Program-made: the position numbers and the translations under genes
Shown: positions 1-64,000 of the stretch, one piece after another
Layout of the letters: every line of letters begins with the position of its first letter
How positions within the stretch are numbered: the first letter of the stretch is position 1
Source: Rudaea sp.
Lineage (GTDB): Bacteria; Pseudomonadota; Gammaproteobacteria; Xanthomonadales; Rhodanobacteraceae
Length of the DNA: 64,000 bases
Reading direction: 5' to 3'
Assembly (NCBI GenBank): GCA_031291055.1
Contig: JARLJU010000089.1
Location: forward strand, 1-64,000
Notes under the pieces: model-generated
The model's input: the letters and a program-made list of their open reading frames with translations, nothing else
The model's database searches: none
What the model was told of the DNA's origin: nothing

Positions 1-274
1 ATTCGCCATCGACGAACTCCATGACGAAATAGGTCTGGCCGGCATCGTCGCCGATGAAATAGATCTGGATGATATGCGGATCGTTGAGTGCGGCCATGCT
101 GCGCGCCTCGCGCAGGAAACGCTCCTTGACGCTTTCGTCGTTGAGCAGCGCCTCGGCCAGCATTTTCACGGCAACGAAACGGTTGAGCGAGGTCTCGTAA
201 GCCTTGTAGACCACGCCCATGCCGCCGCGGCCGAGCATGCCGATGAGATTGTAGGGTCCCAGCTTCGTGTTCAT
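1..274 (-). CDS. Serine/threonine protein kinase, N-terminal part (cut by window edge)
   Basis: Reading the minus strand from an ATG at 274 gives about 91 residues of a Hanks-type Ser/Thr kinase that continues beyond base 1. The glycine-rich ATP loop GRGGMG lies at residues 15-20, followed by VVYKA, and the ATP-anchoring lysine is in VAVKML (Lys37). The start of the C-helix (ERFLREARSMAAL) and the hinge region (FVMEFVDGE) follow. Proteins of this family phosphorylate Ser/Thr residues and often carry C-terminal membrane or sensor domains, which cannot be seen here. It lies 105 bp downstream of the S9 peptidase on the same strand. The kinase call is firm; substrate and signal are unknown. Confidence 0.9.
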   Translation of the reverse strand, partial: MNTKLGPYNLIGMLGRGGMGVVYKAYETSLNRFVAVKMLAEALLNDESVKERFLREARSMAALNDPHIIQIYFIGDDAGQTYFVMEFVDGE

Positions 275-379
275 GATCCGATCCCTGCAGATGCCGCCAT
301 GCAGCCGTGCCACGCTAGCACCGCTTGCTGACAGGCGACTGACGTTGCGACAACGCAGCGCCAGTCGTCCTGAGCGGTT

Positions 380-2893
380 TCAACGCGCGGGCGAGGGATC
401 GGATGACGCGCCGGCGGCCTGTTTGTTCAGGTTCGCCTCGAACAAGCGGTAGATGCGCTTGTATTCGTCCAGCCACGAATCCGCATTGGTGAAGCCGTGG
501 CGGTCGAGCGGATATGGCGAGATCGTGAAGTTGTCCTTGTGCAGCTCGATCAGGCGCTCGTAGAGGCGCATCGAGTCCTCGAACAGCACGTTGTCGTCGA
601 TCACGCCGTGGCAGATGAGCAACGCGTCCTTGAGGCCGGCGGCCAATTCGATCGGCGAGGAGCGCTTGTAGGCGAGCGGGTCAACTTGCGGGCGGTTGAG
701 AATGTCGGCGGTGTAATCGTCGTTGTATTGGGTCCAGTCGGTGACCGGGCGCAAGGCGGCACCGGCGGCGAATTCGCCGGGCGCGCGGAACAGTGCCATC
801 AGGGTCATGAAACCGCCGTAGGAGCCACCGTAGATGCCGACGCGCTGCGGATCGATGTTCCAGTTCTTGACCAGCCAGCCCTTGCCGTCGAGCAGGTCCT
901 CCAGTTCCGGCTGGCCCATCCGCCGGTAGATCGCGTCGCGCCAGTCGCGGCCGTAGCCTTCCGATGCGCGGTAGTCCATGTCCAGCACCAGGTAGCCGTG
1001 CTGCAGCAGCAGGTTGTGGAACATCTGTTCGCGGAAATAATACGGATACTGCTCGTGCACGTTCTGTGTGTAGCCGGCACCATGCACGAACAGCACGGCA
1101 GGATGCTGCGCGGACTTGTCGAAATTCGCCGGCTTGTAGAACTTGGCGTAGATCGCGCCCTTGAAGTGCGTCGACGGCACCTGGACGATTTCCGGCGCCA
1201 CCCATTGCATTGCCTTGTATTGTGGCGTGCGCGTATCGGTCAATTCGCGGGGGGCGCCGGCGCCGTCGGCCGGCGCAACGGCGATCTGCGGTGGAATGTA
1301 GCTGGATGAATGGATGACGAGCAGGTTCGTGCCGTCGTGCGCAAGAGAAAAACCTTCCACGCCCTGGTAATGGGTGATGCGCTGCAGTTCCCCGCCCGCG
1401 GTTGGCACGCGATAGATGTCGTAGGCATACGGGGCTTCGGCATTGCTGCGCAGGTAGAACCAGCGGCCGTCGGTCGACAGCCGTGGGCGCGATACCTCGA
1501 ACTGGCCGTGGGTCAGCGCCTGTGCCTTGGCGCCGGGCGCCTTGGTATACAGCTGCGCATAACCGCTTTCCTCGGAGAGGTACCACAGGGTGTGGCTGTC
1601 GTTTTCCCAGCCGAACTCGTTGAAGCTCCAGTTGATCCAGGCCGGATCGGTCAGACGGTGCTGAGGTATCAGCGCGTGCCTGGCAAAGTCGACGCTGGCG
1701 ATCCAGCGATCCTTGTTGTCGTTCGCGTGCAGTTGCACCGCCGCATTGGCGCCATCGCGCGAAAACTCGATGCCGGCGATCTGCAACTCGCGCTGCTTAG
1801 GCTTGTCTTCGGGTTTTGCCTGCGCGGCCTTATCATGCTTGTCGTGGCTTGACTCATCCTTCTGCGCAAACTCGCCGGCTTTCGCGTTTTCCTCGCGGAT
1901 AGCCTTGAGCGGATCGTCGTGGATGCCCGGAAGATCGTCGTAGGCGAGTTTGCTGCTGCTGTGCGCGACCAGATCGAACAGCCACAACGTCTGCGCTGCC
2001 GGATCGGCGCGACCGACGCGGGTGTGCTCGTCCTCGAATTCCTCGTATCCGGACTCGGTCACGTAGCGGGTGAGCTTGCCCTTCCTGCCTTCGTCGTAGG
2101 CCTTGGGCGCAGTCACTGCCAGCAGCCAGTGCGCATCCGGCGACAGCACGGACTCGACGACCTGGACATCATCGCCCAGCCAGAACGGCAGGGGCGCGCG
2201 CGTCGGATCGCCGCGCTGCATGGACTCGGCGTGCTCGCGCGTCGCCGTCTTGTCGTTGTGGATTTTTTGCAAAGTGGAAAAAATGCGCAATTGCATGTCG
2301 CGCAGGGCGTCGGGCTTTGATTCGGCATCGGGATCTTTTTCGGTCTTCAGCACGGCGGCGGGCGTCGTGACGCCACTGGCCAGGTCATAGACCAGCCAGT
2401 CGTGGCCGGAGCGGAAGCTCAGCTTGTGTCCGTCGGCGGAAAACTGCGGCGCCGTTTCGGTTTCGGCCAAGCGTGTCACCTGGGTCAGATGGCCGCCGGG
2501 CAGATCGCGGAGGAAGATGTCGCCGTTGCGCACGAAGGCGGCATGCGTGTGCGCCTGGTCGTACACGGCGTGGCCGCCGTCGACTGTCGCCATCGCGGCA
2601 GCATCGACGACGCTATCCTTGCCATCGGCGAGGTTGATGCGGTGCAGGTCGCGCACGGGCGAGCCGTTGCGCTTCACGCGGTAGTACACGGCTTGTCCGT
2701 CGAGGCTGAAATGCGGGGCGACGCTGCTGCCCTCGAACGCCTCCGGGACCTCGATCTGGCCGGCAATCCAGTCCGGATCAGCCATGATCTGTTCCAGGGT
2801 CAGGTTTCCCGCCGGTGCAGATGCAGGTTGAGCCAGCGCTGAAGCGAAGACCACCAGGAAAGCGAACGGTGCGGCGACGACAATACGATGCAC
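380..2893 (-). CDS. S9 family prolyl oligopeptidase / dipeptidyl peptidase, secreted
   Basis: A protein of 837 residues with an N-terminal signal peptide (hydrophobic AAPFAFLVVFASALAQP). A beta-propeller WD40-like domain (about residues 40-590) is followed by an alpha/beta-hydrolase domain. The catalytic triad is visible: Ser691 in GGSYGGF, Asp766/767 in DDNVLFEDS and His799 in DRHGFT. S9 enzymes cleave peptides, often after proline, and in this group act in the periplasm. I chose the GTG start at 2893 because GAGGAA sits just upstream and it places the signal peptide at the N-terminus. An ATG at 2926 is the alternative. The much longer upstream open frame, reaching 3649, runs antisense through the carboxylesterase gene and is not real. 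Confidence 0.9.
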   Translation of the reverse strand: MHRIVVAAPFAFLVVFASALAQPASAPAGNLTLEQIMADPDWIAGQIEVPEAFEGSSVAPHFSLDGQAVYYRVKRNGSPVRDLHRINLADGKDSVVDAAAMATVDGGHAVYDQAHTHAAFVRNGDIFLRDLPGGHLTQVTRLAETETAPQFSADGHKLSFRSGHDWLVYDLASGVTTPAAVLKTEKDPDAESKPDALRDMQLRIFSTLQKIHNDKTATREHAESMQRGDPTRAPLPFWLGDDVQVVESVLSPDAHWLLAVTAPKAYDEGRKGKLTRYVTESGYEEFEDEHTRVGRADPAAQTLWLFDLVAHSSSKLAYDDLPGIHDDPLKAIREENAKAGEFAQKDESSHDKHDKAAQAKPEDKPKQRELQIAGIEFSRDGANAAVQLHANDNKDRWIASVDFARHALIPQHRLTDPAWINWSFNEFGWENDSHTLWYLSEESGYAQLYTKAPGAKAQALTHGQFEVSRPRLSTDGRWFYLRSNAEAPYAYDIYRVPTAGGELQRITHYQGVEGFSLAHDGTNLLVIHSSSYIPPQIAVAPADGAGAPRELTDTRTPQYKAMQWVAPEIVQVPSTHFKGAIYAKFYKPANFDKSAQHPAVLFVHGAGYTQNVHEQYPYYFREQMFHNLLLQHGYLVLDMDYRASEGYGRDWRDAIYRRMGQPELEDLLDGKGWLVKNWNIDPQRVGIYGGSYGGFMTLMALFRAPGEFAAGAALRPVTDWTQYNDDYTADILNRPQVDPLAYKRSSPIELAAGLKDALLICHGVIDDNVLFEDSMRLYERLIELHKDNFTISPYPLDRHGFTNADSWLDEYKRIYRLFEANLNKQAAGASSDPSPAR

Positions 2894-3046
2894 GGCGGTT
2901 CCTCGCGAACGAAAGACGTGCAGCATAGCCAAGCGCGGCGCCTTGGCAAGCGCCCGAAAGTCATGGCGAGCGCGCGAAAAGCTATGGCGGCGGCGCGCCG
3001 AATGCGGCACCATCGCGCGATCGCCAGCGCAGAACGGAACCCAACG

Positions 3047-3709
3047 ATGGCCTTGCCCTGCATCGAGATCGAAACCGCGCCGAATCCGCGTCACGCGGTG
3101 ATCTGGCTGCACGGCCTGGGTGCCGATGGCCACGATTTCGAGCCCATCGTGCCCGAACTCGTCGATCGCGCGTGGCCAGCGTTGCGTTTCGTTTTTCCGA
3201 ACGCGCCGATGCGGCCGATCACGATCAATGGTGGCATGTCGATGCGCGCCTGGTACGACATTTCCGGGCAGGAGATCGCGCAGCGCCAGGACGAAGCCGG
3301 CATCCGCGCCTCGATCGGCCTGCTCGACGAACTGATCGCGCGCGAAGTCGCACGCGGCGTGCCCGGTGAAAACATCCTGCTGGCCGGTTTTTCGCAGGGC
3401 GGCGCAATCGTGCTGAGTGGCGGTATCCGTCACCCCCGACGGCTGGGCGGCATTATCGCTTTGTCGACGTACTTGCCGATGGCCGAGAAGACCGACGCCG
3501 AGATCAGCGCCGCGAATCGTTCGACGCCGCTGTTCATGGCGCATGGCAAGCTCGATCCGACCATCTCGCAGGCGCTCGGCGAAATGAGCCGCGAGTATCT
3601 TGTGCAGCGCGGCTATGGTGTCGAATGGCACAGTTACCCGATGGCGCATCAGGTGTGCGCAGAAGAAGTCGCTGACCTCAGACGCTGGATCGGCGCGCGT
3701 CTAATCTGA
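3047..3709 (+). CDS. Carboxylesterase / acyl-protein thioesterase-like alpha/beta hydrolase
   Basis: A protein of 220 residues, the usual length for the phospholipase/carboxylesterase family (PF02230: EstB, YpfH, acyl-protein thioesterase). It begins with the typical strand and oxyanion region VIWLHGLGADGHDF. The nucleophile is Ser116 in GFSQGG, and the catalytic His is near the end in YPMAHQVCAEE. Members hydrolyse short carboxylic esters or lysophospholipids in the cytoplasm; the substrate here is not deducible. It has no signal peptide. It is transcribed divergently from the S9 peptidase across 153 bp and stops 17 bp before the histidine kinase gene, so read-through into algZ-algR-hemC is possible. 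Confidence 0.9.
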   Translation: MALPCIEIETAPNPRHAVIWLHGLGADGHDFEPIVPELVDRAWPALRFVFPNAPMRPITINGGMSMRAWYDISGQEIAQRQDEAGIRASIGLLDELIAREVARGVPGENILLAGFSQGGAIVLSGGIRHPRRLGGIIALSTYLPMAEKTDAEISAANRSTPLFMAHGKLDPTISQALGEMSREYLVQRGYGVEWHSYPMAHQVCAEEVADLRRWIGARLI

Positions 3710-3726
3710 AGACCGCCGGTTTCGCC

Positions 3727-4803
3727 ATGAACCCAGCGCGACCTACGCCAACAACCCGAAGCCCGGCCGCGCTGCCGAACTGGCTGCCGGATTTCTGCAG
3801 TCTGCCGGTGCTGTTTGCGGTGATGGTGGTAGCCGAACTGCTGGTATTGGTCATTCTGATCGCGCCGAGCGACGAGTCGCGTCCGCTGCTGCCGCGCCTG
3901 GCCACGGCCAGTGTGTTCGTGCAGTGGCTGGCCCTGGTTTGCGCCGTGTGCCTGTGCAAGCTGCGTCCGCAACTGGAAAAGCTCACGCCCTGGCTGGGCG
4001 TGCTGATGGCGTACGCGCTGATGCTCACGGTCACCCTCGTCGGCAGCGCGCTGGTATTTGCCATCGACCAGCAACTCGGGCTCGGGCTGACCTTGCCCGC
4101 GCAGTTCCAGGCACGTTTCGTCTGGCGCAGCGCGACCTTGTGCGCGCTGATCGGCGCGGCCCTGCTGCGTTACTTCTATGTGTTCGAACAGTGGCGGGTG
4201 CGCGTGCGTGCCGAGAGCAAGGCGCGTTTCGAGGCTCTGCAGGCACGCATCCGCCCGCATTTCCTGTTCAACAGCATGAACACGATCGCCAGCCTGATCC
4301 CGAGCCGGCCGCAGGACGCCGAGCGCGCGATCGAGGACCTGTCTGACCTGTTCCGCGCCGCGCTCGGCAACGACACCGCGTGCAGGACGCTCGGCGAGGA
4401 GCTGGACCTTGTACGGCGTTATCTGGACATAGAAAAGCTGCGCCTGGGCGAGCGCCTGCGCGTGGAAATGGACGTGGCAGCGCTGCCTGCCGATCTGCCG
4501 ATGCCGGCCCTGCTGCTGCAGCCGCTCGTGGAAAACGCGGTGTATCACGGCATCCAGCAGTTGCCTGAAGGCGGCACCGTGACCATTCGCGGCCGACGTC
4601 TGGACGACGCCGTGGAGATCGTGATCCACAATCCCTGTCCACCCGCAGGTTCGCGTGCCGCCGGTCGCCACGGCATGGCGTTGATGAACACGCAGGCGCG
4701 CATCGAGTACCATTTCGGGCGGCGCGGTACGCTCACGGTCGCCGCCGGCGCCGCCGATTTCGCCTGCACGGTAAGGGTGCCTGATGAAAGTCCTGATCGT
4801 TGA
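3727..4803 (+). CDS. algZ: AlgZ/FimS-type sensor histidine kinase (LytS family)
   Basis: A protein of 358 residues. Four hydrophobic segments occupy roughly residues 20-155, followed by a His_kinase domain (PF06580). The phosphoaccepting His178 sits in IRPHFLFNSMN, the hallmark of this non-orthodox kinase family, and an N-box LVENAVYHG follows. The final glycine box is weak (GRHGMALMNTQARIEYHF), as is usual for AlgZ/FimS proteins. The stop overlaps the start of the LytTR response regulator by 20 bp, and hemC follows, the same order as algZ-algR-hemC in Pseudomonas. By family it should phosphorylate or control AlgR, which affects motility, virulence or exopolysaccharide genes. The kinase call is firm; the symbol rests on synteny. 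Confidence 0.87.
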   Translation: MNPARPTPTTRSPAALPNWLPDFCSLPVLFAVMVVAELLVLVILIAPSDESRPLLPRLATASVFVQWLALVCAVCLCKLRPQLEKLTPWLGVLMAYALMLTVTLVGSALVFAIDQQLGLGLTLPAQFQARFVWRSATLCALIGAALLRYFYVFEQWRVRVRAESKARFEALQARIRPHFLFNSMNTIASLIPSRPQDAERAIEDLSDLFRAALGNDTACRTLGEELDLVRRYLDIEKLRLGERLRVEMDVAALPADLPMPALLLQPLVENAVYHGIQQLPEGGTVTIRGRRLDDAVEIVIHNPCPPAGSRAAGRHGMALMNTQARIEYHFGRRGTLTVAAGAADFACTVRVPDESPDR

Positions 4804-5518
4804 CGACGAGCCGCTGGCGCGCGAACGACTCGCCGCATTGTTGCGCGAATGTGGAAATGTGGAAATTGTCGGCGAGGCCGGTAATGGCCGCGAAGCGGTC
4901 GAGGCGGCTGCAACGCTCGCAGCGGAACTGGTACTGCTCGACATCCGCATGCCGCTGATGGATGGTCTGGAGGCGGCGCGGCATATGGCCGACTTCGACA
5001 AGCCGCCGGCCGTGATTTTCTGCACTGCCTATGACGAACACGCGCTGGCCGCCTTCGAGGCGCATGCGGTCGACTACCTGGTAAAGCCGATCCGGCGCGA
5101 GCGCCTGCAGGCGGCACTCGAACGCGCACGCCGATTCGGCGCACCCCGGCTCGCCCAGGTACAGGCGGCCAGCGGTGCGCCATCGCGGCGCAGCCACTTG
5201 TGCGCGCGCGTGCGCGGCAATCTCGTGCTGGTACTGGTAGCCGATATCCATTACCTGCTGGCCGAAGACAAGTATGTCGTCGTGCACCACGCCGGCGGCG
5301 AGGTGCTGGTCGAGGAGGCGCTGAAGTCGCTGGAAACCGAATTCGCCGAGCGCTTCGTGCGCATCCACCGCAATTGCCTGATCGCGCGCGAGCGTCTGGT
5401 TGGGCTCACGCGCGGTACCGATGGCCGCATCTTCGCCCAACTCGGCGGCGTGGCGACGCTGCTGGAAGTCAGCCGGCGCAACCTGCCGGGACTGCGCAAG
5501 CTGGTGCGGCATCTGTAG
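4784..5518 (+). CDS. algR: AlgR-type LytTR response regulator
   Basis: A protein of 244 residues. The N-terminal receiver domain (about 1-118) has the acidic pair VDDEP, the phosphoacceptor Asp53 in LLDIRMPLMDG and Lys in YLVKPI. A LytTR DNA-binding domain (about 140-242) contains HRNCLIAR and ends at the C-terminus. It is translationally coupled to the upstream kinase by a 20 bp overlap. AlgR-type regulators bind direct repeats upstream of motility or exopolysaccharide genes. The neighbouring hemC gene starts 85 bp downstream and may be co-transcribed. Family assignment is certain; regulon content is not visible here. Confidence 0.9.
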   Translation: MKVLIVDDEPLARERLAALLRECGNVEIVGEAGNGREAVEAAATLAAELVLLDIRMPLMDGLEAARHMADFDKPPAVIFCTAYDEHALAAFEAHAVDYLVKPIRRERLQAALERARRFGAPRLAQVQAASGAPSRRSHLCARVRGNLVLVLVADIHYLLAEDKYVVVHHAGGEVLVEEALKSLETEFAERFVRIHRNCLIARERLVGLTRGTDGRIFAQLGGVATLLEVSRRNLPGLRKLVRHL

Positions 5519-5603
5519 GGATTGCGGGGCGCAGGGCAGAAATCCGCGCGTCGGCTGCGTTTGCTTTTTTAGCGTCTGAAGAGATTTTTCCCGGAATCAC
5601 GAC

Positions 5604-6560
5604 ATGGCCCTTGTTTCCTCCACCCCCCAGCCCCCAGCCCTCAGCCCGCGCACACCCGTGCGCATTGCCACACGCCAGAGCGCGCTGGCCCTGTGGCAGG
5701 CCGAGTACGTCGCGACGCGCTTGCGCGCAGCGCATCCGGGCCTTGAGGTCGAACTGGTGCCCATGACCACGCGCGGCGACCAGATCGTCGACCGGCCGCT
5801 GTCAGAAATCGGCGGCAAAGGGCTTTTCCTCAAGGAACTGGAAGTGGCGATGATCGAACGCCAGGCGGATATCGCCGTGCATTCGTTCAAGGACATGCCG
5901 ATGGATCTGGAAACCGGCTTCGCGATCGGCGCGGTGCTCGAGCGCGCCGATGCGGCAGACGCGTTCGTCTCTGTACACTATGCGCGCTTGGATACTTTGC
6001 CGCAAAATGCGCGTGTGGGGACCTCGTCGCTGCGCCGTCAGGCCCAGCTCAAGGCCCTGCGTCCGGATCTGCTGACACTCGACGTGCGCGGCAACGTCAA
6101 TACACGGCTGAAAAAACTTGATGCCGGCGAGTACGACGCGATCGTGCTTGCCTGTGCGGGCCTCGAACGCCTGGGACTTGCGGCACGCATACGCAGCCGG
6201 CTGGACGCACCGATGTGGCTGCCGGCGGCGGCACAGGGTGCGATTGCAGTCGAGCAGCGCGCCGGCGACGCGCGCGCTGCGGCGTTGCTGGCGCCGCTGA
6301 ACGACGCCGACACTGCGCGTTGCGTCGCCGCTGAGCGCGCGTTGACGCGGCATCTGCAGGGCAATTGTCAGGTCCCCATCGCTGCGTTCTGCATCGAGAC
6401 CGAACACGGCCTGCATCTTTCAGGGCTGGTCGGCGATGCCGCCAGCGGAACTCTGGTGCGCGCCGACAGCGAAGGTGCTCGAAATGCGCCCGAAGCGCTG
6501 GGCCGGCAGGTTGCCGAACAGTTGCTTGCGCTCGGAGCGGGCGTTTTGCTCGGCCGTTGA
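5604..6560 (+). CDS. hemC: Hydroxymethylbilane synthase (porphobilinogen deaminase)
   Basis: A protein of 318 residues. It condenses four porphobilinogens into hydroxymethylbilane in tetrapyrrole (heme, siroheme) synthesis, in the cytoplasm. Diagnostic motifs are [14 protein letters not shown] near the N-terminus, [11 protein letters not shown], catalytic Asp97 in VHSFKDMP, the arginine-rich [11 protein letters not shown], and Cys255 in [10 protein letters not shown], which carries the dipyrromethane cofactor. The N-terminal extension of about 18 residues is Pro/Ser-rich, so an internal start is possible. It follows algR, as in Pseudomonas. Unlike there, hemD does not follow: a convergent DUF481 gene does. 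Confidence 0.97.
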
Positions 6561-6564
6561 AAAA

Positions 6565-6590
6565 CAACGGGCCCGCAGACGGGCCCGTTG
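6565..6590. terminator. Bidirectional intrinsic terminator between hemC and DUF481 gene
   Basis: A perfect 11 bp GC-rich stem (6565-6575 with 6580-6590) closes a 4 nt loop. On the minus strand it is followed by a run of four T, which suits termination of the DUF481 transcript. It also lies 5 bp after the hemC stop, between convergent genes. Confidence 0.85.
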
Positions 6591-6615
6591 TGCCTGCAGA
6601 ACCAGGGAGCGGAGA

Positions 6616-7410
6616 TCAGAAGCCGTAGACCAGGTTCGTCGTCAGCAACTGGTCGGTCTTCTTGAAGCCAAGTTCCACTTCCGAGTTGTGGCGGATCTGA
6701 TAACCGACCTTCAACGCCAGCTTGTCGCTCATCTTCACCTGCAACCCGGCGTCGTTCTGGATGAACTTGTCGCCGCTGCCGGCTTCGACCAGGAACGACT
6801 CCACGAACGATACGGTGTCACTGAAGTTGTGCTTGTAGTCGATCTTGCCGCGCGCGACGACGTTGCTGTCGGAATCGGGCTTCACCGTAAGCAGCGCCGG
6901 TGGCGGCGTCGGATTGATCACGTTGAACGAGGTGGCTTGCACTACCTTGTAGCCCGGGCCGATTTCGAAGGCCAGTTCGTCGCTGGCATTCTTGAGCACC
7001 TGATAGCCGTAGCCGATCGAAGCGATGTACTGGTACTGGTAGGGCGAGAATTCGTCGTGCTCGTAGCGCAGTGCGCCGACAATGTAACTGCGGTCGTCAA
7101 GCTTGTAGCCAGCGGAGGCGCCGGCTTCATAGCGGTTGGCGGTCAGGTCGTAGCTGGAACCGCCACCGGCGTTTGCCACGTTCGCCTTGTTGCGCAAGGC
7201 GGTCAGGTAGAAATCATCCTTCCAGCGATCGTCGTTGAATTTCAGATCCAGCTTGGCATTCAGGTTCTGCGACTTGGTATTGCCGCTGGCGACGGAAAGG
7301 CCGGCCTCTCCGCTTCCGGACCAGCCCTCGGGTGGCGGTGGTGGATCGGCGGCGAACGCTGCCAATGGCAGAGCACACAGGATGGCAGACGCAAGCAATT
7401 GTGTTTTCAC
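6616..7410 (-). CDS. DUF481 outer-membrane beta-barrel protein
   Basis: A protein of 264 residues with a clear signal peptide (LLASAILCALPLAAFA), then a short proline run. The rest is alternating amphipathic strands rich in Tyr, Lys and Asp, ending in a terminal phenylalanine (LVYGF), the usual signal for BAM-assembled barrels. The features GEAGLSVASGN and LALKVGYQIRHN match the DUF481 / salt-induced outer membrane family (YdiY-like), whose function is poorly defined. The start is GTG with a strong GAGGAGAG ribosome-binding site. It stands alone, convergent with hemC, and ends in a shared terminator. Confidence 0.88.
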   Translation of the reverse strand: MKTQLLASAILCALPLAAFAADPPPPPEGWSGSGEAGLSVASGNTKSQNLNAKLDLKFNDDRWKDDFYLTALRNKANVANAGGGSSYDLTANRYEAGASAGYKLDDRSYIVGALRYEHDEFSPYQYQYIASIGYGYQVLKNASDELAFEIGPGYKVVQATSFNVINPTPPPALLTVKPDSDSNVVARGKIDYKHNFSDTVSFVESFLVEAGSGDKFIQNDAGLQVKMSDKLALKVGYQIRHNSEVELGFKKTDQLLTTNLVYGF

Positions 7411-7486
7411 GGGTTCTCTCCTCGATTATTTTGGCTCTGCTGCACTGCAGCAGGCGCGCATTGTAATCGTGGATTTTGCGCAAAAC

Positions 7487-7502
7487 CTGAACTTTTGTTC
7501 AG
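7487..7502 (-). terminator. Weak hairpin downstream of the soe operon
   Basis: A 6 bp inverted repeat CTGAAC/GTTCAG with a 4 nt loop lies 39 bp past the soeC stop. On the minus strand it is followed by a T-containing tract (GTTTTG). The stem is short and AT-rich, so termination is plausible but weak. It may instead belong to the upstream region of the DUF481 gene. Confidence 0.35.
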
Positions 7503-7540
7503 TTTCGCAGCGAGGGATTACGCATTGGCAATCGCCGGGT

Positions 7541-8488
7541 TTAAGCGCGGTAATACAGCATCACGACGTGGCGCGCTTCGGCGAAAAACAGCCAGCGCTC
7601 GACAAAGATGCCGAGAATTCCGGCGAGAAACGCCGCACCTGAACTTGCCGCCGTCAGCGCGGGCCACGCCAGGGCGATGACGGCGAAGAAGACAGGAACG
7701 GCGCCAAATAAAATCAGGCTGATGATGCGCAGCCGAGCCGAATGCTTGCGCGCCAGAACAAAGCCCATCTCGCGCGTCAGGTAGTTTTCCTCGGTGTGCG
7801 GCCATTCGACGCTGCGGACTTGTCCGAAGCGGCCAAGCCCGGTGGCCGATTCCGTGGTGGCCGGGTGGTGGGTCGTATCGATGAAATGCCAGTACCTGTA
7901 CTTCAGGATGGCGCACCCCAGTGCCAGCATGACGATGAACAGAAGCAAGCTCCGATGGACCAGCGGATCACGGGCTCCGATGATCAGCGCGTGCAGCATC
8001 CACAGGCAACTGGCGCCCCCGAGCAATGCGAACAGCAGATATCCCGGAAGCACATAGGCGTTGTGCCACGCGTGTACGGTTTTCAGCGACGTATAAATTC
8101 CCGACGTGCAGTAGACGGTGACTGTGGCCGTGATGGCGAGTGCAGCACCGAGCGCCCGCAGCACGCCCGCGTCGGCTCCGCGCCACAGGCACCCCGCCAG
8201 CGCCAGCAGCGGCATGAAGCTGCAGATCGCGGCCACGCCCTCGCGCGACAACCACGAACTGCGCCACTGGGTGAACGCGCGCCAGGCACGTTGCGGCTGG
8301 CCCAGATGCAGCAGGGACGATGCCAGCCCGGCGACGGCGAAAAGCATGCCGGCGGCCAGCATCGCCAGTGCTTCGCTGCGATTGATGATCTGCGGATCAA
8401 CCGCCAGTCCGACGCCGAGCAGGAACAGCAATCCGTAGCCGCTGCCGGAAACGACGGTGAAGAAGACGACAGACAGGGCAGGATGCAT
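7541..8488 (-). CDS. soeC: DmsC/SoeC-like membrane anchor subunit of molybdenum oxidoreductase
   Basis: A protein of 315 residues with about eight hydrophobic segments, starting MHPALSVVFFTVVSGSGYG as DmsC-family anchors do. HLGQP (SSLLHLGQPQRAWRAF) is the typical DmsC loop motif. It anchors the catalytic and iron-sulfur subunits to the inner membrane and exchanges electrons with the quinone pool. It starts 9 bp after the stop of the ferredoxin subunit, so it is last in the operon. I assign it to the Soe type because the catalytic subunit lacks a Tat signal. A generic DMSO-reductase anchor is the alternative. Confidence 0.75.
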   Translation of the reverse strand: MHPALSVVFFTVVSGSGYGLLFLLGVGLAVDPQIINRSEALAMLAAGMLFAVAGLASSLLHLGQPQRAWRAFTQWRSSWLSREGVAAICSFMPLLALAGCLWRGADAGVLRALGAALAITATVTVYCTSGIYTSLKTVHAWHNAYVLPGYLLFALLGGASCLWMLHALIIGARDPLVHRSLLLFIVMLALGCAILKYRYWHFIDTTHHPATTESATGLGRFGQVRSVEWPHTEENYLTREMGFVLARKHSARLRIISLILFGAVPVFFAVIALAWPALTAASSGAAFLAGILGIFVERWLFFAEARHVVMLYYRA

Positions 8489-8497
8489 GCGGCGTTC

Positions 8498-9250
8498 TCA
8501 GCGCGACAAAAGCTTGTCCATCCAGCGCAGCAACGGCGACGCGGTGGAGAAATCCATCTTTTCTTCCCGCGGCGTTGCCGCTTCCGATGCGCTGCCATCA
8601 CGGCGCGGACGCGGCGAAAGATATTTGTTCACCGGCCTGTAGCCCATCTCGGGCATCAGATCGTAGCCCTCGCGAACGGCGACCAGTCTGGACACGGCCG
8701 AATCCGGATCACCCAGATCGCCGAAATGCCGTGCGCGCGTGGGGCACGCCATTACGCAGGCGGGCTGGCGGTCGATCTCCTCGAAACTCTCGTTGTAGAT
8801 GCGGTCAACACACAAAGTGCACTTTTGCATGACACCGCGCTGTTCGCTGAACTCGCGCGCGCCATAGGCGCAGGCCCAGGCGCACAACTGGCAGCCGATG
8901 CATTTGTCCGCGTCGACCAGGACGATGCCGTCCTCGGCGCGCTTGTAGCTGGCGCCGGTCGGGCATACCGTCACGCAATCCGGCGTTTCGCAGTGCAGGC
9001 ACGAGCGCGGAAAATGCACCGTCATCGGCGCTTTGTCCTTCTGCGCGGGTTCGACTTCGTAGGTGTGCACGCGGTTGAACCAGACGCCAAGCGGTTCCTT
9101 GCCGTAGGGATTTTCGTCCGGCAGCGGCCCGAACTGGCCGCCGTCGTTCCATTCCTTGCACGCCACCGCGCAGGCATGGCAGCCGACGCAGATATCCAGG
9201 TCGATGACGAGACCGAGCTTTTTTGGGGTGGCTGGCGGCAGCATGGTCAT
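8498..9250 (-). CDS. soeB: Four-cluster [4Fe-4S] ferredoxin subunit (DmsB/SoeB-like)
   Basis: A protein of 250 residues with four cysteine groups: ICVGCHACAVACKEW, CLHCETPDCVTVCPTGAS, KCIGCQLCAWACAYGA and KCTLCVDRI with CVMACPTRARHFGD. This is the arrangement of the electron-transfer subunits of DmsABC, PsrABC and SoeABC complexes. It passes electrons between the molybdenum subunit and the membrane anchor. Its ATG overlaps the stop of the SLC13 gene by 4 bp (ATGA), so it is translationally coupled to the transporter, an unusual partner. It has no signal peptide or twin-arginine motif, consistent with a cytoplasmic location. Confidence 0.8.
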   Translation of the reverse strand: MTMLPPATPKKLGLVIDLDICVGCHACAVACKEWNDGGQFGPLPDENPYGKEPLGVWFNRVHTYEVEPAQKDKAPMTVHFPRSCLHCETPDCVTVCPTGASYKRAEDGIVLVDADKCIGCQLCAWACAYGAREFSEQRGVMQKCTLCVDRIYNESFEEIDRQPACVMACPTRARHFGDLGDPDSAVSRLVAVREGYDLMPEMGYRPVNKYLSPRPRRDGSASEAATPREEKMDFSTASPLLRWMDKLLSR

Positions 9251-11019
9251 GAGGCAAATGGCCAGAAGCGCGGAATCAGCAGCATCGACAGCGCACAGAA
9301 CAGCAGGATCAGCGGAATACCCACTTTCATGAAATCCGTAAATTTATACCCGCCGGCACCATAGACCATCGTGTTGGTCGGATAGCCGACCGGCGTGGCG
9401 AACGAGGTCGCCGCGGCAAATGCCACGGTGATGACGAAAGGCACCGGGTTCACGTGCAGCGAATGCGCGACCGAAATCGCGATCGGCACCATCAGCACCA
9501 CGGACGGATTGTGACCCATCATTTCGGTGAGCAGGGCGGTCAGCAGGTAGACCATGACCAGTACGGCAAGCGGTCCGTGGTCGCCAGCCAGGCGCATGCC
9601 GCCATCGACGATATGCTGGGCCAGGCCGGTTTTGTCCAGCGCGATGCCCAGCGGCAGGATCGCGCCGAGCAGGACGATGATCTTCCAGTCCATCGCTTCA
9701 TAGACTTCCTCGAAATTGAAGCAGCCGGTCAGCGCCATCGCCGCGCAGCCAACCAGGGCGCTGACCACGATGGGCAGCAGGCCGAAACCCGCGATCGCCA
9801 CGACACCGATCAGAATCGCGATCGCGACAGGCGCCTTGCGCCGCGATTCGCGCGTGTCACCACGTTCGCTGAGGATCACCAGGCCGGATTCGCGGCGCAG
9901 GTGATTCAACGCCGATTCGTCGAGCATCAGCAGCAGGATGTCGCCGACATCCAGGCGCGCGTTCTTCAGCTGCTCGCGCACGATCTGGTTGCGGCGCTGC
10001 ACGGCGAGCACGCCGGCGTTGTAGTTCCAGCGGAAATCGATTTCCTCTACCGATTGCCCGACCAGGCGTGTACCCGGTGCGACCACGGCTTCCACAAGTA
10101 TGCGCCGGTCCCCAGCCTGAGTGTGCCCGGCCATCGCGAGCATCGGCGCGATTTCCAGCCTGACCTCGCGCTTGAAGTCTTCCAGTCGCTGCCAGTCGCC
10201 GCGCGTCAGCAACACGTCGCCTTCCTGCAGTTTCTGTTCTCGTGGTGCCCACAGGTGCTCTTCGCCGCGCAGCAGTTCCAGCACGTAAACGCCATACTTC
10301 TCGCCGAGCTTCGCATCGCCGACGGATTGCCCGATCAGCGGCGAGTCTGCCAGCACGCGCAGCTCGGTGACGAACTTGCCGAGCGCGTAGGTCTCGGCGA
10401 ATTCGGTATCGATGTGTCGTGGCAGCAGCCAGCGTCCGATGAACATGAGGTAGGCGATGCCGACGACGGCAAGAATTGCGCCGAGGCGCGTGAAATCGAA
10501 TACGCCAAATGCGGGCAGTCCATGCTGGATCGCCAGACTGTTCGTCAACAGGTTCGACGACGTGCCAAGCAGAGTGCAGACGCCACCCATCTGGGCGGCA
10601 TACGACATGGGTATCAGCACGCGCGCCGGCGAAGTCTTGCTGCGCGCGCAGACGCTCAATGTGACCGGCAGGAAAGTGGCGACCAGCGCGGTGTTCTTCA
10701 CGAATGCGCCGAGCACGCAGACGACGAGCATAATCGACAGCGTCAACAGCCACGGGCGCCGGATGCGTGACAGTGCGCGGATCAGCGGATCGAGTCCGCC
10801 CGTGCCGACGACGCCGGCATTCAACGCGAACATCGCCGCAACGACCACGGTGGCTTCGTTGCTGAAACCGCTCAGACCCTCGGCCGGCGTGAGAATGCCC
10901 AGCACCATCAGGATGACGAGGACCAGCAAGCCGACCACGTCGTAGCGCAGTTTCTCGCTGACGAACAGCGCCATCGATCCGATGATGATGGCGGCGACGG
11001 CCCAGGCTTGCCAGGTCAT
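9247..11019 (-). CDS. SLC13/DASS family anion permease with two TrkA-C (RCK_C) domains
   Basis: A protein of 590 residues. Hydrophobic segments span about 1-210 and 395-590, flanking two soluble RCK_C/TrkA-C-like domains at roughly 215-300 and 305-390. The C-terminal permease half contains NTMVYGAGGY and SFATPVGYPTN, typical of SLC13/ArsB-type sodium-coupled anion carriers. Family members move sulfate, dicarboxylates or related anions. It sits inside the soe operon, with ATGA overlaps to the catalytic gene upstream and soeB downstream. This suggests export of sulfate or exchange of the sulfur oxyanion handled by the enzyme (inference). The ATG at 11019 is chosen because of the overlap; the frame open further upstream lies in soeA. 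Confidence 0.85.
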   Translation of the reverse strand: MTWQAWAVAAIIIGSMALFVSEKLRYDVVGLLVLVILMVLGILTPAEGLSGFSNEATVVVAAMFALNAGVVGTGGLDPLIRALSRIRRPWLLTLSIMLVVCVLGAFVKNTALVATFLPVTLSVCARSKTSPARVLIPMSYAAQMGGVCTLLGTSSNLLTNSLAIQHGLPAFGVFDFTRLGAILAVVGIAYLMFIGRWLLPRHIDTEFAETYALGKFVTELRVLADSPLIGQSVGDAKLGEKYGVYVLELLRGEEHLWAPREQKLQEGDVLLTRGDWQRLEDFKREVRLEIAPMLAMAGHTQAGDRRILVEAVVAPGTRLVGQSVEEIDFRWNYNAGVLAVQRRNQIVREQLKNARLDVGDILLLMLDESALNHLRRESGLVILSERGDTRESRRKAPVAIAILIGVVAIAGFGLLPIVVSALVGCAAMALTGCFNFEEVYEAMDWKIIVLLGAILPLGIALDKTGLAQHIVDGGMRLAGDHGPLAVLVMVYLLTALLTEMMGHNPSVVLMVPIAISVAHSLHVNPVPFVITVAFAAATSFATPVGYPTNTMVYGAGGYKFTDFMKVGIPLILLFCALSMLLIPRFWPFAS

Positions 11020-13811
11020 CGTGCAATCTCCACAGAATTCGCCGCATACGCCGGCTCCGCATCGCGAATCAGGCGTACGCGCAGATCGAACCACGCCGCC
11101 TGACCGGTGACCGGATCGGCATTGGCGTAGCGATGGCCGTCACGGCGCGGCGGCAGCAGATCGTCGATCACGTGATTGAGCAGAAATCCCTTTGTATATT
11201 CCGGCGCATCGGGCTTGAGTTTCCACGCGCCCTTGCGTTTGCCGACGGCGTTCCAGCTCCATACCGTGCCCGGTGCGGTGCCGGCATGATGCCTGGCCTG
11301 GACGCGGATGCGGCCGTGCGCCGACTCGATCCATACCCAGTCGCCATCGGCGACAGCGTGCGCGGCCGCAGTGTCGGGATGCAGGTAGAGGAAATTGCGC
11401 GCCGCGATCTGGCGTAGCCATGCGTTCTGCGAACCCCAGGAGTGATACATGAACATCGGGCGCTGGGTGATGGCGGAAAGATTGTAGGGCTGCGGATTCG
11501 GGGCGGCGGCCTGCGAATCGTCAAGTGATTCGTACCAGAACGGCAGCGGATCGAAATAGCGTGCCACGCGTTCGCGTTCGCGCTCGGGCGGCCGCGTCGT
11601 GCCGTGTCCGAGCGCGGCGAGGCGGAATTTCTGCAGGCGCTCGGAGTACAGCTCGAGCACGATGGCGTCGGTGGAACCGATGAAACCAAGCGACTTTGCC
11701 CACTGCAGGTAGTCGCGATTGGCCATCTTGTAATAGCGGCCGGCAACGGGGATTTCCGCATGCCAGTAGCAATTATTGACTTTGTATACTTCAAGCTGAT
11801 GCGGATTCGGTTCGCCGACACCTTGCTTTCCACCGTCCTTGCCACGCCAGCCGGCCAGCAGGCCGACGCCAGGCGCACGCTCGTGCTCGACCATGTATTG
11901 GGCATAGCCGCCGGGATATTTCACCACGCCATCGGCATCGACCATGCCCGGCAGCTTCAGGCGCGCGCCGAGATCGAGCAGCACGTCCTGGAACGGCCGC
12001 ACGTCGCGATCCGGCCTGCAGACCGGTTGCCGGATGGCATCACTCGCACCGTCGGCATCGGAGATTGGCCGGTCCAGCAGCGAGATGCAGTCGTGGCGTT
12101 CCAGGTAGGTCGTATCCGGCAGCACCAGGTCGGCAAACGCGATCGTCTCCGAGTCGTAGGCGTCCGAATAGATGATATGTGGAATTTTATACTCGTCGCC
12201 GGCCGCGTTGCGCTCGCACAGCATCTGCCGCGTCTGCATCGTGTTCATCGCCGAATTCCAGCCCATGTTAGCCATGAACAGGAACAGCGTGTCGATCGGA
12301 TACGGATCGCCGGCCCAGGCGTTGCGGATCACGCTCTGCAACATCCCGTGCGCCGCCAGCGGATATTCCCAGGAGAATGCCTTGTCGATCCGGCGCGGCG
12401 CGCCGTCGGCATCGACGACGAGGTCTTCCGGCGCATGCACGTAGCCGAGCGGGCCGGCATCCAGTGCGCCGTTGTCCTTGCGCGAGCGACCCGGGCGATT
12501 CGCGGGCGGCACCGATTTTGGGTACGGCGGCTGATAGCGGAAGCTGCCCGGGGTGTCGATGGCTCCGAGCAGCAGCTGCAGTGTGTGCAGCATCCTGCAG
12601 GTATGAAAACCGTTCGCGTGCGCCGCAATGCCGCGCATCGCGTGTATCGATACCGGCCGGCCGATCATCTCCGCGTGCTCGCGCCCGCCGGAATCCATCC
12701 AGCGTTGGGGCAGGCGGATTTCCTGTTTGAACGCGACATCGGCGATTTCCGCGGCGATGCGGCGGATGATTCCGGCGTCCACGCCACATTGCGTGGCGAC
12801 CTTGTTCGCTGAATATTCCGGCGCGAGAAAGCGCTCGGCGAGCAACTGGAACGCAGGTATTGCCTTGCGGCCGTGGGGCAAGTCGTATTCGCCGACGATG
12901 GCGGGTGTGACGTCAACGCTCGACGCGGATTGCGCGGTGCTGCTGCGTTTGTCCCAGCACAAGGGACTGTCCCCGGCATCGCGCGCAATCAGCCCATCAT
13001 CGGCGCACCCGGGATTGCGCACCACCAGGTGGTGCGCATTCGTATACCTGACCAGATAGTCGAAATCGATCCAGTCGTGGATCAGCAGCTCCTGGATCAG
13101 GGCACCGACGAACTGGCCGTCGGTGCCGGGACGGATGCCGACCCACTCATCCGCGATCGCCGCATAGCCGGTGCGCACGGGATTGACGGCGACGAGCTTG
13201 GCGCCGCGCCCCTTGATCTTGCCGAGGCCGAGCTTGATCGGGTTGGAGTCGTGATCCTCGGCGACGCCGAACATCAGCAGGTATTTTGTCCGCTCCCAGT
13301 CCGGTTCGCCGAACTCCCAGAACGAACCGCCCAAAGTATACATTCCGGCAACGGCCATGTTGACCGAACAGAAGCCACCGTGTGCGGCGTAGTTGATCGT
13401 GCCGAATTGTTGCGCCCACCAGCCGGTCAATGCCTGCGACTGGTCGCGGCCGGTGAAGAAGGCGAGCTTGTCGGGATTGGTCGCGCGGATATTGCCGAGC
13501 CACTTCGTTGCGAGTGCCAGTGCTTCGTCCCATTCGATTTCGCGGAACTCGCCGGCGCCGCGCTCGCCGACGCGCAGCAGCGGTTTGCACAGCCGTGCCG
13601 GCGAATAGTGCTGCATGATCCCGGCCGAGCCCTTGGCGCAAAGCACGCCCCTGTTGACCGGATGTTCGGGATTGCCCTGGATATAGCGCACGCGACCGTC
13701 TTTCAGGTGCACCTTGATGCCACACCTGCACGCGCACATGTAGCACGTGGTCGTCTTGACTTCGTCGCCAACGGGTTCGTTGAGGCGCAACTCAGCGTGC
13801 GGCATGCGCAT
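11016..13811 (-). CDS. soeA: Molybdopterin oxidoreductase catalytic subunit, SoeA-like (probable sulfite dehydrogenase)
   Basis: A protein of 931 residues of the DMSO-reductase superfamily. An N-terminal [4Fe-4S] motif (TTCYMCACRCGI, fourth Cys in GVLCAKGSAG) precedes the molybdopterin domains, with the MGD dinucleotide-binding domain at about 770-920. There is no twin-arginine signal, so the enzyme should face the cytoplasm. That fits SoeABC (cytoplasmic quinone-linked sulfite oxidation) better than periplasmic DmsA or PhsA. The motifs GRDQSQALTGWWAQQFG and HGGFCSVNMA agree with the SoeA group as I recall it, without an alignment. An ATG at 13805 is an alternative start. It is first of four coupled genes. 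Other sulfur or selenium oxyanion substrates cannot be excluded. Confidence 0.75.
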   Translation of the reverse strand: MRMPHAELRLNEPVGDEVKTTTCYMCACRCGIKVHLKDGRVRYIQGNPEHPVNRGVLCAKGSAGIMQHYSPARLCKPLLRVGERGAGEFREIEWDEALALATKWLGNIRATNPDKLAFFTGRDQSQALTGWWAQQFGTINYAAHGGFCSVNMAVAGMYTLGGSFWEFGEPDWERTKYLLMFGVAEDHDSNPIKLGLGKIKGRGAKLVAVNPVRTGYAAIADEWVGIRPGTDGQFVGALIQELLIHDWIDFDYLVRYTNAHHLVVRNPGCADDGLIARDAGDSPLCWDKRSSTAQSASSVDVTPAIVGEYDLPHGRKAIPAFQLLAERFLAPEYSANKVATQCGVDAGIIRRIAAEIADVAFKQEIRLPQRWMDSGGREHAEMIGRPVSIHAMRGIAAHANGFHTCRMLHTLQLLLGAIDTPGSFRYQPPYPKSVPPANRPGRSRKDNGALDAGPLGYVHAPEDLVVDADGAPRRIDKAFSWEYPLAAHGMLQSVIRNAWAGDPYPIDTLFLFMANMGWNSAMNTMQTRQMLCERNAAGDEYKIPHIIYSDAYDSETIAFADLVLPDTTYLERHDCISLLDRPISDADGASDAIRQPVCRPDRDVRPFQDVLLDLGARLKLPGMVDADGVVKYPGGYAQYMVEHERAPGVGLLAGWRGKDGGKQGVGEPNPHQLEVYKVNNCYWHAEIPVAGRYYKMANRDYLQWAKSLGFIGSTDAIVLELYSERLQKFRLAALGHGTTRPPERERERVARYFDPLPFWYESLDDSQAAAPNPQPYNLSAITQRPMFMYHSWGSQNAWLRQIAARNFLYLHPDTAAAHAVADGDWVWIESAHGRIRVQARHHAGTAPGTVWSWNAVGKRKGAWKLKPDAPEYTKGFLLNHVIDDLLPPRRDGHRYANADPVTGQAAWFDLRVRLIRDAEPAYAANSVEIAR

Positions 13812-14053
13812 CGCGCTCCGTCTCGTCCATCGTCGGGCCGCCCATCGTCCATGACGTGCTTCCCTCTCGGCAACCGCGCCTCGACTTCATCTCGCCCACG
13901 CGATGCCATTCCGGGTTTCGCGAAGACGCGCGGATTCCGACGTCGCCGACGGGGTCGTTGAGTTTTTGGTTGGCCTCAAGCATGTGCGTGCAACGAAATC
14001 GGAGATTCACATGGTAACGGATACCCAGTCAGAGGTGACGTTATACTCGCCGC
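13812..14053. promoter_or_regulatory. Divergent control region between soe operon and WYL regulator
   Basis: These 242 bp separate two outward-facing starts and must hold the promoters for both. An ACGGAG ribosome-binding site precedes soeA. The WYL gene is preceded by the AT-richer run GTTATACTCG, which could contain a -10 element. I found no convincing long inverted repeat. Confidence 0.4.
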
Positions 14054-15022
14054 ATGGACCGCTATGAACGCATTCTCACCCTTCACCGCATCCTGAAAAA
14101 TGCGCGTTATCCGGTATCGCTGGCGCGATTGATGGACGAACTGGACTGCTCGCGCGCAACCGCGTACCGCGATATCGCCTTCCTGCGCGACTCGCTCGGA
14201 GCTCCGATCGACAGCAAGGAGGACGAAGCGGCGTATAGCTACGCCGCCGACGAGGCCGATCGCTTCGAGCTGCCCGGGCTGTGGCTCACGAGCGAGGAAT
14301 TGCAGGCGCTGCTGGCGTTGAACGAGCTGGTCGGGCGCACGGGACCCGGCATTCTGTCCAGTGCACTGGCTCCGTTCCGTTCGCGCATCGATCGGTTGTT
14401 GTCCGACCAGAACGATGGCAGGAATTTTCCGCTGGACCGCATTCGCGTGATCGGCAGCGGCACGCGCAAGGTCGACGAAGCCACATTCAGGCACGTTGCC
14501 AGCGCCGTACTCGGGCGCAAGCGGCTGAAATTCCAGTATCGCGCGCGCTCGACGAACGAGCCGACCGAACGCACGGTATCGCCGCAACGCCTCACCCATT
14601 ATCGCGACAACTGGTATCTGGACGCCTGGGATCATCGTCGCGACGGGTTGCGCAGTTTCGCGCTCGACCGGATCGTCAAGGCCCAAGTCGGCGACGAAGC
14701 CGCCGAGGATCGCGAGGAAGCCGAACTCAACCAGCACCTGGCCTCGAGCTACGGCATTTTTTCCGGCGCACCGAAAGCCACGGCGACGATCCGCTTCTCG
14801 CCGCATGCCGCGCGCTGGGTCGCCGACGAGCACTGGCACTCGCAACAGCAGGGCGAGTGGCTCAAGGATGGCAGGTATGAATTGCGCGTGCCTTACAGCA
14901 ATTCGCGCGAGCTGTTGATGGATGTGCTCAAGTACGGGCCGGATGCGGAAATCGTTTCGCCGATATCCTTGCGTGAGGAAATGAAGATCATGTTGCAGCT
15001 GGCGATCGGGGCGTATCAATAA
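14054..15022 (+). CDS. WYL-domain transcriptional regulator (HTH_11 plus WYL)
   Basis: A protein of 322 residues. The N-terminal winged helix (about 1-60) has SLARLMDELDCSRATAYRDIAFL. The central WYL domain (about 140-220) has LKFQYRARS and the strand motif DNWYLDAWDHRRDGLRSFALDR. A WCX-type C-terminal extension (about 245-320) has ATIRFSPHAARWV. WYL regulators bind nucleic-acid or nucleotide ligands and act as activators or repressors, often of adjacent genes. It is divergent from soeA across 242 bp, so control of the molybdoenzyme operon is a reasonable guess that nothing in the sequence proves. Confidence 0.88.
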   Translation: MDRYERILTLHRILKNARYPVSLARLMDELDCSRATAYRDIAFLRDSLGAPIDSKEDEAAYSYAADEADRFELPGLWLTSEELQALLALNELVGRTGPGILSSALAPFRSRIDRLLSDQNDGRNFPLDRIRVIGSGTRKVDEATFRHVASAVLGRKRLKFQYRARSTNEPTERTVSPQRLTHYRDNWYLDAWDHRRDGLRSFALDRIVKAQVGDEAAEDREEAELNQHLASSYGIFSGAPKATATIRFSPHAARWVADEHWHSQQQGEWLKDGRYELRVPYSNSRELLMDVLKYGPDAEIVSPISLREEMKIMLQLAIGAYQ

Positions 15023-15134
15023 GCAGTAGCCACATGGCCCGCGCCGGTACGTTGGAGCGAGCGAGTGCGAACCCCAACCTGTTCATCGGAACTGCAGCGC
15101 GCGAGCGTGATTGCCTCAACCCGCGTTTTCTCTC

Positions 15135-16124
15135 TCATGCCCGCGGTGGCTGTGCAGCGGGTGGCGAAGGCGTCACCGCCTCCCGCGCCTTCTGCGTCAA
15201 CTCGCGGAATTTCGCCGACATCGTTTCCAGTTTTGCGCTCCATTCCGGATTCGGCGTCTGGCCGGCCGTGATCTTGTCGAAAACCTGAATGAGGGCGACC
15301 GTGGCGAAAGGGTCGATCAGCGCCGCTTTCAGGCTCAATGCGGCGATCACGGCGAGCACGAATGTCGCAATGCCGGCGTGAACGTGGAACAGGCCGACCA
15401 GAGCCGCAATCGGCGCCGCCACGATCAGCAGGATCACCAGGGTCAATCCCCAGATGATGAAGGTCAGGAACGCAGCGTTCTTCAGTACACCTTTATAATT
15501 TTGAGCATACAACACGGTACTGTCGCGAGCGATGGCCCAAGGACTGTTAGTGCCGCCATTGCCGGTTTTTCTACGCAGGATCTGCGCGAGGATCACCTGA
15601 TCCAGATGGCTCAGGCCGGTATTGATGATGGCGTCGACGAGTTTGACCAGCACGTCGAGGCCGGGAATCGGCAGCCACGAGGCGATGCTGACGGTGAGAC
15701 GATTGAACACGCGCAGAATGCCGCGGATGAGCTGGTTGAGTCCGAACAGCGTCGACGAGGTCGCAAAATGCTGCTTGACGATGTTCGTCGCGTATTCGAT
15801 CTGCCCTTTGCCGTCAGGAACTTCCCGGCCATCCATCAATTCGATCAGCACGGCGATATGCCCGGCCTTGACCAGGTACAGCAGGTATTCGCGTGCCCAG
15901 TACAGAATTCCGCTGATGATGGCAAAGCCGATCAGGCCGCCGATGCCGGCGCCACCACCAGCGTTGCTGCCGATACTGCCGAACAGGTAGCCCATGCCGC
16001 TGCCCACGCCGACGGCGAGTATGTAGGCGAGCGTGATGCCGACGTACACTGCGAGCCGCAGCAGGATGAAGGGCAGGGTGCGGACGAGCAGGCCGAAAAT
16101 CTGACCGGTGCGGAAATCGAGCAT
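15135..16124 (-). CDS. Conserved polytopic membrane protein of unknown function
   Basis: A protein of 329 residues with about five to six hydrophobic segments (for example LAVYVGITLAYILAVGVGSG, LTFIIWGLTLVILLIVAAPI and HAGIATFVLAVIAALSL). A glycine-rich stretch is SNAGGGAGIGGLIGF, and the tail is polar (about 295-329). I do not recognise a named family. The central part (AREYLLYLVKAGHIAVLIELMDG) is soluble-looking. It is divergent from the patatin gene with about 107 bp between them. No enzymatic motif is evident. An inner-membrane location is likely; the role is unknown. Confidence 0.7.
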   Translation of the reverse strand: MLDFRTGQIFGLLVRTLPFILLRLAVYVGITLAYILAVGVGSGMGYLFGSIGSNAGGGAGIGGLIGFAIISGILYWAREYLLYLVKAGHIAVLIELMDGREVPDGKGQIEYATNIVKQHFATSSTLFGLNQLIRGILRVFNRLTVSIASWLPIPGLDVLVKLVDAIINTGLSHLDQVILAQILRRKTGNGGTNSPWAIARDSTVLYAQNYKGVLKNAAFLTFIIWGLTLVILLIVAAPIAALVGLFHVHAGIATFVLAVIAALSLKAALIDPFATVALIQVFDKITAGQTPNPEWSAKLETMSAKFRELTQKAREAVTPSPPAAQPPRA

Positions 16125-16231
16125 GGTGTCTTTCCTGAGTGTCGAAACGACGGACTATGATAGTCAGAGAAGCGGCGATGAAAAATCCGCCGCGGTCCGT
16201 TCCAGAAGAATACGACGAAAGGCACGTGCAG

Positions 16232-17254
16232 ATGACATCACCCACCATTTCGCTGGTGCTCGGCTCGGGTGGAGCGCGCGGCTATGCACACATCGGCGCG
16301 ATCGAGGAATTGCTTGCCCAGGGTTACGACATCCGCTGCATCTCCGGCAGCTCGATGGGCGCGCTGATCGGTGGCGTGTACGCGGCCGGCAAGCTCGATG
16401 CATATCGCGACTGGGTCAAGGCCCTGCAGCGTTTCGATGTGTTGCGCCTGCTCGACTGGACTTTCACCGGCGGTGGCCTGATCAAGGGCGACCGCATCGT
16501 CGACAAGCTCAAGGACCTGATCGGCGAAGTGAACATCGAGGACCTGCCGCTGAGCTACACCGCAGTGGCGGTGGATCTGATGTCGCAGCGCGAAGTCTGG
16601 TTCTCGCGCGGATCGCTGTTCGAGGCGATCCGCGCCTCGATCGCGATTCCGACCGTGTTTCGCCCGCACCATTATCAGGGCCGTACCCTTGTCGACGGCG
16701 GCCTGCTCAACCCGGTGCCGATCACGCCGACCCTGCGCGACCTCACCGATTGCACGATCGCCGTCGATGTGAACGCTCCGGCCGAATCCCTAGATGACGC
16801 CAGCCCGACATCGCCGGACGCGAGCGCCGTGGACGCCACCTTCGGGAGCGCCACAGCCACCCTGCCACCCGCCGGCGCAACGCCGGTGATGGAGCCGGCA
16901 ACGTCTGAAGCCTCCGATTCCACCGCGCTGGCATCCGAAGCCGACACGGCGCAAGCGCGGACTTACCGACAAAGAATTGCCGAGTTCCTCGATGGATTGC
17001 TGGAAAAGCGCGAGAGAAAGCCGCCCGCGGAAACCGATCCCGGCATCCTGGAATTGTTCGCCCGTTCGCTGGATGTGGTGCAGGAGACGATCACGCGTTT
17101 CAAGCTCGCCGCACAGCCACCGGATCTGGTCATTCCTATCCCGCGCAACGCCTGCGCGTTCTACGAATTCCATCGAGCCGAGGAGTTGATCGAACTGGGT
17201 CGTCTGCGCACGCGCGAGGCGTTGCGGCACTTTCGCCCCGGCATTCGGCGTTGA
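16232..17254 (+). CDS. Patatin-like phospholipase (RssA/NTE family)
   Basis: A protein of 340 residues. The patatin core (about 1-190) shows the oxyanion GSGGARGYAHIG, the nucleophile elbow GSSMGALIGG and the dyad aspartate in DGGLLNPVP. It should hydrolyse acyl ester bonds of phospholipids. The stretch from about residue 185 to 245 is a low-complexity Ser/Ala/Thr/Pro-rich insert not expected in the family, after which an alpha-helical C-terminal part follows. The ATG at 16232 is chosen because AAAGG lies nine bases upstream and the protein then begins just before strand one. ATGs at 16139 and 16178 would add non-homologous N-terminal residues. Confidence 0.87.
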   Translation: MTSPTISLVLGSGGARGYAHIGAIEELLAQGYDIRCISGSSMGALIGGVYAAGKLDAYRDWVKALQRFDVLRLLDWTFTGGGLIKGDRIVDKLKDLIGEVNIEDLPLSYTAVAVDLMSQREVWFSRGSLFEAIRASIAIPTVFRPHHYQGRTLVDGGLLNPVPITPTLRDLTDCTIAVDVNAPAESLDDASPTSPDASAVDATFGSATATLPPAGATPVMEPATSEASDSTALASEADTAQARTYRQRIAEFLDGLLEKRERKPPAETDPGILELFARSLDVVQETITRFKLAAQPPDLVIPIPRNACAFYEFHRAEELIELGRLRTREALRHFRPGIRR

Positions 17255-17406
17255 CGCAATCTTCATCCGGCAAAACGAAACGTGAATGTGCATGACGCCC
17301 ACGGTCAACACAAATCGCCCCCGGGCATTGTTGGTTATCAGGACAGCGGCACGCGGGCAGCGCAGCAAGAGCCGCAACCCATTCACCAACCGTGAGGAGA
17401 AGAGCA

Positions 17407-17712
17407 ATGCGTATGCAAATCCTGGCAGGCGGTCTGTTGTTGGCGATCGGTGCCGCGGTCGCGCCGGTCAATAGCCATGCGGCAGTAGGCGTCGTCATTG
17501 GCGTAGCCCCACCGGTGGCGCCCGTTGAAGTGATACCGGCCGCGCGCGTCGGTTACGACTGGACGCCCGGCTACTGGCACTGGAACGGCTATCGCCATGT
17601 GTGGGTGAGCGGTTACTGGTTGCGCTCGCGGCCAGGCTGGCATTGGGTGGCGCCGCGCTGGTCCGCCTACGGCCCGCGCTGGCGCTACTCCGCCGGTTAC
17701 TGGGCGCGCTGA
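17407..17712 (+). CDS. Small secreted YXWGXW-repeat protein
   Basis: A protein of 101 residues with a signal peptide (ILAGGLLLAIGAAVAPVNSHA). The mature part is extremely rich in Trp, Tyr, Gly and Arg, with several YXWXXGYW-type units (YDWTPGYWHWNGYRHVW and SGYWLRSRPGWHWV). This is the signature of the YXWGXW family of small periplasmic or outer-membrane-associated proteins of unknown role. A strong GAGGAGAAG ribosome-binding site precedes the ATG at 17407; an in-frame ATG at 17392 is less likely. It is a single-gene unit followed by a terminator. Confidence 0.85.
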   Translation: MRMQILAGGLLLAIGAAVAPVNSHAAVGVVIGVAPPVAPVEVIPAARVGYDWTPGYWHWNGYRHVWVSGYWLRSRPGWHWVAPRWSAYGPRWRYSAGYWAR

Positions 17713-17771
17713 TCCGGATATCAGGCTGCGGGCAGAACGCGCTGCAGCACGTCTGCCGGCGCCGCAAAAGA

Positions 17772-17799
17772 AACGGCCCGCCTGGGGGAGCGGGCCGTT
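17772..17799. terminator. Intrinsic terminator, shared by convergent genes
   Basis: A 10 bp perfect stem (17772-17781 with 17790-17799) with an 8 nt loop. On the minus strand it is followed by TTCTTTTG, so it can stop the histidine kinase transcript as well as mark the end of the YXWGXW gene. Confidence 0.8.
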
Positions 17800-17924
17800 G
17801 GGGTTGCGATCCGGAAGTCGTTCGGGGTAGAACGCACGGGGTGTGCCCGAACCGCACTGCGGAGTCTACGCAAGGAAACTTGCGTCAAGCTGACAAAAGC
17901 AAACTGATTGCAGGCGGTGCCAGA

Positions 17925-19340
17925 TCAAGGCACCCGCCTGGCTGCGGCATGTGCCGGGAAACGCACTCGCACGCGTGTGCCGCGGTCCCCCGCACCCGCG
18001 GCGATTTCCAGGCTTGCCCCGTGCACGTGGGCGATATCGTCGACGATCGCCAGGCCCAGGCCGCAGCCGCTGCCGCCGCTGGCCGGCAGGCGATAGAAAC
18101 GTTCGATCACCCGCGCGCGTTCGGATTCAGCGATGCCGGGACCGTTGTCTTCCACTTCGAGAAACGGCTCCGACGTTGACTCATTTTCCACTATTCCACA
18201 ACGCACCGTAACGTGCCCGTTCGCCGGCGTATAGGTCAGTGCGTTGTCGACCAGGTTTGCGAGCAGTTCGCGCAGCAGCCACGCAACGCCGTGGACGCGG
18301 GCCGGCGCCGTTTCCGCGCCGAGGTCGATGCGGCATTCCAGCGCCCGGTCGAGGTTACCTGCCACGGCTTCCTCGACCAGGCCTTGCAGTTCGACTGCGC
18401 GGAAGTCGTCGGCCAGATTGGCGGAGGGTTCGGCACGAGCCAATGCCAGCAGCTGGTTCGCGGTATGCGCGAGACGGCGGCAACCGTTGTGCAGATTGTG
18501 CAGGCGCTCGCGCAATTCACCGGCCGCGGGATCGCGCGCAAGCAGTTCCAGCTGAGCCTGGATGCCGGTCAGCGGCGTGCGCAGCTGATGCGCGGCGTCG
18601 GCCAGAAACTGCTGCTGAGCCAGCGTCGCCTCGCGCACGGCGGCGAGCAGACGGTTCACCGCACTGGTCAGGGGAATCACCTCGTCGGGCACGCCGCGTT
18701 CGTCCAGCGGCGCCAGTTCACGCGCCGGACGTGCAGCGATCTGGTCGCGCAACGCGAGCAGTGGACGCAGGCCGTAGCGCACGCCGAACCAGATCAGCAT
18801 CAGGCTCGCGCTCATCTGCAGCAGATCGGTGAATAGCGCGCCCGTGAAGATGCGTCGCGTCGCATTCTCGCGCTTGTGCAGGGTCTCGGCCACGGTAATC
18901 GTGACCACGCCGGCATCGGTGCGGGTGCGATAGGTGGCTGCGCGGATCGGATGATCGCGATACCTGGCTTCGTGATAGACCGTCTGCTCGAGTGGCGGGT
19001 CGGCGACCGGCAGCCCGTCGTCGCCGGCGATGAATTCTCCGTGCGGCCCGAGGACGAGGTAGAAGATCAGGTCGTAGTTGTCGGCGCGCAGTACTGCCAC
19101 GGCCTGCGGTGGCAGATCGGACTTGATCGCGCCACCGGCGTCCAGACGCAATAGTTCGGCGACGGCGACGGTTTCATTCGCCAGTCCCTGGTCGTAGGCG
19201 GCCCGCACGGTTCGGGTGCTGTTGAAAAAGTCCACGAGTACGCCGACCGACAACAGCAGCGCGAGCGGCACGAGCAGAGTCAGCAACAAGCGCCGGCGTA
19301 CGGTGGTCTTCGCGTCGGTGGCGCGCTTAATTGTCCGCAT
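17925..19340 (-). CDS. Sensor histidine kinase (TctE/QseC-like)
   Basis: A protein of 471 residues. A first transmembrane segment (about 17-37) is followed by a periplasmic 2CSK_N-type sensor domain, a second membrane segment near 170-190, and a HisKA domain with phosphoaccepting His251 in AHQLRTPLTGI. The HATPase domain has an N-box (ANLVDNAL) and glycine boxes (DNGPGI, GSGCGLGLAIV). It should phosphorylate the response regulator encoded just upstream, whose stop overlaps its start by 14 bp. TctE-like kinases commonly sense carboxylates, but no target transporter is adjacent, so the signal is unknown. Confidence 0.9.
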   Translation of the reverse strand: MRTIKRATDAKTTVRRRLLLTLLVPLALLLSVGVLVDFFNSTRTVRAAYDQGLANETVAVAELLRLDAGGAIKSDLPPQAVAVLRADNYDLIFYLVLGPHGEFIAGDDGLPVADPPLEQTVYHEARYRDHPIRAATYRTRTDAGVVTITVAETLHKRENATRRIFTGALFTDLLQMSASLMLIWFGVRYGLRPLLALRDQIAARPARELAPLDERGVPDEVIPLTSAVNRLLAAVREATLAQQQFLADAAHQLRTPLTGIQAQLELLARDPAAGELRERLHNLHNGCRRLAHTANQLLALARAEPSANLADDFRAVELQGLVEEAVAGNLDRALECRIDLGAETAPARVHGVAWLLRELLANLVDNALTYTPANGHVTVRCGIVENESTSEPFLEVEDNGPGIAESERARVIERFYRLPASGGSGCGLGLAIVDDIAHVHGASLEIAAGAGDRGTRVRVRFPAHAAARRVP

Positions 19341-19995
19341 CGTCGAGTCGATAGCCTAGTCCGCGCACGGTGCGCAGGCGCACGACATCACCCAGCTTGC
19401 CGCGCAGCCGCGACACATAGACTTCGACCGCGTTCGCTGTGATTTCGTCGTCCCAGCTTGCGATGGCCTGCAGCAGGCGATCCTTGCCCACCACTTCACC
19501 CGCATGCAGCGCCAGACATTCCAGCACCGCCCATTCGCGTCGAGTCAGCTCGATTTCGCGATCGCCGACGCGGGCGCTGCGGCCGGCGAGATCCATATGC
19601 AGTGCGCCCACGCCCATCGTCGAACTGCCGACCGATGTGGCGCGGCGGATCAGGGCGCGGCAGCGCGCGGCCAGCTCAGGCAGGGCAAAGGGTTTGACCA
19701 GATAATCGTCGGCGCCCAGATCCAGTGCATTGACGCGGTCGGCCAGTGCATCGCGTGCGGTAACGATCAGTACCGGCAGGCGGCTGCCGGAGCGGCGCAG
19801 CCGTCGCACCAGTTCAAAGCCGTCCGCACCCGGCAGGCCGAGGTCGACCAAGGCCAGGTCGAAGTGCTCCTGCGTGAGCGCGGCTTCCGCGTGCTCGGCG
19901 CTGCCCAGCAGATCCACGGCAAAGCCTGCCTGAACCAGTCCGCGACGCATCGCGTCGGCGACCAGGGCATCGTCTTCGACCACCAATATGCGCAT
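19327..19995 (-). CDS. OmpR-family response regulator (TctD/QseB-like)
   Basis: A protein of 222 residues. The receiver domain has VEDDALVADAM, phosphoacceptor Asp51 in VDLGLPGADG and Lys in YLVKPF. A winged-helix Trans_reg_C domain (about 125-218) ends in VRTVRGLGYRL. The ATG at 19995 is the natural start; the frame stays open further upstream without homology. It overlaps its kinase partner by 14 bp. The start faces the MFS exporter gene across 161 bp, so this regulator may control that exporter (inference from divergent layout only). Confidence 0.92.
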   Translation of the reverse strand: MRILVVEDDALVADAMRRGLVQAGFAVDLLGSAEHAEAALTQEHFDLALVDLGLPGADGFELVRRLRRSGSRLPVLIVTARDALADRVNALDLGADDYLVKPFALPELAARCRALIRRATSVGSSTMGVGALHMDLAGRSARVGDREIELTRREWAVLECLALHAGEVVGKDRLLQAIASWDDEITANAVEVYVSRLRGKLGDVVRLRTVRGLGYRLDDADN

Positions 19996-20156
19996 GGATC
20001 GGGCTCGCCGGAGTTGCCTCAGTATTGCATTGAATCGGTGCCGCAGACGATTGCGGCGATACAAATTTTTGCAAATCCGCGCGCGCTGCGCTGCCGGGAT
20101 TGCCAAGTTGCACAAGGTAGAATAAGCGCACGCGCCGAGATCAACGGCGGAGTGGA

Positions 20157-21371
20157 GTGGCTGTGAACGCGACCCCAGCAACGGCACGCAACGCCATGAT
20201 TTCCGGCACGGTAGTTACCGTCTTGGCCGCCGTGAGTTTCTGTCATTTTCTCAACGACCTGATCCAGTCGTTGCTGCCGGCGATCTATCCGCTGCTGAAA
20301 GATCGATACGCGCTGGACTTCGGCCAGATCGGTCTGCTGACCCTGACTTACCAGATCACCGCTTCGTTGCTGCAGCCGATGGTTGGCTATTACACCGATC
20401 GCCGGCCGACGCCGTATTCGCTGCCGATAGGCATGAGTTTCACCCTGGCGGGACTGCTGTTGCTGTCGCTGGCGTCGAGCTTCAGCGTACTCCTGCTCGC
20501 CGCGGCGCTGGTCGGCACCGGATCGTCGGTGTTCCATCCGGAATCTTCGCGCATCGCGCGGCTGGCGTCCGGCGGCCGTCACGGTTTCGCGCAGTCTTTC
20601 TTCCAGGTTGGCGGCAACGCAGGTTCAGCCGCCGGGCCCCTGCTCGCGGCATTCATCGTGCTGCCCTATGGCCAGCGCAGCATCGCCTGGTTTTCTCTCG
20701 CTGCGCTGCTCGCCATCGTGTTGCTGACGCGGGTCGGCGGCTGGTATCGCCTCCATGCCATGGCCAGAACCCACGCAGTGCCGGCGGCTGTGCAATTGCT
20801 GCCGACGCGCACGGTGGTGCTGGCGATCGCCGTGCTGCTGGCGCTGATTTTTTCCAAGTATTTCTATCTGGCCAGCCTGTACAGCTATTACACCTTCTAT
20901 TTGATTGATCGTTTTCATGTATCCGTGCAGAGTGCACAATTGCACTTGTTCCTTTTTCTCGGCGCCGTCGCGCTCGGCACCCTGGTGGGCGGCCCGGCCG
21001 GCGACCGGATCGGGCGCAAGTACGTGATCTGGGTATCGATTCTGGGGGTGCTGCCGTTTACCCTGCTGCTGCCGTATGCGGATCTGTTCTGGACCAGCGT
21101 GCTGAGCGTGGTGATCGGACTGATCCTTTCCTCGGCATTCTCGGCGATCCTGGTCTATGCGCAGGAGCTGCTGCCCGGCAAGGTCGGCATGATCGCCGGC
21201 CTGTTCTTCGGTTTCGCTTTCGGCATGGGCGGCATCGGTGCGGCCACGCTGGGCCAGCTTGCCGATTCGACCAGCATCGAATTTGTATACAAAGTCTGTT
21301 CGTTCCTGCCGGTGATCGGACTGCTGACCGTGTTTCTGCCGAACCTGCATGGGCGCAACGCAACAGCGTAG
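20157..21371 (+). CDS. MFS exporter, fosmidomycin-resistance (Fsr)-like
   Basis: A protein of 404 residues (or 402 from the GTG at 20163) with twelve hydrophobic segments. Fsr-like features are FCHFLNDLIQSLLPAIYP in the first helix and GTGSSVFHPESSRIARL in the fourth. Fsr proteins are proton-driven drug exporters of the inner membrane; the physiological substrate is unknown. Both candidate starts are GTG. GGAG just ahead of 20163 makes that one slightly more likely, although the longer form is reported here. It is divergent from the two-component system and convergent with the GumN gene. Confidence 0.87.
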   Translation: MAVNATPATARNAMISGTVVTVLAAVSFCHFLNDLIQSLLPAIYPLLKDRYALDFGQIGLLTLTYQITASLLQPMVGYYTDRRPTPYSLPIGMSFTLAGLLLLSLASSFSVLLLAAALVGTGSSVFHPESSRIARLASGGRHGFAQSFFQVGGNAGSAAGPLLAAFIVLPYGQRSIAWFSLAALLAIVLLTRVGGWYRLHAMARTHAVPAAVQLLPTRTVVLAIAVLLALIFSKYFYLASLYSYYTFYLIDRFHVSVQSAQLHLFLFLGAVALGTLVGGPAGDRIGRKYVIWVSILGVLPFTLLLPYADLFWTSVLSVVIGLILSSAFSAILVYAQELLPGKVGMIAGLFFGFAFGMGGIGAATLGQLADSTSIEFVYKVCSFLPVIGLLTVFLPNLHGRNATA

Positions 21372-21393
21372 CAGCTGGGCGCGTCGCTGGATT

Positions 21394-22377
21394 TCATTCG
21401 GGTGCCTGGATCGCATAACCCCTGGCCTGCAACGCCGCCAGGCGTCCATCGGATTTGACCAGTTCGGCGATCGGCAGAACCGCGAACGTGCTGCGGTTTT
21501 CCGCGAGCGCCTTTTCCGCCGCTGCAAGCCATGTTGCGTCGATGCGTGCCCTGGCCTCGTCGATATGTTCGCGCAGGTTCGGGTTGCTGGAAACCGCGGC
21601 AAGGCAGACGACGCGCTGATCGGGATAGGGTAGATTCTTCAGCGCATCCAGGTCGCCGATGGCCCATGCGTTCGCGCGCTGGCGCATTGCGTCCAGATCC
21701 GTTTCCAGGCGCGTGATCGTCGCCGCCAGACAGGCGACATCCAATTCGCCTGTCGTGCTCTTGAAGTCGCGTATGGCCTGCTTGGGGTCGTCGAGCGGAA
21801 TCTTCACTTCCGGCGTCTGGATCGGTACGCGATTTTTCCGCGCCGCTTTTTCGACCATGCGCCAGACCTCGTTGCGACCGCTCAGACCGGATTTGTCGAT
21901 GGCTTTCTCGTACAGCTCGCGTGCCGCAAACATGGGTCGCAGCCGCTCGACACCGTTGTCGCGGCCGATGTACTTCGCCTTGAGCGCGGACCAGCGCGTG
22001 TACAGATCGGCCGGCAGGATGTCACGCAGCTTGCCGCCCTCCTCGTTCTTGCGCGCGCCCATGATCGACGGCAGCAAGGTCAGTGCGCGGAAAAAACCGA
22101 TATCGACCTTGGCCGAAGCATCGGCCAGCACTTCCTGCGATTGCGCGATCGTTGCCTCGACTTCCTGCGCGCGCCAGCGCATTTTCCTCGGCAGCGGCGT
22201 TTGCGTGCCGAGGATCCACAGCACGTGATCGCTTCTGGATACTTTCCACAAACCCGGCCCCGGCTGCTCGCCGGTGACCAGCACGGTGTCCAGGGTCGGC
22301 ATGGCCGGCGATTCGGTCGGCACCTGTGCGTTTGCTACGCAACCCAGCAGGCACGCGACGAATGCGAAGAGGCGCAT
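21394..22377 (-). CDS. TraB/GumN family protein, exported
   Basis: A protein of 327 residues. A short signal peptide ends near ANAQ; an LLGC lipobox is also possible but too close to the start to be convincing. The mature part has GLWKVSRSDHVLWILGTQTPLP and two-helix segments typical of TraB/GumN proteins (PF01963), thought to be metal-dependent proteases or EreA/ChaN-like enzymes. The ATG at 22377 has GGAG six bases upstream. It lies downstream of rho, separated by rho's terminator, so it probably has its own promoter. The residues equivalent to the first GxxH metal site read GTQT here, so activity is questionable. Confidence 0.8.
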   Translation of the reverse strand: MRLFAFVACLLGCVANAQVPTESPAMPTLDTVLVTGEQPGPGLWKVSRSDHVLWILGTQTPLPRKMRWRAQEVEATIAQSQEVLADASAKVDIGFFRALTLLPSIMGARKNEEGGKLRDILPADLYTRWSALKAKYIGRDNGVERLRPMFAARELYEKAIDKSGLSGRNEVWRMVEKAARKNRVPIQTPEVKIPLDDPKQAIRDFKSTTGELDVACLAATITRLETDLDAMRQRANAWAIGDLDALKNLPYPDQRVVCLAAVSSNPNLREHIDEARARIDATWLAAAEKALAENRSTFAVLPIAELVKSDGRLAALQARGYAIQAPE

Positions 22378-22443
22378 GAATCTCCGGATGCAGTATGTGT
22401 GGCACATCAAGATAGTTGCGCGGCGATGAATTTCGCCTGAAAA

Positions 22444-22465
22444 AAGCCGGCACTGCGGCCGGCTT
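22444..22465 (-). terminator. Intrinsic terminator of rho
   Basis: An 8 bp GC-rich stem (22444-22451 with 22458-22465) with a 6 nt loop, 47 bp past the rho stop. On the minus strand the stem is followed at once by a T run (TTTTT after the paired bases). It insulates the GumN gene from rho read-through. Confidence 0.85.
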
Positions 22466-22511
22466 CGTATCGAACAGTGCGGTCGTGACCGACCGCATGC
22501 CTGCAATCGGG

Positions 22512-24134
22512 CTAACGTTTCATCGAGTTGAAGAATTCGTCGTTGCTCTTGGTGTTCTTCATCTTGTCGAGCATGAATTCCATCGCGGCAAGCTCGTCCA
22601 TCGGATGCAGCAATTTGCGCAAAATCCAGATTTTCTGCAGCATGTCCGGCTCGATCAGCAACTCCTCGCGGCGCGTGCCGGAACGGTTGATGTTGATCGA
22701 CGGATAGACGCGCTTCTCCGAAATGCGCCGGTCCAGGTGTACTTCCATGTTGCCGGTGCCCTTGAATTCCTCGTAGATCACTTCGTCCATCTTCGAGCCG
22801 GTTTCGACCAGTGCCGTGGCGATGATGGTCAGCGAGCCGCCTTCTTCGACATTGCGTGCGGCGCCGAAGAAGCGCTTGGGCCGCTGCAGGGCGTTCGCAT
22901 CGACACCGCCGGTCAGCACCTTGCCGGAGGCCGGCACCACGGTGTTGTAGGCGCGGGCAAGGCGCGTGATCGAATCGAGCAGGATAACCACATCTTTCTT
23001 GTGCTCGACCAGGCGCTTGGCGCGCTCGATCACCATCTCCGCGACCTGGACATGCCGCACGGCCGGTTCGTCGAACGTCGACGAAACAACTTCGGCGCGT
23101 ACGCCGCGCTGCATCTCGGTGACTTCCTCTGGTCGCTCGTCGATCAGCAGAATGATCAGGTGCACGTCCGGATGGTTGTGCACGATCGCCTGGGCGACGT
23201 TCTGCAGCATCATCGTCTTGCCGGCCTTGGGCTGCGAGACGATCAGGCCGCGCTGGCCGCGACCGACCGGCGCGATCAAATCAAGAATGCGGCCGGTGAT
23301 GTCTTCCGTCGAGCCGTTGCCGCGCTCCAGATGGAACATCTTGCGCGGGAACAGCGGGGTCAGGTCCTCGAACAGGATCTTGCCCTTGGACGCTTCCGGC
23401 GGCTCGCCGTTGATGTTGTCGACCTTGAGCAGGGCGAAATAGCGTTCGCCTTCCTTGGGCGGACGCACGCGGCCCGTGATGTAGTCGCCGGTGCGCAGGT
23501 TGAAACGGCGGATCTGGCTGGGCGACACGTAAATGTCGTCGGGGCCGGCGAGATAGGATTCGTCCGGGCCGCGCAGGAAGCCGAAGCCGTCCTGCAGGAT
23601 TTCCAGCACGCCTTCGCCGTAGATGCCGCCGCCAAGCCGCGCATGCGCTTTCAGGATCAGGAACACGATGTCCTGTTTGCGCGCGCGTGCGACCCCTTCC
23701 TGAATGCCCAGGCTCTCGGCCAGGACCAGCAGGTCGGCCGCGGGCTTGCGTTTGAGTTCGTTGAGATCGATCACCACGCCCGTGTTGGGACCGCCGCGGG
23801 ATTCGTAGTTTTCGTCGCTGTCGTCGCGGGCGGCCTGCTGTTGCTGCTGGTGCTGATGCTGGCGCTGCCCGCGCTGCGGGCGTGGCCCGCGGTCGCGCCG
23901 ACCCTGGCCTTGGCCCTGGTTGCGGTTTTCCTGCGGACGGTTTTCGCCGCCACCTTGCGGATCGGCGGACTGACCGTTGTCCGCTTCGGCTGCGGGCGCT
24001 TCCGCCGCTGGCGGCGGCGCATCTGCCTGTGCGGGCGGACGCGGCGCTCGCTGGCGCGCTTCGGGACGGGGTTCGGATGAGCGGCCTTCGCCGTTCTCTT
24101 TGTTTTCGGAGTCGTTGCTAATGGGATCGGACAC
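22512..24134 (-). CDS. rho: Transcription termination factor Rho with long disordered N-terminal region
   Basis: A protein of 540 residues against about 420 in E. coli. The first 115 or so residues are disordered, rich in Pro, Ala, Gln, Arg and Asn, and include an H/Q run (QHQHQQQQQ). The canonical Rho follows: helical domain ([22 protein letters not shown]), RNA-binding cold-shock domain (LQDGFGFLR), Walker A in SQPKAGKT, Walker B region [16 protein letters not shown], and Q/R-loops ([20 protein letters not shown]). It is an RNA-dependent hexameric helicase that terminates transcription. It lies downstream of trxA with a structured 150 bp leader. Confidence 0.98.
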
Positions 24135-24191
24135 AGACGGACCTCGTGGGTGCCGTTGAACTACGGAGGGTTGAAAATCGGGGATGAAACT

Positions 24192-24211
24192 ACGGTGGCG
24201 ATCGCCTCCGT
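24192..24211. repeat. Near-perfect palindrome in the rho leader
   Basis: A 20 bp inverted repeat with one mismatch, centred on the core GGCGATCGCC, lies 58 bp upstream of the rho start. It could be an operator, or an RNA hairpin in the rho leader. E. coli rho is autoregulated in its leader, but there is no direct evidence for that here. Confidence 0.5.
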
Positions 24212-24284
24212 GAGTAACCTAACTTAGCACTACGGCGCGCAAGCGTCTAGAGCCTTCGCGCCGCATTGGGTATTTTTTGCTTTT

Positions 24285-24638
24285 TTACGTTGTGGTCGAT
24301 TGCGTGCTGGTTACAAGCGCACGGTCGATCAACTGCGTCAGTTGCGTCTTGCTGACGGCACCGATCTGGGTTGCCTCGACCTTGCCGTTCTTGAAGATCA
24401 TCAGGGTCGGAATCCCGCGCACGTTGTAATTCCGCGGGGTCTTCTGGTTATGGTCGATATTGATCTTGGCGATCTTGAGCTTGCCTGCGTAACTGCTGGC
24501 CAGTTCGTCGAGAATCGGCGCGATCATCTTGCACGGACCGCACCACTCCGCCCAGAAATCCACGAGCACCGGTTCGGTGGATTTAAGCACTTGTTCCTCG
24601 AATTGGTCGTCGCTGACCTGGGCAATGGCTTGGCTCAC
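24285..24638 (-). CDS. trxA: Thioredoxin 1
   Basis: A protein of 117 residues with the thioredoxin fold and active site WCGPC in [20 protein letters not shown]. The cis-proline loop is in [13 protein letters not shown]. It reduces protein disulfides in the cytoplasm using thioredoxin reductase. I prefer the GTG at 24638, since GGAG lies six bases upstream and this aligns the start with other thioredoxins; ATGs at 24650 and 24653 are alternatives. The C-terminus has an unusual extension ([11 protein letters not shown]) past the normal end. It is followed by rho on the same strand and is divergent from rhlB, an order typical of Xanthomonadaceae. Confidence 0.96.
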
Positions 24639-24876
24639 ACTTTTCTCCATCATTACTTCGTGGTGCCGCAAAAGCGGCGGCCGGGCCGCTCTTGGGCTAC
24701 ACTGGCATCGTTGCGTGATGCATTTGAGCCGAAGTTCCGCTACCGGGACAGCCCATTTCAGCCCAAGCGGCCATGCAATTCAAGTTGGGCCGCGCGCAGT
24801 CGATTCAAGACCGTGCTCCGGCACGCATACTTTCACCCCTGCGAGGCTGCCGCTGCGGCCGACGATTCCCAAGAGA

Positions 24877-26550
24877 ATGCCACAACAACCGCTTACCGAT
24901 GTTTTTTTTGACAGCTTCGACCTGCATCCGGACCTGCTTGCCAGCCTGCACGCCGCCGGCTTTACCCGCTGCACGCCGATCCAGGCGCTGACCCTGCCGC
25001 TGGCGCTGGCCGGCCGCGACGTCGCCGGGCAGGCGCAGACCGGCACCGGCAAGACCGGCGCATTTCTGGTCGCGGCGATGCAGCGCCTGCTCACCCAGCC
25101 GGCATTTCCGGAACGCGGGGCGCTGGATCCGCGCGCGTTGATCATCGCGCCGACGCGCGAACTTGCAATCCAGATCGAAAAGGATTTCCAGAGCCTGGGG
25201 CGCAATACCGGACTTCGGTCGGCACTGATCTACGGCGGCGTGGATTACGACAAACAGCGTGAACAGCTGCGTGCCGGCGTCGACATCATCATCGCCACGC
25301 CGGGCCGGCTGCTGGATTATTTCAAGCAGCACGTGTTTTCGTTCCGCGCGGTCGAAGTGATGATCATCGACGAAGCCGATCGCATGTTCGATCTGGGCTT
25401 CATCAAGGATGTGCGCTACATCATGCGCCGCCTGCCCGAGCGTGAAAGGCGCCAGAGCATGCTGTTCTCGGCGACCTTGAGCCACCGCGTGCTCGAGCTT
25501 GCCTACGAGCACATGAACGAGCCGGAAAAGCTCACGGTCGAAAGCGAAAACGTCACTGCCGACCGCGTGCGTCAAGTCGTGTATTTCCCGGCAACGGAAG
25601 AGAAGCTGCCGCTGCTGATCGGCCTGCTGTCGCGCACCGACGCGCAGCGCAGCATGGTTTTCGTCAACATGAAGGTGGCCGCGGAGAAAGTCGCGCGGCG
25701 CCTGGAACGGCAGGGTTTTGCCGTGGGCATGCTGTCCGGCGACGTGCCGCAGAAAAAGCGCCAGAGCCTGCTCGGAAAATTCCAGCGCGGCGAAATCGAA
25801 ATCCTGATTGCCACCGACGTGGCCGCGCGCGGGCTGCACATTCCCGACGTCAGTCACGTATTCAACTACGACCTGCCGCAGGATGCGGAGGATTACGTGC
25901 ACCGCATCGGCCGCACTGCGCGTCTGGGCGCCGAAGGCGATGCGATCAGTTTTGCCTGCGACATGTATGCGCAGGGCTTGCCCGACATCGAGGCCTATAT
26001 CGATCAGAAGATTCCGGTCGCGCGCGTCGATCCGGAATTGCTGATCGCACCACCGCCGCGAGTGCGCAAGACGCCCCTGCCGGTGAGCGTGGAAGTGGAT
26101 GACGGTTCGATTGAAACCGCGCCGCCTCCGCGTCAGCGTACCCAGCAGCGCGCACCGCGCCGCGATGCCCCGCGTGCGCCCTCGGCAGCGGCGCCCGCAC
26201 GCCGCGTCGCGCCGCCCGGAGCCGAAACGGGAACGGATGCCGCTTCCGCAGGACCGAAACGCCGCAGTCGCGGCGGTCGCGGCCGTCGTCGCAGCGGCGA
26301 CGCCGCCGAATCGCCGCGTCCCGCCGAGAAGACGGCAACGGCAGCGGTCGCGGCCAAAGCCAAGGAAACTGCTTCCGGCGGCAAACGCCAGGACAACCGT
26401 CCGCACGGCCGCGAGCGCGGTGGCGACAACCGCTCCCCGGCAGTGGCAGCGGCGGTGGGATCCGGCAGCGAATCACGCACGGCACCCGCCGCCGCGCACC
26501 AGAAGCAGGGATTTTTCCGTCGCCTCGGCAAGCTGTTCAAACGTTCCTGA
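24877..26550 (+). CDS. rhlB: DEAD-box RNA helicase RhlB
   Basis: A protein of 557 residues. Helicase motifs run in order: F-Q motif ([13 protein letters not shown]), motif I AQTGTGKT, Ia [35 protein letters not shown] and [10 protein letters not shown]. It unwinds RNA with ATP and partners RNase E in the degradosome of gammaproteobacteria. The tail from about residue 400 to 557 is low-complexity, rich in Arg, Pro, Ala and Gly, and ends [12 protein letters not shown]; it is probably an RNA- or RNase E-binding region. The ATG at 24877 follows AAGAG. The upstream open frame lacks homology. Confidence 0.95.
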
Positions 26551-26658
26551 AGACCGCCTCATTTCCGCGCGCCATCGGGCAGGCACGATCCTACGGGCGC
26601 GATTTTGTGGGCACGTCCTGCTAAAGTCGCGCCAGATATCGTCGGCGTAATCCCTTTC

Positions 26659-27558
26659 ATGCTCAACCCGCTCACCAGTTCCGATCGCGAACGCCTGTCG
26701 CGGCTGACCGCTCGGGTTGCCGGTGCGCTGGCTGCCGTGACCTGCCTGTGGTTGCTGGTGCGTCTGGTCTGGCTGCTGCTGCCGCATGCGGATATCGGTA
26801 CAACCGTCTCCGCACTGGCGCCGCCGCCTGCCGCGGTCGCGGCGCAATCGGTTGCGAAGTGGCATTTGTTCGGCAATCCGCAAAGCGTCAATCTGGCGCA
26901 GTTCGCGCGCAACGCACCGGCGACGACGCTCAAGCTGACCTTGCGCGGTACGCTCGCGTTGCCTGATCCCAAAGCGGACAAGGCCATGGCCATGATTGAA
27001 GACGAGCATGGCATCGAGCGCGGTTACAGCATCGGCGATGAAGTTGCGGGCGCGAAACTCACTGAGGTTTACACCGATCATGTCCTGCTCAGCCATGAGG
27101 GCGTGGCCGAAACCCTGCAATTGCCGCATCCGGAAGCACATCCGCCGGAATTGCCGGAAGCCAATCGGCAGAACCTTGCCGGCGGCCAGGGCAAGGCGTC
27201 GAGCGTGCCACCGACCTACGTGCCACCACAGATGGCGAACGGTGCGCTCGACTGGAGCCGCGCGCAGAAGCAATTGCAGATCGATCCGGCCGAACTCGCC
27301 AGACAAGTTCATGTCGAGCCGGTATTCGAGAACGGCAAGGTCGCGGGCGCGCGCCTGTCCGGAGGCGGCCAGATCGGAACCCTGATGAGTCAGGCCGGCC
27401 TCAGGCCTACCGATCTCATCACTGCCGTCAACGGCACCGCGCTCAGCGGCCTGTCGAATCCGCAGCAATTGATGGACAATCTCCAGAACGCTTCGAGCCT
27501 GCAGGTGACGGTAATGCGCGATGGCAAGCCGGCCACGCTGACCCTGACCCTGCGATGA
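26659..27558 (+). CDS. gspC: Type II secretion system protein GspC
   Basis: A protein of 299 residues. A cytoplasmic N-terminus is followed by one transmembrane helix (about 20-41) and a periplasmic HR domain around 60-160 (VAKWHLFGNP and LKLTLRGTLA, then GYSIGDEVAGAKLTEVYTDH). A Pro-rich linker leads to a C-terminal PDZ-like domain (about 210-299, with GLRPTDLITAVNGT). GspC links the inner-membrane platform to the secretin. It is first of gspC-gspD-gspE, 108 bp after rhlB, and the gspD start is 30 bp downstream. The start ATG gives a short cytoplasmic segment as expected. Confidence 0.95.
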   Translation: MLNPLTSSDRERLSRLTARVAGALAAVTCLWLLVRLVWLLLPHADIGTTVSALAPPPAAVAAQSVAKWHLFGNPQSVNLAQFARNAPATTLKLTLRGTLALPDPKADKAMAMIEDEHGIERGYSIGDEVAGAKLTEVYTDHVLLSHEGVAETLQLPHPEAHPPELPEANRQNLAGGQGKASSVPPTYVPPQMANGALDWSRAQKQLQIDPAELARQVHVEPVFENGKVAGARLSGGGQIGTLMSQAGLRPTDLITAVNGTALSGLSNPQQLMDNLQNASSLQVTVMRDGKPATLTLTLR

Positions 27559-27588
27559 CCGCACAATGAATTTGTAGAGAAGTATACA

Positions 27589-29733
27589 ATGATGAGTCGC
27601 TTGTGCATTGCCGCTATCTTCACTCTCGTCGCCGTGGTCGCATCGGCGCGGTCCGGCGATCCCCAGGGAGCGCCGATGATTTCGCCCGGCAGTCCCGCTC
27701 CCGCCGCGGTCACGCAGGCAACGAAAGCCGATCTTGCCAATCCGCAGGGAACGCACACGCTCAACCTCAAGGACGCCGACATCCAGGTGCTGATCGCGAC
27801 CGTGTCGGAGATCACCGGCAAGAACTTCATCGTCGGCCCGAACGTCCAGGGCAAGGTCACCGTGGTTTCGGCGCGGCCGATGAAACCGGACGAAATCTAC
27901 GACGTGTTCCTGTCGGTGCTGCGCGTGCATGGCTATGCGGCGATCAACGCCGGCAGCATGATCAAGATCGTGCCCGAGGCGATGGCGCAGCAGGACGGTT
28001 CCAGCGGATTGAACGGCGGCCACGGGCATGAATCCGATGAACTGATCACCCAGATCGTGCCGGTCAAGCACGTATCGGCGACTGAACTCGTGCCGATCCT
28101 GCGCCCGCTCATGCCGCAGGGCGCGCAGTTGATCGCGCACTCCGGATCGAACTCGCTGGTGATCTCGGACCGTGCCGGCAACGTCGGCCGCATGGTCAGC
28201 ATCATCGAGCGCATCGACACCGTATCCGACGCCGGCGTCGAGGTGATTCCGATGCAGCATGCCAGTGCCGCAGAAGTCGCGCGCATCCTGAGCCAGCTGG
28301 CCGATACGAAGGCGCCCGACCTCGGCGGCGACGCGCCGCGCGTATTCGCCGATGAGCGTACCAATTCGATTCTCCTGTCCGGTGGCAAGAGCGGGCGTCT
28401 GCGTCTGCGCGCACTGGTGACGCATCTGGATACGCCGGTCACCAATGGCGGCGACACCCAGGTTGTCTATCTGAGCTACGCCAGCGCCAAGGACCTGGTG
28501 CCGATCCTGCAGGGCGTAGCCGCGACGCTTACCGGCGAAGCCATCCCCGGCAAGGGTGCAAATGCGGCAAATGCAGCAGTTGCAACAAATGCGATAACTG
28601 GCGCGGGCAATAGCTCAACGGCGACGATCCAGGCCCACGAGGAAGACAATGCGCTGGTCATCAGCGCGCCGCCGGCCGTGTTCCGTTCGCTCGCGTCAGT
28701 GATCCGCCAGCTCGACATCCGGCGTGCCCAGGTGCTGATCGAGGCGGTGATTGCCGAAGTCTCCGACGAGACCGCGAACGAGCTGGGCGTGCAATGGCAG
28801 TTGCCGCTGGGCAGCAACAATGTCATTGGCGGTACGAACTTCACCGGCAACACGCCCGGCAACAACATCCTTACCGCTACGTCAGCCCTGAACACCACGC
28901 CACCGACGAGCACGCTCGGCAACGGACTCAACCTGGGTTACTTGAGTTCGATCTCGGTGAACGGCAACAAACTGATGAGCCTCGGCGCGCTGGTATCGGC
29001 GCTTAACAGCGACAACAAGAACAATATCCTGTCGACACCGTCGGTGATGACGCTCGACAATCAGGAGGCAATGATCAAGGTCGGGCAGGAAGTGCCGTTT
29101 CTCACCGGTTCGTACACCACCGGCACGGTCGGATCGACCTCGACCACGGCAGGCAGCGCCACAACCACGACCGGCATCGGCAATCCATTCCAGACCATCC
29201 AGCGCAAGGACGTCGGTCTGACCCTTAAGGTGACGCCGCATGTGAATGCCGGCGACTCCGTGCGTCTGGAAATCCACCAGGAAGTTTCGACACTGTTGCC
29301 GCCGGTGCAGGGCGCGGTGGATCTGATCACGAGCAAGCGCGAATTGCAGACGACGGTACTGATCAAGGACGATTCGCTGCTGGTGCTCGGTGGCCTGATT
29401 TCGGACAACGTCAAGGACAGCGTGCAGAAGGTGCCGGCGCTCGGCGACATCCCGCTGATCGGCAACCTGTTCCGCTATCGCAGCAACGACCACCAGAAGC
29501 AGGACCTGATGGTCTTCTTGCATCCACGCATCCTGCACGACGCGGTCACCGAAGCGTCGGTATCGCAGGAAAAGTATAATTATATAAGAAGCGAACAATT
29601 GCAGATGCGCGAAGACCGGCAAACCATCACTCCGCGCAGCGAGCAGCCGATGCTGCCGGAAGTCCACGACTTTCTCGCCAGCCCGGCGATCGACGTGGCG
29701 CCCAAGGACGCACCCGGAGCCAGGCACCCGTGA
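27589..29733 (+). CDS. gspD: Type II secretion system secretin GspD
   Basis: A protein of 714 residues with a signal peptide ([16 protein letters not shown]). The N0 domain begins at [19 protein letters not shown], and three secretin N-repeats (about 145-400) follow. The C-terminal secretin barrel domain has [28 protein letters not shown] and the hallmark [14 protein letters not shown]. It forms the outer-membrane channel of the type II system. The last 80 or so bases of barrel-distal sequence contain an AT-rich patch, with TATAAT at 29576. The stop overlaps the GTG start of gspE by 4 bp. Confidence 0.96.
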
Positions 29734-31211
29734 CGGCGGGCGCACATCCGCCGCGACCCAGTTTCGGTTTTGCCCGGCGCAACGGCGCGACGCTGACGGC
29801 GTGGCGCGAGAATGCCGCCGATATCGCCTGCCGCGAGGGCGTCAAACCCGAAGTGCTGGCCGAATTGCGGCGTTATCTGGGCGTGCCGCTGAAACTCGTG
29901 CGCCACGACGCGGTAGCCTATGAACGCCTGCTGCGCTCGCTCTACGAGCAGGGCGACGACGCGCGCGCCATGGTCGCCGATTTCGACGACGAACTGGATC
30001 TGAAAACCCTCGCCGACGAATTGCCCGAGCCTGAAGACTTGCTCGAATCCGAAGACGACGCACCGATCATCCGTCTGATCAACGCGCTGCTGACCGAAGC
30101 GGTCAAGGAAGGCGCATCGGACATCCATATCGAGCCGTTCGAGAACCGCCTGGTCGTGCGTTTCCGCATCGATGGCGTACTGCGCGAGGTGCTCAGTCCG
30201 CAGAAGGCGATCGCCAACGCCGTGGTGTCACGCATCAAGGTCATGGCACGGCTGGATATCGCCGAGAAACGACTGCCGCAGGATGGCCGCATCGGCCTGC
30301 GCATCGCCGGTCGTCCGGTCGATGTGCGCGTGTCGACGATTCCGGCCGGCCACGGCGAGCGCGTGGTCCTGCGCCTGCTCGACAAGCAGACCGGCAAACT
30401 CGATCTGCGCCAGCTCGGCATGGGCACCGATACCTTGCAGCGGCTGTCTGAATTGATCGAACGCCCGCACGGCATCCTTCTGGTCACCGGCCCGACCGGC
30501 TCGGGCAAGAGCACAACGCTGTACGGTTCGTTGCTCAGGCTCAACGATTCCAGCCGCAACATCATGACCGTCGAGGACCCGATCGAGTACTACATCGACG
30601 GCGTCGGCCAGACCCAGGTCAACACCAAGGTCGAAATGACTTTCGCGCGCGGGCTGCGCGCGATCCTGCGCCAGGATCCGGACGTGGTCATGATCGGCGA
30701 AATCCGCGATCTGGAAACCGCGCAGATCGCGGTGCAGGCCTCGTTGACCGGACATCTGGTGCTGTCGACCCTGCACACGAACTCCGCCGTCGGCGCAGTC
30801 ACGCGTCTGCGCGACATGGGCGTCGAACCGTTCCTGTTGTCGTCATCGCTGATCGGCGTGCTCGCGCAGCGGCTGGTGCGGGTGCTCGATCCGGCGTTGC
30901 GGGAAATGTACGCCGCGACGCCGCGTGAGCTGGCGGCGTTCGGCAAGCCTGCCCATGTGCAAGCCAGTCTGTTTCGCCCCGACGCGCAGCAGATCGGCCG
31001 TCACGCCGGTTATCGCGGCCGCACCGGCATCTACGAGTTCGTGCAGGTCGACGAGGAGTTTCGCCGCCTGATCCATTCCAACGCTGCAGAAACGGACCTG
31101 GAACGCCACGCGCGCGAACGCACGCCGAGCATCCTCGACGATGGCTGGGACAAATGCATCGCCGGCGTCAGCTCGGTCGAGGAAGTGTTGCGGGTAACGC
31201 GGGAGGAGTGA
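29730..31211 (+). CDS. gspE: Type II secretion ATPase GspE lacking the zinc tetracysteine motif
   Basis: A protein of 493 residues. The N-terminal N1E-like region is short (about 1-90). The ATPase domain has Walker A GPTGSGKS at 254-261, an Asp box (TVEDPIEYY), Walker [10 protein letters not shown] and a His box ([11 protein letters not shown]). In most GspE proteins a CxxC...CxxC zinc site follows; here the matching segment reads [11 protein letters not shown] and, before [15 protein letters not shown], with no cysteines. It powers pseudopilus assembly at the inner membrane. The GTG start overlaps gspD, and the SD of the next gene overlaps its stop. gspF is displaced 2 kb downstream. Confidence 0.94.
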
Positions 31212-31212
31212 C

Positions 31213-31797
31213 GTGGCCGGAAGATCGGGGCCGCCTGCCGCGCAGCCGGATGCGGACATGACGATCCGCGACGCGGCGCCCGACGATTTCCCCGCACTGC
31301 TGGCGTTGAACGCGGCGTCCGTCCACTTTCTGAGCCCGCTCGACGAAGCGCTGCTGCAGCATCTGCATGCGCACGCTGCGTACCATCGCGTGGTGCAGGT
31401 GCAAGGCCATGTCGCGGCGTTCCTGCTTGCGTTGCGCGAGGGCGCGCAATACGCCAGCCCGAACTATCGGTGGTTCGCGCAGCGCTACCCGGCTTTTCTC
31501 TACATCGATCGCGTGGTCGTGGATGAATGCGTGCGAGGACAAGGGCTGGGTATACAACTATACGACGACATTGTCGCCTTTGCGGCGAGCACACGCGCTG
31601 CGCGCTTGACCTGCGAATTCGACCTGCAGCCGCCCAATCCGGTTTCCGCGAAATTTCACCAACGCTACGCGTTTCGCGAAGTCGGCAGGCAGTGGCTCGG
31701 CGCAGGCAAAAAGCAGGTTTCGCTGCAGGCGCTGGATATTGAAGTGCGGACGGCGGACTCCGGTATGATCGCCTGCATCCAAGGGGAGCAAGCATGA
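31213..31797 (+). CDS. GNAT-family N-acetyltransferase
   Basis: A protein of 194 residues with a GNAT domain. The acetyl-CoA loop is VRGQGLGIQLYDDIV, preceded by beta-4 LYIDRVVVDE, with a typical N-terminal TIRDAAPDDFPALLALN. It transfers an acetyl group from acetyl-CoA to an unknown acceptor in the cytoplasm. The GTG at 31213 has a strong GGGAGGAG site that overlaps the gspE stop region; an ATG at 31258 would trim a disordered 15-residue leader. It is embedded between gspE and gspF and overlaps the permease start by 4 bp. A role in secretion is not indicated by its sequence. Confidence 0.82.
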   Translation: MAGRSGPPAAQPDADMTIRDAAPDDFPALLALNAASVHFLSPLDEALLQHLHAHAAYHRVVQVQGHVAAFLLALREGAQYASPNYRWFAQRYPAFLYIDRVVVDECVRGQGLGIQLYDDIVAFAASTRAARLTCEFDLQPPNPVSAKFHQRYAFREVGRQWLGAGKKQVSLQALDIEVRTADSGMIACIQGEQA

Positions 31798-33236
31798 GCC
31801 TGATTGCACAACTGACGCGGCACAAATCCATCGAACAGCTGCAAGCCGATCTTGGTACGCGCAAGGATTTCCGGCGCGTGCTTGGACTGTGGCAACTCAC
31901 CGCGATCGGCCTGGGCGGCATCATCGGCGTCGGCATCTTCGTGCTGGCCGGACAACAGGCTGCGGTGAACGCCGGACCGGCCGTGGCGCTGTCGTTCGTC
32001 ATCGCCGGTATCGCCAGTGCGGCTGCTGCGTTGTGCTACGCGGAATTCGCCGGACTGATCCCCGTCACCGGCAGCGCCTACACGTATGGTTACGCCGTGC
32101 TAGGCGAGGGTATCGCCTGGCTGATCGGCTGGGACCTGCTGCTCGAGTATGCGTTGATTGTCGCGGCGGTGGCGAGCGGCTGGTCTGGCTACGTGCTCAA
32201 CTTGCTCGATGCTTTCGGAATTCACGTGCCTGAGGCACTGCGTGGCGCCCCGGGCTCGGGCGAGGGTCACGTATTCAATTTGATCGCAGCCATCGTGGCG
32301 ATGGCGGTCGCCGTGCTGTTGACGTTGCGCACGGAATGGGGCGCGCGCGCCAATACGCTGATCGTGGCGATCAAGATAGTCGCGGTCGTACTGGTCATCG
32401 GGGTAGGCATTTTCTATGTCAACCCGGCGAACTGGCATCCATTCGTCCCCGCGCGCAGCGTCGACGCGCAGGGCATCGCGCACTTCGGCTGGTCCGGCGT
32501 CGTAACCGCCGCGGCCGTCGTGTTCTTTGCCGTGTTCGGCTACGACACCCTGACAACGGCAGCCGAAGAGGCAAAGAATCCGCAGCGCGACCTGCCGCGC
32601 GCCATCCTCTTGTCGCTCGGGGTTTCGATGACGCTGTACATCACGATCACGCTGGTGTTGACCGGGATGGTGCCGTACGCGGATCTCGGCAACGAAGCAC
32701 CAGTCGCGCATGCCTTTCAGGCGCTCGGCATGAAGTGGATCGGCGCAGCCATTTCGGCTACGGCAATTGCCAGCATTCTGAGTGTGATCTTCGCGTTCAT
32801 GCTGGCAGCAGCGCGCATCTGGTTTGCCCTGTCGCGCGACGGTCTGCTGCCCGGTTGGTTCGCGAAAGTCCATCCGCGCTATGGTACGCCGCACCGGCCC
32901 ACGATCGTGCTCGGCGTGTTTACGGCCGTCGTCGCCGCGTTGTTTCCGCTCGGCGAAGTTGCGAAGCTGGTGAACATCGGTGTGCTCTCCGCGTTCATCG
33001 TGATCTGCGCCGCGGTGTTGCTGCTGCGCTCGCGCAAACCTGACTTGCCGCGCACATTCCGCACGCCGTGGGTACCATTCGTGCCGGTGGTCGGCATCGC
33101 GTTCTCGATCTGGCTGTTGTCGGAACTCGCGCTGATCACCTGGATGGTATTCCTGGTCTGGCTCACGCTGGGCTTGCTGATTTACTTCGGATACGGCATC
33201 CGGCACAGTTTGCTCGCGCAAGACGCGTCGAAGTAG
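31794..33236 (+). CDS. APC-family amino acid permease (YhdG/CAT-like)
   Basis: A protein of 480 residues with twelve or more hydrophobic segments. The N-terminal APC signature is VLGLWQLTAIGLGGIIGVGIFVLAG, and GSAYTYGYAVLGEGIAWLIGW and FFAVFGYDTLTTAAEEAKNPQRDLP are characteristic of CAT/YhdG transporters of cationic or branched amino acids. It resides in the inner membrane. It overlaps the acetyltransferase by ATGA, and gspF starts 10 bp after its stop, so all three appear translationally linked. The substrate is not visible. Confidence 0.88.
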   Translation: MSLIAQLTRHKSIEQLQADLGTRKDFRRVLGLWQLTAIGLGGIIGVGIFVLAGQQAAVNAGPAVALSFVIAGIASAAAALCYAEFAGLIPVTGSAYTYGYAVLGEGIAWLIGWDLLLEYALIVAAVASGWSGYVLNLLDAFGIHVPEALRGAPGSGEGHVFNLIAAIVAMAVAVLLTLRTEWGARANTLIVAIKIVAVVLVIGVGIFYVNPANWHPFVPARSVDAQGIAHFGWSGVVTAAAVVFFAVFGYDTLTTAAEEAKNPQRDLPRAILLSLGVSMTLYITITLVLTGMVPYADLGNEAPVAHAFQALGMKWIGAAISATAIASILSVIFAFMLAAARIWFALSRDGLLPGWFAKVHPRYGTPHRPTIVLGVFTAVVAALFPLGEVAKLVNIGVLSAFIVICAAVLLLRSRKPDLPRTFRTPWVPFVPVVGIAFSIWLLSELALITWMVFLVWLTLGLLIYFGYGIRHSLLAQDASK

Positions 33237-33246
33237 GCGAACGTCA

Positions 33247-34452
33247 GTGCCCGCCTTCGCCTATCAGGCACTCGACAACGCAGGCAAGACCCAGCGCGGC
33301 GTCCTGCAGGGCGACAATGCGCGCGCGGTGCGTGCAAGCCTGCGCGAGCGCGGCCTGAATCCGCTCGAGGTGGCGCCGGTAACCGACGCGCAGCAGCGGG
33401 TTGGCTTGTTCCGGCGCGGCTTGAGCGGCGCGCAACTGGCCCTGCTTACGCGTCAGCTGGCGACTTTGCTCAAGGCCGGCTTGCCAGTGGATGAAGCGTT
33501 GGCGGCGCTGGCTGAACAGAATGACGACCAGCGCGCGCGCGCCTTGGTCGGTGCGCTGCGCGCGCGCGTCCTCGAAGGCGCAGGACTGGCCACGGCCCTG
33601 GCCGACGCACCCGACAGTTTTCCGGAAATCTATCGCGCCTCGATCGCGGCGGGTGAACAGTCCGGCCGCCTCGATCAGGTGCTGGCGCGCCTGGCCGACT
33701 ACAGCGAAGCGCGCGATGCGCTGAATCAGAAAGTCTGGGCGGCGCTGGCGTATCCGCTGCTGCTGACCATCGTTGCCGTTGCAGTAGTCAGCGGTTTGCT
33801 CGTGTACGTTGTGCCGCAGATTGTAGGCGTGTTCACGCAGATGCATCAGACCTTGCCATGGCCGACACGCGCGCTGCTCGCGCTGAGCAGTTTCGTCAAG
33901 GCCTGGGGCTGGCTGCTGCTGGTGCTGATCGTGGTCGCCGCCATCGGCGGCAAGCTCGCGCTGCGCACCGAGCAGGTGCGTTACGCCTGGCACGGCGTGT
34001 TGTTGCGCCTGCCGTTGATCGGGCGTCTCGTGCGCGCCGCCAACACCGCGCGCTGCACGCGAACCTTGGCCCTGCTCACCGCGAGTGCGGTGCCGCTGCT
34101 GGATTCACTCAACATCGGCGCGCAGGTGATGCCGAACCTGCCGATGCGCGCGGCAGTGAAACGAGCAGCGTTGAAAGTACGCGAGGGGGGCAGCTTTTCG
34201 CGCGCGCTCGGCGACAGCGGCTATTTCCCGCCGGTGGCGTTGCGCCTGATCGCCAGCGGTGAACGCGCCGGCGAACTCGAACACATGCTCGACGAAGCCG
34301 CCAATCACCAGCAACGCGAACTCGATCGCTGGATGACGACCCTGACCGCTATCCTAGGTCCGCTGGTCATCCTGCTCGTCGGCGCGATGGTGCTTTTCAT
34401 CGTGCTCGCGATCCTGCTGCCCATCTTCAATCTGAATCAGATGGTCAAATGA
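33247..34452 (+). CDS. gspF: Type II secretion system inner-membrane protein GspF
   Basis: A protein of 401 residues. The start MPAFAYQALDNAGKTQRGVL is typical of GspF, followed by two repeated T2SSF cytoplasmic domains (about 70-190 and 270-390). Transmembrane helices lie near 170-195, 220-240 and 370-398. GspF is the polytopic core of the inner-membrane assembly platform. The start is GTG at 33247. It is separated from gspE by an acetyltransferase and a permease and overlaps ftsE by ATGA. No pseudopilin (gspG-K) or gspL/M gene follows, so they must lie elsewhere. Confidence 0.94.
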   Translation: MPAFAYQALDNAGKTQRGVLQGDNARAVRASLRERGLNPLEVAPVTDAQQRVGLFRRGLSGAQLALLTRQLATLLKAGLPVDEALAALAEQNDDQRARALVGALRARVLEGAGLATALADAPDSFPEIYRASIAAGEQSGRLDQVLARLADYSEARDALNQKVWAALAYPLLLTIVAVAVVSGLLVYVVPQIVGVFTQMHQTLPWPTRALLALSSFVKAWGWLLLVLIVVAAIGGKLALRTEQVRYAWHGVLLRLPLIGRLVRAANTARCTRTLALLTASAVPLLDSLNIGAQVMPNLPMRAAVKRAALKVREGGSFSRALGDSGYFPPVALRLIASGERAGELEHMLDEAANHQQRELDRWMTTLTAILGPLVILLVGAMVLFIVLAILLPIFNLNQMVK

Positions 34453-35120
34453 TCAAGTTCGATCTGGTCGGCAAGCGCTATCCATCCGGTCATGAAGCGC
34501 TGGCAGAACTCAGCTTCGAGATCGGCGCCGGCGAGATGGCCTTTGTCACCGGCCATTCCGGTGCTGGTAAAAGTACACTTTTGAAACTCGTCGCCCTGCT
34601 CGAACGACCGTCGCGTGGTCAGATCACGGTCAACAACCAGAACCTGAATCACACACGCAGGCGCGGCATTCCGCAGGTACGCCGCGGCATCGGCATGGTG
34701 TTCCAGGATCATCGGCTGTTGCTGGATCGCAGTGTGTTCGACAATGTCGCCCTGCCGCTGGTCATCGCCGGCGTGGCGCGTGAGGAGACGGCCAGGCGCG
34801 GGCGCGCTGCGCTGGACAAGGTCGGCCTGCTCGCGCGCGAGCAGGCGGCACCGGTCGCGTTGTCGACGGGCGAGCAGCAGCGCGTCGGCATCGCCCGAGC
34901 GATCGTGGCCAAGCCACCGGTATTGATCGCCGATGAACCCACCGGCAATCTCGATCCGCAATTGTCGGCCGAAATCATGGCGCTGTTTGGCGAGTTCCAG
35001 CAGGTCGGCACCACCGTGCTCGTGGCCAGTCATGATCTGGCCCTGGTCCGGCGCATGGGCAAGCGCGTGCTGGTGCTCGATCATGGCAGGCTGATCGATG
35101 ACTTCAGGCCCGGCGCGTGA
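34449..35120 (+). CDS. ftsE: Cell division ATP-binding protein FtsE
   Basis: A protein of 223 residues. ABC ATPase with Walker A GHSGAGKST (35-43), Q-loop VFQDHRLL, signature LSTGEQQRVGIARA and Walker B VLIADEPTGNLD. With FtsX it forms the ABC-like complex that activates peptidoglycan amidases at the septum. The ATG overlaps the gspF stop, and the ftsX GTG overlaps its own stop. FtsE proteins usually have the signature LSGGEQQR; here it is LSTGEQQR, a conservative change. Confidence 0.95.
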   Translation: MIKFDLVGKRYPSGHEALAELSFEIGAGEMAFVTGHSGAGKSTLLKLVALLERPSRGQITVNNQNLNHTRRRGIPQVRRGIGMVFQDHRLLLDRSVFDNVALPLVIAGVAREETARRGRAALDKVGLLAREQAAPVALSTGEQQRVGIARAIVAKPPVLIADEPTGNLDPQLSAEIMALFGEFQQVGTTVLVASHDLALVRRMGKRVLVLDHGRLIDDFRPGA

Positions 35121-36106
35121 ACCGGCGCAAATCGCAAAATACCAAGAACAAGCCCGCCACGCCGGCGCTGACGCCGCGTTTGCGTTCTGCACCGCGGGCC
35201 TGGCGCGAACAGCATCTATACAGCCTGTTCTCCAGCTTGGGCAGACTTGCTGCGCGGCCTCTGGCTACGACACTGACCTTGACGGTGATGAGTCTGGCGA
35301 TGGCTTTGCCTCTGCTGTTCTGGCTGCTGCTCGACAACACGCGTGACCTGGGCGGCAGCATCGAAGACGCGCGCGCTGTCAGCGTGTTTGTAAAACCTGG
35401 TCTGGATGCCGCCGCCGTGCAGGTCTTGGCGCAGCGCGTGCGCGAGCGCCCCGATGTCGCTTCGGTAGAGGTCAAATCTCCCGAGCAGGGGCTGGCCGAA
35501 TTCCGCGGCCAATCCGGCTTTGCCGATGCGCTCAAGGTTTTGCACTACAATCCCTTGCCGGCGGTGCTGATCGTCACACTGCGTAGCGACATACTGACGG
35601 CAGGTGCGGCGCCGGCGCTGGTCACGGAACTCGGGAAAGAGCCGGCCGTGGACCTGGTGCAGTACGATGCGCAGTGGCGTCAGCGCCTGAACGCGATCCT
35701 CGTGCTTGCCGCGCGAGCGGCTGTGGTGCTGGCCAGCCTGCTGGCGCTGGCGGCGTTGCTGGTGGTTGGCAACACAGTGCGGCTGGATATCCTGGCGCGC
35801 AGCGATGAGATCGCGGTGATGCAGTTGCTCGGCGCGAATGACGGTTTTGTACGTCGACCGTTTTTGTATACCGGTTTCTGGTACGGGATGTTTGCGGGGG
35901 TGCTGGCCTTGGTGCTGATCGGACTAGTCGAATGGGCGCTTGCCGCGCCGCTGGCCCAGCTGGCGGCCAGTTACGAGCATCGCTTCGACGTGCACGGTCT
36001 GGCCGTGTCCGGCATGGGCGCCGTGCTCGGTGCCAGCGCCTTGCTGGGTTGGCTTGGCGCCTGGCTGGCGGCATCGCGTCACATCGCGCTCGGCCAGCCG
36101 CAATAA
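35117..36106 (+). CDS. ftsX: Cell division protein FtsX
   Basis: A protein of 329 residues. A basic cytoplasmic N-terminus (1-45) is followed by a first transmembrane helix near 60-75, a periplasmic domain (about 80-195) with SVEVKSPEQGLAEFR, and three further helices near 200-230, 255-275 and 300-320. It couples FtsE to cell-wall hydrolase activation in the periplasm. The start is GTG, with a 4 bp overlap to ftsE. In many gammaproteobacteria rpoH directly follows ftsEX; here a receiver protein and ung intervene. Confidence 0.94.
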   Translation: MNRRKSQNTKNKPATPALTPRLRSAPRAWREQHLYSLFSSLGRLAARPLATTLTLTVMSLAMALPLLFWLLLDNTRDLGGSIEDARAVSVFVKPGLDAAAVQVLAQRVRERPDVASVEVKSPEQGLAEFRGQSGFADALKVLHYNPLPAVLIVTLRSDILTAGAAPALVTELGKEPAVDLVQYDAQWRQRLNAILVLAARAAVVLASLLALAALLVVGNTVRLDILARSDEIAVMQLLGANDGFVRRPFLYTGFWYGMFAGVLALVLIGLVEWALAAPLAQLAASYEHRFDVHGLAVSGMGAVLGASALLGWLGAWLAASRHIALGQPQ

Positions 36107-36114
36107 GGGAAGGC

Positions 36115-36969
36115 ATGATCATGGAAGCCGCACTCACCCGCCACATCACAAGCGAGACACCGCGGGTCATGGTGGTGGATGGCTCCAAGGTGGTGCGGCG
36201 CCTGATCGAACAGTTGCTCAAGGCCGATTTGCCGGGCGTGACCGTGCTTTCCTGCGAAACCGGCGCCGAGGCCAAGCACCAGCTTGAAGCCGGCGTCGTC
36301 GACCTGGTCACCACGGCGTTGCGCCTGCCCGATATGGACGGCCTGGATCTGGCCCGGCACGTTCGCGAACACGCGCCGCAGGCCTACATCCCGATCGTGA
36401 TTGTTTCCGGCGATGTGAACGAACGCCTGATCAATCGCGAGTTGTCCGAATACGTCACGGACTACTTCGACAAGTCGCTGGGGTTCAACGCACTGACCGC
36501 CTTCATTCGCGGCTACGTGCGCGCGGAATCGCAGGTGGCCGGCGACGTGCTGTATGTCGAGGACAGCCGCGTGGTCGCGCTGGCGACCCGGCGGATGCTG
36601 GAGAAATACGGCCTGACCGTGCTGCATGTGACCAATGTCGAAGACGCCATCGCCTTGCTTGAAACGGCGATGGCGCAAGGCCGGATTCCCGGCGTCGACG
36701 TGGTTCTTTCCGATGTGAACCTGAAGGGCGAACTCACCGGCGCCGATTTGCTCGATCGCCTGCGCAATGAATTCGGCTATTCCAAGGGTCAGCTGCCGGT
36801 GTTGATCATGACCGGCGACGACAACCCGCGCAATCAGGCGGCCTTGCTGCGCGCAGGCGCCAACGATCTGGTGCAAAAGCCCATCGAGGAACGTCTGCTG
36901 ATCACCAAGCTGCTGTTCCAGATGCGCGTCGCCAGGCACCTGCGCCAGCGTGCTGCCAGTGCGGCGTGA
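36115..36969 (+). CDS. Tandem receiver-domain protein, first receiver degenerate
   Basis: A protein of 284 residues made of two CheY-like receiver domains (about 17-135 and 145-275) and no output domain. In the first, the acidic pair reads VDG instead of DD, and the phosphoacceptor is replaced by Ala68 ([11 protein letters not shown]), although Lys120 is present. The second keeps the full set: VEDS, Asp200 in VLSDVNL, Thr in MTGDD and Lys255 in VQKP. The N-terminal receiver is therefore probably a structural or dimer partner. A start at 36121 is also possible, since GGAAGG sits 7 bases upstream. It is 8 bp after ftsX and overlaps ung by GTGA. No dedicated kinase is near. Confidence 0.88.
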
Positions 36970-37676
36970 GCCAGGACAAGCTCAAGCTTGAGCCATCGTG
37001 GAAGGCGCGCATCGGCGCGCACTTCGATCGCCCGGAAATGCAGCGGCTCGCGGAATTCCTGCGCGCCCAGCTGCGTGCGGGCAAAGTGATCTACCCGGCG
37101 CCGGGCCGCATTTTCGCCGCGCTGGATGCGACGCCGTTCGACCGGGTCAAGGTCGTTATTCTTGGTCAGGATCCCTACCATGGACCGGGGCAGGCGCATG
37201 GCCTGTGCTTCTCGGTGCTGCCCGGCGTGCCGCCGCCACCGTCGTTGCTGAACATCTTTGCGGAGATCCAGCGCGAACTGAACATTCCGCGGCCGGACCA
37301 CGGCTGCCTGCTGCCTTGGGCGCAGCAGGGTGTGCTGCTGCTCAATTCGGTGTTGACGGTCGAGCGTGGCCTGGCCGGCTCGCATCAGGGCAAGGGTTGG
37401 GAAGGGTTCACCGATGCCGTGGTCGACAAGCTCAATCGGGAACGCGACGGTCTGGTTTTCCTGCTCTGGGGCAGCTATGCCCAGGCCAAGGGCAAGCTGA
37501 TCGACACGCAGCGACACTTGGTGCTCAAGGCGCCTCATCCATCGCCTCTGTCGGCCCATCGCGGTTTTATTGGGTGCGGGCATTTTTCCATGGCAAACAA
37601 TTGGTTGCGTGATCACGGGCAAACCGAAATCGATTGGCGCCTGCCGCCGGTTCGCGACCTTGCCAGTGTCGCTTGA
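36966..37676 (+). CDS. ung: Uracil-DNA glycosylase
   Basis: A protein of 236 residues, family 1. The catalytic motif GQDPYH contains Asp69, and the second motif [11 protein letters not shown] contains the catalytic His; LLNSVLTV and LLWGSYAQ are also typical. It removes uracil from DNA to start base-excision repair. The GTG start overlaps the receiver gene stop by 4 bp, and a terminator follows. The predicted start gives a normal family length. Confidence 0.97.
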
Positions 37677-37700
37677 ATTGGTGTACCATTGAGTTCAGAA

Positions 37701-37725
37701 AACCCCGCCGTCCATTGGCGGGGTT
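37701..37725 (+). terminator. Intrinsic terminator after ung
   Basis: A 9 bp perfect GC-rich stem (37701-37709 with 37717-37725), 7 nt loop. It is followed by a short GGAACTTTC rather than a T run, so it may be only partial. It separates ung from the rpoH promoter region. Confidence 0.7.
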
Positions 37726-37754
37726 GGAACTTTCAACGGCCTTTGGCACTCTCA
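37726..37754 (+). promoter_or_regulatory. Sigma-E-like promoter candidate for rpoH
   Basis: GGAACTT at 37726-37732 is an exact match to the RpoE -35 consensus. TCTCA at 37750-37754, 17 bases on, is a weak match to the -10 (TCTGA/TCAAA). E. coli rpoH has a sigma-E promoter (P3), so such a site is expected. The spacer is one base longer than in P3. The start site would fall within the CIRCE-like repeat. Confidence 0.45.
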
Positions 37755-37769
37755 TATCCGGAGTGCCAA
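37743..37769. promoter_or_regulatory. CIRCE-like HrcA operator upstream of rpoH
   Basis: TTGGCACTC, nine bases, then GAGTGCCAA: a perfect 9 bp inverted repeat. The CIRCE consensus is TTAGCACTC-N9-GAGTGCTAA, so both half-sites differ only by one symmetric change at the third and seventh bases, and the spacer is exactly nine. HrcA binds CIRCE to repress chaperone genes. The element ends 30 bp before the rpoH start. Confidence 0.7.
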
Positions 37770-37790
37770 TCGACTCTCTTCATTATCAGG

Positions 37791-37799
37791 GAGTGCTAA
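37791..37799 (+). promoter_or_regulatory. CIRCE right half-site overlapping the rpoH ribosome-binding site
   Basis: GAGTGCTAA is an exact match to the right CIRCE half, immediately before the rpoH ATG. It starts exactly 30 bp after the right arm of the full repeat, about three helical turns. Part of it (GGGAG) is also the Shine-Dalgarno sequence, so the match may be coincidental. Confidence 0.4.
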
Positions 37800-38660
37800 A
37801 TGACTACAGCTTTGATCGCCAACAACCTGCCGATACCCAGTGCCCTGGGCAGTCTGGATGCGTATGTTTCCAACGTGCATCAGATTCCGGTTCTGACGCT
37901 TGAGCAAGAACAGAGTCTGGCGCGTCGCTACGGCGCCGACAACGATCTTGAGGCCGCCAGGCAACTGGTGATGTCGCATCTGCGTTTCGTCGTGCATGTG
38001 GCGCGTGGCTACAACGGTTACGGTCTGCAACTGGCCGATCTCATCCAGGAGGGCAACATTGGTCTGATGAAGGCGGTCAAGCGCTTCAATCCAGACGTGG
38101 GCGTGCGCCTGGTGTCGTTTGCGGTGCACTGGATCCGCGCCGAAATGCATGAGTTCATTTTGCGCAATTGGCGCATTGTGAAAATTGCGACAACCAAGGC
38201 GCAGCGCAAGCTGTTCTTCAATCTGCGCAAATCCAAGAAACGCCTGGGCTGGATGAATTCGCAGGAGGTTGCCGCGGTGGCCAAGGACCTCGGCGTACCG
38301 GTTTCCGACGTGCTGGAAATGGAATCGCGCCTGAGCGGCCACGATATGGCCTTCGACGCCCCGGTCGATGCCGACGACGATGCCAAGCCCTCGCCGGGCG
38401 CGTACTTGGTCGATCACGCCACCGATCCGTATCACACCCTGGAAAATGAAAATCAGGAAGAGTCGGATCTGGACGCGCTCAAACATGGCCTGGCGAGGCT
38501 CGATGCGCGCTCGCGCGACATCATCCAGCGCCGCTGGCTCAAGGATGACGACAAGGCCACCTTGCAGGAACTGGCCGACGAATACGGCGTTTCCGCCGAA
38601 CGCATTCGTCAGGTCGAAGTCAATGCGATGAAGAAGATGCGCACGCTGTTCGCCGCCTGA
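37800..38660 (+). CDS. rpoH: RNA polymerase heat-shock sigma factor RpoH (sigma-32)
   Basis: A protein of 286 residues. Sigma regions 2 ([19 protein letters not shown]) and 4 ([19 protein letters not shown]) are clear, and the RpoH box QRKLFFNLR lies between them. It directs transcription of heat-shock genes and is controlled by DnaK and FtsH in related bacteria. Upstream are a terminator for ung, a sigma-E-like promoter and a CIRCE-like repeat, so both envelope stress and HrcA may feed into its transcription. A strong terminator follows. Synteny with ftsEX supports the assignment. Confidence 0.97.
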
Positions 38661-38681
38661 GCAGCGCCCCGTCATCGAATT

Positions 38682-38709
38682 GCAAACGGCCCCACACGGG
38701 GCCGTTTGC
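38682..38709. terminator. Intrinsic terminator between rpoH and priA
   Basis: A 12 bp perfect stem (38682-38693 with 38698-38709), 4 nt loop, followed by GTTTTGG on the plus strand. It terminates rpoH and lies between convergent genes. Confidence 0.88.
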
Positions 38710-38717
38710 GTTTTGGA

Positions 38718-40910
38718 TCAATACAGATCCAGTGGATCGACGTCCAGCGACCAGCGCACGCGCCGCGCCTGTGGCAGGGCACGCACGCGATCCAGCCAGT
38801 CCGGCAGGAAGCCATGCAGGCTTGCACGTTCATCGGCACTCAAGAGCAACTGGCCGCGAATCATGCCCGCACGAAGCGGCATCGGCGCCGGCATCGGGCC
38901 GAGCAGGCTCAGGCCGGCGGGCATTCCCGCCAGCATCGCCGCATCAGCCAGGAATTTGTCGACGGGCGCTTGCGTCCTGGCCTGCGCGCGCAGCAACGCC
39001 AGGTATGCGTACGGCGGAAGACCGGCTTCGCGGCGTTCCTGCAGCAACTGGCGCGCGACGCCGGCGTAGCCGTCGCGCATCAGGTCGCATAGCAAGGGAT
39101 GATCCGGGTGATGGGTCTGCAGCCAGACCTCGCCAGGTTTGCGTGCGCGGCCGGCACGTCCCGATACCTGGACAATCAACTGGCAAAGCCGTTCGCTGGC
39201 GCGGAAATCCACGCTGAACAGACCCTCGTCGACACCGACCAGGCCGACCAGGGTCAGGTTCGGCAGGTCATGGCCTTTGGCCAGCATTTGGGTGCCGACG
39301 AAAATCCCCGGTTCCTCGGGTCCCAGTTGACCGAGCAAGGCGTCCAGCCCGTCCTTGCGTCGCGTGGTTTCGCGATCGATGCGGATCACCGGCAGGCCGG
39401 GGAACAAATTGCCGAGCGCCTGTTCAAGGCGTTCGGTGCCATGACCCTGCGGTGCCAATGCGGCATTGTTGCATTGTGGACAATCCGCCGGCACGGGTTG
39501 CTCGGCGCCGCAATGATGACAGCGCAGGCGCGCGACACCGCGATGCCAGGTCAAGGGCTTGTCGCACCGCGTGCAGGCCGCATGCCAGCCGCAGGTGTGG
39601 CACATCAATACCGGCGCGTAGCCGCGCCGGTTGCGGAACAACAACGCCTGCTCGCCGCGCGCGACACAGGCGCGCACCGCCGCGATCAGTTCCGGCGCGA
39701 GTCCATCGGCAAGGTGCTTGCCGCGCAGATCGACGCAATGAAACCGCGGCAGGCGCGCGGCACCCGGACGCTGGCTCAGATGCAGCCGCCGATACCTGCC
39801 GCTTGCGACATTCGCAAGCGTTTCCAGCGAGGGCGTCGCCGAACCCAGCACCACGGGAATGCCCAGCGCCCTGGCGCGCACCAGGGCCAGATCGCGCGCC
39901 GAATAACGCAATCCGTCCTGCTGCTTGTACGAGGCGTCGTGCTCCTCGTCGACGACGATCAACCCGGCACGCGGCAGCGGCGTGAAGATCGCCGAACGCG
40001 TGCCGAGAATCACGCCCGCTTCGCCGCGGGCGGCGGCAAGCCACGCGCGCGTGCGTTCACCATCGGCGAGGTTGGAATGCAGAACGTGAATTCGTCCTGG
40101 CAGGCGCTCCTGAAAGCGCCGCAGCAGTTGTGGCGTAAGCCCGATCTCCGGCACCAGCACCAGTGCCTGGCGGCCCCGCGCCAGGGTTTGCTCGATCAGC
40201 GCCAGATAGACCTCGGTCTTGCCACTGCCGGTGATGCCTTCGAGCAGGAAGGGGGCGTATCCGTCCAGCGCGCCGGCAATGGCAGTTGTCGCGGACTGTT
40301 GTTCCGCGTTCAGCGCGGGCGGGTCAATGCGAACACGCGGCGCCCTCGTGACGCCCAGCCGTGTGTTGGCGACCAGGCCACGCCGGCGCAGGCTTGCTGC
40401 AGCGCGCCGCCAGTTCGGCAGCAGCCCATCCAGCACTGCCGTGGACAGCGGTCCCCTTGCCAGGAGCGTGAGCAGTGCGGCGCCTGCCGAACCTTGGCGG
40501 GCCTGGCCGGGTGCGGCATCGGCAAGGATCATCAGCCCGGGCTCGCCTTCTGCCGGCAGCGCGCGCGGCGTACGCAAGCCGGCGGGCAAGGCGGTTTCCA
40601 CGACCTCACCAAGCGGATGCAGGTAATAGCGGCTCAGCCATTGCAAGGTGGCCAGGAGTTCCGGGGTAATCAGCGGTTGCGGATCGAGCAGGGCGCCGGC
40701 AGCTTTAAGTCGCTCGGCCGGAAGTTCGGAGCTCTCGGGCGTGTCGATGACGATGCCCACGCGCAGGCTGCGGCCGAAAGGCAGACTGACGCGCGAGCCG
40801 GGCAGGACGGTCCCGGCCTCAACGCCCCGAGGCGGGAGGTAATCAAACAACCGCGGCAAAGGCACGGGAATAGCCACGCGCAGGATCGCCGGCTTGCGCG
40901 CTGGATTCAT
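38718..40910 (-). CDS. priA: Primosomal protein N' (replication restart helicase PriA)
   Basis: A protein of 730 residues. The N-terminal 3'-DNA-binding domain (about 1-100) is followed by helicase domains with Walker A GITGSGKTEVYL and DEEH (VVDEEHDASYKQQ). The paired zinc-binding cysteines are CHTCGWHAACTRC and CHHCGAEQPVPADCPQC. It recognises stalled forks and loads DnaB. The ATG at 40910 follows an AT-rich upstream region carrying two inverted DnaA boxes, which could link its expression to DnaA. It converges with rpoH and ends at the shared terminator. Confidence 0.96.
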   Translation of the reverse strand: MNPARKPAILRVAIPVPLPRLFDYLPPRGVEAGTVLPGSRVSLPFGRSLRVGIVIDTPESSELPAERLKAAGALLDPQPLITPELLATLQWLSRYYLHPLGEVVETALPAGLRTPRALPAEGEPGLMILADAAPGQARQGSAGAALLTLLARGPLSTAVLDGLLPNWRRAAASLRRRGLVANTRLGVTRAPRVRIDPPALNAEQQSATTAIAGALDGYAPFLLEGITGSGKTEVYLALIEQTLARGRQALVLVPEIGLTPQLLRRFQERLPGRIHVLHSNLADGERTRAWLAAARGEAGVILGTRSAIFTPLPRAGLIVVDEEHDASYKQQDGLRYSARDLALVRARALGIPVVLGSATPSLETLANVASGRYRRLHLSQRPGAARLPRFHCVDLRGKHLADGLAPELIAAVRACVARGEQALLFRNRRGYAPVLMCHTCGWHAACTRCDKPLTWHRGVARLRCHHCGAEQPVPADCPQCNNAALAPQGHGTERLEQALGNLFPGLPVIRIDRETTRRKDGLDALLGQLGPEEPGIFVGTQMLAKGHDLPNLTLVGLVGVDEGLFSVDFRASERLCQLIVQVSGRAGRARKPGEVWLQTHHPDHPLLCDLMRDGYAGVARQLLQERREAGLPPYAYLALLRAQARTQAPVDKFLADAAMLAGMPAGLSLLGPMPAPMPLRAGMIRGQLLLSADERASLHGFLPDWLDRVRALPQARRVRWSLDVDPLDLY

Positions 40911-40982
40911 GGGTTAAGTAAAAACCACAAGTAGAAGCTCAAGATGTATGTTCAAGCTATCGTAAACAAAAACTTTTTTTGC

Positions 40983-41005
40983 TTATCCACAAGCTCTGTG
41001 GATAA
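40983..41005. promoter_or_regulatory. Inverted pair of perfect DnaA boxes
   Basis: TTATCCACA (40983-40991) and TGTGGATAA (40997-41005) are exact consensus DnaA boxes in opposite orientation, five bases apart; the arms extend to 10 bp. They lie 73 bp upstream of priA. DnaA normally binds such boxes at origins or promoters. Confidence 0.75.
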
Positions 41006-41129
41006 GTCTGTGCATGGGTCTTTGCCTAAGCCTGCGCAAAGCGCATGGTGACGTGCCTTCGGTCGCCTTGGTGAAACTTTAACCAGTCAGAAATATATGT
41101 TCAAAATCAGTTAGTTGCAAAAGAAAAAA

Positions 41130-41138
41130 TGTGGAAAA
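41130..41138. promoter_or_regulatory. Relaxed DnaA box
   Basis: TGTGGAAAA is the reverse of TTTTCCACA, which satisfies the relaxed DnaA consensus TTWTNCACA. It is 125 bp from the inverted pair. Confidence 0.4.
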
Positions 41139-41290
41139 TGCAGCGATTCACAAAACTGTCTTGAGTTCCGCCGTGGTCAATTTCGGCTTGTGCACAACCG
41201 CTTCGGCATGGTGCCCTGCGTCATAAGCATCCGGATTGAGTCAACCCGGCGCTTTGGCGCGCGTTTAATGACGTTACGCGAGCATACGCG

Positions 41291-41899
41291 ATGCCTACAA
41301 TGACGCATACAATCCCCCTTACGTCACCCTTGAGCTGGATACCCGGGCGAGTGGACGCAGCCAAAGCGGATGAGCGCACGCTCGATCTGTTTCTCAGAAA
41401 CGTTGAGCGACGGGCTCTGCGTATGGCCGAACTCGCCACGGCCAATCGTGACGAAGCCTTGGATCTGGTTCAGGACGCCATGTTCGGGTTCGTGCGGCAT
41501 TATGCGGCGAAGCCGCCGGAGGAGTGGGCGCCGTTGTTCTATCGCGTGCTCGATAGCAGGCTCAATGACTGGCATCGCCGGCGGCAGGTGCGCAGCCGCT
41601 GGCTGAGCGTCTTTACGCGCGACCCGGAAGACGATGAAAGCGACGAAATCGCGCAGGCACCCGATCTCAGCGACCCCGGACCGTTGTTGCGCCTTGCGGG
41701 CGGCGAGGCGGCGCGGGATCTGGAGGCTGCGCTTGCACGTCTGCCCTTGCGTCAGCGCCAGGCTTTCCTGCTGCGGGTGTGGGAAGGTTTCGACGTGGCC
41801 GCGACAGCCAGCGCCATGCGCTGCAGCGACGGTAGCGTGAAGACCCACCTATCGCGCGCATTGACGGCGTTGCGCCGCGCGCTGGAGGATCATGCATGA
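41291..41899 (+). CDS. ECF-type RNA polymerase sigma factor
   Basis: A protein of 202 residues. Region 2 (about 30-100) has ALDLVQDAMFGFVRHY and WAPLFYRVLDSRLNDWHRR, and region 4 (about 135-195) has LPLRQRQAFLLRVWEGFDVAATASAMRCSDGSVKTHLSRAL. ECF sigmas direct stress-response transcription and are held by anti-sigma factors. The next gene overlaps its stop by ATGA and could be the anti-sigma. The ATG at 41300 is an alternative start. The regulon is unknown. Confidence 0.88.
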   Translation: MPTMTHTIPLTSPLSWIPGRVDAAKADERTLDLFLRNVERRALRMAELATANRDEALDLVQDAMFGFVRHYAAKPPEEWAPLFYRVLDSRLNDWHRRRQVRSRWLSVFTRDPEDDESDEIAQAPDLSDPGPLLRLAGGEAARDLEAALARLPLRQRQAFLLRVWEGFDVAATASAMRCSDGSVKTHLSRALTALRRALEDHA

Positions 41900-42321
41900 A
41901 CGACGAAATCGACAACGGCGCCGGCCATGCCGGAAACAATCAAACCGGGCTCAGGCAAGGCTGGATCGAGCAATCCAGGCGGTTGCTGGATCAATCCGCC
42001 GAAGGCCTGGATGCAGCGACGCTGTCGCGGCTGAACCGTGCGCGTCAGGCGGCGCTCGCTGCCCACCGACCACGTAGGCGGCAGCACTGGTTTCTGCCGG
42101 CCGGACTGGCGAGCACCTGCGTACTGTTGCTCGCCGTCGTCGCCTGGCATTCTTATGCTCCGTCCGGCGCGGCGCGCATGCCGGCGCTGCCGCTGACGGC
42201 AACGGGAAACTCAAGCGGCAGCGACATCGATCTGGTTTCCGGCGACGACAGCCTGGAGCTGTATCAGGATCTGGAGTTCTACGCGTGGCTGGATGCACAG
42301 GATCAGGGTTCCGACGGTTGA
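41896..42321 (+). CDS. DUF3619-like single-pass membrane protein, putative anti-sigma factor
   Basis: A protein of 141 residues. The cytoplasmic N-terminal part (about 1-65) resembles DUF3619 with GLDAATLSRLNRARQAAL. One transmembrane helix follows (about 68-86), then a short acidic periplasmic tail (SLELYQDLEFYAWLDAQ). It is translationally coupled to the ECF sigma gene (4 bp overlap), which is the usual place for an anti-sigma. No zinc-binding or RseA-like motif is visible, so this role is inference. Confidence 0.72.
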   Translation: MNDEIDNGAGHAGNNQTGLRQGWIEQSRRLLDQSAEGLDAATLSRLNRARQAALAAHRPRRRQHWFLPAGLASTCVLLLAVVAWHSYAPSGAARMPALPLTATGNSSGSDIDLVSGDDSLELYQDLEFYAWLDAQDQGSDG

Positions 42322-42614
42322 TGTTGCCGGTCGTCGCGCTGAGCGCGGCGGCCAGCGCGATAGCGCAGGCGCCAGCGCCGGTTGCCTCGTCCGTCGTGCC
42401 GGCAGCCACGGCACCTGCCGCGCACGCGGCGGATGGCGGGCAGACACAGGGGCGGCACGGAAAGAAAATGAGCGGAAGCACCAAAGTGGAAAACCCGGAT
42501 ACCGCCTTGCTTGAATACCTGGGCGAGTACGGCGACGCTGCTGACGGCCTGGACCCGATGGGCCTGGCCGATCCAGACGCGCCGCCACCCAAATCCGGCG
42601 ACGGCAAGGGATGA
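42321..42614 (+). CDS. Small exported protein of unknown function in ECF operon
   Basis: A protein of 97 residues. The ATG at 42321 shares one base with the preceding stop (TGATG), so the gene is coupled; a GTG at 42285 would overlap the previous gene by 37 bp. A signal-peptide-like start (VVALSAAASAIAQA) precedes an Ala/Pro-rich stretch, then an acidic C-terminal part (LLEYLGEYGDAADGLDP). I do not recognise a family. It overlaps the DUF3106 gene by 4 bp. Confidence 0.65.
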   Translation: MLPVVALSAAASAIAQAPAPVASSVVPAATAPAAHAADGGQTQGRHGKKMSGSTKVENPDTALLEYLGEYGDAADGLDPMGLADPDAPPPKSGDGKG

Positions 42615-43330
42615 TGCTCATGCGAAGACTGTTTGTTCCCGCGATGATCGCAGCATTGATGATGGTTCTGGCCAGCGTTGCATCGCGGGCGCAAGCGACG
42701 GGCGACCAATCTGCTCCCGCCACCCAGATACCATGGTCAGCCTTGGGCGCCGCCGAGAAGCAGGTGCTCGCGCCGGTGCAGAAAACCTGGGACCAAATGT
42801 CGCCCGGTGCGCAGCAACGGCTGCTCCGCGGCGCGCAGCGCTGGTCGACGTTGACGCCGGAACAGCGCGAAAACGTGCAGGAGCGCTATCGCAAATGGAA
42901 CAATATGAGCCCTGAGCAGCGCGCGAAATTGCGTGAGCGCTACGAGCAGTTCCGCCAGTTGCCGCCGAATGAACAGGAACGGATCCGCCAGGCATTCCAG
43001 CGCTTCGGCAGCCTGCCGCCGGCGCAACGCAAGCAGTTGCGCGACAAATTCGAGCAGATGAGTCCGCAAGAGCGCCAGGCGTTTCTTGCGGGAGCCGCGG
43101 CGCAAAACCGTGCTTCGAATCTGCGCGAATTTTTCCAGTCGATACCGGCGCCCGACCGGAAAGCGGCGCGCCAGATGTTGCAGTCCCTGCCACCGGAGCA
43201 GCGCCGCGCATTCCAGCAAACCTGGCATGGCCTGCCGCCGGATCAGCGCGATGCCTATGTCCATCGCGTGCTGCAGATGTCGCCGGAACAACGCGGCGCC
43301 GAACTGGAAAAAGCAGCGCAGCCGCGGTGA
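42611..43330 (+). CDS. DUF3106 protein with tandem Pro/Glu/Gln helical repeats
   Basis: A protein of 239 residues with a signal peptide (MMVLASVASRAQA). The mature part is repeated helical units of about 16 residues with the pattern LxPEQRxxLRxRYxxF or similar (for example LPPAQRKQLRDKFEQM). This is the DUF3106 composition, with many Arg, Gln and Glu residues. The periplasmic role is unknown. The ATG overlaps the preceding stop by 4 bp, making it the last gene of the ECF operon. Its helix-rich makeup recalls Spy/CpxP-like metal or stress sensors, but homology is not shown. Confidence 0.82.
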   Translation: MMLMRRLFVPAMIAALMMVLASVASRAQATGDQSAPATQIPWSALGAAEKQVLAPVQKTWDQMSPGAQQRLLRGAQRWSTLTPEQRENVQERYRKWNNMSPEQRAKLRERYEQFRQLPPNEQERIRQAFQRFGSLPPAQRKQLRDKFEQMSPQERQAFLAGAAAQNRASNLREFFQSIPAPDRKAARQMLQSLPPEQRRAFQQTWHGLPPDQRDAYVHRVLQMSPEQRGAELEKAAQPR

Positions 43331-43357
43331 AGCGCGTATTTCCCGGGAGCGCCGGTT

Positions 43358-44575
43358 TCAGGTCGTCGCCAGGCTGACCAGGAACGCCACGCTGACGCCG
43401 AGGGTGATCATGACGGTATAGCAGATGCCGATCATGCCGTATTTGAGCGTGGTCAGGACCCAGCCTTGCCGATACACTTTTTTCTGCATCAGGAAAAGGT
43501 AGATCGGCAACCACCAGCCCATCGCGAATATCACCCAGCCCAGCGGGTAGTACAGCCAGTGCGCCGCGTCATGCGCCCAGCCTTGCGCCAGGCTGGCCAG
43601 CGTCAGCAGCAGCAGCGACAGGAAGATGAAGCTGTGACTGTGCAGTGCCACGATCAGGTGCTCCATGTACAGCCGTCGCTTGAAGATATAGAAAATCTTC
43701 AACAGCAGGGCGAACAGCGGCATCAACACGAACAGTACTTGGGGCAGAGCGGTGCATGCACCGATCAGGAACGGTTTGGGATCCTTGCGGATGCGATCTG
43801 CATTTTCCACCATGCGGCCGGCGAGGGCATTGAGTTTCGCGTTGACGAAGTCAGGCAGCCAGCCGATCCGGACCGGATTCGTCTTGGCGTCCCAGCGTTG
43901 CCCGCCGAACGAAATGCCATGCCGTTCTGCATCAGGATCAGGTGGCGCCGCGGCACCCTTTGCCTTGGCTTCGTCCACGCTCTGCAGATACGCTAGGCGC
44001 TGATCGGCGCGCGTGCGGATCTTCTCGGCGGCCTTTTCCATCTCCTTTGTCGCCGGAGCGGGCATTCCGACAGAGGTCTTGACGGCGGTCAGTTCCGCCA
44101 GCGCCGCATCACGGCGTGCCGCGACTTCTTCCCTGGTTAGCGCCGAGCTGATGCTGTCGCCGATGTCGAAATGCACGGTTTGCGAAAGATCCAAGGTGTC
44201 CAGACTCGTCTGCATCAGCAGGAAGGCGGCAACGCTGAGGAAAAAATACAGACGGAATGGGGTGACATAACGCACCCGACGACCGGCAAAGTACTCCACG
44301 CTCAGGAAACCGGGACGGAAATACAGCGGAAAAAGGGTGCGAAAAATACGCGAGTCGACGTTGAGCACCGTGTCGAGAATGTCGCTGAGGATGCTCGTCA
44401 ATTGCCGGATCAGACCCTTGACTGGCTGGCCACAGGAGTAGCAATACGGCCCCAGCAGTTCCTTGCTGCAATTGGCACACAGGGTTTTCGGCGTCGCGAA
44501 CGTGGCTGCGGCTGCAGCATCTGCGACGCCGGGAGCCATGCCTGCCGGCGGGACGGATTCGGGCGTCGTGCTCAT
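43358..44575 (-). CDS. DUF3667 membrane protein with zinc ribbon
   Basis: A protein of 405 residues. A four-cysteine zinc ribbon (CANCSKELLGPYCYSCGQ) at about 33-52 is followed by an amphipathic segment (SILSDILDTVLNVDSRIFRTL), a membrane segment near 115 and at least four more in the C-terminal third (about 265-400). Between is a soluble helical region (about 150-250) rich in Ala, Lys and Glu. DUF3667 has no assigned function. It is convergent with the DUF3106 gene and divergent from the MATE transporter. Confidence 0.8.
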   Translation of the reverse strand: MSTTPESVPPAGMAPGVADAAAAATFATPKTLCANCSKELLGPYCYSCGQPVKGLIRQLTSILSDILDTVLNVDSRIFRTLFPLYFRPGFLSVEYFAGRRVRYVTPFRLYFFLSVAAFLLMQTSLDTLDLSQTVHFDIGDSISSALTREEVAARRDAALAELTAVKTSVGMPAPATKEMEKAAEKIRTRADQRLAYLQSVDEAKAKGAAAPPDPDAERHGISFGGQRWDAKTNPVRIGWLPDFVNAKLNALAGRMVENADRIRKDPKPFLIGACTALPQVLFVLMPLFALLLKIFYIFKRRLYMEHLIVALHSHSFIFLSLLLLTLASLAQGWAHDAAHWLYYPLGWVIFAMGWWLPIYLFLMQKKVYRQGWVLTTLKYGMIGICYTVMITLGVSVAFLVSLATT

Positions 44576-44687
44576 CGATTCGGCCTCTCCTCGGCAGTTT
44601 CATCGGCGCTGCATCATGCCGGAAGCCGGGCGCATCGGCACGGATCAGGCATCGGCTACACTACCTTTCCCCTCCGGCCGCGTTCCG

Positions 44688-46064
44688 ATGCCGTCTATTC
44701 TACGCAAGGATGCGGTGCGTTTGCGCCGCGAATTCCGCGAAACGCTCGCGCTGGCAGCGCCGTTGGTACTCGGACAGCTTTCCGCGATCGGCATGAACGT
44801 GGTCGATGTGCTGCTGGCAGGTCACTACGACGCGCAGACGCTCGCCGCCGTCGCGATCGGCACGAGTATCTGGTCGCTGGCAATCGTCACTGCAATCGGC
44901 GTGATGCTGGCGCTGCCGCCATCGGTAGCCCAGCTTGCCGGTGCCGGCGCGCATGACCGTATCGGCCCGCTGTTTCGCCAGTCGCTGTGGCTGGCGCTGG
45001 CGCTGGGATTGCTGCTGTTCGCCGGCGTGCGCCACGCCGGACCATTGTTGCGTGCCATCGGTATAAGTTTCACCATTGTGGAAGATGCGAAAAAATTCCT
45101 TTGCGCCATCTCTTGGGGCGCGCCGGCGCTGACCGGCTATTTCGCGTTGCGCGGCCTGTCCGAAGGTCTGGCGCTGACGCGGCCGACCATGTACTTCGGT
45201 TTTCTCGGCCTGGTTGCACTGGCGCCCGTCGGTTACGTGCTCATGTACGGCGCGTTCGGCCTGCCGGCGCGCGGCGCGCAGGGCTCGGGCATGGCCACCG
45301 CGAGTGTGCTGTGGCTGCAGTTGGCGGCGTTTGCCGTCTACATCGGCGCGCGCCGGCATTATCAGGGCCTGGCGCCGTTTGGACGATTCGACTGGCCGCA
45401 TCCGAACACGATCCTGGGTTTGTTGCGCCTGGGGGTGCCGATGGGCGTGGCGCTGCTCATGGAGGCCGGGTTGTTCGTCGCCGCCGCGCTGCTGATCGGT
45501 TCAATGGGCGCGACGATCGTCGCCAGCCACCAGGTGGCGATCAACGTCGCTTCGGTCGCGTTCATGCTGCCGCTCGGAGTGGCAATGGCAACTACGGTCC
45601 GGGTCGGCCGAGCCGTCGGGCGCGGAGATGCCGAAGGCGTGCGCTACGCAGGCTTTGTCGGTATCGGCGTTTCGCTGCTTACGCAAACCCTGTCATGCGC
45701 AGCCATGGCACTGTTTCCGCGTGGCATTGCCGCTTTGTATACCGACGATGCGGGCGTGGCCGCGCTGGCGGCGCAATTGCTCCTGCTGGCGGCCGTGTTC
45801 CAGTTTTCCGATGGTATCCAGGTCACGGCCAACGGCGCTCTGCGCGGGCTCAAGGATACAACCGTACCCATGGTCATCACGATGCTGGCGTACTGGGGCG
45901 TCGGCATGCCGCTGGGTTATTGGCTTGGATTCGGCCTCGGCATGGGCGCGCGCGGCATCTGGATGGGGCTGATCGCCGGGCTTACCGGTGCGGCGCTGCT
46001 GCTGTTTCTGCGCTTTGCGCGCATGGCGCGAGGCTACGGCGTGCGATCGGTGGATGTGGCATGA
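44688..46064 (+). CDS. MATE family efflux transporter (NorM-like)
   Basis: A protein of 458 residues with twelve hydrophobic segments. LRREFRETLALAAPLVLGQLSAIGMNVVDVLLAGHYD is the standard NorM N-terminus, and a second-half repeat begins LRLGVPMGVALLMEAGLF. It exports cationic drugs or metabolites using an ion gradient in the inner membrane. The ATG at 44688 gives the usual N-terminus; 44616 is a longer option. It is followed 65 bp later by sppA on the same strand. Confidence 0.9.
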   Translation: MPSILRKDAVRLRREFRETLALAAPLVLGQLSAIGMNVVDVLLAGHYDAQTLAAVAIGTSIWSLAIVTAIGVMLALPPSVAQLAGAGAHDRIGPLFRQSLWLALALGLLLFAGVRHAGPLLRAIGISFTIVEDAKKFLCAISWGAPALTGYFALRGLSEGLALTRPTMYFGFLGLVALAPVGYVLMYGAFGLPARGAQGSGMATASVLWLQLAAFAVYIGARRHYQGLAPFGRFDWPHPNTILGLLRLGVPMGVALLMEAGLFVAAALLIGSMGATIVASHQVAINVASVAFMLPLGVAMATTVRVGRAVGRGDAEGVRYAGFVGIGVSLLTQTLSCAAMALFPRGIAALYTDDAGVAALAAQLLLLAAVFQFSDGIQVTANGALRGLKDTTVPMVITMLAYWGVGMPLGYWLGFGLGMGARGIWMGLIAGLTGAALLLFLRFARMARGYGVRSVDVA

Positions 46065-46128
46065 CGTTCAGGGCGTGTCCGCGCACCGGCATTGCGGTAG
46101 GCTGCGTCATCGATATTGGGAGTGATTC

Positions 46129-47967
46129 ATGGCGGACAAGAAACCCGGGATAGTCGTCGGCCTGTTCAAGGGTCTGTGGGCAGCGCTGAATTTCGCGCGG
46201 CGGCTGACGTTCAACCTTGTCTTCCTGTTCCTGCTGATCATGTTCGTCCTGGCGCTGCGCTCCGGCGCGCCATTGCTGCGCGCGCGCAGCGCGCTGGTGC
46301 TTGATCCGAAAGGCAACATAGTGGAACAGTATACAAGTGCACCGGCCCAGCGCGCATTTTCCGGAATATTCGGCGACAAGGTCAGGGAGGTGCAGCTGCG
46401 CGACATCCTTGCCGCCATCGCCGCCGCGGCAGACGACCAGCGCATCGAACGCCTCGTGCTCATTCCGGACGGCATTGAAGGCGCAGGTATGGCCAGCCTG
46501 CGTGAAATCGGCACCGCGATCGACCAGTTCAGGCAAAGCGGCAAGGACGTCGTCGCCGTGTCCAACGGCATGACCCAGAACCAGTACTATCTCGCGGCGC
46601 ATGCGGACCAGATCCTCATGCACCCGCAAGGCGCCGTGCTGCTCGAAGGTCTCGAGCGATATCGCAGCTACTACAAGGATCTGCTCGACCGCCTCGGCGT
46701 GGTCGTGCATCTGTTCCGCGTCGGCGAATACAAATCCGCCGCCGAGCCCTATGTGCGCAACGATTCCTCGCCGGAAGCCAAGGACGCGGACCTGTTCTGG
46801 ATGAACGGTGTCTGGGGCGACTACCTGAACGACATCGCCACTTCGCGCAAACTCGATGCGACGCAACTTTCTGCGCAAATCCAGAATTATCCGGAATTGA
46901 TCAAGGCTGCGGATGGCGACCTGGCCGAGCTTGCGCTCAAGCAGAAGCTGGTCGACCGCCTAGCCACGCGTGACGAGGCACGCACGTTGCTGATCGAAAA
47001 AGGCGTCAAGGATGACAAGACTTTCCGCCAGATCGACTTCCAGGACTATCTGCATCTGGTTGGTACCGAGTTGCCCGATGCGCGCCCGCTGGTGGCGGTG
47101 GTCGTCGCGGAAGGCGAGATCGTCGGCGGCGATCAGCCGCCCGGTACGGTCGGTGGCGAATCGACCTCGGCGCTGATCCGCGACGCGCGCGAGGATGACA
47201 AGATCAAGGCGCTGGTGCTGCGGGTGAATTCACCCGGCGGCGAAGTGTTCGCGTCGGAGTTGATCCGGCGCGAAGTCGAACTCACGCGGGCGGCAGGCAA
47301 ACCGGTAGTCGTTTCGATGGGCGATGTCGCCGCGTCGGGCGGTTACTGGATTTCGATGAACGCGAATCGCATCTTCGCCGAGCCGACCACGATCACCGGC
47401 TCGATCGGCATCTTTGGCCTGATCGCGAACTTCCCCGATACGCTGCAGAAAATCGGCGTGCACACCGACGGTGTCGGCACGACGCCGTTCGCGGGCGCGT
47501 TCGATGTGCGCCGCGCGCTCGATCCGAAGATCGGCAGCGTGATCCAGGCGGTCATCGACAAGGGCTATCGCGATTTCATCGGCAACGTCGCCAAGGCACG
47601 CAACAAGACGCCCGAACAGATCGACGCGATCGCGCGCGGACGCGTGTGGAGCGGCGAGCAGGCCAGAGAACGCGGTTTGGTCGATGAGCTGGGTGGTCTC
47701 GGCGACGCCACCCTGGCTGCCGCAAAAGCCGCGAACCTTGGCGAAAACTACCGCGTGCGCTACGAGGAAAAACCGCTATCGGTATGGGAAAAACTTGCGC
47801 TGGATATCAACAGCGAGGCGCTGACAGGCATTGTCCGTGTCGCCATCCCCGAATTTGCGCGTGGCTGGCTCGCGCAGCCGGAGTTGCACAATGAGCTGGC
47901 GCTGCTGCGCAGCCTCGGCGGCAACAAACTCGGCGTGTTTGCTTATTGTTTCTGCGAGATTCGGTAG
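46129..47967 (+). CDS. sppA: Signal peptide peptidase SppA, 67 kDa type
   Basis: A protein of 612 residues, close to E. coli SppA (618). One N-terminal transmembrane helix (about 28-45) precedes two S49 domains. The general-base Lys202 is in [15 protein letters not shown] in the first domain, and nucleophile Ser403 is in AASGGYWIS in the second, matching the split Ser/Lys dyad of this family. It degrades leftover signal peptides in the membrane. The C-terminal tail ends CFCEIR. Confidence 0.95.
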
Positions 47968-48096
47968 CTGCCGTTCAGTTGGCGATGCAAAAAAGCAAAC
48001 TGACCGCAATCGCCGGGCCGCCCGGTAACTCATCGGGAACTCGCGGCGTCCGGTCGCTCCGCGATGCGCCTCAGCGCAGCGCGCGGTGGCCCGTCC

Positions 48097-48315
48097 TCAG
48101 CCGCCGGCATCCTCCAGTTTCTTGTCGGCGTCCCTGTTCTGCTTGTCCACAACGCCCTGCACGGCCTTGGCCTTGTCCAGCGCCTTGAGCTGCGTGTCGA
48201 ACACGGTCTTTCCTGGAGGTTGTGGCGCCTGCGTCTGCGCTTGCGGTGGTGGCTTGTCGCTCGAGCACGCGCCGAGGGCCGAGCTGGCGATGATCAGTAA
48301 AAAGGCGATACGCAT
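48097..48315 (-). CDS. Small lipoprotein
   Basis: A protein of 72 residues with a type II signal peptide: IAFLLIIASSALGACSS, lipobox LGAC with Cys17. The mature part is short, with a Pro/Gln linker and an alpha-helical Lys/Asp-rich end (LKALDKAKAVQGVVDKQNRD). I do not recognise a family; it resembles the many small Ala/Lys lipoproteins of Lysobacterales. It is divergent from the SDR gene across 90 bp. Confidence 0.65.
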   Translation of the reverse strand: MRIAFLLIIASSALGACSSDKPPPQAQTQAPQPPGKTVFDTQLKALDKAKAVQGVVDKQNRDADKKLEDAGG

Positions 48316-48405
48316 GGCACTCTCCCGCGACGGTGGGTAGAGTCTGCGCCGTGACCCGGGTGGCGGCAAGCGACTGGGCCGCATTATCGGACGAGAGGAA
48401 GCAAG

Positions 48406-49188
48406 ATGACGACGAACCCCGCGCGCTGGCGTCTGGATGGCCAAACCTGCCTCGTCAGCGGTGCCAGCAAGGGCATCGGCCTGGCCTGCGCGCGCGAGCT
48501 GGCCGTACTCGGCGCTGATGTCCTGTTGATCGGGCGCGACGAGACGCATCTGGATCAGGCGCGCAGCGAACTTGCGGAAGAATTTCCGCAACGGGAATTC
48601 TTCTCGTTCGCGGCCGATGCAACGCAGCACGAGCAGCGTCTGGAAATCTTCGACTGGATTGCCGATCTCGACGTCGAACTGTCCCTGCTGGTGAACAATG
48701 TCGGCGGCAATGCGAGCAAGCCGGCGCTGGACTACAACGAGGACGAAGTGCGCGTCCTGATCGACACGAATGCGGTTTCCGCATTTGAATTGTGCCGTCT
48801 GGCCCACCCGCACCTGTGCGAGCACGCCAACGCAGCGATCGTGAATGTCGCATCGGTGTCGGGCCTCGTGCATGTGCGCACGGGAGCACCCTACGGCATG
48901 GCGAAAGCCGCCCTAGTCCAGCTCACCCGCAATCTGGCCTGCGAATGGGCTGCGGACGGCATCCGCGTCAACGCGGTCGCGCCGTGGTACATCCGCACCC
49001 AGAGGACCGAACCCGCTCTGGCCGACCCGGACTATCTGGATGAGGTACTCGCGCGCACGCCGATGGGGCGGATCGGTGAACCCGAAGAGGTGGCCGGCGC
49101 TGCCGCCTTCCTGTGCCTGCCGGCAGCCGCCTATATCACCGGCGAATGCATTGCCGTCGATGGCGGCTTCTTGCGTTACGGGTTTTGA
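48406..49188 (+). CDS. Short-chain dehydrogenase/reductase (tropinone-reductase-like)
   Basis: A protein of 260 residues, classical SDR. The dinucleotide motif is SGASKGIGLACA, then NNVGG, catalytic Ser in ASVSG and YxxxK in YGMAKAA. The C-terminal ITGECIAVDGGF is typical. It oxidises or reduces a hydroxyl or keto group with NAD(P). The plant-like tropinone-reductase subgroup is suggested by AIVNVASVSGL and the position of the C-terminal loop; the substrate is unknown. The alkA start follows one base after its stop. Confidence 0.88.
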   Translation: MTTNPARWRLDGQTCLVSGASKGIGLACARELAVLGADVLLIGRDETHLDQARSELAEEFPQREFFSFAADATQHEQRLEIFDWIADLDVELSLLVNNVGGNASKPALDYNEDEVRVLIDTNAVSAFELCRLAHPHLCEHANAAIVNVASVSGLVHVRTGAPYGMAKAALVQLTRNLACEWAADGIRVNAVAPWYIRTQRTEPALADPDYLDEVLARTPMGRIGEPEEVAGAAAFLCLPAAAYITGECIAVDGGFLRYGF

Positions 49189-49189
49189 G

Positions 49190-50071
49190 ATGGCTGCACG
49201 CGGACGCAGTCGTCGCTTCAGGTTGCCGTATCTTGCGCCTTACGATTTCAAGGCGTTGCTCGAATTCTTTGCGCGCCGCGCGATCCCAGGTGTGGAACAG
49301 GTCGATGCGGACAGTTATTTCCGTCGGTTCGCCATCGACGGCATGAGTGGCAGCCTGCGCGTCAGCCATATCGCCGATGGCGATGCGCTGGCGCTCGCCG
49401 TTGAATTTCCGGACATGGCGTATTTGTCCGATATCCGCGCTCGCGTGCGGCGCATGTTCGATCTGGATGCTGACATGGCGACGATCCATGCGCGATTGGG
49501 ACGCAAGGCGCCGCTGCGGGCGCTGGTGCGGCGGCATCCCGGCCAGCGCCTGCCCGGCGGCTGGGATGGTTTCGAGATCGCCGTGCGTGCCGTGCTCGGC
49601 CAGCAGATCAGCGTTGCTGCCGCGCGCACGCTCGCCGCGCGGCTGGTGCAACGCTTCGGCACCGAGACGCGCACGGCGCGAGGCGAAACCTTTCATTTGT
49701 TTCCGGCGCCACCTGATCTGGCCGAGGCCGATCTCGGCACGATCGGAGTCACCCGGGCGCGTGCGCAGACACTGCGCGGGCTGGCGCAGGCGCTGTGCGA
49801 GGGCCGGGTCGATTTCCGGCCGGATCAGGATCTGGAGCAATTTGTGCAAAGCTGGGTCCAGCTGCCCGGCATCGGCCCCTGGACTGCGCATTACATTGCG
49901 ATGCGCGCACTCAGTCACGCCGATGCGTTTCCGGCGGCCGACCTGGTGTTGCGCAAGGCCGTATCGCGCGACGGCTTGCCGGTTTCGCCCGGGCAATTGC
50001 AGAGGATGGCCGAGACCTGGCGTCCCTGGCGAGCCTACGCGGTGCTACATTTATGGCGGAGCTCAAGCTGA
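49190..50071 (+). CDS. alkA: DNA-3-methyladenine glycosylase II (AlkA-like)
   Basis: A protein of 293 residues. The N-terminal AlkA_N-like domain (about 8-110) begins RLPYLAPYDFKALLEFFA, followed by the HhH-GPD domain with a helix-hairpin-helix (LPGIGPWTAHYIAMRAL) and catalytic Asp251 in FPAADLVLRKAV. It excises alkylated bases. It starts 1 bp after the SDR stop and lies just before an O6-alkylguanine methyltransferase gene, a two-gene alkylation-repair unit. No ada regulator is fused or adjacent. Confidence 0.92.
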   Translation: MAARGRSRRFRLPYLAPYDFKALLEFFARRAIPGVEQVDADSYFRRFAIDGMSGSLRVSHIADGDALALAVEFPDMAYLSDIRARVRRMFDLDADMATIHARLGRKAPLRALVRRHPGQRLPGGWDGFEIAVRAVLGQQISVAAARTLAARLVQRFGTETRTARGETFHLFPAPPDLAEADLGTIGVTRARAQTLRGLAQALCEGRVDFRPDQDLEQFVQSWVQLPGIGPWTAHYIAMRALSHADAFPAADLVLRKAVSRDGLPVSPGQLQRMAETWRPWRAYAVLHLWRSSS

Positions 50072-50097
50072 AGCGTGCAGCATTGAGGCAGGCGCCG

Positions 50098-50589
50098 ATG
50101 TACTACGACTATCTCGATACTCCGGTTGGACGACTCCTGCTTGCACTGGACGGACAGGGTCTGCGGCACATCGATTTCGAGAGCGGCCGCCATCCGGCCG
50201 TGATTGGCGCCGATTGGGAACGCGGTCCCGGCGCGCTGCACGAAGCGCGCGCGCAGCTCAAGGCATACTTTGCCGGGCGCCTGACCGTATTCGATTTGCC
50301 GCTGGCGCCGCAAGGCACGCCATTCCAGCAGCAGGTCTGGCTGGAATTGCTGCGTATTCCGTACGCTACGACGATCAACTATGGCGAACTGGCGCGACGG
50401 CTGGGCGACGTCAAGGCCAGTCGCGCGGTGGGTTCGGCAAACGGGCGCAATCCGTTGCCGATCGTGGTGCCCTGTCATCGCGTGATCGGCGCCGACGGCA
50501 GCCTGACCGGTTTCGGCGGCGGCCTGCCGGTGAAACGCTTCCTGCTCGACCATGAGCAGCGCAATTCCACTTTTACACTATCGTCCTGA
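50098..50589 (+). CDS. ogt: Methylated-DNA--protein-cysteine methyltransferase
   Basis: A protein of 163 residues. The C-terminal DNA-binding domain contains the acceptor Cys126 in VPCHRVIG, preceded by VGSANGRNPLPI. It directly removes methyl groups from O6-methylguanine. I chose the ATG at 50098, preceded by AGGCAGG and beginning with the typical MYYDYLDTPVG; ATG 50053 would overlap alkA by 19 bp and lacks a ribosome site. It is paired with alkA. Confidence 0.93.
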   Translation: MYYDYLDTPVGRLLLALDGQGLRHIDFESGRHPAVIGADWERGPGALHEARAQLKAYFAGRLTVFDLPLAPQGTPFQQQVWLELLRIPYATTINYGELARRLGDVKASRAVGSANGRNPLPIVVPCHRVIGADGSLTGFGGGLPVKRFLLDHEQRNSTFTLSS

Positions 50590-50594
50590 AGCGT

Positions 50595-51257
50595 CTAGCA
50601 GCCATCGAGTTCGGCATCCAGTTCATCCTGCCGGGGCTGCAGCACGGCTTGTTCGTCCTTGAACGCGCGCCGCAGCTTTTCGTGGATCTGATCGCGCTGG
50701 TTCTGCAGGTATTCGCAGGTTTGTTCGCGCGTGGCCCGTTCGCACTGATCCTGGATCGCGACGTAGTCACCGGCGACAGCTGCCTGGGGCGAGGTATTGA
50801 CTGGAATCTTGCGCAGGCCAGGTGCGGATACGCCGATGTTGTTCTGGCCGCCGTACGCCGATGCCAGGCTCTGGCCGGGAATACCGAGTATGCCGGCGGG
50901 TACCATGCGCGGCTGGGTGACGCCGTCGCGGCTTGCATACTGGGTGCCGTCTTCCGGGCGCGTGCACATCCACAGCGGCGGCAGCTGGGCGACCGGTGAT
51001 GAATCGGCAGCCGGTTTTGTCGAGGGTGCGGACACATTCAGGCCGACGGGCGCAGCTGCGCTGTCCTCGCCTGGCGCGGAAGGGGCCGGTGGCTCGGCCA
51101 CGTGAATCATTGCTTCGGTATCGCCAGCCGCGCAATGCTGATCCTGGAACGCGATGCTGCCTTGTGGACTAGTGCATTTGTAAACATCGCCCGCATTCGC
51201 AGTGCAAGCGGCCATTGCGGCCAGCAGCGGCAAAACTATGGTTGGTCGTGACGTCAT
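50595..51257 (-). CDS. DUF4124-type exported protein
   Basis: A protein of 220 residues with a signal peptide (IVLPLLAAMAACTANA). The DUF4124-like motif is DVYKCTSPQGSIAFQDQHC. A Pro/Ala/Ser-rich linker leads to a Cys-containing C-terminal helical part (CERATREQTCEYLQNQRDQI). Periplasmic; function unknown. The coding stop is 6 bp from the ogt stop, convergent. Confidence 0.8.
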   Translation of the reverse strand: MTSRPTIVLPLLAAMAACTANAGDVYKCTSPQGSIAFQDQHCAAGDTEAMIHVAEPPAPSAPGEDSAAAPVGLNVSAPSTKPAADSSPVAQLPPLWMCTRPEDGTQYASRDGVTQPRMVPAGILGIPGQSLASAYGGQNNIGVSAPGLRKIPVNTSPQAAVAGDYVAIQDQCERATREQTCEYLQNQRDQIHEKLRRAFKDEQAVLQPRQDELDAELDGC

Positions 51258-51346
51258 GGAAACGTTCCTTGTACGGTCATTCTAGCGCGCCCACTTGCCG
51301 CACGCCTGAACGGCTGCGATGCTTCAATTCCCCGGAGAGCACAACG

Positions 51347-52378
51347 ATGATCGATCTGTTCAGCGACACCAAGACCCGACCCACCCCCGCGATGCGCCAG
51401 GTTATGGCGAACGCGGAAGTCGGCGACGAGCGCGCGAATGAAGACCCCAGCGTCAACCGGCTGGTCGAGCGCTGTGCGCCGCTGCTCGGCAAGCAGGCCG
51501 CACTGTTCCTGCCCTCCGGCACGATGTGCAACGAGATCGCGCTCGCGGTGCATTGCAAACCGGGCGACGAGGTGATCTGCGACGCTACCTCGCACATCAT
51601 CGGTTCCGAGGGCGGCGGACCGGCGGCGATCGCCGGCGTCATGCTCAATTCGATTGTCGGTGCGCGTGGCATCTACTCCGCCGTGCAGCTTCAGGAAAAA
51701 ATCCATCCCGAATGGGCGCATGCGCCACGCCAACGCCTGGTCGAAGTCGAACAGACCTCGAACTTCGGCGGCGGCGCGATCTGGCCGCTATCCACTTTGC
51801 AGGAAGTGGCCGGCGTCGCGCATGCCGCTGGCCTGGCGACGCATATGGACGGGGCGCGCCTGCTCAATGCGTGCGTCGCCAGCGGAATTGCCGCCGCCGA
51901 GTACGCGCGCGGCTTCGATTCGGTGTGGATAGATTTTTCCAAGGGCCTGGGTGCGCCCGGTGGTGCCGTACTTGCGGGTACGCGGGATTTTGTCTACGAA
52001 GCCACGCGCCTGAAACTGCGCTGGGGCGGTGCGATGCGGCAAAGCGGAATCATCGCTGCGGCCTGCGAGTACGCGCTCGATCATCATGTCGCGCGTCTGG
52101 CGGACGACCATGCGAACGCGCAGCGTCTGGCCGAGGGTATCGCCGCGATCGAGGGGCTGAGTATCGATGTGTCCGCCGTCGAGACCAATCTGGTCTATTT
52201 CGATGTCGTTGCGACGAATTGGAATGCTGAAAAGCTGTGCAATGCATTGCTCGGACGCGGCGTGCGCATGTGGCCGGTGAACTCGCGCACGGTACGCGCG
52301 GTGACGCATCTGGATGTCGATCGCGCGGGTATCGATGAAGCGCTTGTGGTTCTGGACGGCATCGCGCTGTCGCGTTGA
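51347..52378 (+). CDS. ltaE: Low-specificity L-threonine aldolase
   Basis: A protein of 343 residues, PLP-dependent fold type I (beta-eliminating lyase family). The start MIDLFSDTKTRPT follows a GGAGAG ribosome site. ALFLPSGTMCNEIAL, the aspartate in HMDGARLLNA and the PLP lysine in DFSKGLGAPGGAV are diagnostic. It cleaves threonine or allothreonine to glycine and acetaldehyde. It is divergent from the DUF4124 gene and convergent with the isomerase-like gene. Confidence 0.93.
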   Translation: MIDLFSDTKTRPTPAMRQVMANAEVGDERANEDPSVNRLVERCAPLLGKQAALFLPSGTMCNEIALAVHCKPGDEVICDATSHIIGSEGGGPAAIAGVMLNSIVGARGIYSAVQLQEKIHPEWAHAPRQRLVEVEQTSNFGGGAIWPLSTLQEVAGVAHAAGLATHMDGARLLNACVASGIAAAEYARGFDSVWIDFSKGLGAPGGAVLAGTRDFVYEATRLKLRWGGAMRQSGIIAAACEYALDHHVARLADDHANAQRLAEGIAAIEGLSIDVSAVETNLVYFDVVATNWNAEKLCNALLGRGVRMWPVNSRTVRAVTHLDVDRAGIDEALVVLDGIALSR

Positions 52379-52381
52379 CTG

Positions 52382-52963
52382 CTAGGCGAACAGCCGCGGC
52401 GCCTCGGGATGGGCAAGCCAGTCGTCCAGCTGCTCCGCTGCCTGGCTGCCGTAGAAAAGCTTGCTGCCCACGCGCACCGTCGGTACTGCGGAGACACCGA
52501 TCGTCACGGCCGCTTCGGTATTGGCGCGCAGTTGCGTAGCCGTTTCGATGGCACCGATCGCCGCCTCGGTATCTGCCAGGCCGAGCGCGTGGCCGACTGG
52601 TTGCAGATCCGCGGCCAGATTGCCCGCCAGGCCATCACGCCACAGATGCGCAAAGATGGCCTCGGTCGCGGGCCAGTTCGCGCCGGCGGCGATGCACAGG
52701 CGCAAGGCTGCAAGCGAGTTGAAAGGGTAGGGCGATGGGAAACGCAGCGGTATGCCGAGCGTTTTCGCGCGCAATCTGACAAAGCCCGAGACGGAACCGC
52801 TGATGCTGAGCGCCACGGTTTCGTTTTCGCCGATCGTATTCGACAATGCGCGTGCGGCGATCGGCACGGGCGTCACCAGCAGGCGCGCGCGCCACTCGCG
52901 CATCTTCGCCAATTGAAGATACGAAAACGGGGAGGCGAAATCGAAATACCAAGAAGCTTGCAT
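52382..52963 (-). CDS. 2-hydroxychromene-2-carboxylate isomerase / DsbA-family protein (copy 2)
   Basis: A protein of 193 residues. The thioredoxin-like HCCA isomerase motif is WYFDFASPFSYLQ, with the active Ser, and a C-terminal GVSAVPTVRVGSKLFYG. Known members are glutathione-dependent isomerases in aromatic breakdown. It is about 40% like its neighbour 193 bp upstream by eye (SPFSYL, RLCIAAG, HLWRDG shared), so it arose by duplication. No aromatic-degradation genes are near, so the native substrate is unknown. Confidence 0.85.
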   Translation of the reverse strand: MQASWYFDFASPFSYLQLAKMREWRARLLVTPVPIAARALSNTIGENETVALSISGSVSGFVRLRAKTLGIPLRFPSPYPFNSLAALRLCIAAGANWPATEAIFAHLWRDGLAGNLAADLQPVGHALGLADTEAAIGAIETATQLRANTEAAVTIGVSAVPTVRVGSKLFYGSQAAEQLDDWLAHPEAPRLFA

Positions 52964-53156
52964 CGTGTCGTCCAGTGTACGGCGCGGCCGTCGTCCGGCG
53001 TTAAATTTTCGGTAATTCGCAGCATCGAGCCGACGAGCGGCGAAAGATCGTTCAGGCAGACCCACGTCCACTCCGGACCCAAGCCAGGAAGCGGCGGCAG
53101 GCGGCGTGCGACCAACGGCGAAACTCCCGTCCCTTCGATTCGACGTTGGGCCGACG

Positions 53157-53795
53157 TCAGCGTTGACGCCTGATTCCGACAGGCAGGTCCGCAATGCGCC
53201 GATACTCGGTGCCGGCGAAGCGATCCGGACGTGCCAGCCAGTCCTCGATCATGGGTGTAGCGTCATTGCTCCAGAACAGCTCGTCGCCGACGCGCAGCGT
53301 CGGCACGCCGAACACACGGGTGGCAATGGCCGCGTCGGTGTTCGCGCGCAGGCTTGTCTTGACTTCTGCGGCATTTATTGCATTTTCCACATTGTCGATA
53401 TTCAGGGCGCGGGCGATCGCAGCCAGCTCCGCGGCATCCGCGCCGCTGCGGCCATCGCGCCAGAGATGGTTGAAGATTGCCTCGATCGACTCCCAACTCG
53501 TGCCAGCGGCGATGCACAGCCGCAGCGCGGCCAGCGGATTGAACGGATGCGCGGGTGGAAATCGCAACGCAATGCCTGCAGTCTCGGCCTGCCACTGCAC
53601 GAAACGGTAGGTGAATTCGCGCCGTCCCGGAATTTCCGCAGGACCAAGGTTGCCGTTGTGCGCCAGCACGGCACCGAAAGCGATCGGCACCGGGGTGATA
53701 TCAAGGCGCTCGCGCCATTGATGCACCTTGTGCAGCTGCAGATACGAGAACGGCGAGATGAAATCGAAGTACCACCGGGCGGCAGCCGTCGGCAT
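53157..53795 (-). CDS. 2-hydroxychromene-2-carboxylate isomerase / DsbA-family protein (copy 1)
   Basis: A protein of 212 residues with WYFDFISPFSYLQLHKV at the N-terminus and GVPTLRVGDELFW near the C-terminus. HCCA isomerase family with a thioredoxin fold and a catalytic serine in place of cysteine. The ATG at 53795 begins one base after the fadE stop (TGACATG), so it is translationally coupled to the acyl-CoA dehydrogenase. Paralogue of the next gene downstream. Substrate unknown; an isomerase linked to fatty-acid oxidation is an inference from context. Confidence 0.86.
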   Translation of the reverse strand: MPTAAARWYFDFISPFSYLQLHKVHQWRERLDITPVPIAFGAVLAHNGNLGPAEIPGRREFTYRFVQWQAETAGIALRFPPAHPFNPLAALRLCIAAGTSWESIEAIFNHLWRDGRSGADAAELAAIARALNIDNVENAINAAEVKTSLRANTDAAIATRVFGVPTLRVGDELFWSNDATPMIEDWLARPDRFAGTEYRRIADLPVGIRRQR

Positions 53796-53796
53796 G

Positions 53797-56232
53797 TCAG
53801 TGCAGGCTTTTGAACGTCTCCGGGTCGAAGGCATCGACCGCGACGACTTCGTTGCGCGCGGCGTCGGCGTCGCGCAGCCATTGATATTCTTCCGCGCTGA
53901 TGATGCCGGCCTTGCGACCCATCTCGTCGAGCATGGAGCCGGGCGCGCGATCGAGTTTGCCGGCACGTACCGCGTCGCGCAGTTTGGTTTCGACGGGAAG
54001 CGCTCGCACCGCCTTGGCCAGCGCGGCTTCGAGTGCGCCGAGCCCGACTTCGCCCGGCGGCGGCACGAAGATGTCGGTGGTCAGATTGATGCGCGCTTCG
54101 CGGTCTTCGAGAATATCGCGCGCAACGCGCGCGCCGAGCTTGTCCGACGGCGGACGGAAGCGCGCGCCGAGCGGAAAGATCGCCCACGCCAGCAGCCATG
54201 CCGCCGGTCGAGCGGGCAGGTTTTCCAGCACGCCGAGCAAGGCTTCCTGAATGCGATACAGACACAGCTCCACGCTCCAGCGCACGAGATTGTAGTTCGC
54301 GGTGGTCTTGCTTTCATCGTGATAGCGCTTGAGTGCGCACGAGGCCAGGTACATGTAGGCAAGCGCATCGGCAAGACGGCCCGAAATCTTCTCGCGTCGT
54401 TTCAGTGAGCCGCCGAGCGTGCCCATGGCCACGTCGGACAGCAATTCGAACGCCGCGGAGAAACGCGAAAGATGCTGGTAATAGCGCCGGGTGTCCTCGG
54501 TACGGGGCGCGGCGGCGAGCCGGCTGCCGGTCCATGCCAGCAGTTTTGCACGGGTGGCGTTGCGCACCAGCAGGTTCACGTGGCCGAAAATCGCCTGGTC
54601 GAATTTCTTCAGATCGTCGTTGGCGATTGCATCGATCTCGTGTTGCACGAAGGGGTGGCAGCGGATCGCGCCCTGTCCGTAGATGATCATCGAGCGCGTG
54701 AGAATGTTTGCGCCCTCCACGGTGATGCCGATCGGCACCGCGTCCCAGGCGCGCGCCAGCGAGTTGCGCGGACCTTTCTGGATTGCCGCGCCGGCGCGGA
54801 TGTCCATGGCATCAGTGACGATTTCGCGCATGCCTTCGGTCAGGTAGGCTTTGGCGATGGCCGACAGCACTGCGGGCTTTTCGCCGGCATCGAGCGCGCC
54901 ACAGGTGAGCGTGCGCGTGGCCGTCATCATGTAGGTCTTGCCGGCGATGCGCGCCAGCGGTTCCTCGATGCCTTCGAAGCGGCCGATCGGCGTGTCGAAC
55001 TGCTCGCGCACGGTCGCGTAGGCGCCGCTGATGCGCGTCATCATCTGCGCCGCGCCGACGCTCAGGGCCGGCAGCGAGATCGAGCGTCCCGCAGCCAGGC
55101 TTTCCATCAGCATGCGCCAGCCGTGGCCGATGCCCTCGCGGCCGCCGATGACGCAATCCAGCGGCGCAAACACGTCCCTGCCGACAATGGGGCCATTCAT
55201 GAACGGCACGCCCATCGGGTCGTGACGCTGGCCGATTTCCACGCCGTCCAGATCGCGCGAGATGAGTGCGCAGGAAATGCCGAGATCCTCGACGTCGCCG
55301 AGCAGGTGATCCGGATCCTTGATGCGGAATGCGAGGCCGATGAGCGTGGCGACCGGCGCCAGCGTGATGTAGCGCTTCTTCCAGTTCAGGCGCAGACCTA
55401 GAATTTGTTTTCCATCGACGACGCGCTTCTCGACGATGCCTTCGGATTGCGTCGCCGCGGCATCTGAACCGGCTTCCGGACCGGTCAGCCCGAAGCAGGG
55501 AATTTCGTCGCCCTTGGCCAGGCGCGGCAGATAGTATTTTTTCTGTTCGTCAGTGCCGTAGTGCAGCAACAGCTCGCCGGGACCCAGCGAATTCGGCACC
55601 ATCACCGTAACGGCAGCCGCGACGGAGCGCGAGGAAATGCGCGTGACCACGCGTGAATGCGCAATTGCCGAGAATCCGTGGCCACCATATTCCTTCGGGA
55701 TGATCATGCCGAAGAAGCCATTGGTGCGCAGGAACACCCAGATGCTGGTCGGCAGATCGCGCAGCTGGTTGATCTGCCAGTCGTCCAGGCGCGTGCACAA
55801 TTCCTGCACAGGGCCGTCCATGAATGCCTGCTCGTCGGCGGTGAGTCCTTGTGGCGTGAAAGAAAGCAACTTTTCCCATTGTGGACGACCGGAAAAAAGC
55901 TCGGCATCCCACCAGACCGTCCCGGCTTCCAGCGCGATGCGCTCGGTTTCACCCAGGCGTGGAAGCACCGGCGTCATCACCCTCATCGCGAAACGCGAGA
56001 TCAGCGAGCGTCGCAGCGGCGGCACACCGAAGATAAGTGCGAGCAAGGCCAGCACGACAACGGTGCTTTCGAAAAGCAGCGGCGACGCGATGCCAACGAT
56101 GCGCCAACCGATCAACCAGACGCCCGCAGCGCCGACCCAGGCAAGAAAACCGTAGCCGAGAAACAACAGTGCGCTGAGGAAGATCAGCGCCAGAATGAAC
56201 GTGACCAGCATGGACGCACCCGGAGTCATCAC
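53797..56232 (-). CDS. fadE: Acyl-CoA dehydrogenase FadE
   Basis: A protein of 811 residues, the large FadE class. Two N-terminal hydrophobic segments (about 10-65) anchor it to the membrane. The dehydrogenase core includes NGFFGMIIPKEYGG, CFGLTGPEAGSDAA and TVEGANILTRSMIIYGQGAIR; DUF1974 covers the C-terminal third. It performs the first step of beta-oxidation, acyl-CoA to enoyl-CoA, with FAD. An ATG at 56211 would shorten the N-terminus slightly. Two HCCA-isomerase-like genes follow on the same strand, the first coupled by one base. Confidence 0.95.
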   Translation of the reverse strand: MMTPGASMLVTFILALIFLSALLFLGYGFLAWVGAAGVWLIGWRIVGIASPLLFESTVVVLALLALIFGVPPLRRSLISRFAMRVMTPVLPRLGETERIALEAGTVWWDAELFSGRPQWEKLLSFTPQGLTADEQAFMDGPVQELCTRLDDWQINQLRDLPTSIWVFLRTNGFFGMIIPKEYGGHGFSAIAHSRVVTRISSRSVAAAVTVMVPNSLGPGELLLHYGTDEQKKYYLPRLAKGDEIPCFGLTGPEAGSDAAATQSEGIVEKRVVDGKQILGLRLNWKKRYITLAPVATLIGLAFRIKDPDHLLGDVEDLGISCALISRDLDGVEIGQRHDPMGVPFMNGPIVGRDVFAPLDCVIGGREGIGHGWRMLMESLAAGRSISLPALSVGAAQMMTRISGAYATVREQFDTPIGRFEGIEEPLARIAGKTYMMTATRTLTCGALDAGEKPAVLSAIAKAYLTEGMREIVTDAMDIRAGAAIQKGPRNSLARAWDAVPIGITVEGANILTRSMIIYGQGAIRCHPFVQHEIDAIANDDLKKFDQAIFGHVNLLVRNATRAKLLAWTGSRLAAAPRTEDTRRYYQHLSRFSAAFELLSDVAMGTLGGSLKRREKISGRLADALAYMYLASCALKRYHDESKTTANYNLVRWSVELCLYRIQEALLGVLENLPARPAAWLLAWAIFPLGARFRPPSDKLGARVARDILEDREARINLTTDIFVPPPGEVGLGALEAALAKAVRALPVETKLRDAVRAGKLDRAPGSMLDEMGRKAGIISAEEYQWLRDADAARNEVVAVDAFDPETFKSLH

Positions 56233-56277
56233 GGCGGTGTGGCTATCATCCGTCGCAGCCGCGAAAAAGCAATGGAC

Positions 56278-56616
56278 TTACTCGGCTTTCTTGAGGTCTT
56301 CCTTGTTCCAGTTGAACTCGACGAAAATCAGACTGGGAGCGCCAGTGCTATCGAAACGGACGCGACAGTCATAGGTTTGCTTGTATTCGGTCGACAGGCC
56401 TTTGTCGAAAATCGCGGTAGAACTCAGTACCACGGTATCCGCCGCTTCGGTTTTTACGTGCCTGGCCAGATCGCCGATGTCGATTTCGTAGGATTTTCCC
56501 GCCAGCTTCTTGGCAATTTCGGCATTGCAGGCGGCGGCGGCCTGATCATTGCGGCCATTGCCGCAACCGCCGGCCAATAATCCCATGGCAAGCACCAGGG
56601 CGATGCGCGCGTGCAT
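56278..56616 (-). CDS. Small putative lipoprotein
   Basis: A protein of 112 residues. Lipobox LAGGC at the end of IALVLAMGLLAGGC, then a Cys-containing soluble domain (NAEIAKKL, YDCRVRFDSTGAPSLIFVEF). No family is recognised. It lies 45 bp upstream of fadE on the same strand, so it may be in the same transcript. The likely location is the periplasmic face of a membrane. Confidence 0.65.
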   Translation of the reverse strand: MHARIALVLAMGLLAGGCGNGRNDQAAAACNAEIAKKLAGKSYEIDIGDLARHVKTEAADTVVLSSTAIFDKGLSTEYKQTYDCRVRFDSTGAPSLIFVEFNWNKEDLKKAE

Positions 56617-56934
56617 GTTTTCCCTCCTCTAATGCAACCGCCGCAGAATTCTTTGGGCTGCTGAGCGAGCGGTTTGTTCGGCTGAAACTATAGCAGTTTC
56701 CCGACGCGGCACTAGGCCTGCGTCACGCAGGCCCATGAACGGGCGATCGCCGTCGGCGCCGACATTGTATACATTGCCCACATTGTGAATGCATGTTGCC
56801 GCCGGGTTTCGTTTCTGGATCGATCCGCGCACGCGTCGCTGCGCGAGGCGGGACGGATGCTGCACTGCAAAATGTAAAGTGCGTCGCGGGGGCTTGCCGG
56901 CCGCCGTTCCCTGTCCTAGGATGCGCTCCGGACA

Positions 56935-56956
56935 GAAATCGTCAGGAAATCGTCAG
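56935..56956. repeat. Two perfect tandem 11 bp repeats
   Basis: GAAATCGTCAG occurs twice head to tail with no gap, a period of one helical turn. This is the geometry of a direct-repeat operator. No known factor is assigned. Confidence 0.6.
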
Positions 56957-56980
56957 GAAAGCATTTCGGAGTTGCAATGC

Positions 56981-57033
56981 GGGGTGGGGGCGGGGTCGGG
57001 ATGTGGGGTGCGGTTGGGGTGTGTTGATGGGGA
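56981..57033 (+). other. G-rich tract with G-quadruplex potential
   Basis: At least six runs of three to five G are spaced by one to seven bases (GGGG-T-GGGGG-C-GGGG-TC-GGG and on to GGGG). The first four runs are within 20 bases, so an intramolecular G4 on the plus strand is possible. It sits about 215 bp upstream of the subtilase start. Confidence 0.6.
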
Positions 57034-57034
57034 T

Positions 57035-57068
57035 CGGGTAATCCGGGAGAACCGCCCCGGATTACCCG
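57035..57068. repeat. 13 bp perfect hairpin
   Basis: Left arm 57035-57047 and right arm 57056-57068 pair exactly, with an 8 nt loop. No T run follows on either strand, so it is not a standard terminator; an operator or RNA structure is possible. Confidence 0.6.
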
Positions 57069-57183
57069 AGTTTATCGGTCAACGCCGTCTGCAATGGACG
57101 GACTCAGACGCAATATCCCAGCATAAATTCTCCGTATCGAACCGCATCGCTGCCGACTATTTTGCGATGCCTCGCTGATCTCG

Positions 57184-57202
57184 CCGTCGCCCCTGGCGAC
57201 GG
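57184..57202 (+). repeat. 8 bp hairpin in the subtilase leader
   Basis: CCGTCGCC and GGCGACGG pair with a three-base loop, 17 bp before the leader ORF. It may stabilise or regulate the 5' untranslated RNA. Confidence 0.45.
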
Positions 57203-57219
57203 TGGTCAGGGAGGTTTCT

Positions 57220-57261
57220 ATGTTCACTGAACCGGTACGGGGTATTCCATGGGCTTGCTAA
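57220..57261 (+). CDS. Putative 13-codon leader peptide overlapping the subtilase start
   Basis: ATG at 57220 is preceded by GGGAGG five bases upstream, the best ribosome site in the region. The frame encodes 13 residues (MFTEPVRGIPWAC) and stops at 57261, overlapping the subtilase start at 57249 and ending 12 bp before the alternative ATG at 57273. It could couple translation or act as a regulatory uORF. No homology is expected at this length. Confidence 0.4.
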   Translation: MFTEPVRGIPWAC

Positions 57262-60200
57262 AGAACAGTCGTATGAAACCGCTGGCCGGCGCCTTGGCGC
57301 TGAGCTTGCTTTCGGGACTTGCTGACCCCGCATCCGCGGCGAACGATCCAGGCATGAGCGCAGCTCGCATGGTGGCCATTGCGTTCGCGGGAGACTACAC
57401 CGGCCAGGAAACGAACAGCCTGCACGGTTCGAGCCATCTCTCGTTGCCCGGCGATGGTCAGGCACGCTACACCGTCGTGCTCAAAGACAGTCCCCTGGCG
57501 TCATATCAGGGCGAACCGATCAAACTGCGGAGCGGCAGCCGGACGTTCGACGTCGCGCCGCGGACAGCGCGGGGGCGCATTGATGTGACATCGGCAGCGG
57601 CTAATTCTTACGTGTCGATGCTGCAGCAGAAGCAGCAGGACTTCGTCAACAGCATTTCTGCACAGCTCGCTCGGCAGATCGATCCCGAAATGCAGTTCCA
57701 GCATGCGATCAATGCAGTAGTGCTGGATCTGACCGAAGCCGAAGCAGAGCAACTGCGTCAGCGCGACGACGTGCTGATGCTGGACAGGGAGCATTTCGAG
57801 GAACTGCTGACCGACCGCGGCCCGAGCTTCATTGGCGCGGACCAGATCTGGAACGGCTTCGCGACAGGCGGCGCGATGTCGAAGGGCGAAGGCGTCGTGA
57901 TCGGCGAACTCGATACCGGCATCGCCTGGGACAGTCCGTCATTCGCGGGCACCGGTCCGATCGACGGATACGTGCATGTCAATCCGCTCGGCTCCGGTAA
58001 TTTCCTGGGCACCTGCAAGACCGGCGGTGTCGATGCCGGGCGCTGCAACAACAAGCTCGTCGGCATGTACAGCTACGTGACTGGCGTCACCAGTGCGGCC
58101 GACGATGAGGGTCATGGTTCGCATACGGCGAGTACGGTCGCCGGCAACCAGCGTCCTGCGAGCTACATCGGCGGCACGTTCACGATTTCCGGCGTAGCGC
58201 CGCATGCCAATGTCATTGCCTACAAGGTCTGTGCGGCCGGCAACGGCGCAACCTGCGCCAGTACCGCGTCAACATCGGCGGCGAATCAGGCAGTGGCAGA
58301 CGGTATCGTCGACGCGATCAACTTCTCGATCGGCGGCGGCACCGATCCGTGGAACGATGCGACCTCACTGGCCTTCCTCGGCGCGGTGAATGCGGGCATC
58401 TTCGTCGCCACCGCCGGCGGCAACGACGGCCCGGTCGCATCGAGCATCAGTCACATCGAGCCGTGGACAGTAACCGCCGCGGCCTCGTCCGAGGATCGCG
58501 TCATCGGCTTTCCGTTCAATCTGACGGGCCCGGGTTCGCCGCCGGCCAATACGCAGAATCTGGCCCTGCGGCCGGCATCCGCGCCGTTGCCGACGGCGGA
58601 TCTGGTGAACGTACCGCTCATCCAGAGCCCGACCTTTGCCGATGGCAGCAATGATGGCTGCGCAGCTTATCCAGCCGGTACCTTCCTGCAGGGAGCGACG
58701 CCGGCAATTGCGGTGCTGAATCTGAACCAGAACGCGAGCAATTGTGGCAGCGGCGTACGCAAGACCAACGCGACCAATGCCGGTGCCATCGGCGTCATCT
58801 ACGTCGACCCGGCGTACATCAATCTCGGCGCCAGCGGCAATGCCTGGTCAATGCTGCTGTCCGACTGGAACAACGTGTACACCCAGATCCAGACCAATCC
58901 GGCGGCCGCGACCGCGTCGATTTCCGCGACAGGTGGCAAGTTCCCCGGCACCGGCGATGTCATCGCCGACTTCAGTTCGCGTGGTCCGAATGTCGGCATC
59001 GGCGGGCAATTGATCGTCAAGCCGGAGATTTCGGCGCCGGGCGTCGACATCCTCGCCGCCTATGCATCCAAGACCAGCGCCAGTGCGAGTACGCCGAATC
59101 TGCCGCAGGATGCAACGCGCGTGCTGCTGGAAAACGGCACCTCGATGGCAACCCCCCACATCGCCGGTTCGGGCCTGCTGCTGCGTTCGCTGCATCCGAC
59201 CTGGACCCCTGTGCAGATTCGTTCGGCGCTGATGCTCAATGCCAGGCTGACCGGCCTGGTGAAAGCCGACAATAGCCCGAGCGACATCTTCGACCGTGGC
59301 TCCGGCCGTGTGGACCTGGCGGCCGCGGCACAGACCGGGCTGGTCATGGACGAGACGTATGCCAACTTCACGGCGGCGAATCCGGCCACGGGGGGCAAGA
59401 TTGCCACGCTCAACTTGCCGAGCATGGCGGAAGGCAATTGTGTTTCGTCCTGCGCCTTTGCGCGCACCATGAGGAGTGCCATCGCCCACGGCAAGCCTGC
59501 GGTGAAATGGACGCTTGCGGTTTCAGGCATGCCTAGCGGCAGCACGACAGTGTCGCCGGCAAGCTTTACTGTCACTTCCAACGGCAGCGCCAGCTTCACC
59601 GTCACGGTTGATGCGACCAAGCTGCCGGATGGCGCAATTTCACAGGGCCTGCTGACGCTGACGCCATCCGATGCGACGATTCCGACCGAGCACATGCCGA
59701 TCGCCGTGAAGAAAGCCGCGCCGGCCATCACGGTGGCACCGACGTCGCTTGCCGCGACGCAGATGCCGAACACGACGTCGACGCAGACGATCGCGATCAA
59801 GAATGTCGGCAATCCAACCTTGAACTGGAGCCTGTTCACGGCAGGGCAAAACAAGACGGTGATTCCGCTCAACATCACCCCGGCGACCAGTGGTTACCAG
59901 GCCGGTTACTACACAGGCGTCACCACCGGACCAGGGTATTACGACGCGGAGAATTTCGACCTTGCCGACCAGACCACGATTACGGCGATCAAGGCCAACG
60001 GCTTCGCACTGCCTTCGGGCGGATTGACCACGGCCAACACAACGCAGATCACGTTCAGTGTCTACGCAGACGCCAGCAACAAACCAGCGGGTGCGCCGGG
60101 GTTCACGACCGGTGCGCTGGCGACGGCTCCCTTGTGGACCTACTCTTCAGTGCTGACGGGCCCAGCAATCACCTTCACCGGCGGCGGCAGTGTGTTCGGT

Positions 60201-62636
60201 GTGGATCTGACGGCGAGCGGCGTACCGCCGCTGGCGCTGCCGGCCGGCCGCTATTGGCTGGTGGCTTTCCCGACGATCATCGGAACCGGTGCCCAGACGG
60301 CGGCAAATCCGCTGTGGGCGTGGTTCTACAACAACACTGCCGCGCAGGTTGGCAATCGCCCCGTGGCGGTCCGCTCGAATGGAACTGCGTGGACTACGGT
60401 TACCACGTCAGGCGTGAACCATCTGTCCGCCTACATCGCAGGTACCGCGCCGTGCAAGATGCCGGCTTGGGCCAGCTACACGCCGAATCCGACCTCGGGA
60501 TCGCTTGGTTACAACGTTCAATCGACGGTTACGGTCAAGTTCGATTCGACCGGTCTTGCCGCTGGAACCTATATCGGAGAAGCCTGCTTCGCCTCGAACG
60601 ACCCGGCTACGCCACAGGCAGTCGTCGCGCTCAGCCTGACTGTGTCCGGATCGCCCACGGCAAGCAATGCCAATGCGACTCCCGCCAGCGTGTCCACGAA
60701 TGGCACGACGCTGTTGACTGTGCAAGTGGCTCCGGGAGCGAATCCCGTCAGCACCGGCGTCCAGGTGCGCGCCAACCTCAGCTCGATCGGCGGCAGTGCC
60801 TCGCAGCCGATGGTTGACGACGGCACCAACGGCGATGCGACGGCGGGTGATGGTATCTACTCGTACGCGGCAACGATTCCCGGCAGTGTCGTCTCTGGCA
60901 GCAAGACCTTGCCGATATCCGTGACCGACGCCCAAGGGCGTTCGACGTCCGCCGGCATCGCGCTCAGCGTCGGTCAGCAGACCGCTCTTGGCGCAAGCGC
61001 ATCGGCTACGCCGTCGACCGTACTTGCAGGGGCCGCGACGCATCTGGTGGTGACGGTCACGCCGGGCACCAACCCGGCCAGTACCGGCACCCAGGTCAAA
61101 GCCGATCTGAGCAGTATTGGCGGAAGTGCGAGTCAGGCATTCGTCGATGACGGCAGCGGCGCGTCGTTCTCGTTCGACGCAACGGTCAATGCCGCGACCT
61201 CGTCTGGGGCAAAGTTGCTTTCGGTGACGGTCACCGATGCGCAGAGCCGCAGTGCGAGTGCAGCAATCGGCCTTGCCGTGCCTTCGAAGACGAGCCAGCC
61301 GCTCAGCGGCAGTGGCGTGGCGGCGCCGGCGAGCCTGCACGCAGGCGATGCGACAACGCTGATTGTAGTGGTCACGCCGGCGACGAGTCCGGCGAGCACA
61401 GGCATCACCGTGGCCACCAACCTGTCGGCGATCGGCGGCAGCACGACTCAGCCGCTGTACGACGACGGCACGCACGGTGACGCCGTCGCGGGTGACGGCG
61501 TGTATTCGCTTGCCACGAACATCGGCGCAGGCACCAGCGTGGGCAGCAAGACCTTGCCAGTATCGATCGCAGACGCGCAAACGCGCACGGCATCGATCTC
61601 GATTGGCCTGAGCATTGCCGCTTCGGCCACGGGCATGAGCGCAAGCGGCGGTTCGGCGAACCCGTCCACGCTCGACATCGGCAGCAGCACGGTGCTGACG
61701 GCGACGATCGCTCCCGGCACGAATCCGGCCAGTACCGGGGTGAGTGCAAGCGCTGACCTGTCATCGATCGGCGGCAGCGCGTCGCAGCAGTTCTACGATG
61801 ACGGCACTCATGGCGACGCAACGGCCGGTGACGGCGTGTACTCGTACCAGACGACCATTGCCCCGGGCACCGCGCCCGGCAGCAAGGCGATCACGGTCAC
61901 TGCAAGCGACGCCCAATCACGCACGTCTTCGACCGGCATCGGCTTGACCGTTGCAACTCCGACGGCTCCCGCCGCGAGCAACGCCACTGCCTCGCCTGCA
62001 GTGGTTCCCGCCGGCGCGACGACGCACCTGTCTGTCCAGGTCGCTGGCGGCACGCATCCGAGCAGTTCGAGCATCGCGGTCGTAGCGGATCTCACCAGCA
62101 TCGGCGGCGACGGCTCGCAGGCGTTTGCCGACCAGGGCGATGGTACGTTTGCGTTCGATGCGACACTTGATGCCGGCACCTCGCCGGGCGTCAAACTGCT
62201 GGCGGTCACGATAAGCGATGGCGAGGGCCGCACGGCCGCCGCCACGATCGGCCTGAGCGTGCCGACTCCAGGTTCGCCGGCGGGTGCGGGAATTGCGTCA
62301 CCGGCTTCGGTCGTTCCCGGCAACTCGGCGCTGCTGATCGTTGCGGTGACCCCAGGCTCGAATCCGGCCTCGACCGGCCTGACCGTCAGCGTCGATCTGA
62401 GCAGCATCGGCGGCAGTGCGACGCAGCAGTTCTACGATGACGGTACGAATGGCGACGAGACGGCCGGTGATGGCTTGTTCTCGTTCGAGGCGACGGTCGA
62501 TGCAGCAACGCCTATCAACGCTTCACTGAACCTGCCGGCGACGATCACGGATGATCAGTCGCGCAGCGGCAGTGCCATGATCCTGCTTAAAACGCTGTCC
62601 GACCGGCTCTTCTTCGACGGCTTTGATGGACCTTGA
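57249..62636 (+). CDS. Large secreted S8 subtilase with six C-terminal repeats
   Basis: A protein of 1795 residues. A signal peptide (about 1-30) and an I9-like propeptide (about 70-180) precede the peptidase domain (about 190-690), with catalytic Asp222 (ELDTGIAW), His289 (GHGSHTAS) and Ser632 (NGTSMATPHIAG). A PA-like insert lies between His and Ser. After a middle beta-domain region (about 700-1130) come six repeats of about 105 residues and a short tail DRLFFDGFDGP. It should be secreted, possibly by the type II system encoded at 26.7-34.5 kb (inference). ATG 57273 (MKPLAG) is an alternative start. Single transcription unit with a terminator. Confidence 0.93.
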   Translation: MGLLKNSRMKPLAGALALSLLSGLADPASAANDPGMSAARMVAIAFAGDYTGQETNSLHGSSHLSLPGDGQARYTVVLKDSPLASYQGEPIKLRSGSRTFDVAPRTARGRIDVTSAAANSYVSMLQQKQQDFVNSISAQLARQIDPEMQFQHAINAVVLDLTEAEAEQLRQRDDVLMLDREHFEELLTDRGPSFIGADQIWNGFATGGAMSKGEGVVIGELDTGIAWDSPSFAGTGPIDGYVHVNPLGSGNFLGTCKTGGVDAGRCNNKLVGMYSYVTGVTSAADDEGHGSHTASTVAGNQRPASYIGGTFTISGVAPHANVIAYKVCAAGNGATCASTASTSAANQAVADGIVDAINFSIGGGTDPWNDATSLAFLGAVNAGIFVATAGGNDGPVASSISHIEPWTVTAAASSEDRVIGFPFNLTGPGSPPANTQNLALRPASAPLPTADLVNVPLIQSPTFADGSNDGCAAYPAGTFLQGATPAIAVLNLNQNASNCGSGVRKTNATNAGAIGVIYVDPAYINLGASGNAWSMLLSDWNNVYTQIQTNPAAATASISATGGKFPGTGDVIADFSSRGPNVGIGGQLIVKPEISAPGVDILAAYASKTSASASTPNLPQDATRVLLENGTSMATPHIAGSGLLLRSLHPTWTPVQIRSALMLNARLTGLVKADNSPSDIFDRGSGRVDLAAAAQTGLVMDETYANFTAANPATGGKIATLNLPSMAEGNCVSSCAFARTMRSAIAHGKPAVKWTLAVSGMPSGSTTVSPASFTVTSNGSASFTVTVDATKLPDGAISQGLLTLTPSDATIPTEHMPIAVKKAAPAITVAPTSLAATQMPNTTSTQTIAIKNVGNPTLNWSLFTAGQNKTVIPLNITPATSGYQAGYYTGVTTGPGYYDAENFDLADQTTITAIKANGFALPSGGLTTANTTQITFSVYADASNKPAGAPGFTTGALATAPLWTYSSVLTGPAITFTGGGSVFGVDLTASGVPPLALPAGRYWLVAFPTIIGTGAQTAANPLWAWFYNNTAAQVGNRPVAVRSNGTAWTTVTTSGVNHLSAYIAGTAPCKMPAWASYTPNPTSGSLGYNVQSTVTVKFDSTGLAAGTYIGEACFASNDPATPQAVVALSLTVSGSPTASNANATPASVSTNGTTLLTVQVAPGANPVSTGVQVRANLSSIGGSASQPMVDDGTNGDATAGDGIYSYAATIPGSVVSGSKTLPISVTDAQGRSTSAGIALSVGQQTALGASASATPSTVLAGAATHLVVTVTPGTNPASTGTQVKADLSSIGGSASQAFVDDGSGASFSFDATVNAATSSGAKLLSVTVTDAQSRSASAAIGLAVPSKTSQPLSGSGVAAPASLHAGDATTLIVVVTPATSPASTGITVATNLSAIGGSTTQPLYDDGTHGDAVAGDGVYSLATNIGAGTSVGSKTLPVSIADAQTRTASISIGLSIAASATGMSASGGSANPSTLDIGSSTVLTATIAPGTNPASTGVSASADLSSIGGSASQQFYDDGTHGDATAGDGVYSYQTTIAPGTAPGSKAITVTASDAQSRTSSTGIGLTVATPTAPAASNATASPAVVPAGATTHLSVQVAGGTHPSSSSIAVVADLTSIGGDGSQAFADQGDGTFAFDATLDAGTSPGVKLLAVTISDGEGRTAAATIGLSVPTPGSPAGAGIASPASVVPGNSALLIVAVTPGSNPASTGLTVSVDLSSIGGSATQQFYDDGTNGDETAGDGLFSFEATVDAATPINASLNLPATITDDQSRSGSAMILLKTLSDRLFFDGFDGP
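60645..62600 (+). repeat. Six tandem ~105-residue repeats in the subtilase
   Basis: Each unit carries the shared blocks NPASTG, DLSSIGGSASQ, FYDDGTxGDxxAGDGxYS and TDAQxRS, followed by a small-residue linker. Units differ in length by a few residues. Units 2 and 5 lack the DGTNGD calcium-loop-like segment. They look like immunoglobulin-like or choice-of-anchor-X type modules, possibly for surface or substrate binding. Confidence 0.85.
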
Positions 62637-62672
62637 CGGGTAGTTCGGCGAACCGAAGCCGAACGCGACTTT

Positions 62673-62694
62673 AAGGGCGCCGCAAGGCGCCCTT
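62673..62694 (+). terminator. Intrinsic terminator of the subtilase gene
   Basis: A 9 bp perfect stem (62673-62681 with 62686-62694), 4 nt loop, followed by CTTTTG. It lies 36 bp after the stop. Confidence 0.85.
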
Positions 62695-62758
62695 CTTTTG
62701 CCCGGAACAATCCCGATCAACGAGTTTGGAAAGCGCGCCGCGAGGCGCCGCGGGCCCA

Positions 62759-63688
62759 TCAGTAGCGGGGTATGCCGGCATCGATCTCGCGCGACCAGGC
62801 ATCGATGCCGCCGTCGACGTTGTAGACCTTGCGGAAGCCCAGGCTGCGAAAATGCTCGGCGGCACGCGCACTGCGTCCACCGCTATGACAGAGGAAGGCG
62901 AGCGCGGTGTCCTTGGGCAGGGCGGCCGCCAGCGCCTCGACGCCGTCATCGAGTGTGCGGAATGGTTGCGTCAAGGCCGCCTGCGCGCGTTCCTCGGGCG
63001 GACGCACGTCGATCACGGTGACCGAGCCGGCATCCAGGCGCGATTTCAGTTCACGCACCGACAGCGGTTTTACCGCGGCCGGCGCATTCGGGTTGTCGAT
63101 GGCCAGACCGGCGCCCTGCGCGGTCTCGACCCAGTCGATGCGGATGCCGCGGGCGCGCTGCGCGGTACCCAGGTCCATGAAGATGGTGATCCCGTTCGCT
63201 TCGCTGCGGATCGAATGATCGTCGGCCGCGGCCAGATGAAACTGCGCCTGGTGACGCGCATCGATCGCCAGATGCAGGTCCAGACCCGGCTCGGCATCGG
63301 CGAGCGCGTCACGGATCGCGCCGGCTGCCGTGTCGCTGATCGTGATCTGCGGCGGTGTGCGATCGGGCTGCGGCAGGCCGAATAATTCCTGCAATTGTCC
63401 ACTGGTATACATCGACTGCACGATATCGGCGCCGCCGATCAACTCGCCCCTGACATACAACTGCGGGATCGTCGGCCAGTTGCCGTAGACCTTGATGCCT
63501 TCGCGGATCTCGGCGTCTTCGAGCACGTCGACGCTGGCATAGTCCGGCAGCAGTTCGTTGAGCACGCCGACGGTGGCGGCGGAAAAGCCGCAGCGCGGCG
63601 TCTGCGGATTGCCCTTCATGAACAAGACTATGGGATTCTGCTGCAGCAGGGTTTCAATGCGGTTGCGGGTTTCAGTGGATAGACTCAT
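62759..63688 (-). CDS. Monothiol glutaredoxin - HesB-like - rhodanese three-domain protein
   Basis: A protein of 309 residues. The N-terminal Grx4-type monothiol glutaredoxin (1-105) has the CGFS motif with Cys33 in PRCGFSA, and WPTIPQLYV. A middle region (about 114-203) resembles an A-type iron-sulfur carrier (HesB/IscA) in its end pattern IDWVETAQGAGLAIDNPNAP but has no cysteines. The C-terminal rhodanese domain (about 208-309) has Cys267 in CHSGGRS and VYNVDGGIDAW. Family knowledge suggests iron-sulfur trafficking plus sulfur transfer. Start 63688 gives the standard Grx N-terminus; 63733 is an alternative. Divergent or convergent partners are not informative. Confidence 0.85.
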   Translation of the reverse strand: MSLSTETRNRIETLLQQNPIVLFMKGNPQTPRCGFSAATVGVLNELLPDYASVDVLEDAEIREGIKVYGNWPTIPQLYVRGELIGGADIVQSMYTSGQLQELFGLPQPDRTPPQITISDTAAGAIRDALADAEPGLDLHLAIDARHQAQFHLAAADDHSIRSEANGITIFMDLGTAQRARGIRIDWVETAQGAGLAIDNPNAPAAVKPLSVRELKSRLDAGSVTVIDVRPPEERAQAALTQPFRTLDDGVEALAAALPKDTALAFLCHSGGRSARAAEHFRSLGFRKVYNVDGGIDAWSREIDAGIPRY

Positions 63689-63801
63689 AGCGGATTGTGC
63701 GGCGTGGTCGGAGGAGAAGATGATATCCGACATGCGGGCCTGAGCCGGAATCTCAATCCCGCGCCTCGCCGATCCGTCTGTCACGCGCGGCTGCGCTGTC
63801 G

Positions 63802-64000
63802 CTATGCGGCGGCAGGCAATGCCGGCGAGGCAAGTGCCTGGGTGAGGCCCAGCCGCCGTTGTTGCCCGGTCCAGTGCAGCAGTTCGAGGGTGCCGTCCAT
63901 GTGTTCGACCAGGGCGGTGCAATGTTCGACCCAGTCGCCATCGTTGAGGTAGAGCACGCCGGTGTGATTCTCGATGCGTCCATAGTGGATATGGCCGCAG
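63802..64000 (-). CDS. LpxH-like UDP-2,3-diacylglucosamine diphosphatase family phosphoesterase, C-terminal part
   Basis: Only the last 66 or so residues are inside the window. The segment CGHIHYGRIENHTGVLYLNDGDWVEHCTAL shows the C-terminal metal-binding GHIH motif and the DGDWVE pattern of the metallophosphoesterase family that includes LpxH/YbbF, after which the protein ends with an Ala/Pro-rich tail. The rest lies beyond base 64000. Lipid A biosynthesis is likely if full-length, but other related phosphoesterases share these motifs. Confidence 0.7.
   Translation of the reverse strand, partial: CGHIHYGRIENHTGVLYLNDGDWVEHCTALVEHMDGTLELLHWTGQQRRLGLTQALASPALPAAA

Follow-up and report, generated by a model that had tools for sequence, protein, structure and literature searches.

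Both the CGFS glutaredoxins and the A-type proteins carry Fe-S clusters and are not scaffolds on which these are built de novo. In NfuA an A-type domain without ligand cysteines is joined to a cluster-binding carrier domain and acts as a module targeting apo-proteins (PMC8593673), and DsrR of Allochromatium (PDB 2k4z) is a cysteine-less A-type protein that stands alone, with no glutaredoxin or rhodanese attached. A contact between yeast Grx5 and the A-type protein Isa1 is recorded by two-hybrid in one study (PMC2447459). A bacterial CGFS glutaredoxin within a 'frataxin-rhodanese-GRX' fusion was described by Alves et al. in 2009, who proposed a role in Fe-S metabolism (PMC2679010).

The window considered here, i.e. 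the whole 64,000-nucleotide stretch of Rudaea sp. DNA that was analysed, encodes a protein in which such elements are combined in a single chain, with the following features:

62759..63688, minus strand: gene for the Grx(CGFS)-ATC*-rhodanese fusion, 309 aa and stop (ORF, Pfam, NCBIfam, homologues)
63377..63688, minus strand: Grx4-type glutaredoxin domain, residues 1-104 (Pfam, TIGR00365, Foldseek, invariant motifs)
63080..63352, minus strand: cysteine-free A-type carrier domain (ATC*), ErpA-like, residues ~113-203 (PF01521, HHalign, Foldseek, profile scores)
62789..63070, minus strand: rhodanese domain, residues ~207-300, with the active-site loop CHSGGRS from C267 (Pfam PF00581, alignment, Foldseek)

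The ORF starts with an ATG at the position used by its homologues, and a Pfam scan of the protein recovered Glutaredoxin (20-84, E 4.2e-17), Fe-S_biosyn (114-205) and Rhodanese (211-300, E 3.8e-14). The initial annotation, which had read this one 309-residue ORF as a monothiol glutaredoxin followed by an A-type-carrier-like region without cysteines and a rhodanese with an intact active site, is borne out in all these respects, and exactly so for the missing cysteines. A scan of genome contigs yielded 40 further full-length homologues, ranging from 81% down to 43% identity; in the resulting alignment of 41 sequences Cys33 of the glutaredoxin and Cys267 of the rhodanese are invariant, and the mean pairwise identity is 63% for the glutaredoxin, 44% for the middle domain and 46% for the rhodanese. 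Comparison of the window gene with its nearest relative (L004) gave dN/dS values of 0.12, 0.08 and 0.20 for the three domains in the same order, the low value of the middle domain arguing against its decay; for the wider pair L018/L024 the middle domain gave 0.93, by a counting method that is unreliable for distant pairs. The whole fusion was modeled confidently by AlphaFold2, with a mean pLDDT of 93.7 and a pTM of 0.71.

The N-terminal domain scores 130.3 bits against the NCBIfam equivalog of the Grx4 monothiol glutaredoxins (TIGR00365), above its cut-off of 117.1, and is therefore of the Grx4-type; its best Foldseek match is the E. coli Grx4 dimer (2wci). The CGFS motif (33-36), K25, WPTIPQ (71-76) and GG.D (85-88) are invariant in 41/41 sequences, and the GSH-binding residues (K, TIP, GG.D) are intact throughout. 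While this domain thereby resembles Grx4/GrxD, the fusion differs from the latter in its two additional domains and in its phylogenetic position: in a tree of 154 glutaredoxin domains all fusions form a single clade (99/98), apart from every stand-alone Grx4, including those of the same family. This phylogeny shows one origin for the fusion.

Sequence profile analysis of the middle domain with the Fe-S_biosyn model (PF01521) gave 25.9 bits in the whole window protein, just under the cut-off of 26.3, and 29.0 bits, above the cut-off, when the domain was scanned alone, with matches in 40/40 relatives; the degenerate A-type domain of the same genome's NfuA lies at a similar distance from this model (30.6 bits). 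HHalign related the domain to the ErpA and IscA-type proteins of the same genome (96.9% probability, E 1.6e-10), and a profile search against PDB sequences recovered HI1723, IscA and, weakly, DsrR. The structural comparison with IscA that the initial annotation had proposed was carried out, and the domain modeled alone by AlphaFold2 (mean pLDDT 91.6, pTM 0.80) has a predicted IscA/SufA-like fold, with Foldseek matches to IscA, SufA, HI1723 and DsrR, and not an unrelated one. Residues such as A121, A176, R178, I184, G192, P200 and P203 are invariant, but residues 106-208 of the window protein contain no cysteine; a cysteine anywhere in the domain occurs in just 3 of the 41 aligned sequences, never at an IscA ligand position, and the ligand cysteines of A-type proteins (C...CGCG) are absent from every aligned relative. 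The domain is thus a degenerate one like that of NfuA. However, its profile scores fall in the order ErpA (35-40 bits), IscA (15-24 bits) and the genome's own NfuA (9 bits), which disfavors a derivation from NfuA and marks it as an ErpA-like domain, whose ligand loss was probably independent of that in NfuA. In its architecture the fusion also departs from NfuA, with the glutaredoxin placed first and with a CGFS glutaredoxin and a rhodanese in place of Nfu; no NifU-like domain (the C-terminal Nfu with CxxC) was found in it by the Pfam scan.

The fusion of Alves et al. (PMC2679010) is likewise a bacterial protein in which a CGFS glutaredoxin and a rhodanese are united with a third domain related to Fe-S metabolism, but the third domain is there named frataxin, whereas in the present family it is a homolog of A-type carriers. 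A frataxin identity can be ruled out for the middle domain, which has no Pfam frataxin match at E <= 1. It is probable that both are the same family with the middle domain differently named, and that the existence of the fusion as such is not new. What appears to be new is the recognition of the middle domain as A-type, together with the losses of the rhodanese and the linkage to A-type carrier genes, and no experimental study, biochemical or genetic, of any member, including those of Xanthomonas and Xylella, was found in the open-access library searched.

The rhodanese domain retains D227, R229, C267, G270 and S273 as invariants across the fusions, and its Foldseek matches include GlpE (1gmx). 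As in GlpE-type single-domain rhodaneses, the active-site cysteine lies in a CxxGxxS/R loop, but here the domain is joined to others and has proved dispensable in several lineages. In ten genomes the glutaredoxin and middle domain occur as proteins of 202-205 aa, which stop directly after the middle domain, and tblastn together with reading of the loci revealed no separate rhodanese gene behind these two-domain forms. Mapped on the tree, the presence of the rhodanese requires five changes, at least four of them forced by well-supported branches. Because three-domain forms occupy all the outer branches, the simpler reading of this tree is that at least four losses removed the rhodanese, with the glutaredoxin and middle domain being kept together. 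The converse arrangement, a glutaredoxin-rhodanese protein without the middle domain, was not found among the 148 genomes of the family sample. Thus, the glutaredoxin and the cysteine-free A-type domain constitute the core of the protein, as the rhodanese was repeatedly lost and no loss of the middle domain with retention of the rhodanese was seen, and sulfur transfer, being dispensable over evolution, is likely to be an optional addition. The natural two-domain forms also represent ready-made deletion variants that could reveal what a rhodanese in cis adds.

The fusion is present in 131 of the 148 genomes of the family (tallied at a best E <= 1e-69) and in 182 of 200 genomes, or 64 of 69 genera, of the order. 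In wider samples it was recovered from 10 of 399 genomes of the phylum, all within the order, and from 7 of 369 genomes of the class, two of which belong to a family outside the order; named organisms among the matches are Pseudoxanthomonas, Rudaea, Tahibacter, Marinicella and relatives. Its presence in most sampled genomes of the order and in only two elsewhere, along with the single clade of its glutaredoxin domains, indicates that the fusion is genuine and no assembly artefact, and the number of full-length homologues and genomes and the dN/dS values, which lie at 0.08-0.20 for each of the three domains, argue against a chance juxtaposition. Most genomes of the family possess both the fusion and a stand-alone Grx4; the fusion is hence not the general GrxD, but what the order typically has as a second Grx4 protein, and no oddity of the window's genome. 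With its presence in about nine-tenths of the sampled genomes of the order, it looks like a clear departure from the Fe-S carrier set of E. coli. Nevertheless, the order as a whole does not depend on it, since the ten genomes sampled from genus g24 all lack it and keep the stand-alone Grx4 (G024, G042, G056, G071, G084, G097, G108, G119, G129, G139). One of the 131 family genomes with the fusion (G051, locus L185), assembled as a single contig, has an apparent frameshift that splits the gene close to the junction of the glutaredoxin and middle domains, which could be a sequencing error or a real split.

Neighboring genes were identified by reference searches. In five loci (L025, L026, L028, L031, L037) an IscA-type gene lies 0-50 nt upstream of the fusion, and in L040 the gene directly upstream is ErpA; in L025 and L040 the A-type gene and the fusion share an ATGA stop-start overlap. 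These upstream carriers retain their ligand cysteines. The linkage is limited to one clade of gammaproteobacterial MAGs, comprising seven loci on a 100/99 branch, six of them linked, and therefore represents one or two events and not many independent ones. Near the erpA/iscA and fusion genes of L026 (3956-4666, minus strand) and L032 (4381-5007, minus strand) there is also a regulator, MarR-like by eye, with several C-terminal cysteines, perhaps able to bind a metal or Fe-S cluster. Outside the linked clade the neighbors are an LpxH-like phosphoesterase, a GDSL lipase, a SET-domain-like protein and gyrB, which carry no Fe-S information, and the surroundings in the window are equally uninformative: upstream lie a calcineurin-like phosphoesterase and then a GDSL lipase and an aminotransferase-like gene, and downstream a convergent subtilase. 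This 1795-aa subtilase (Peptidase_S8; 57249-62636, plus strand) has a long C-terminal half made up of diverged ~110-residue repeats with SSIGG...DDGT motifs and ends in LFFDGFD, possibly a lineage-specific C-terminal signal; it is the sole long ORF of the window with such an end.

The window's genome encodes SufB/SufD, ErpA, an IscA/SufA-type carrier, NfuA as a separate gene and two BolA proteins; no match to an IscU-type scaffold was found in it, pointing to a SUF-only organism. Among the 148 genomes of the family sample, no other has the fusion while lacking a stand-alone Grx4. The other clear glutaredoxin of the window's genome is of the CAYC dithiol type (GrxC), and there is likely no other CGFS glutaredoxin; the assembly being a draft of 371 contigs with 5.4% estimated contamination, such absences are likely and not certain. 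In E. coli the synthetic lethality between GrxD and iscU indicates that GrxD works with SUF, and its partners there include NfuA and BolA (PMC8593673); a CGFS glutaredoxin is therefore expected to matter in a SUF-only cell.

We consider it probable, at roughly 0.6, that the fusion is a lineage-specific Fe-S carrier, in which the glutaredoxin would hold the cluster, the cysteine-less A-type domain would dock and the rhodanese would be an accessory. The glutaredoxin would bind a [2Fe-2S] cluster with GSH as ligand, and this cluster would probably bridge either a homodimer or a heterodimer with BolA. The middle domain, its ligand cysteines lost, would behave like the degenerate A-type domain of NfuA and dock to A-type carriers or to apo-clients. 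The rhodanese would carry a persulfide on Cys267 for accessory sulfur handling, either repairing clusters or passing the persulfide on to GSH at the glutaredoxin site, and several lineages have discarded it. The Grx4 identity and GSH motifs, the homology of the middle domain to Fe-S carriers, the rhodanese losses, the A-type gene linkage and the SUF-only genome all favor a carrier; the restriction of that linkage to one clade, the g24 genomes devoid of the fusion, the commonness of stand-alone Grx4 and the faster divergence of the middle domain relative to the glutaredoxin (44% vs 63%) count against it.

Alternatively, the protein might be a sulfane-sulfur enzyme, with thiosulfate or a persulfide as the sulfur donor of the rhodanese, the glutaredoxin presenting GSH as acceptor or reductant with release of glutathione persulfide or H2S, and the middle domain being a rigid spacer. 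The retention of C267 and its loop in 41/41 full-length members, the purifying selection on the rhodanese and its predicted GlpE-like fold are in keeping with such chemistry, but CGFS glutaredoxins are generally poor reductases, the supposed catalytic domain is the very one lost at least four times from a retained pair, a mere spacer has no need of a conserved ErpA-like fold, and the gene is linked to those of A-type carriers; we regard this explanation as unlikely. The initial annotation had raised the possibility of a scaffold for Fe-S assembly combining a glutathione-bound cluster with sulfur transfer; in a de novo scaffold of this kind the rhodanese would supply persulfide sulfur in cis for a cluster built on the other two domains. 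Of this proposal the Fe-S connection stands, given the IscA/SufA fold and the A-type gene linkage, and the derivation of all three domains from Fe-S or sulfur families agrees with it; the scaffold role itself appears very improbable, as the middle domain lacks ligand cysteines, the sulfur module is dispensable, the two-domain forms could not work in this way and the genome has a SUF system with its own scaffold. Hence, 'carrier' fits the fusion better than 'scaffold'. The least probable of the three alternatives is a sensor or regulator of iron, redox or sulfur status without any delivery role, in which the cluster state of the glutaredoxin, together with BolA, would be read out by docking of the middle domain to a regulator. 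Pairs of CGFS glutaredoxins and BolA are indeed regulators in fungi, the window's genome has two BolA genes and in most genomes the fusion has a stand-alone Grx4 as a paralog, but no regulator gene is generally linked, the MarR-like gene being on the other strand and confined to the clade of L026 and L032.

A more far-reaching form of the carrier reading, which we offer tentatively and with some doubt, is that of a dedicated Fe-S delivery protein of Xanthomonadales, in which a cysteine-less ErpA mimic, independent of NfuA, would steer the GSH-ligated cluster to ErpA/SufA or to clients and the sulfurtransferase in cis would repair clusters in place. If true, a degenerate A-type docking domain would have been invented a second, independent time. 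The family offers, next to NfuA and apparently independent of it, a second example of a ligand-less A-type domain kept fused to a carrier, so that the docking role of such domains becomes testable by comparison.

Matches covering residues 111-307 in three loci (L058, L064, L074) were considered as candidate glutaredoxin-less forms made up of the middle domain and the rhodanese, and were rejected because their translations, inspected by eye, are ArsR-type regulators joined to a rhodanese, the first half being unrelated. Together with L061 and L079 they form a separate sulfur-related fusion of an ArsR-like HTH regulator (by eye) with a C-terminal rhodanese, which occurs in several phyla.
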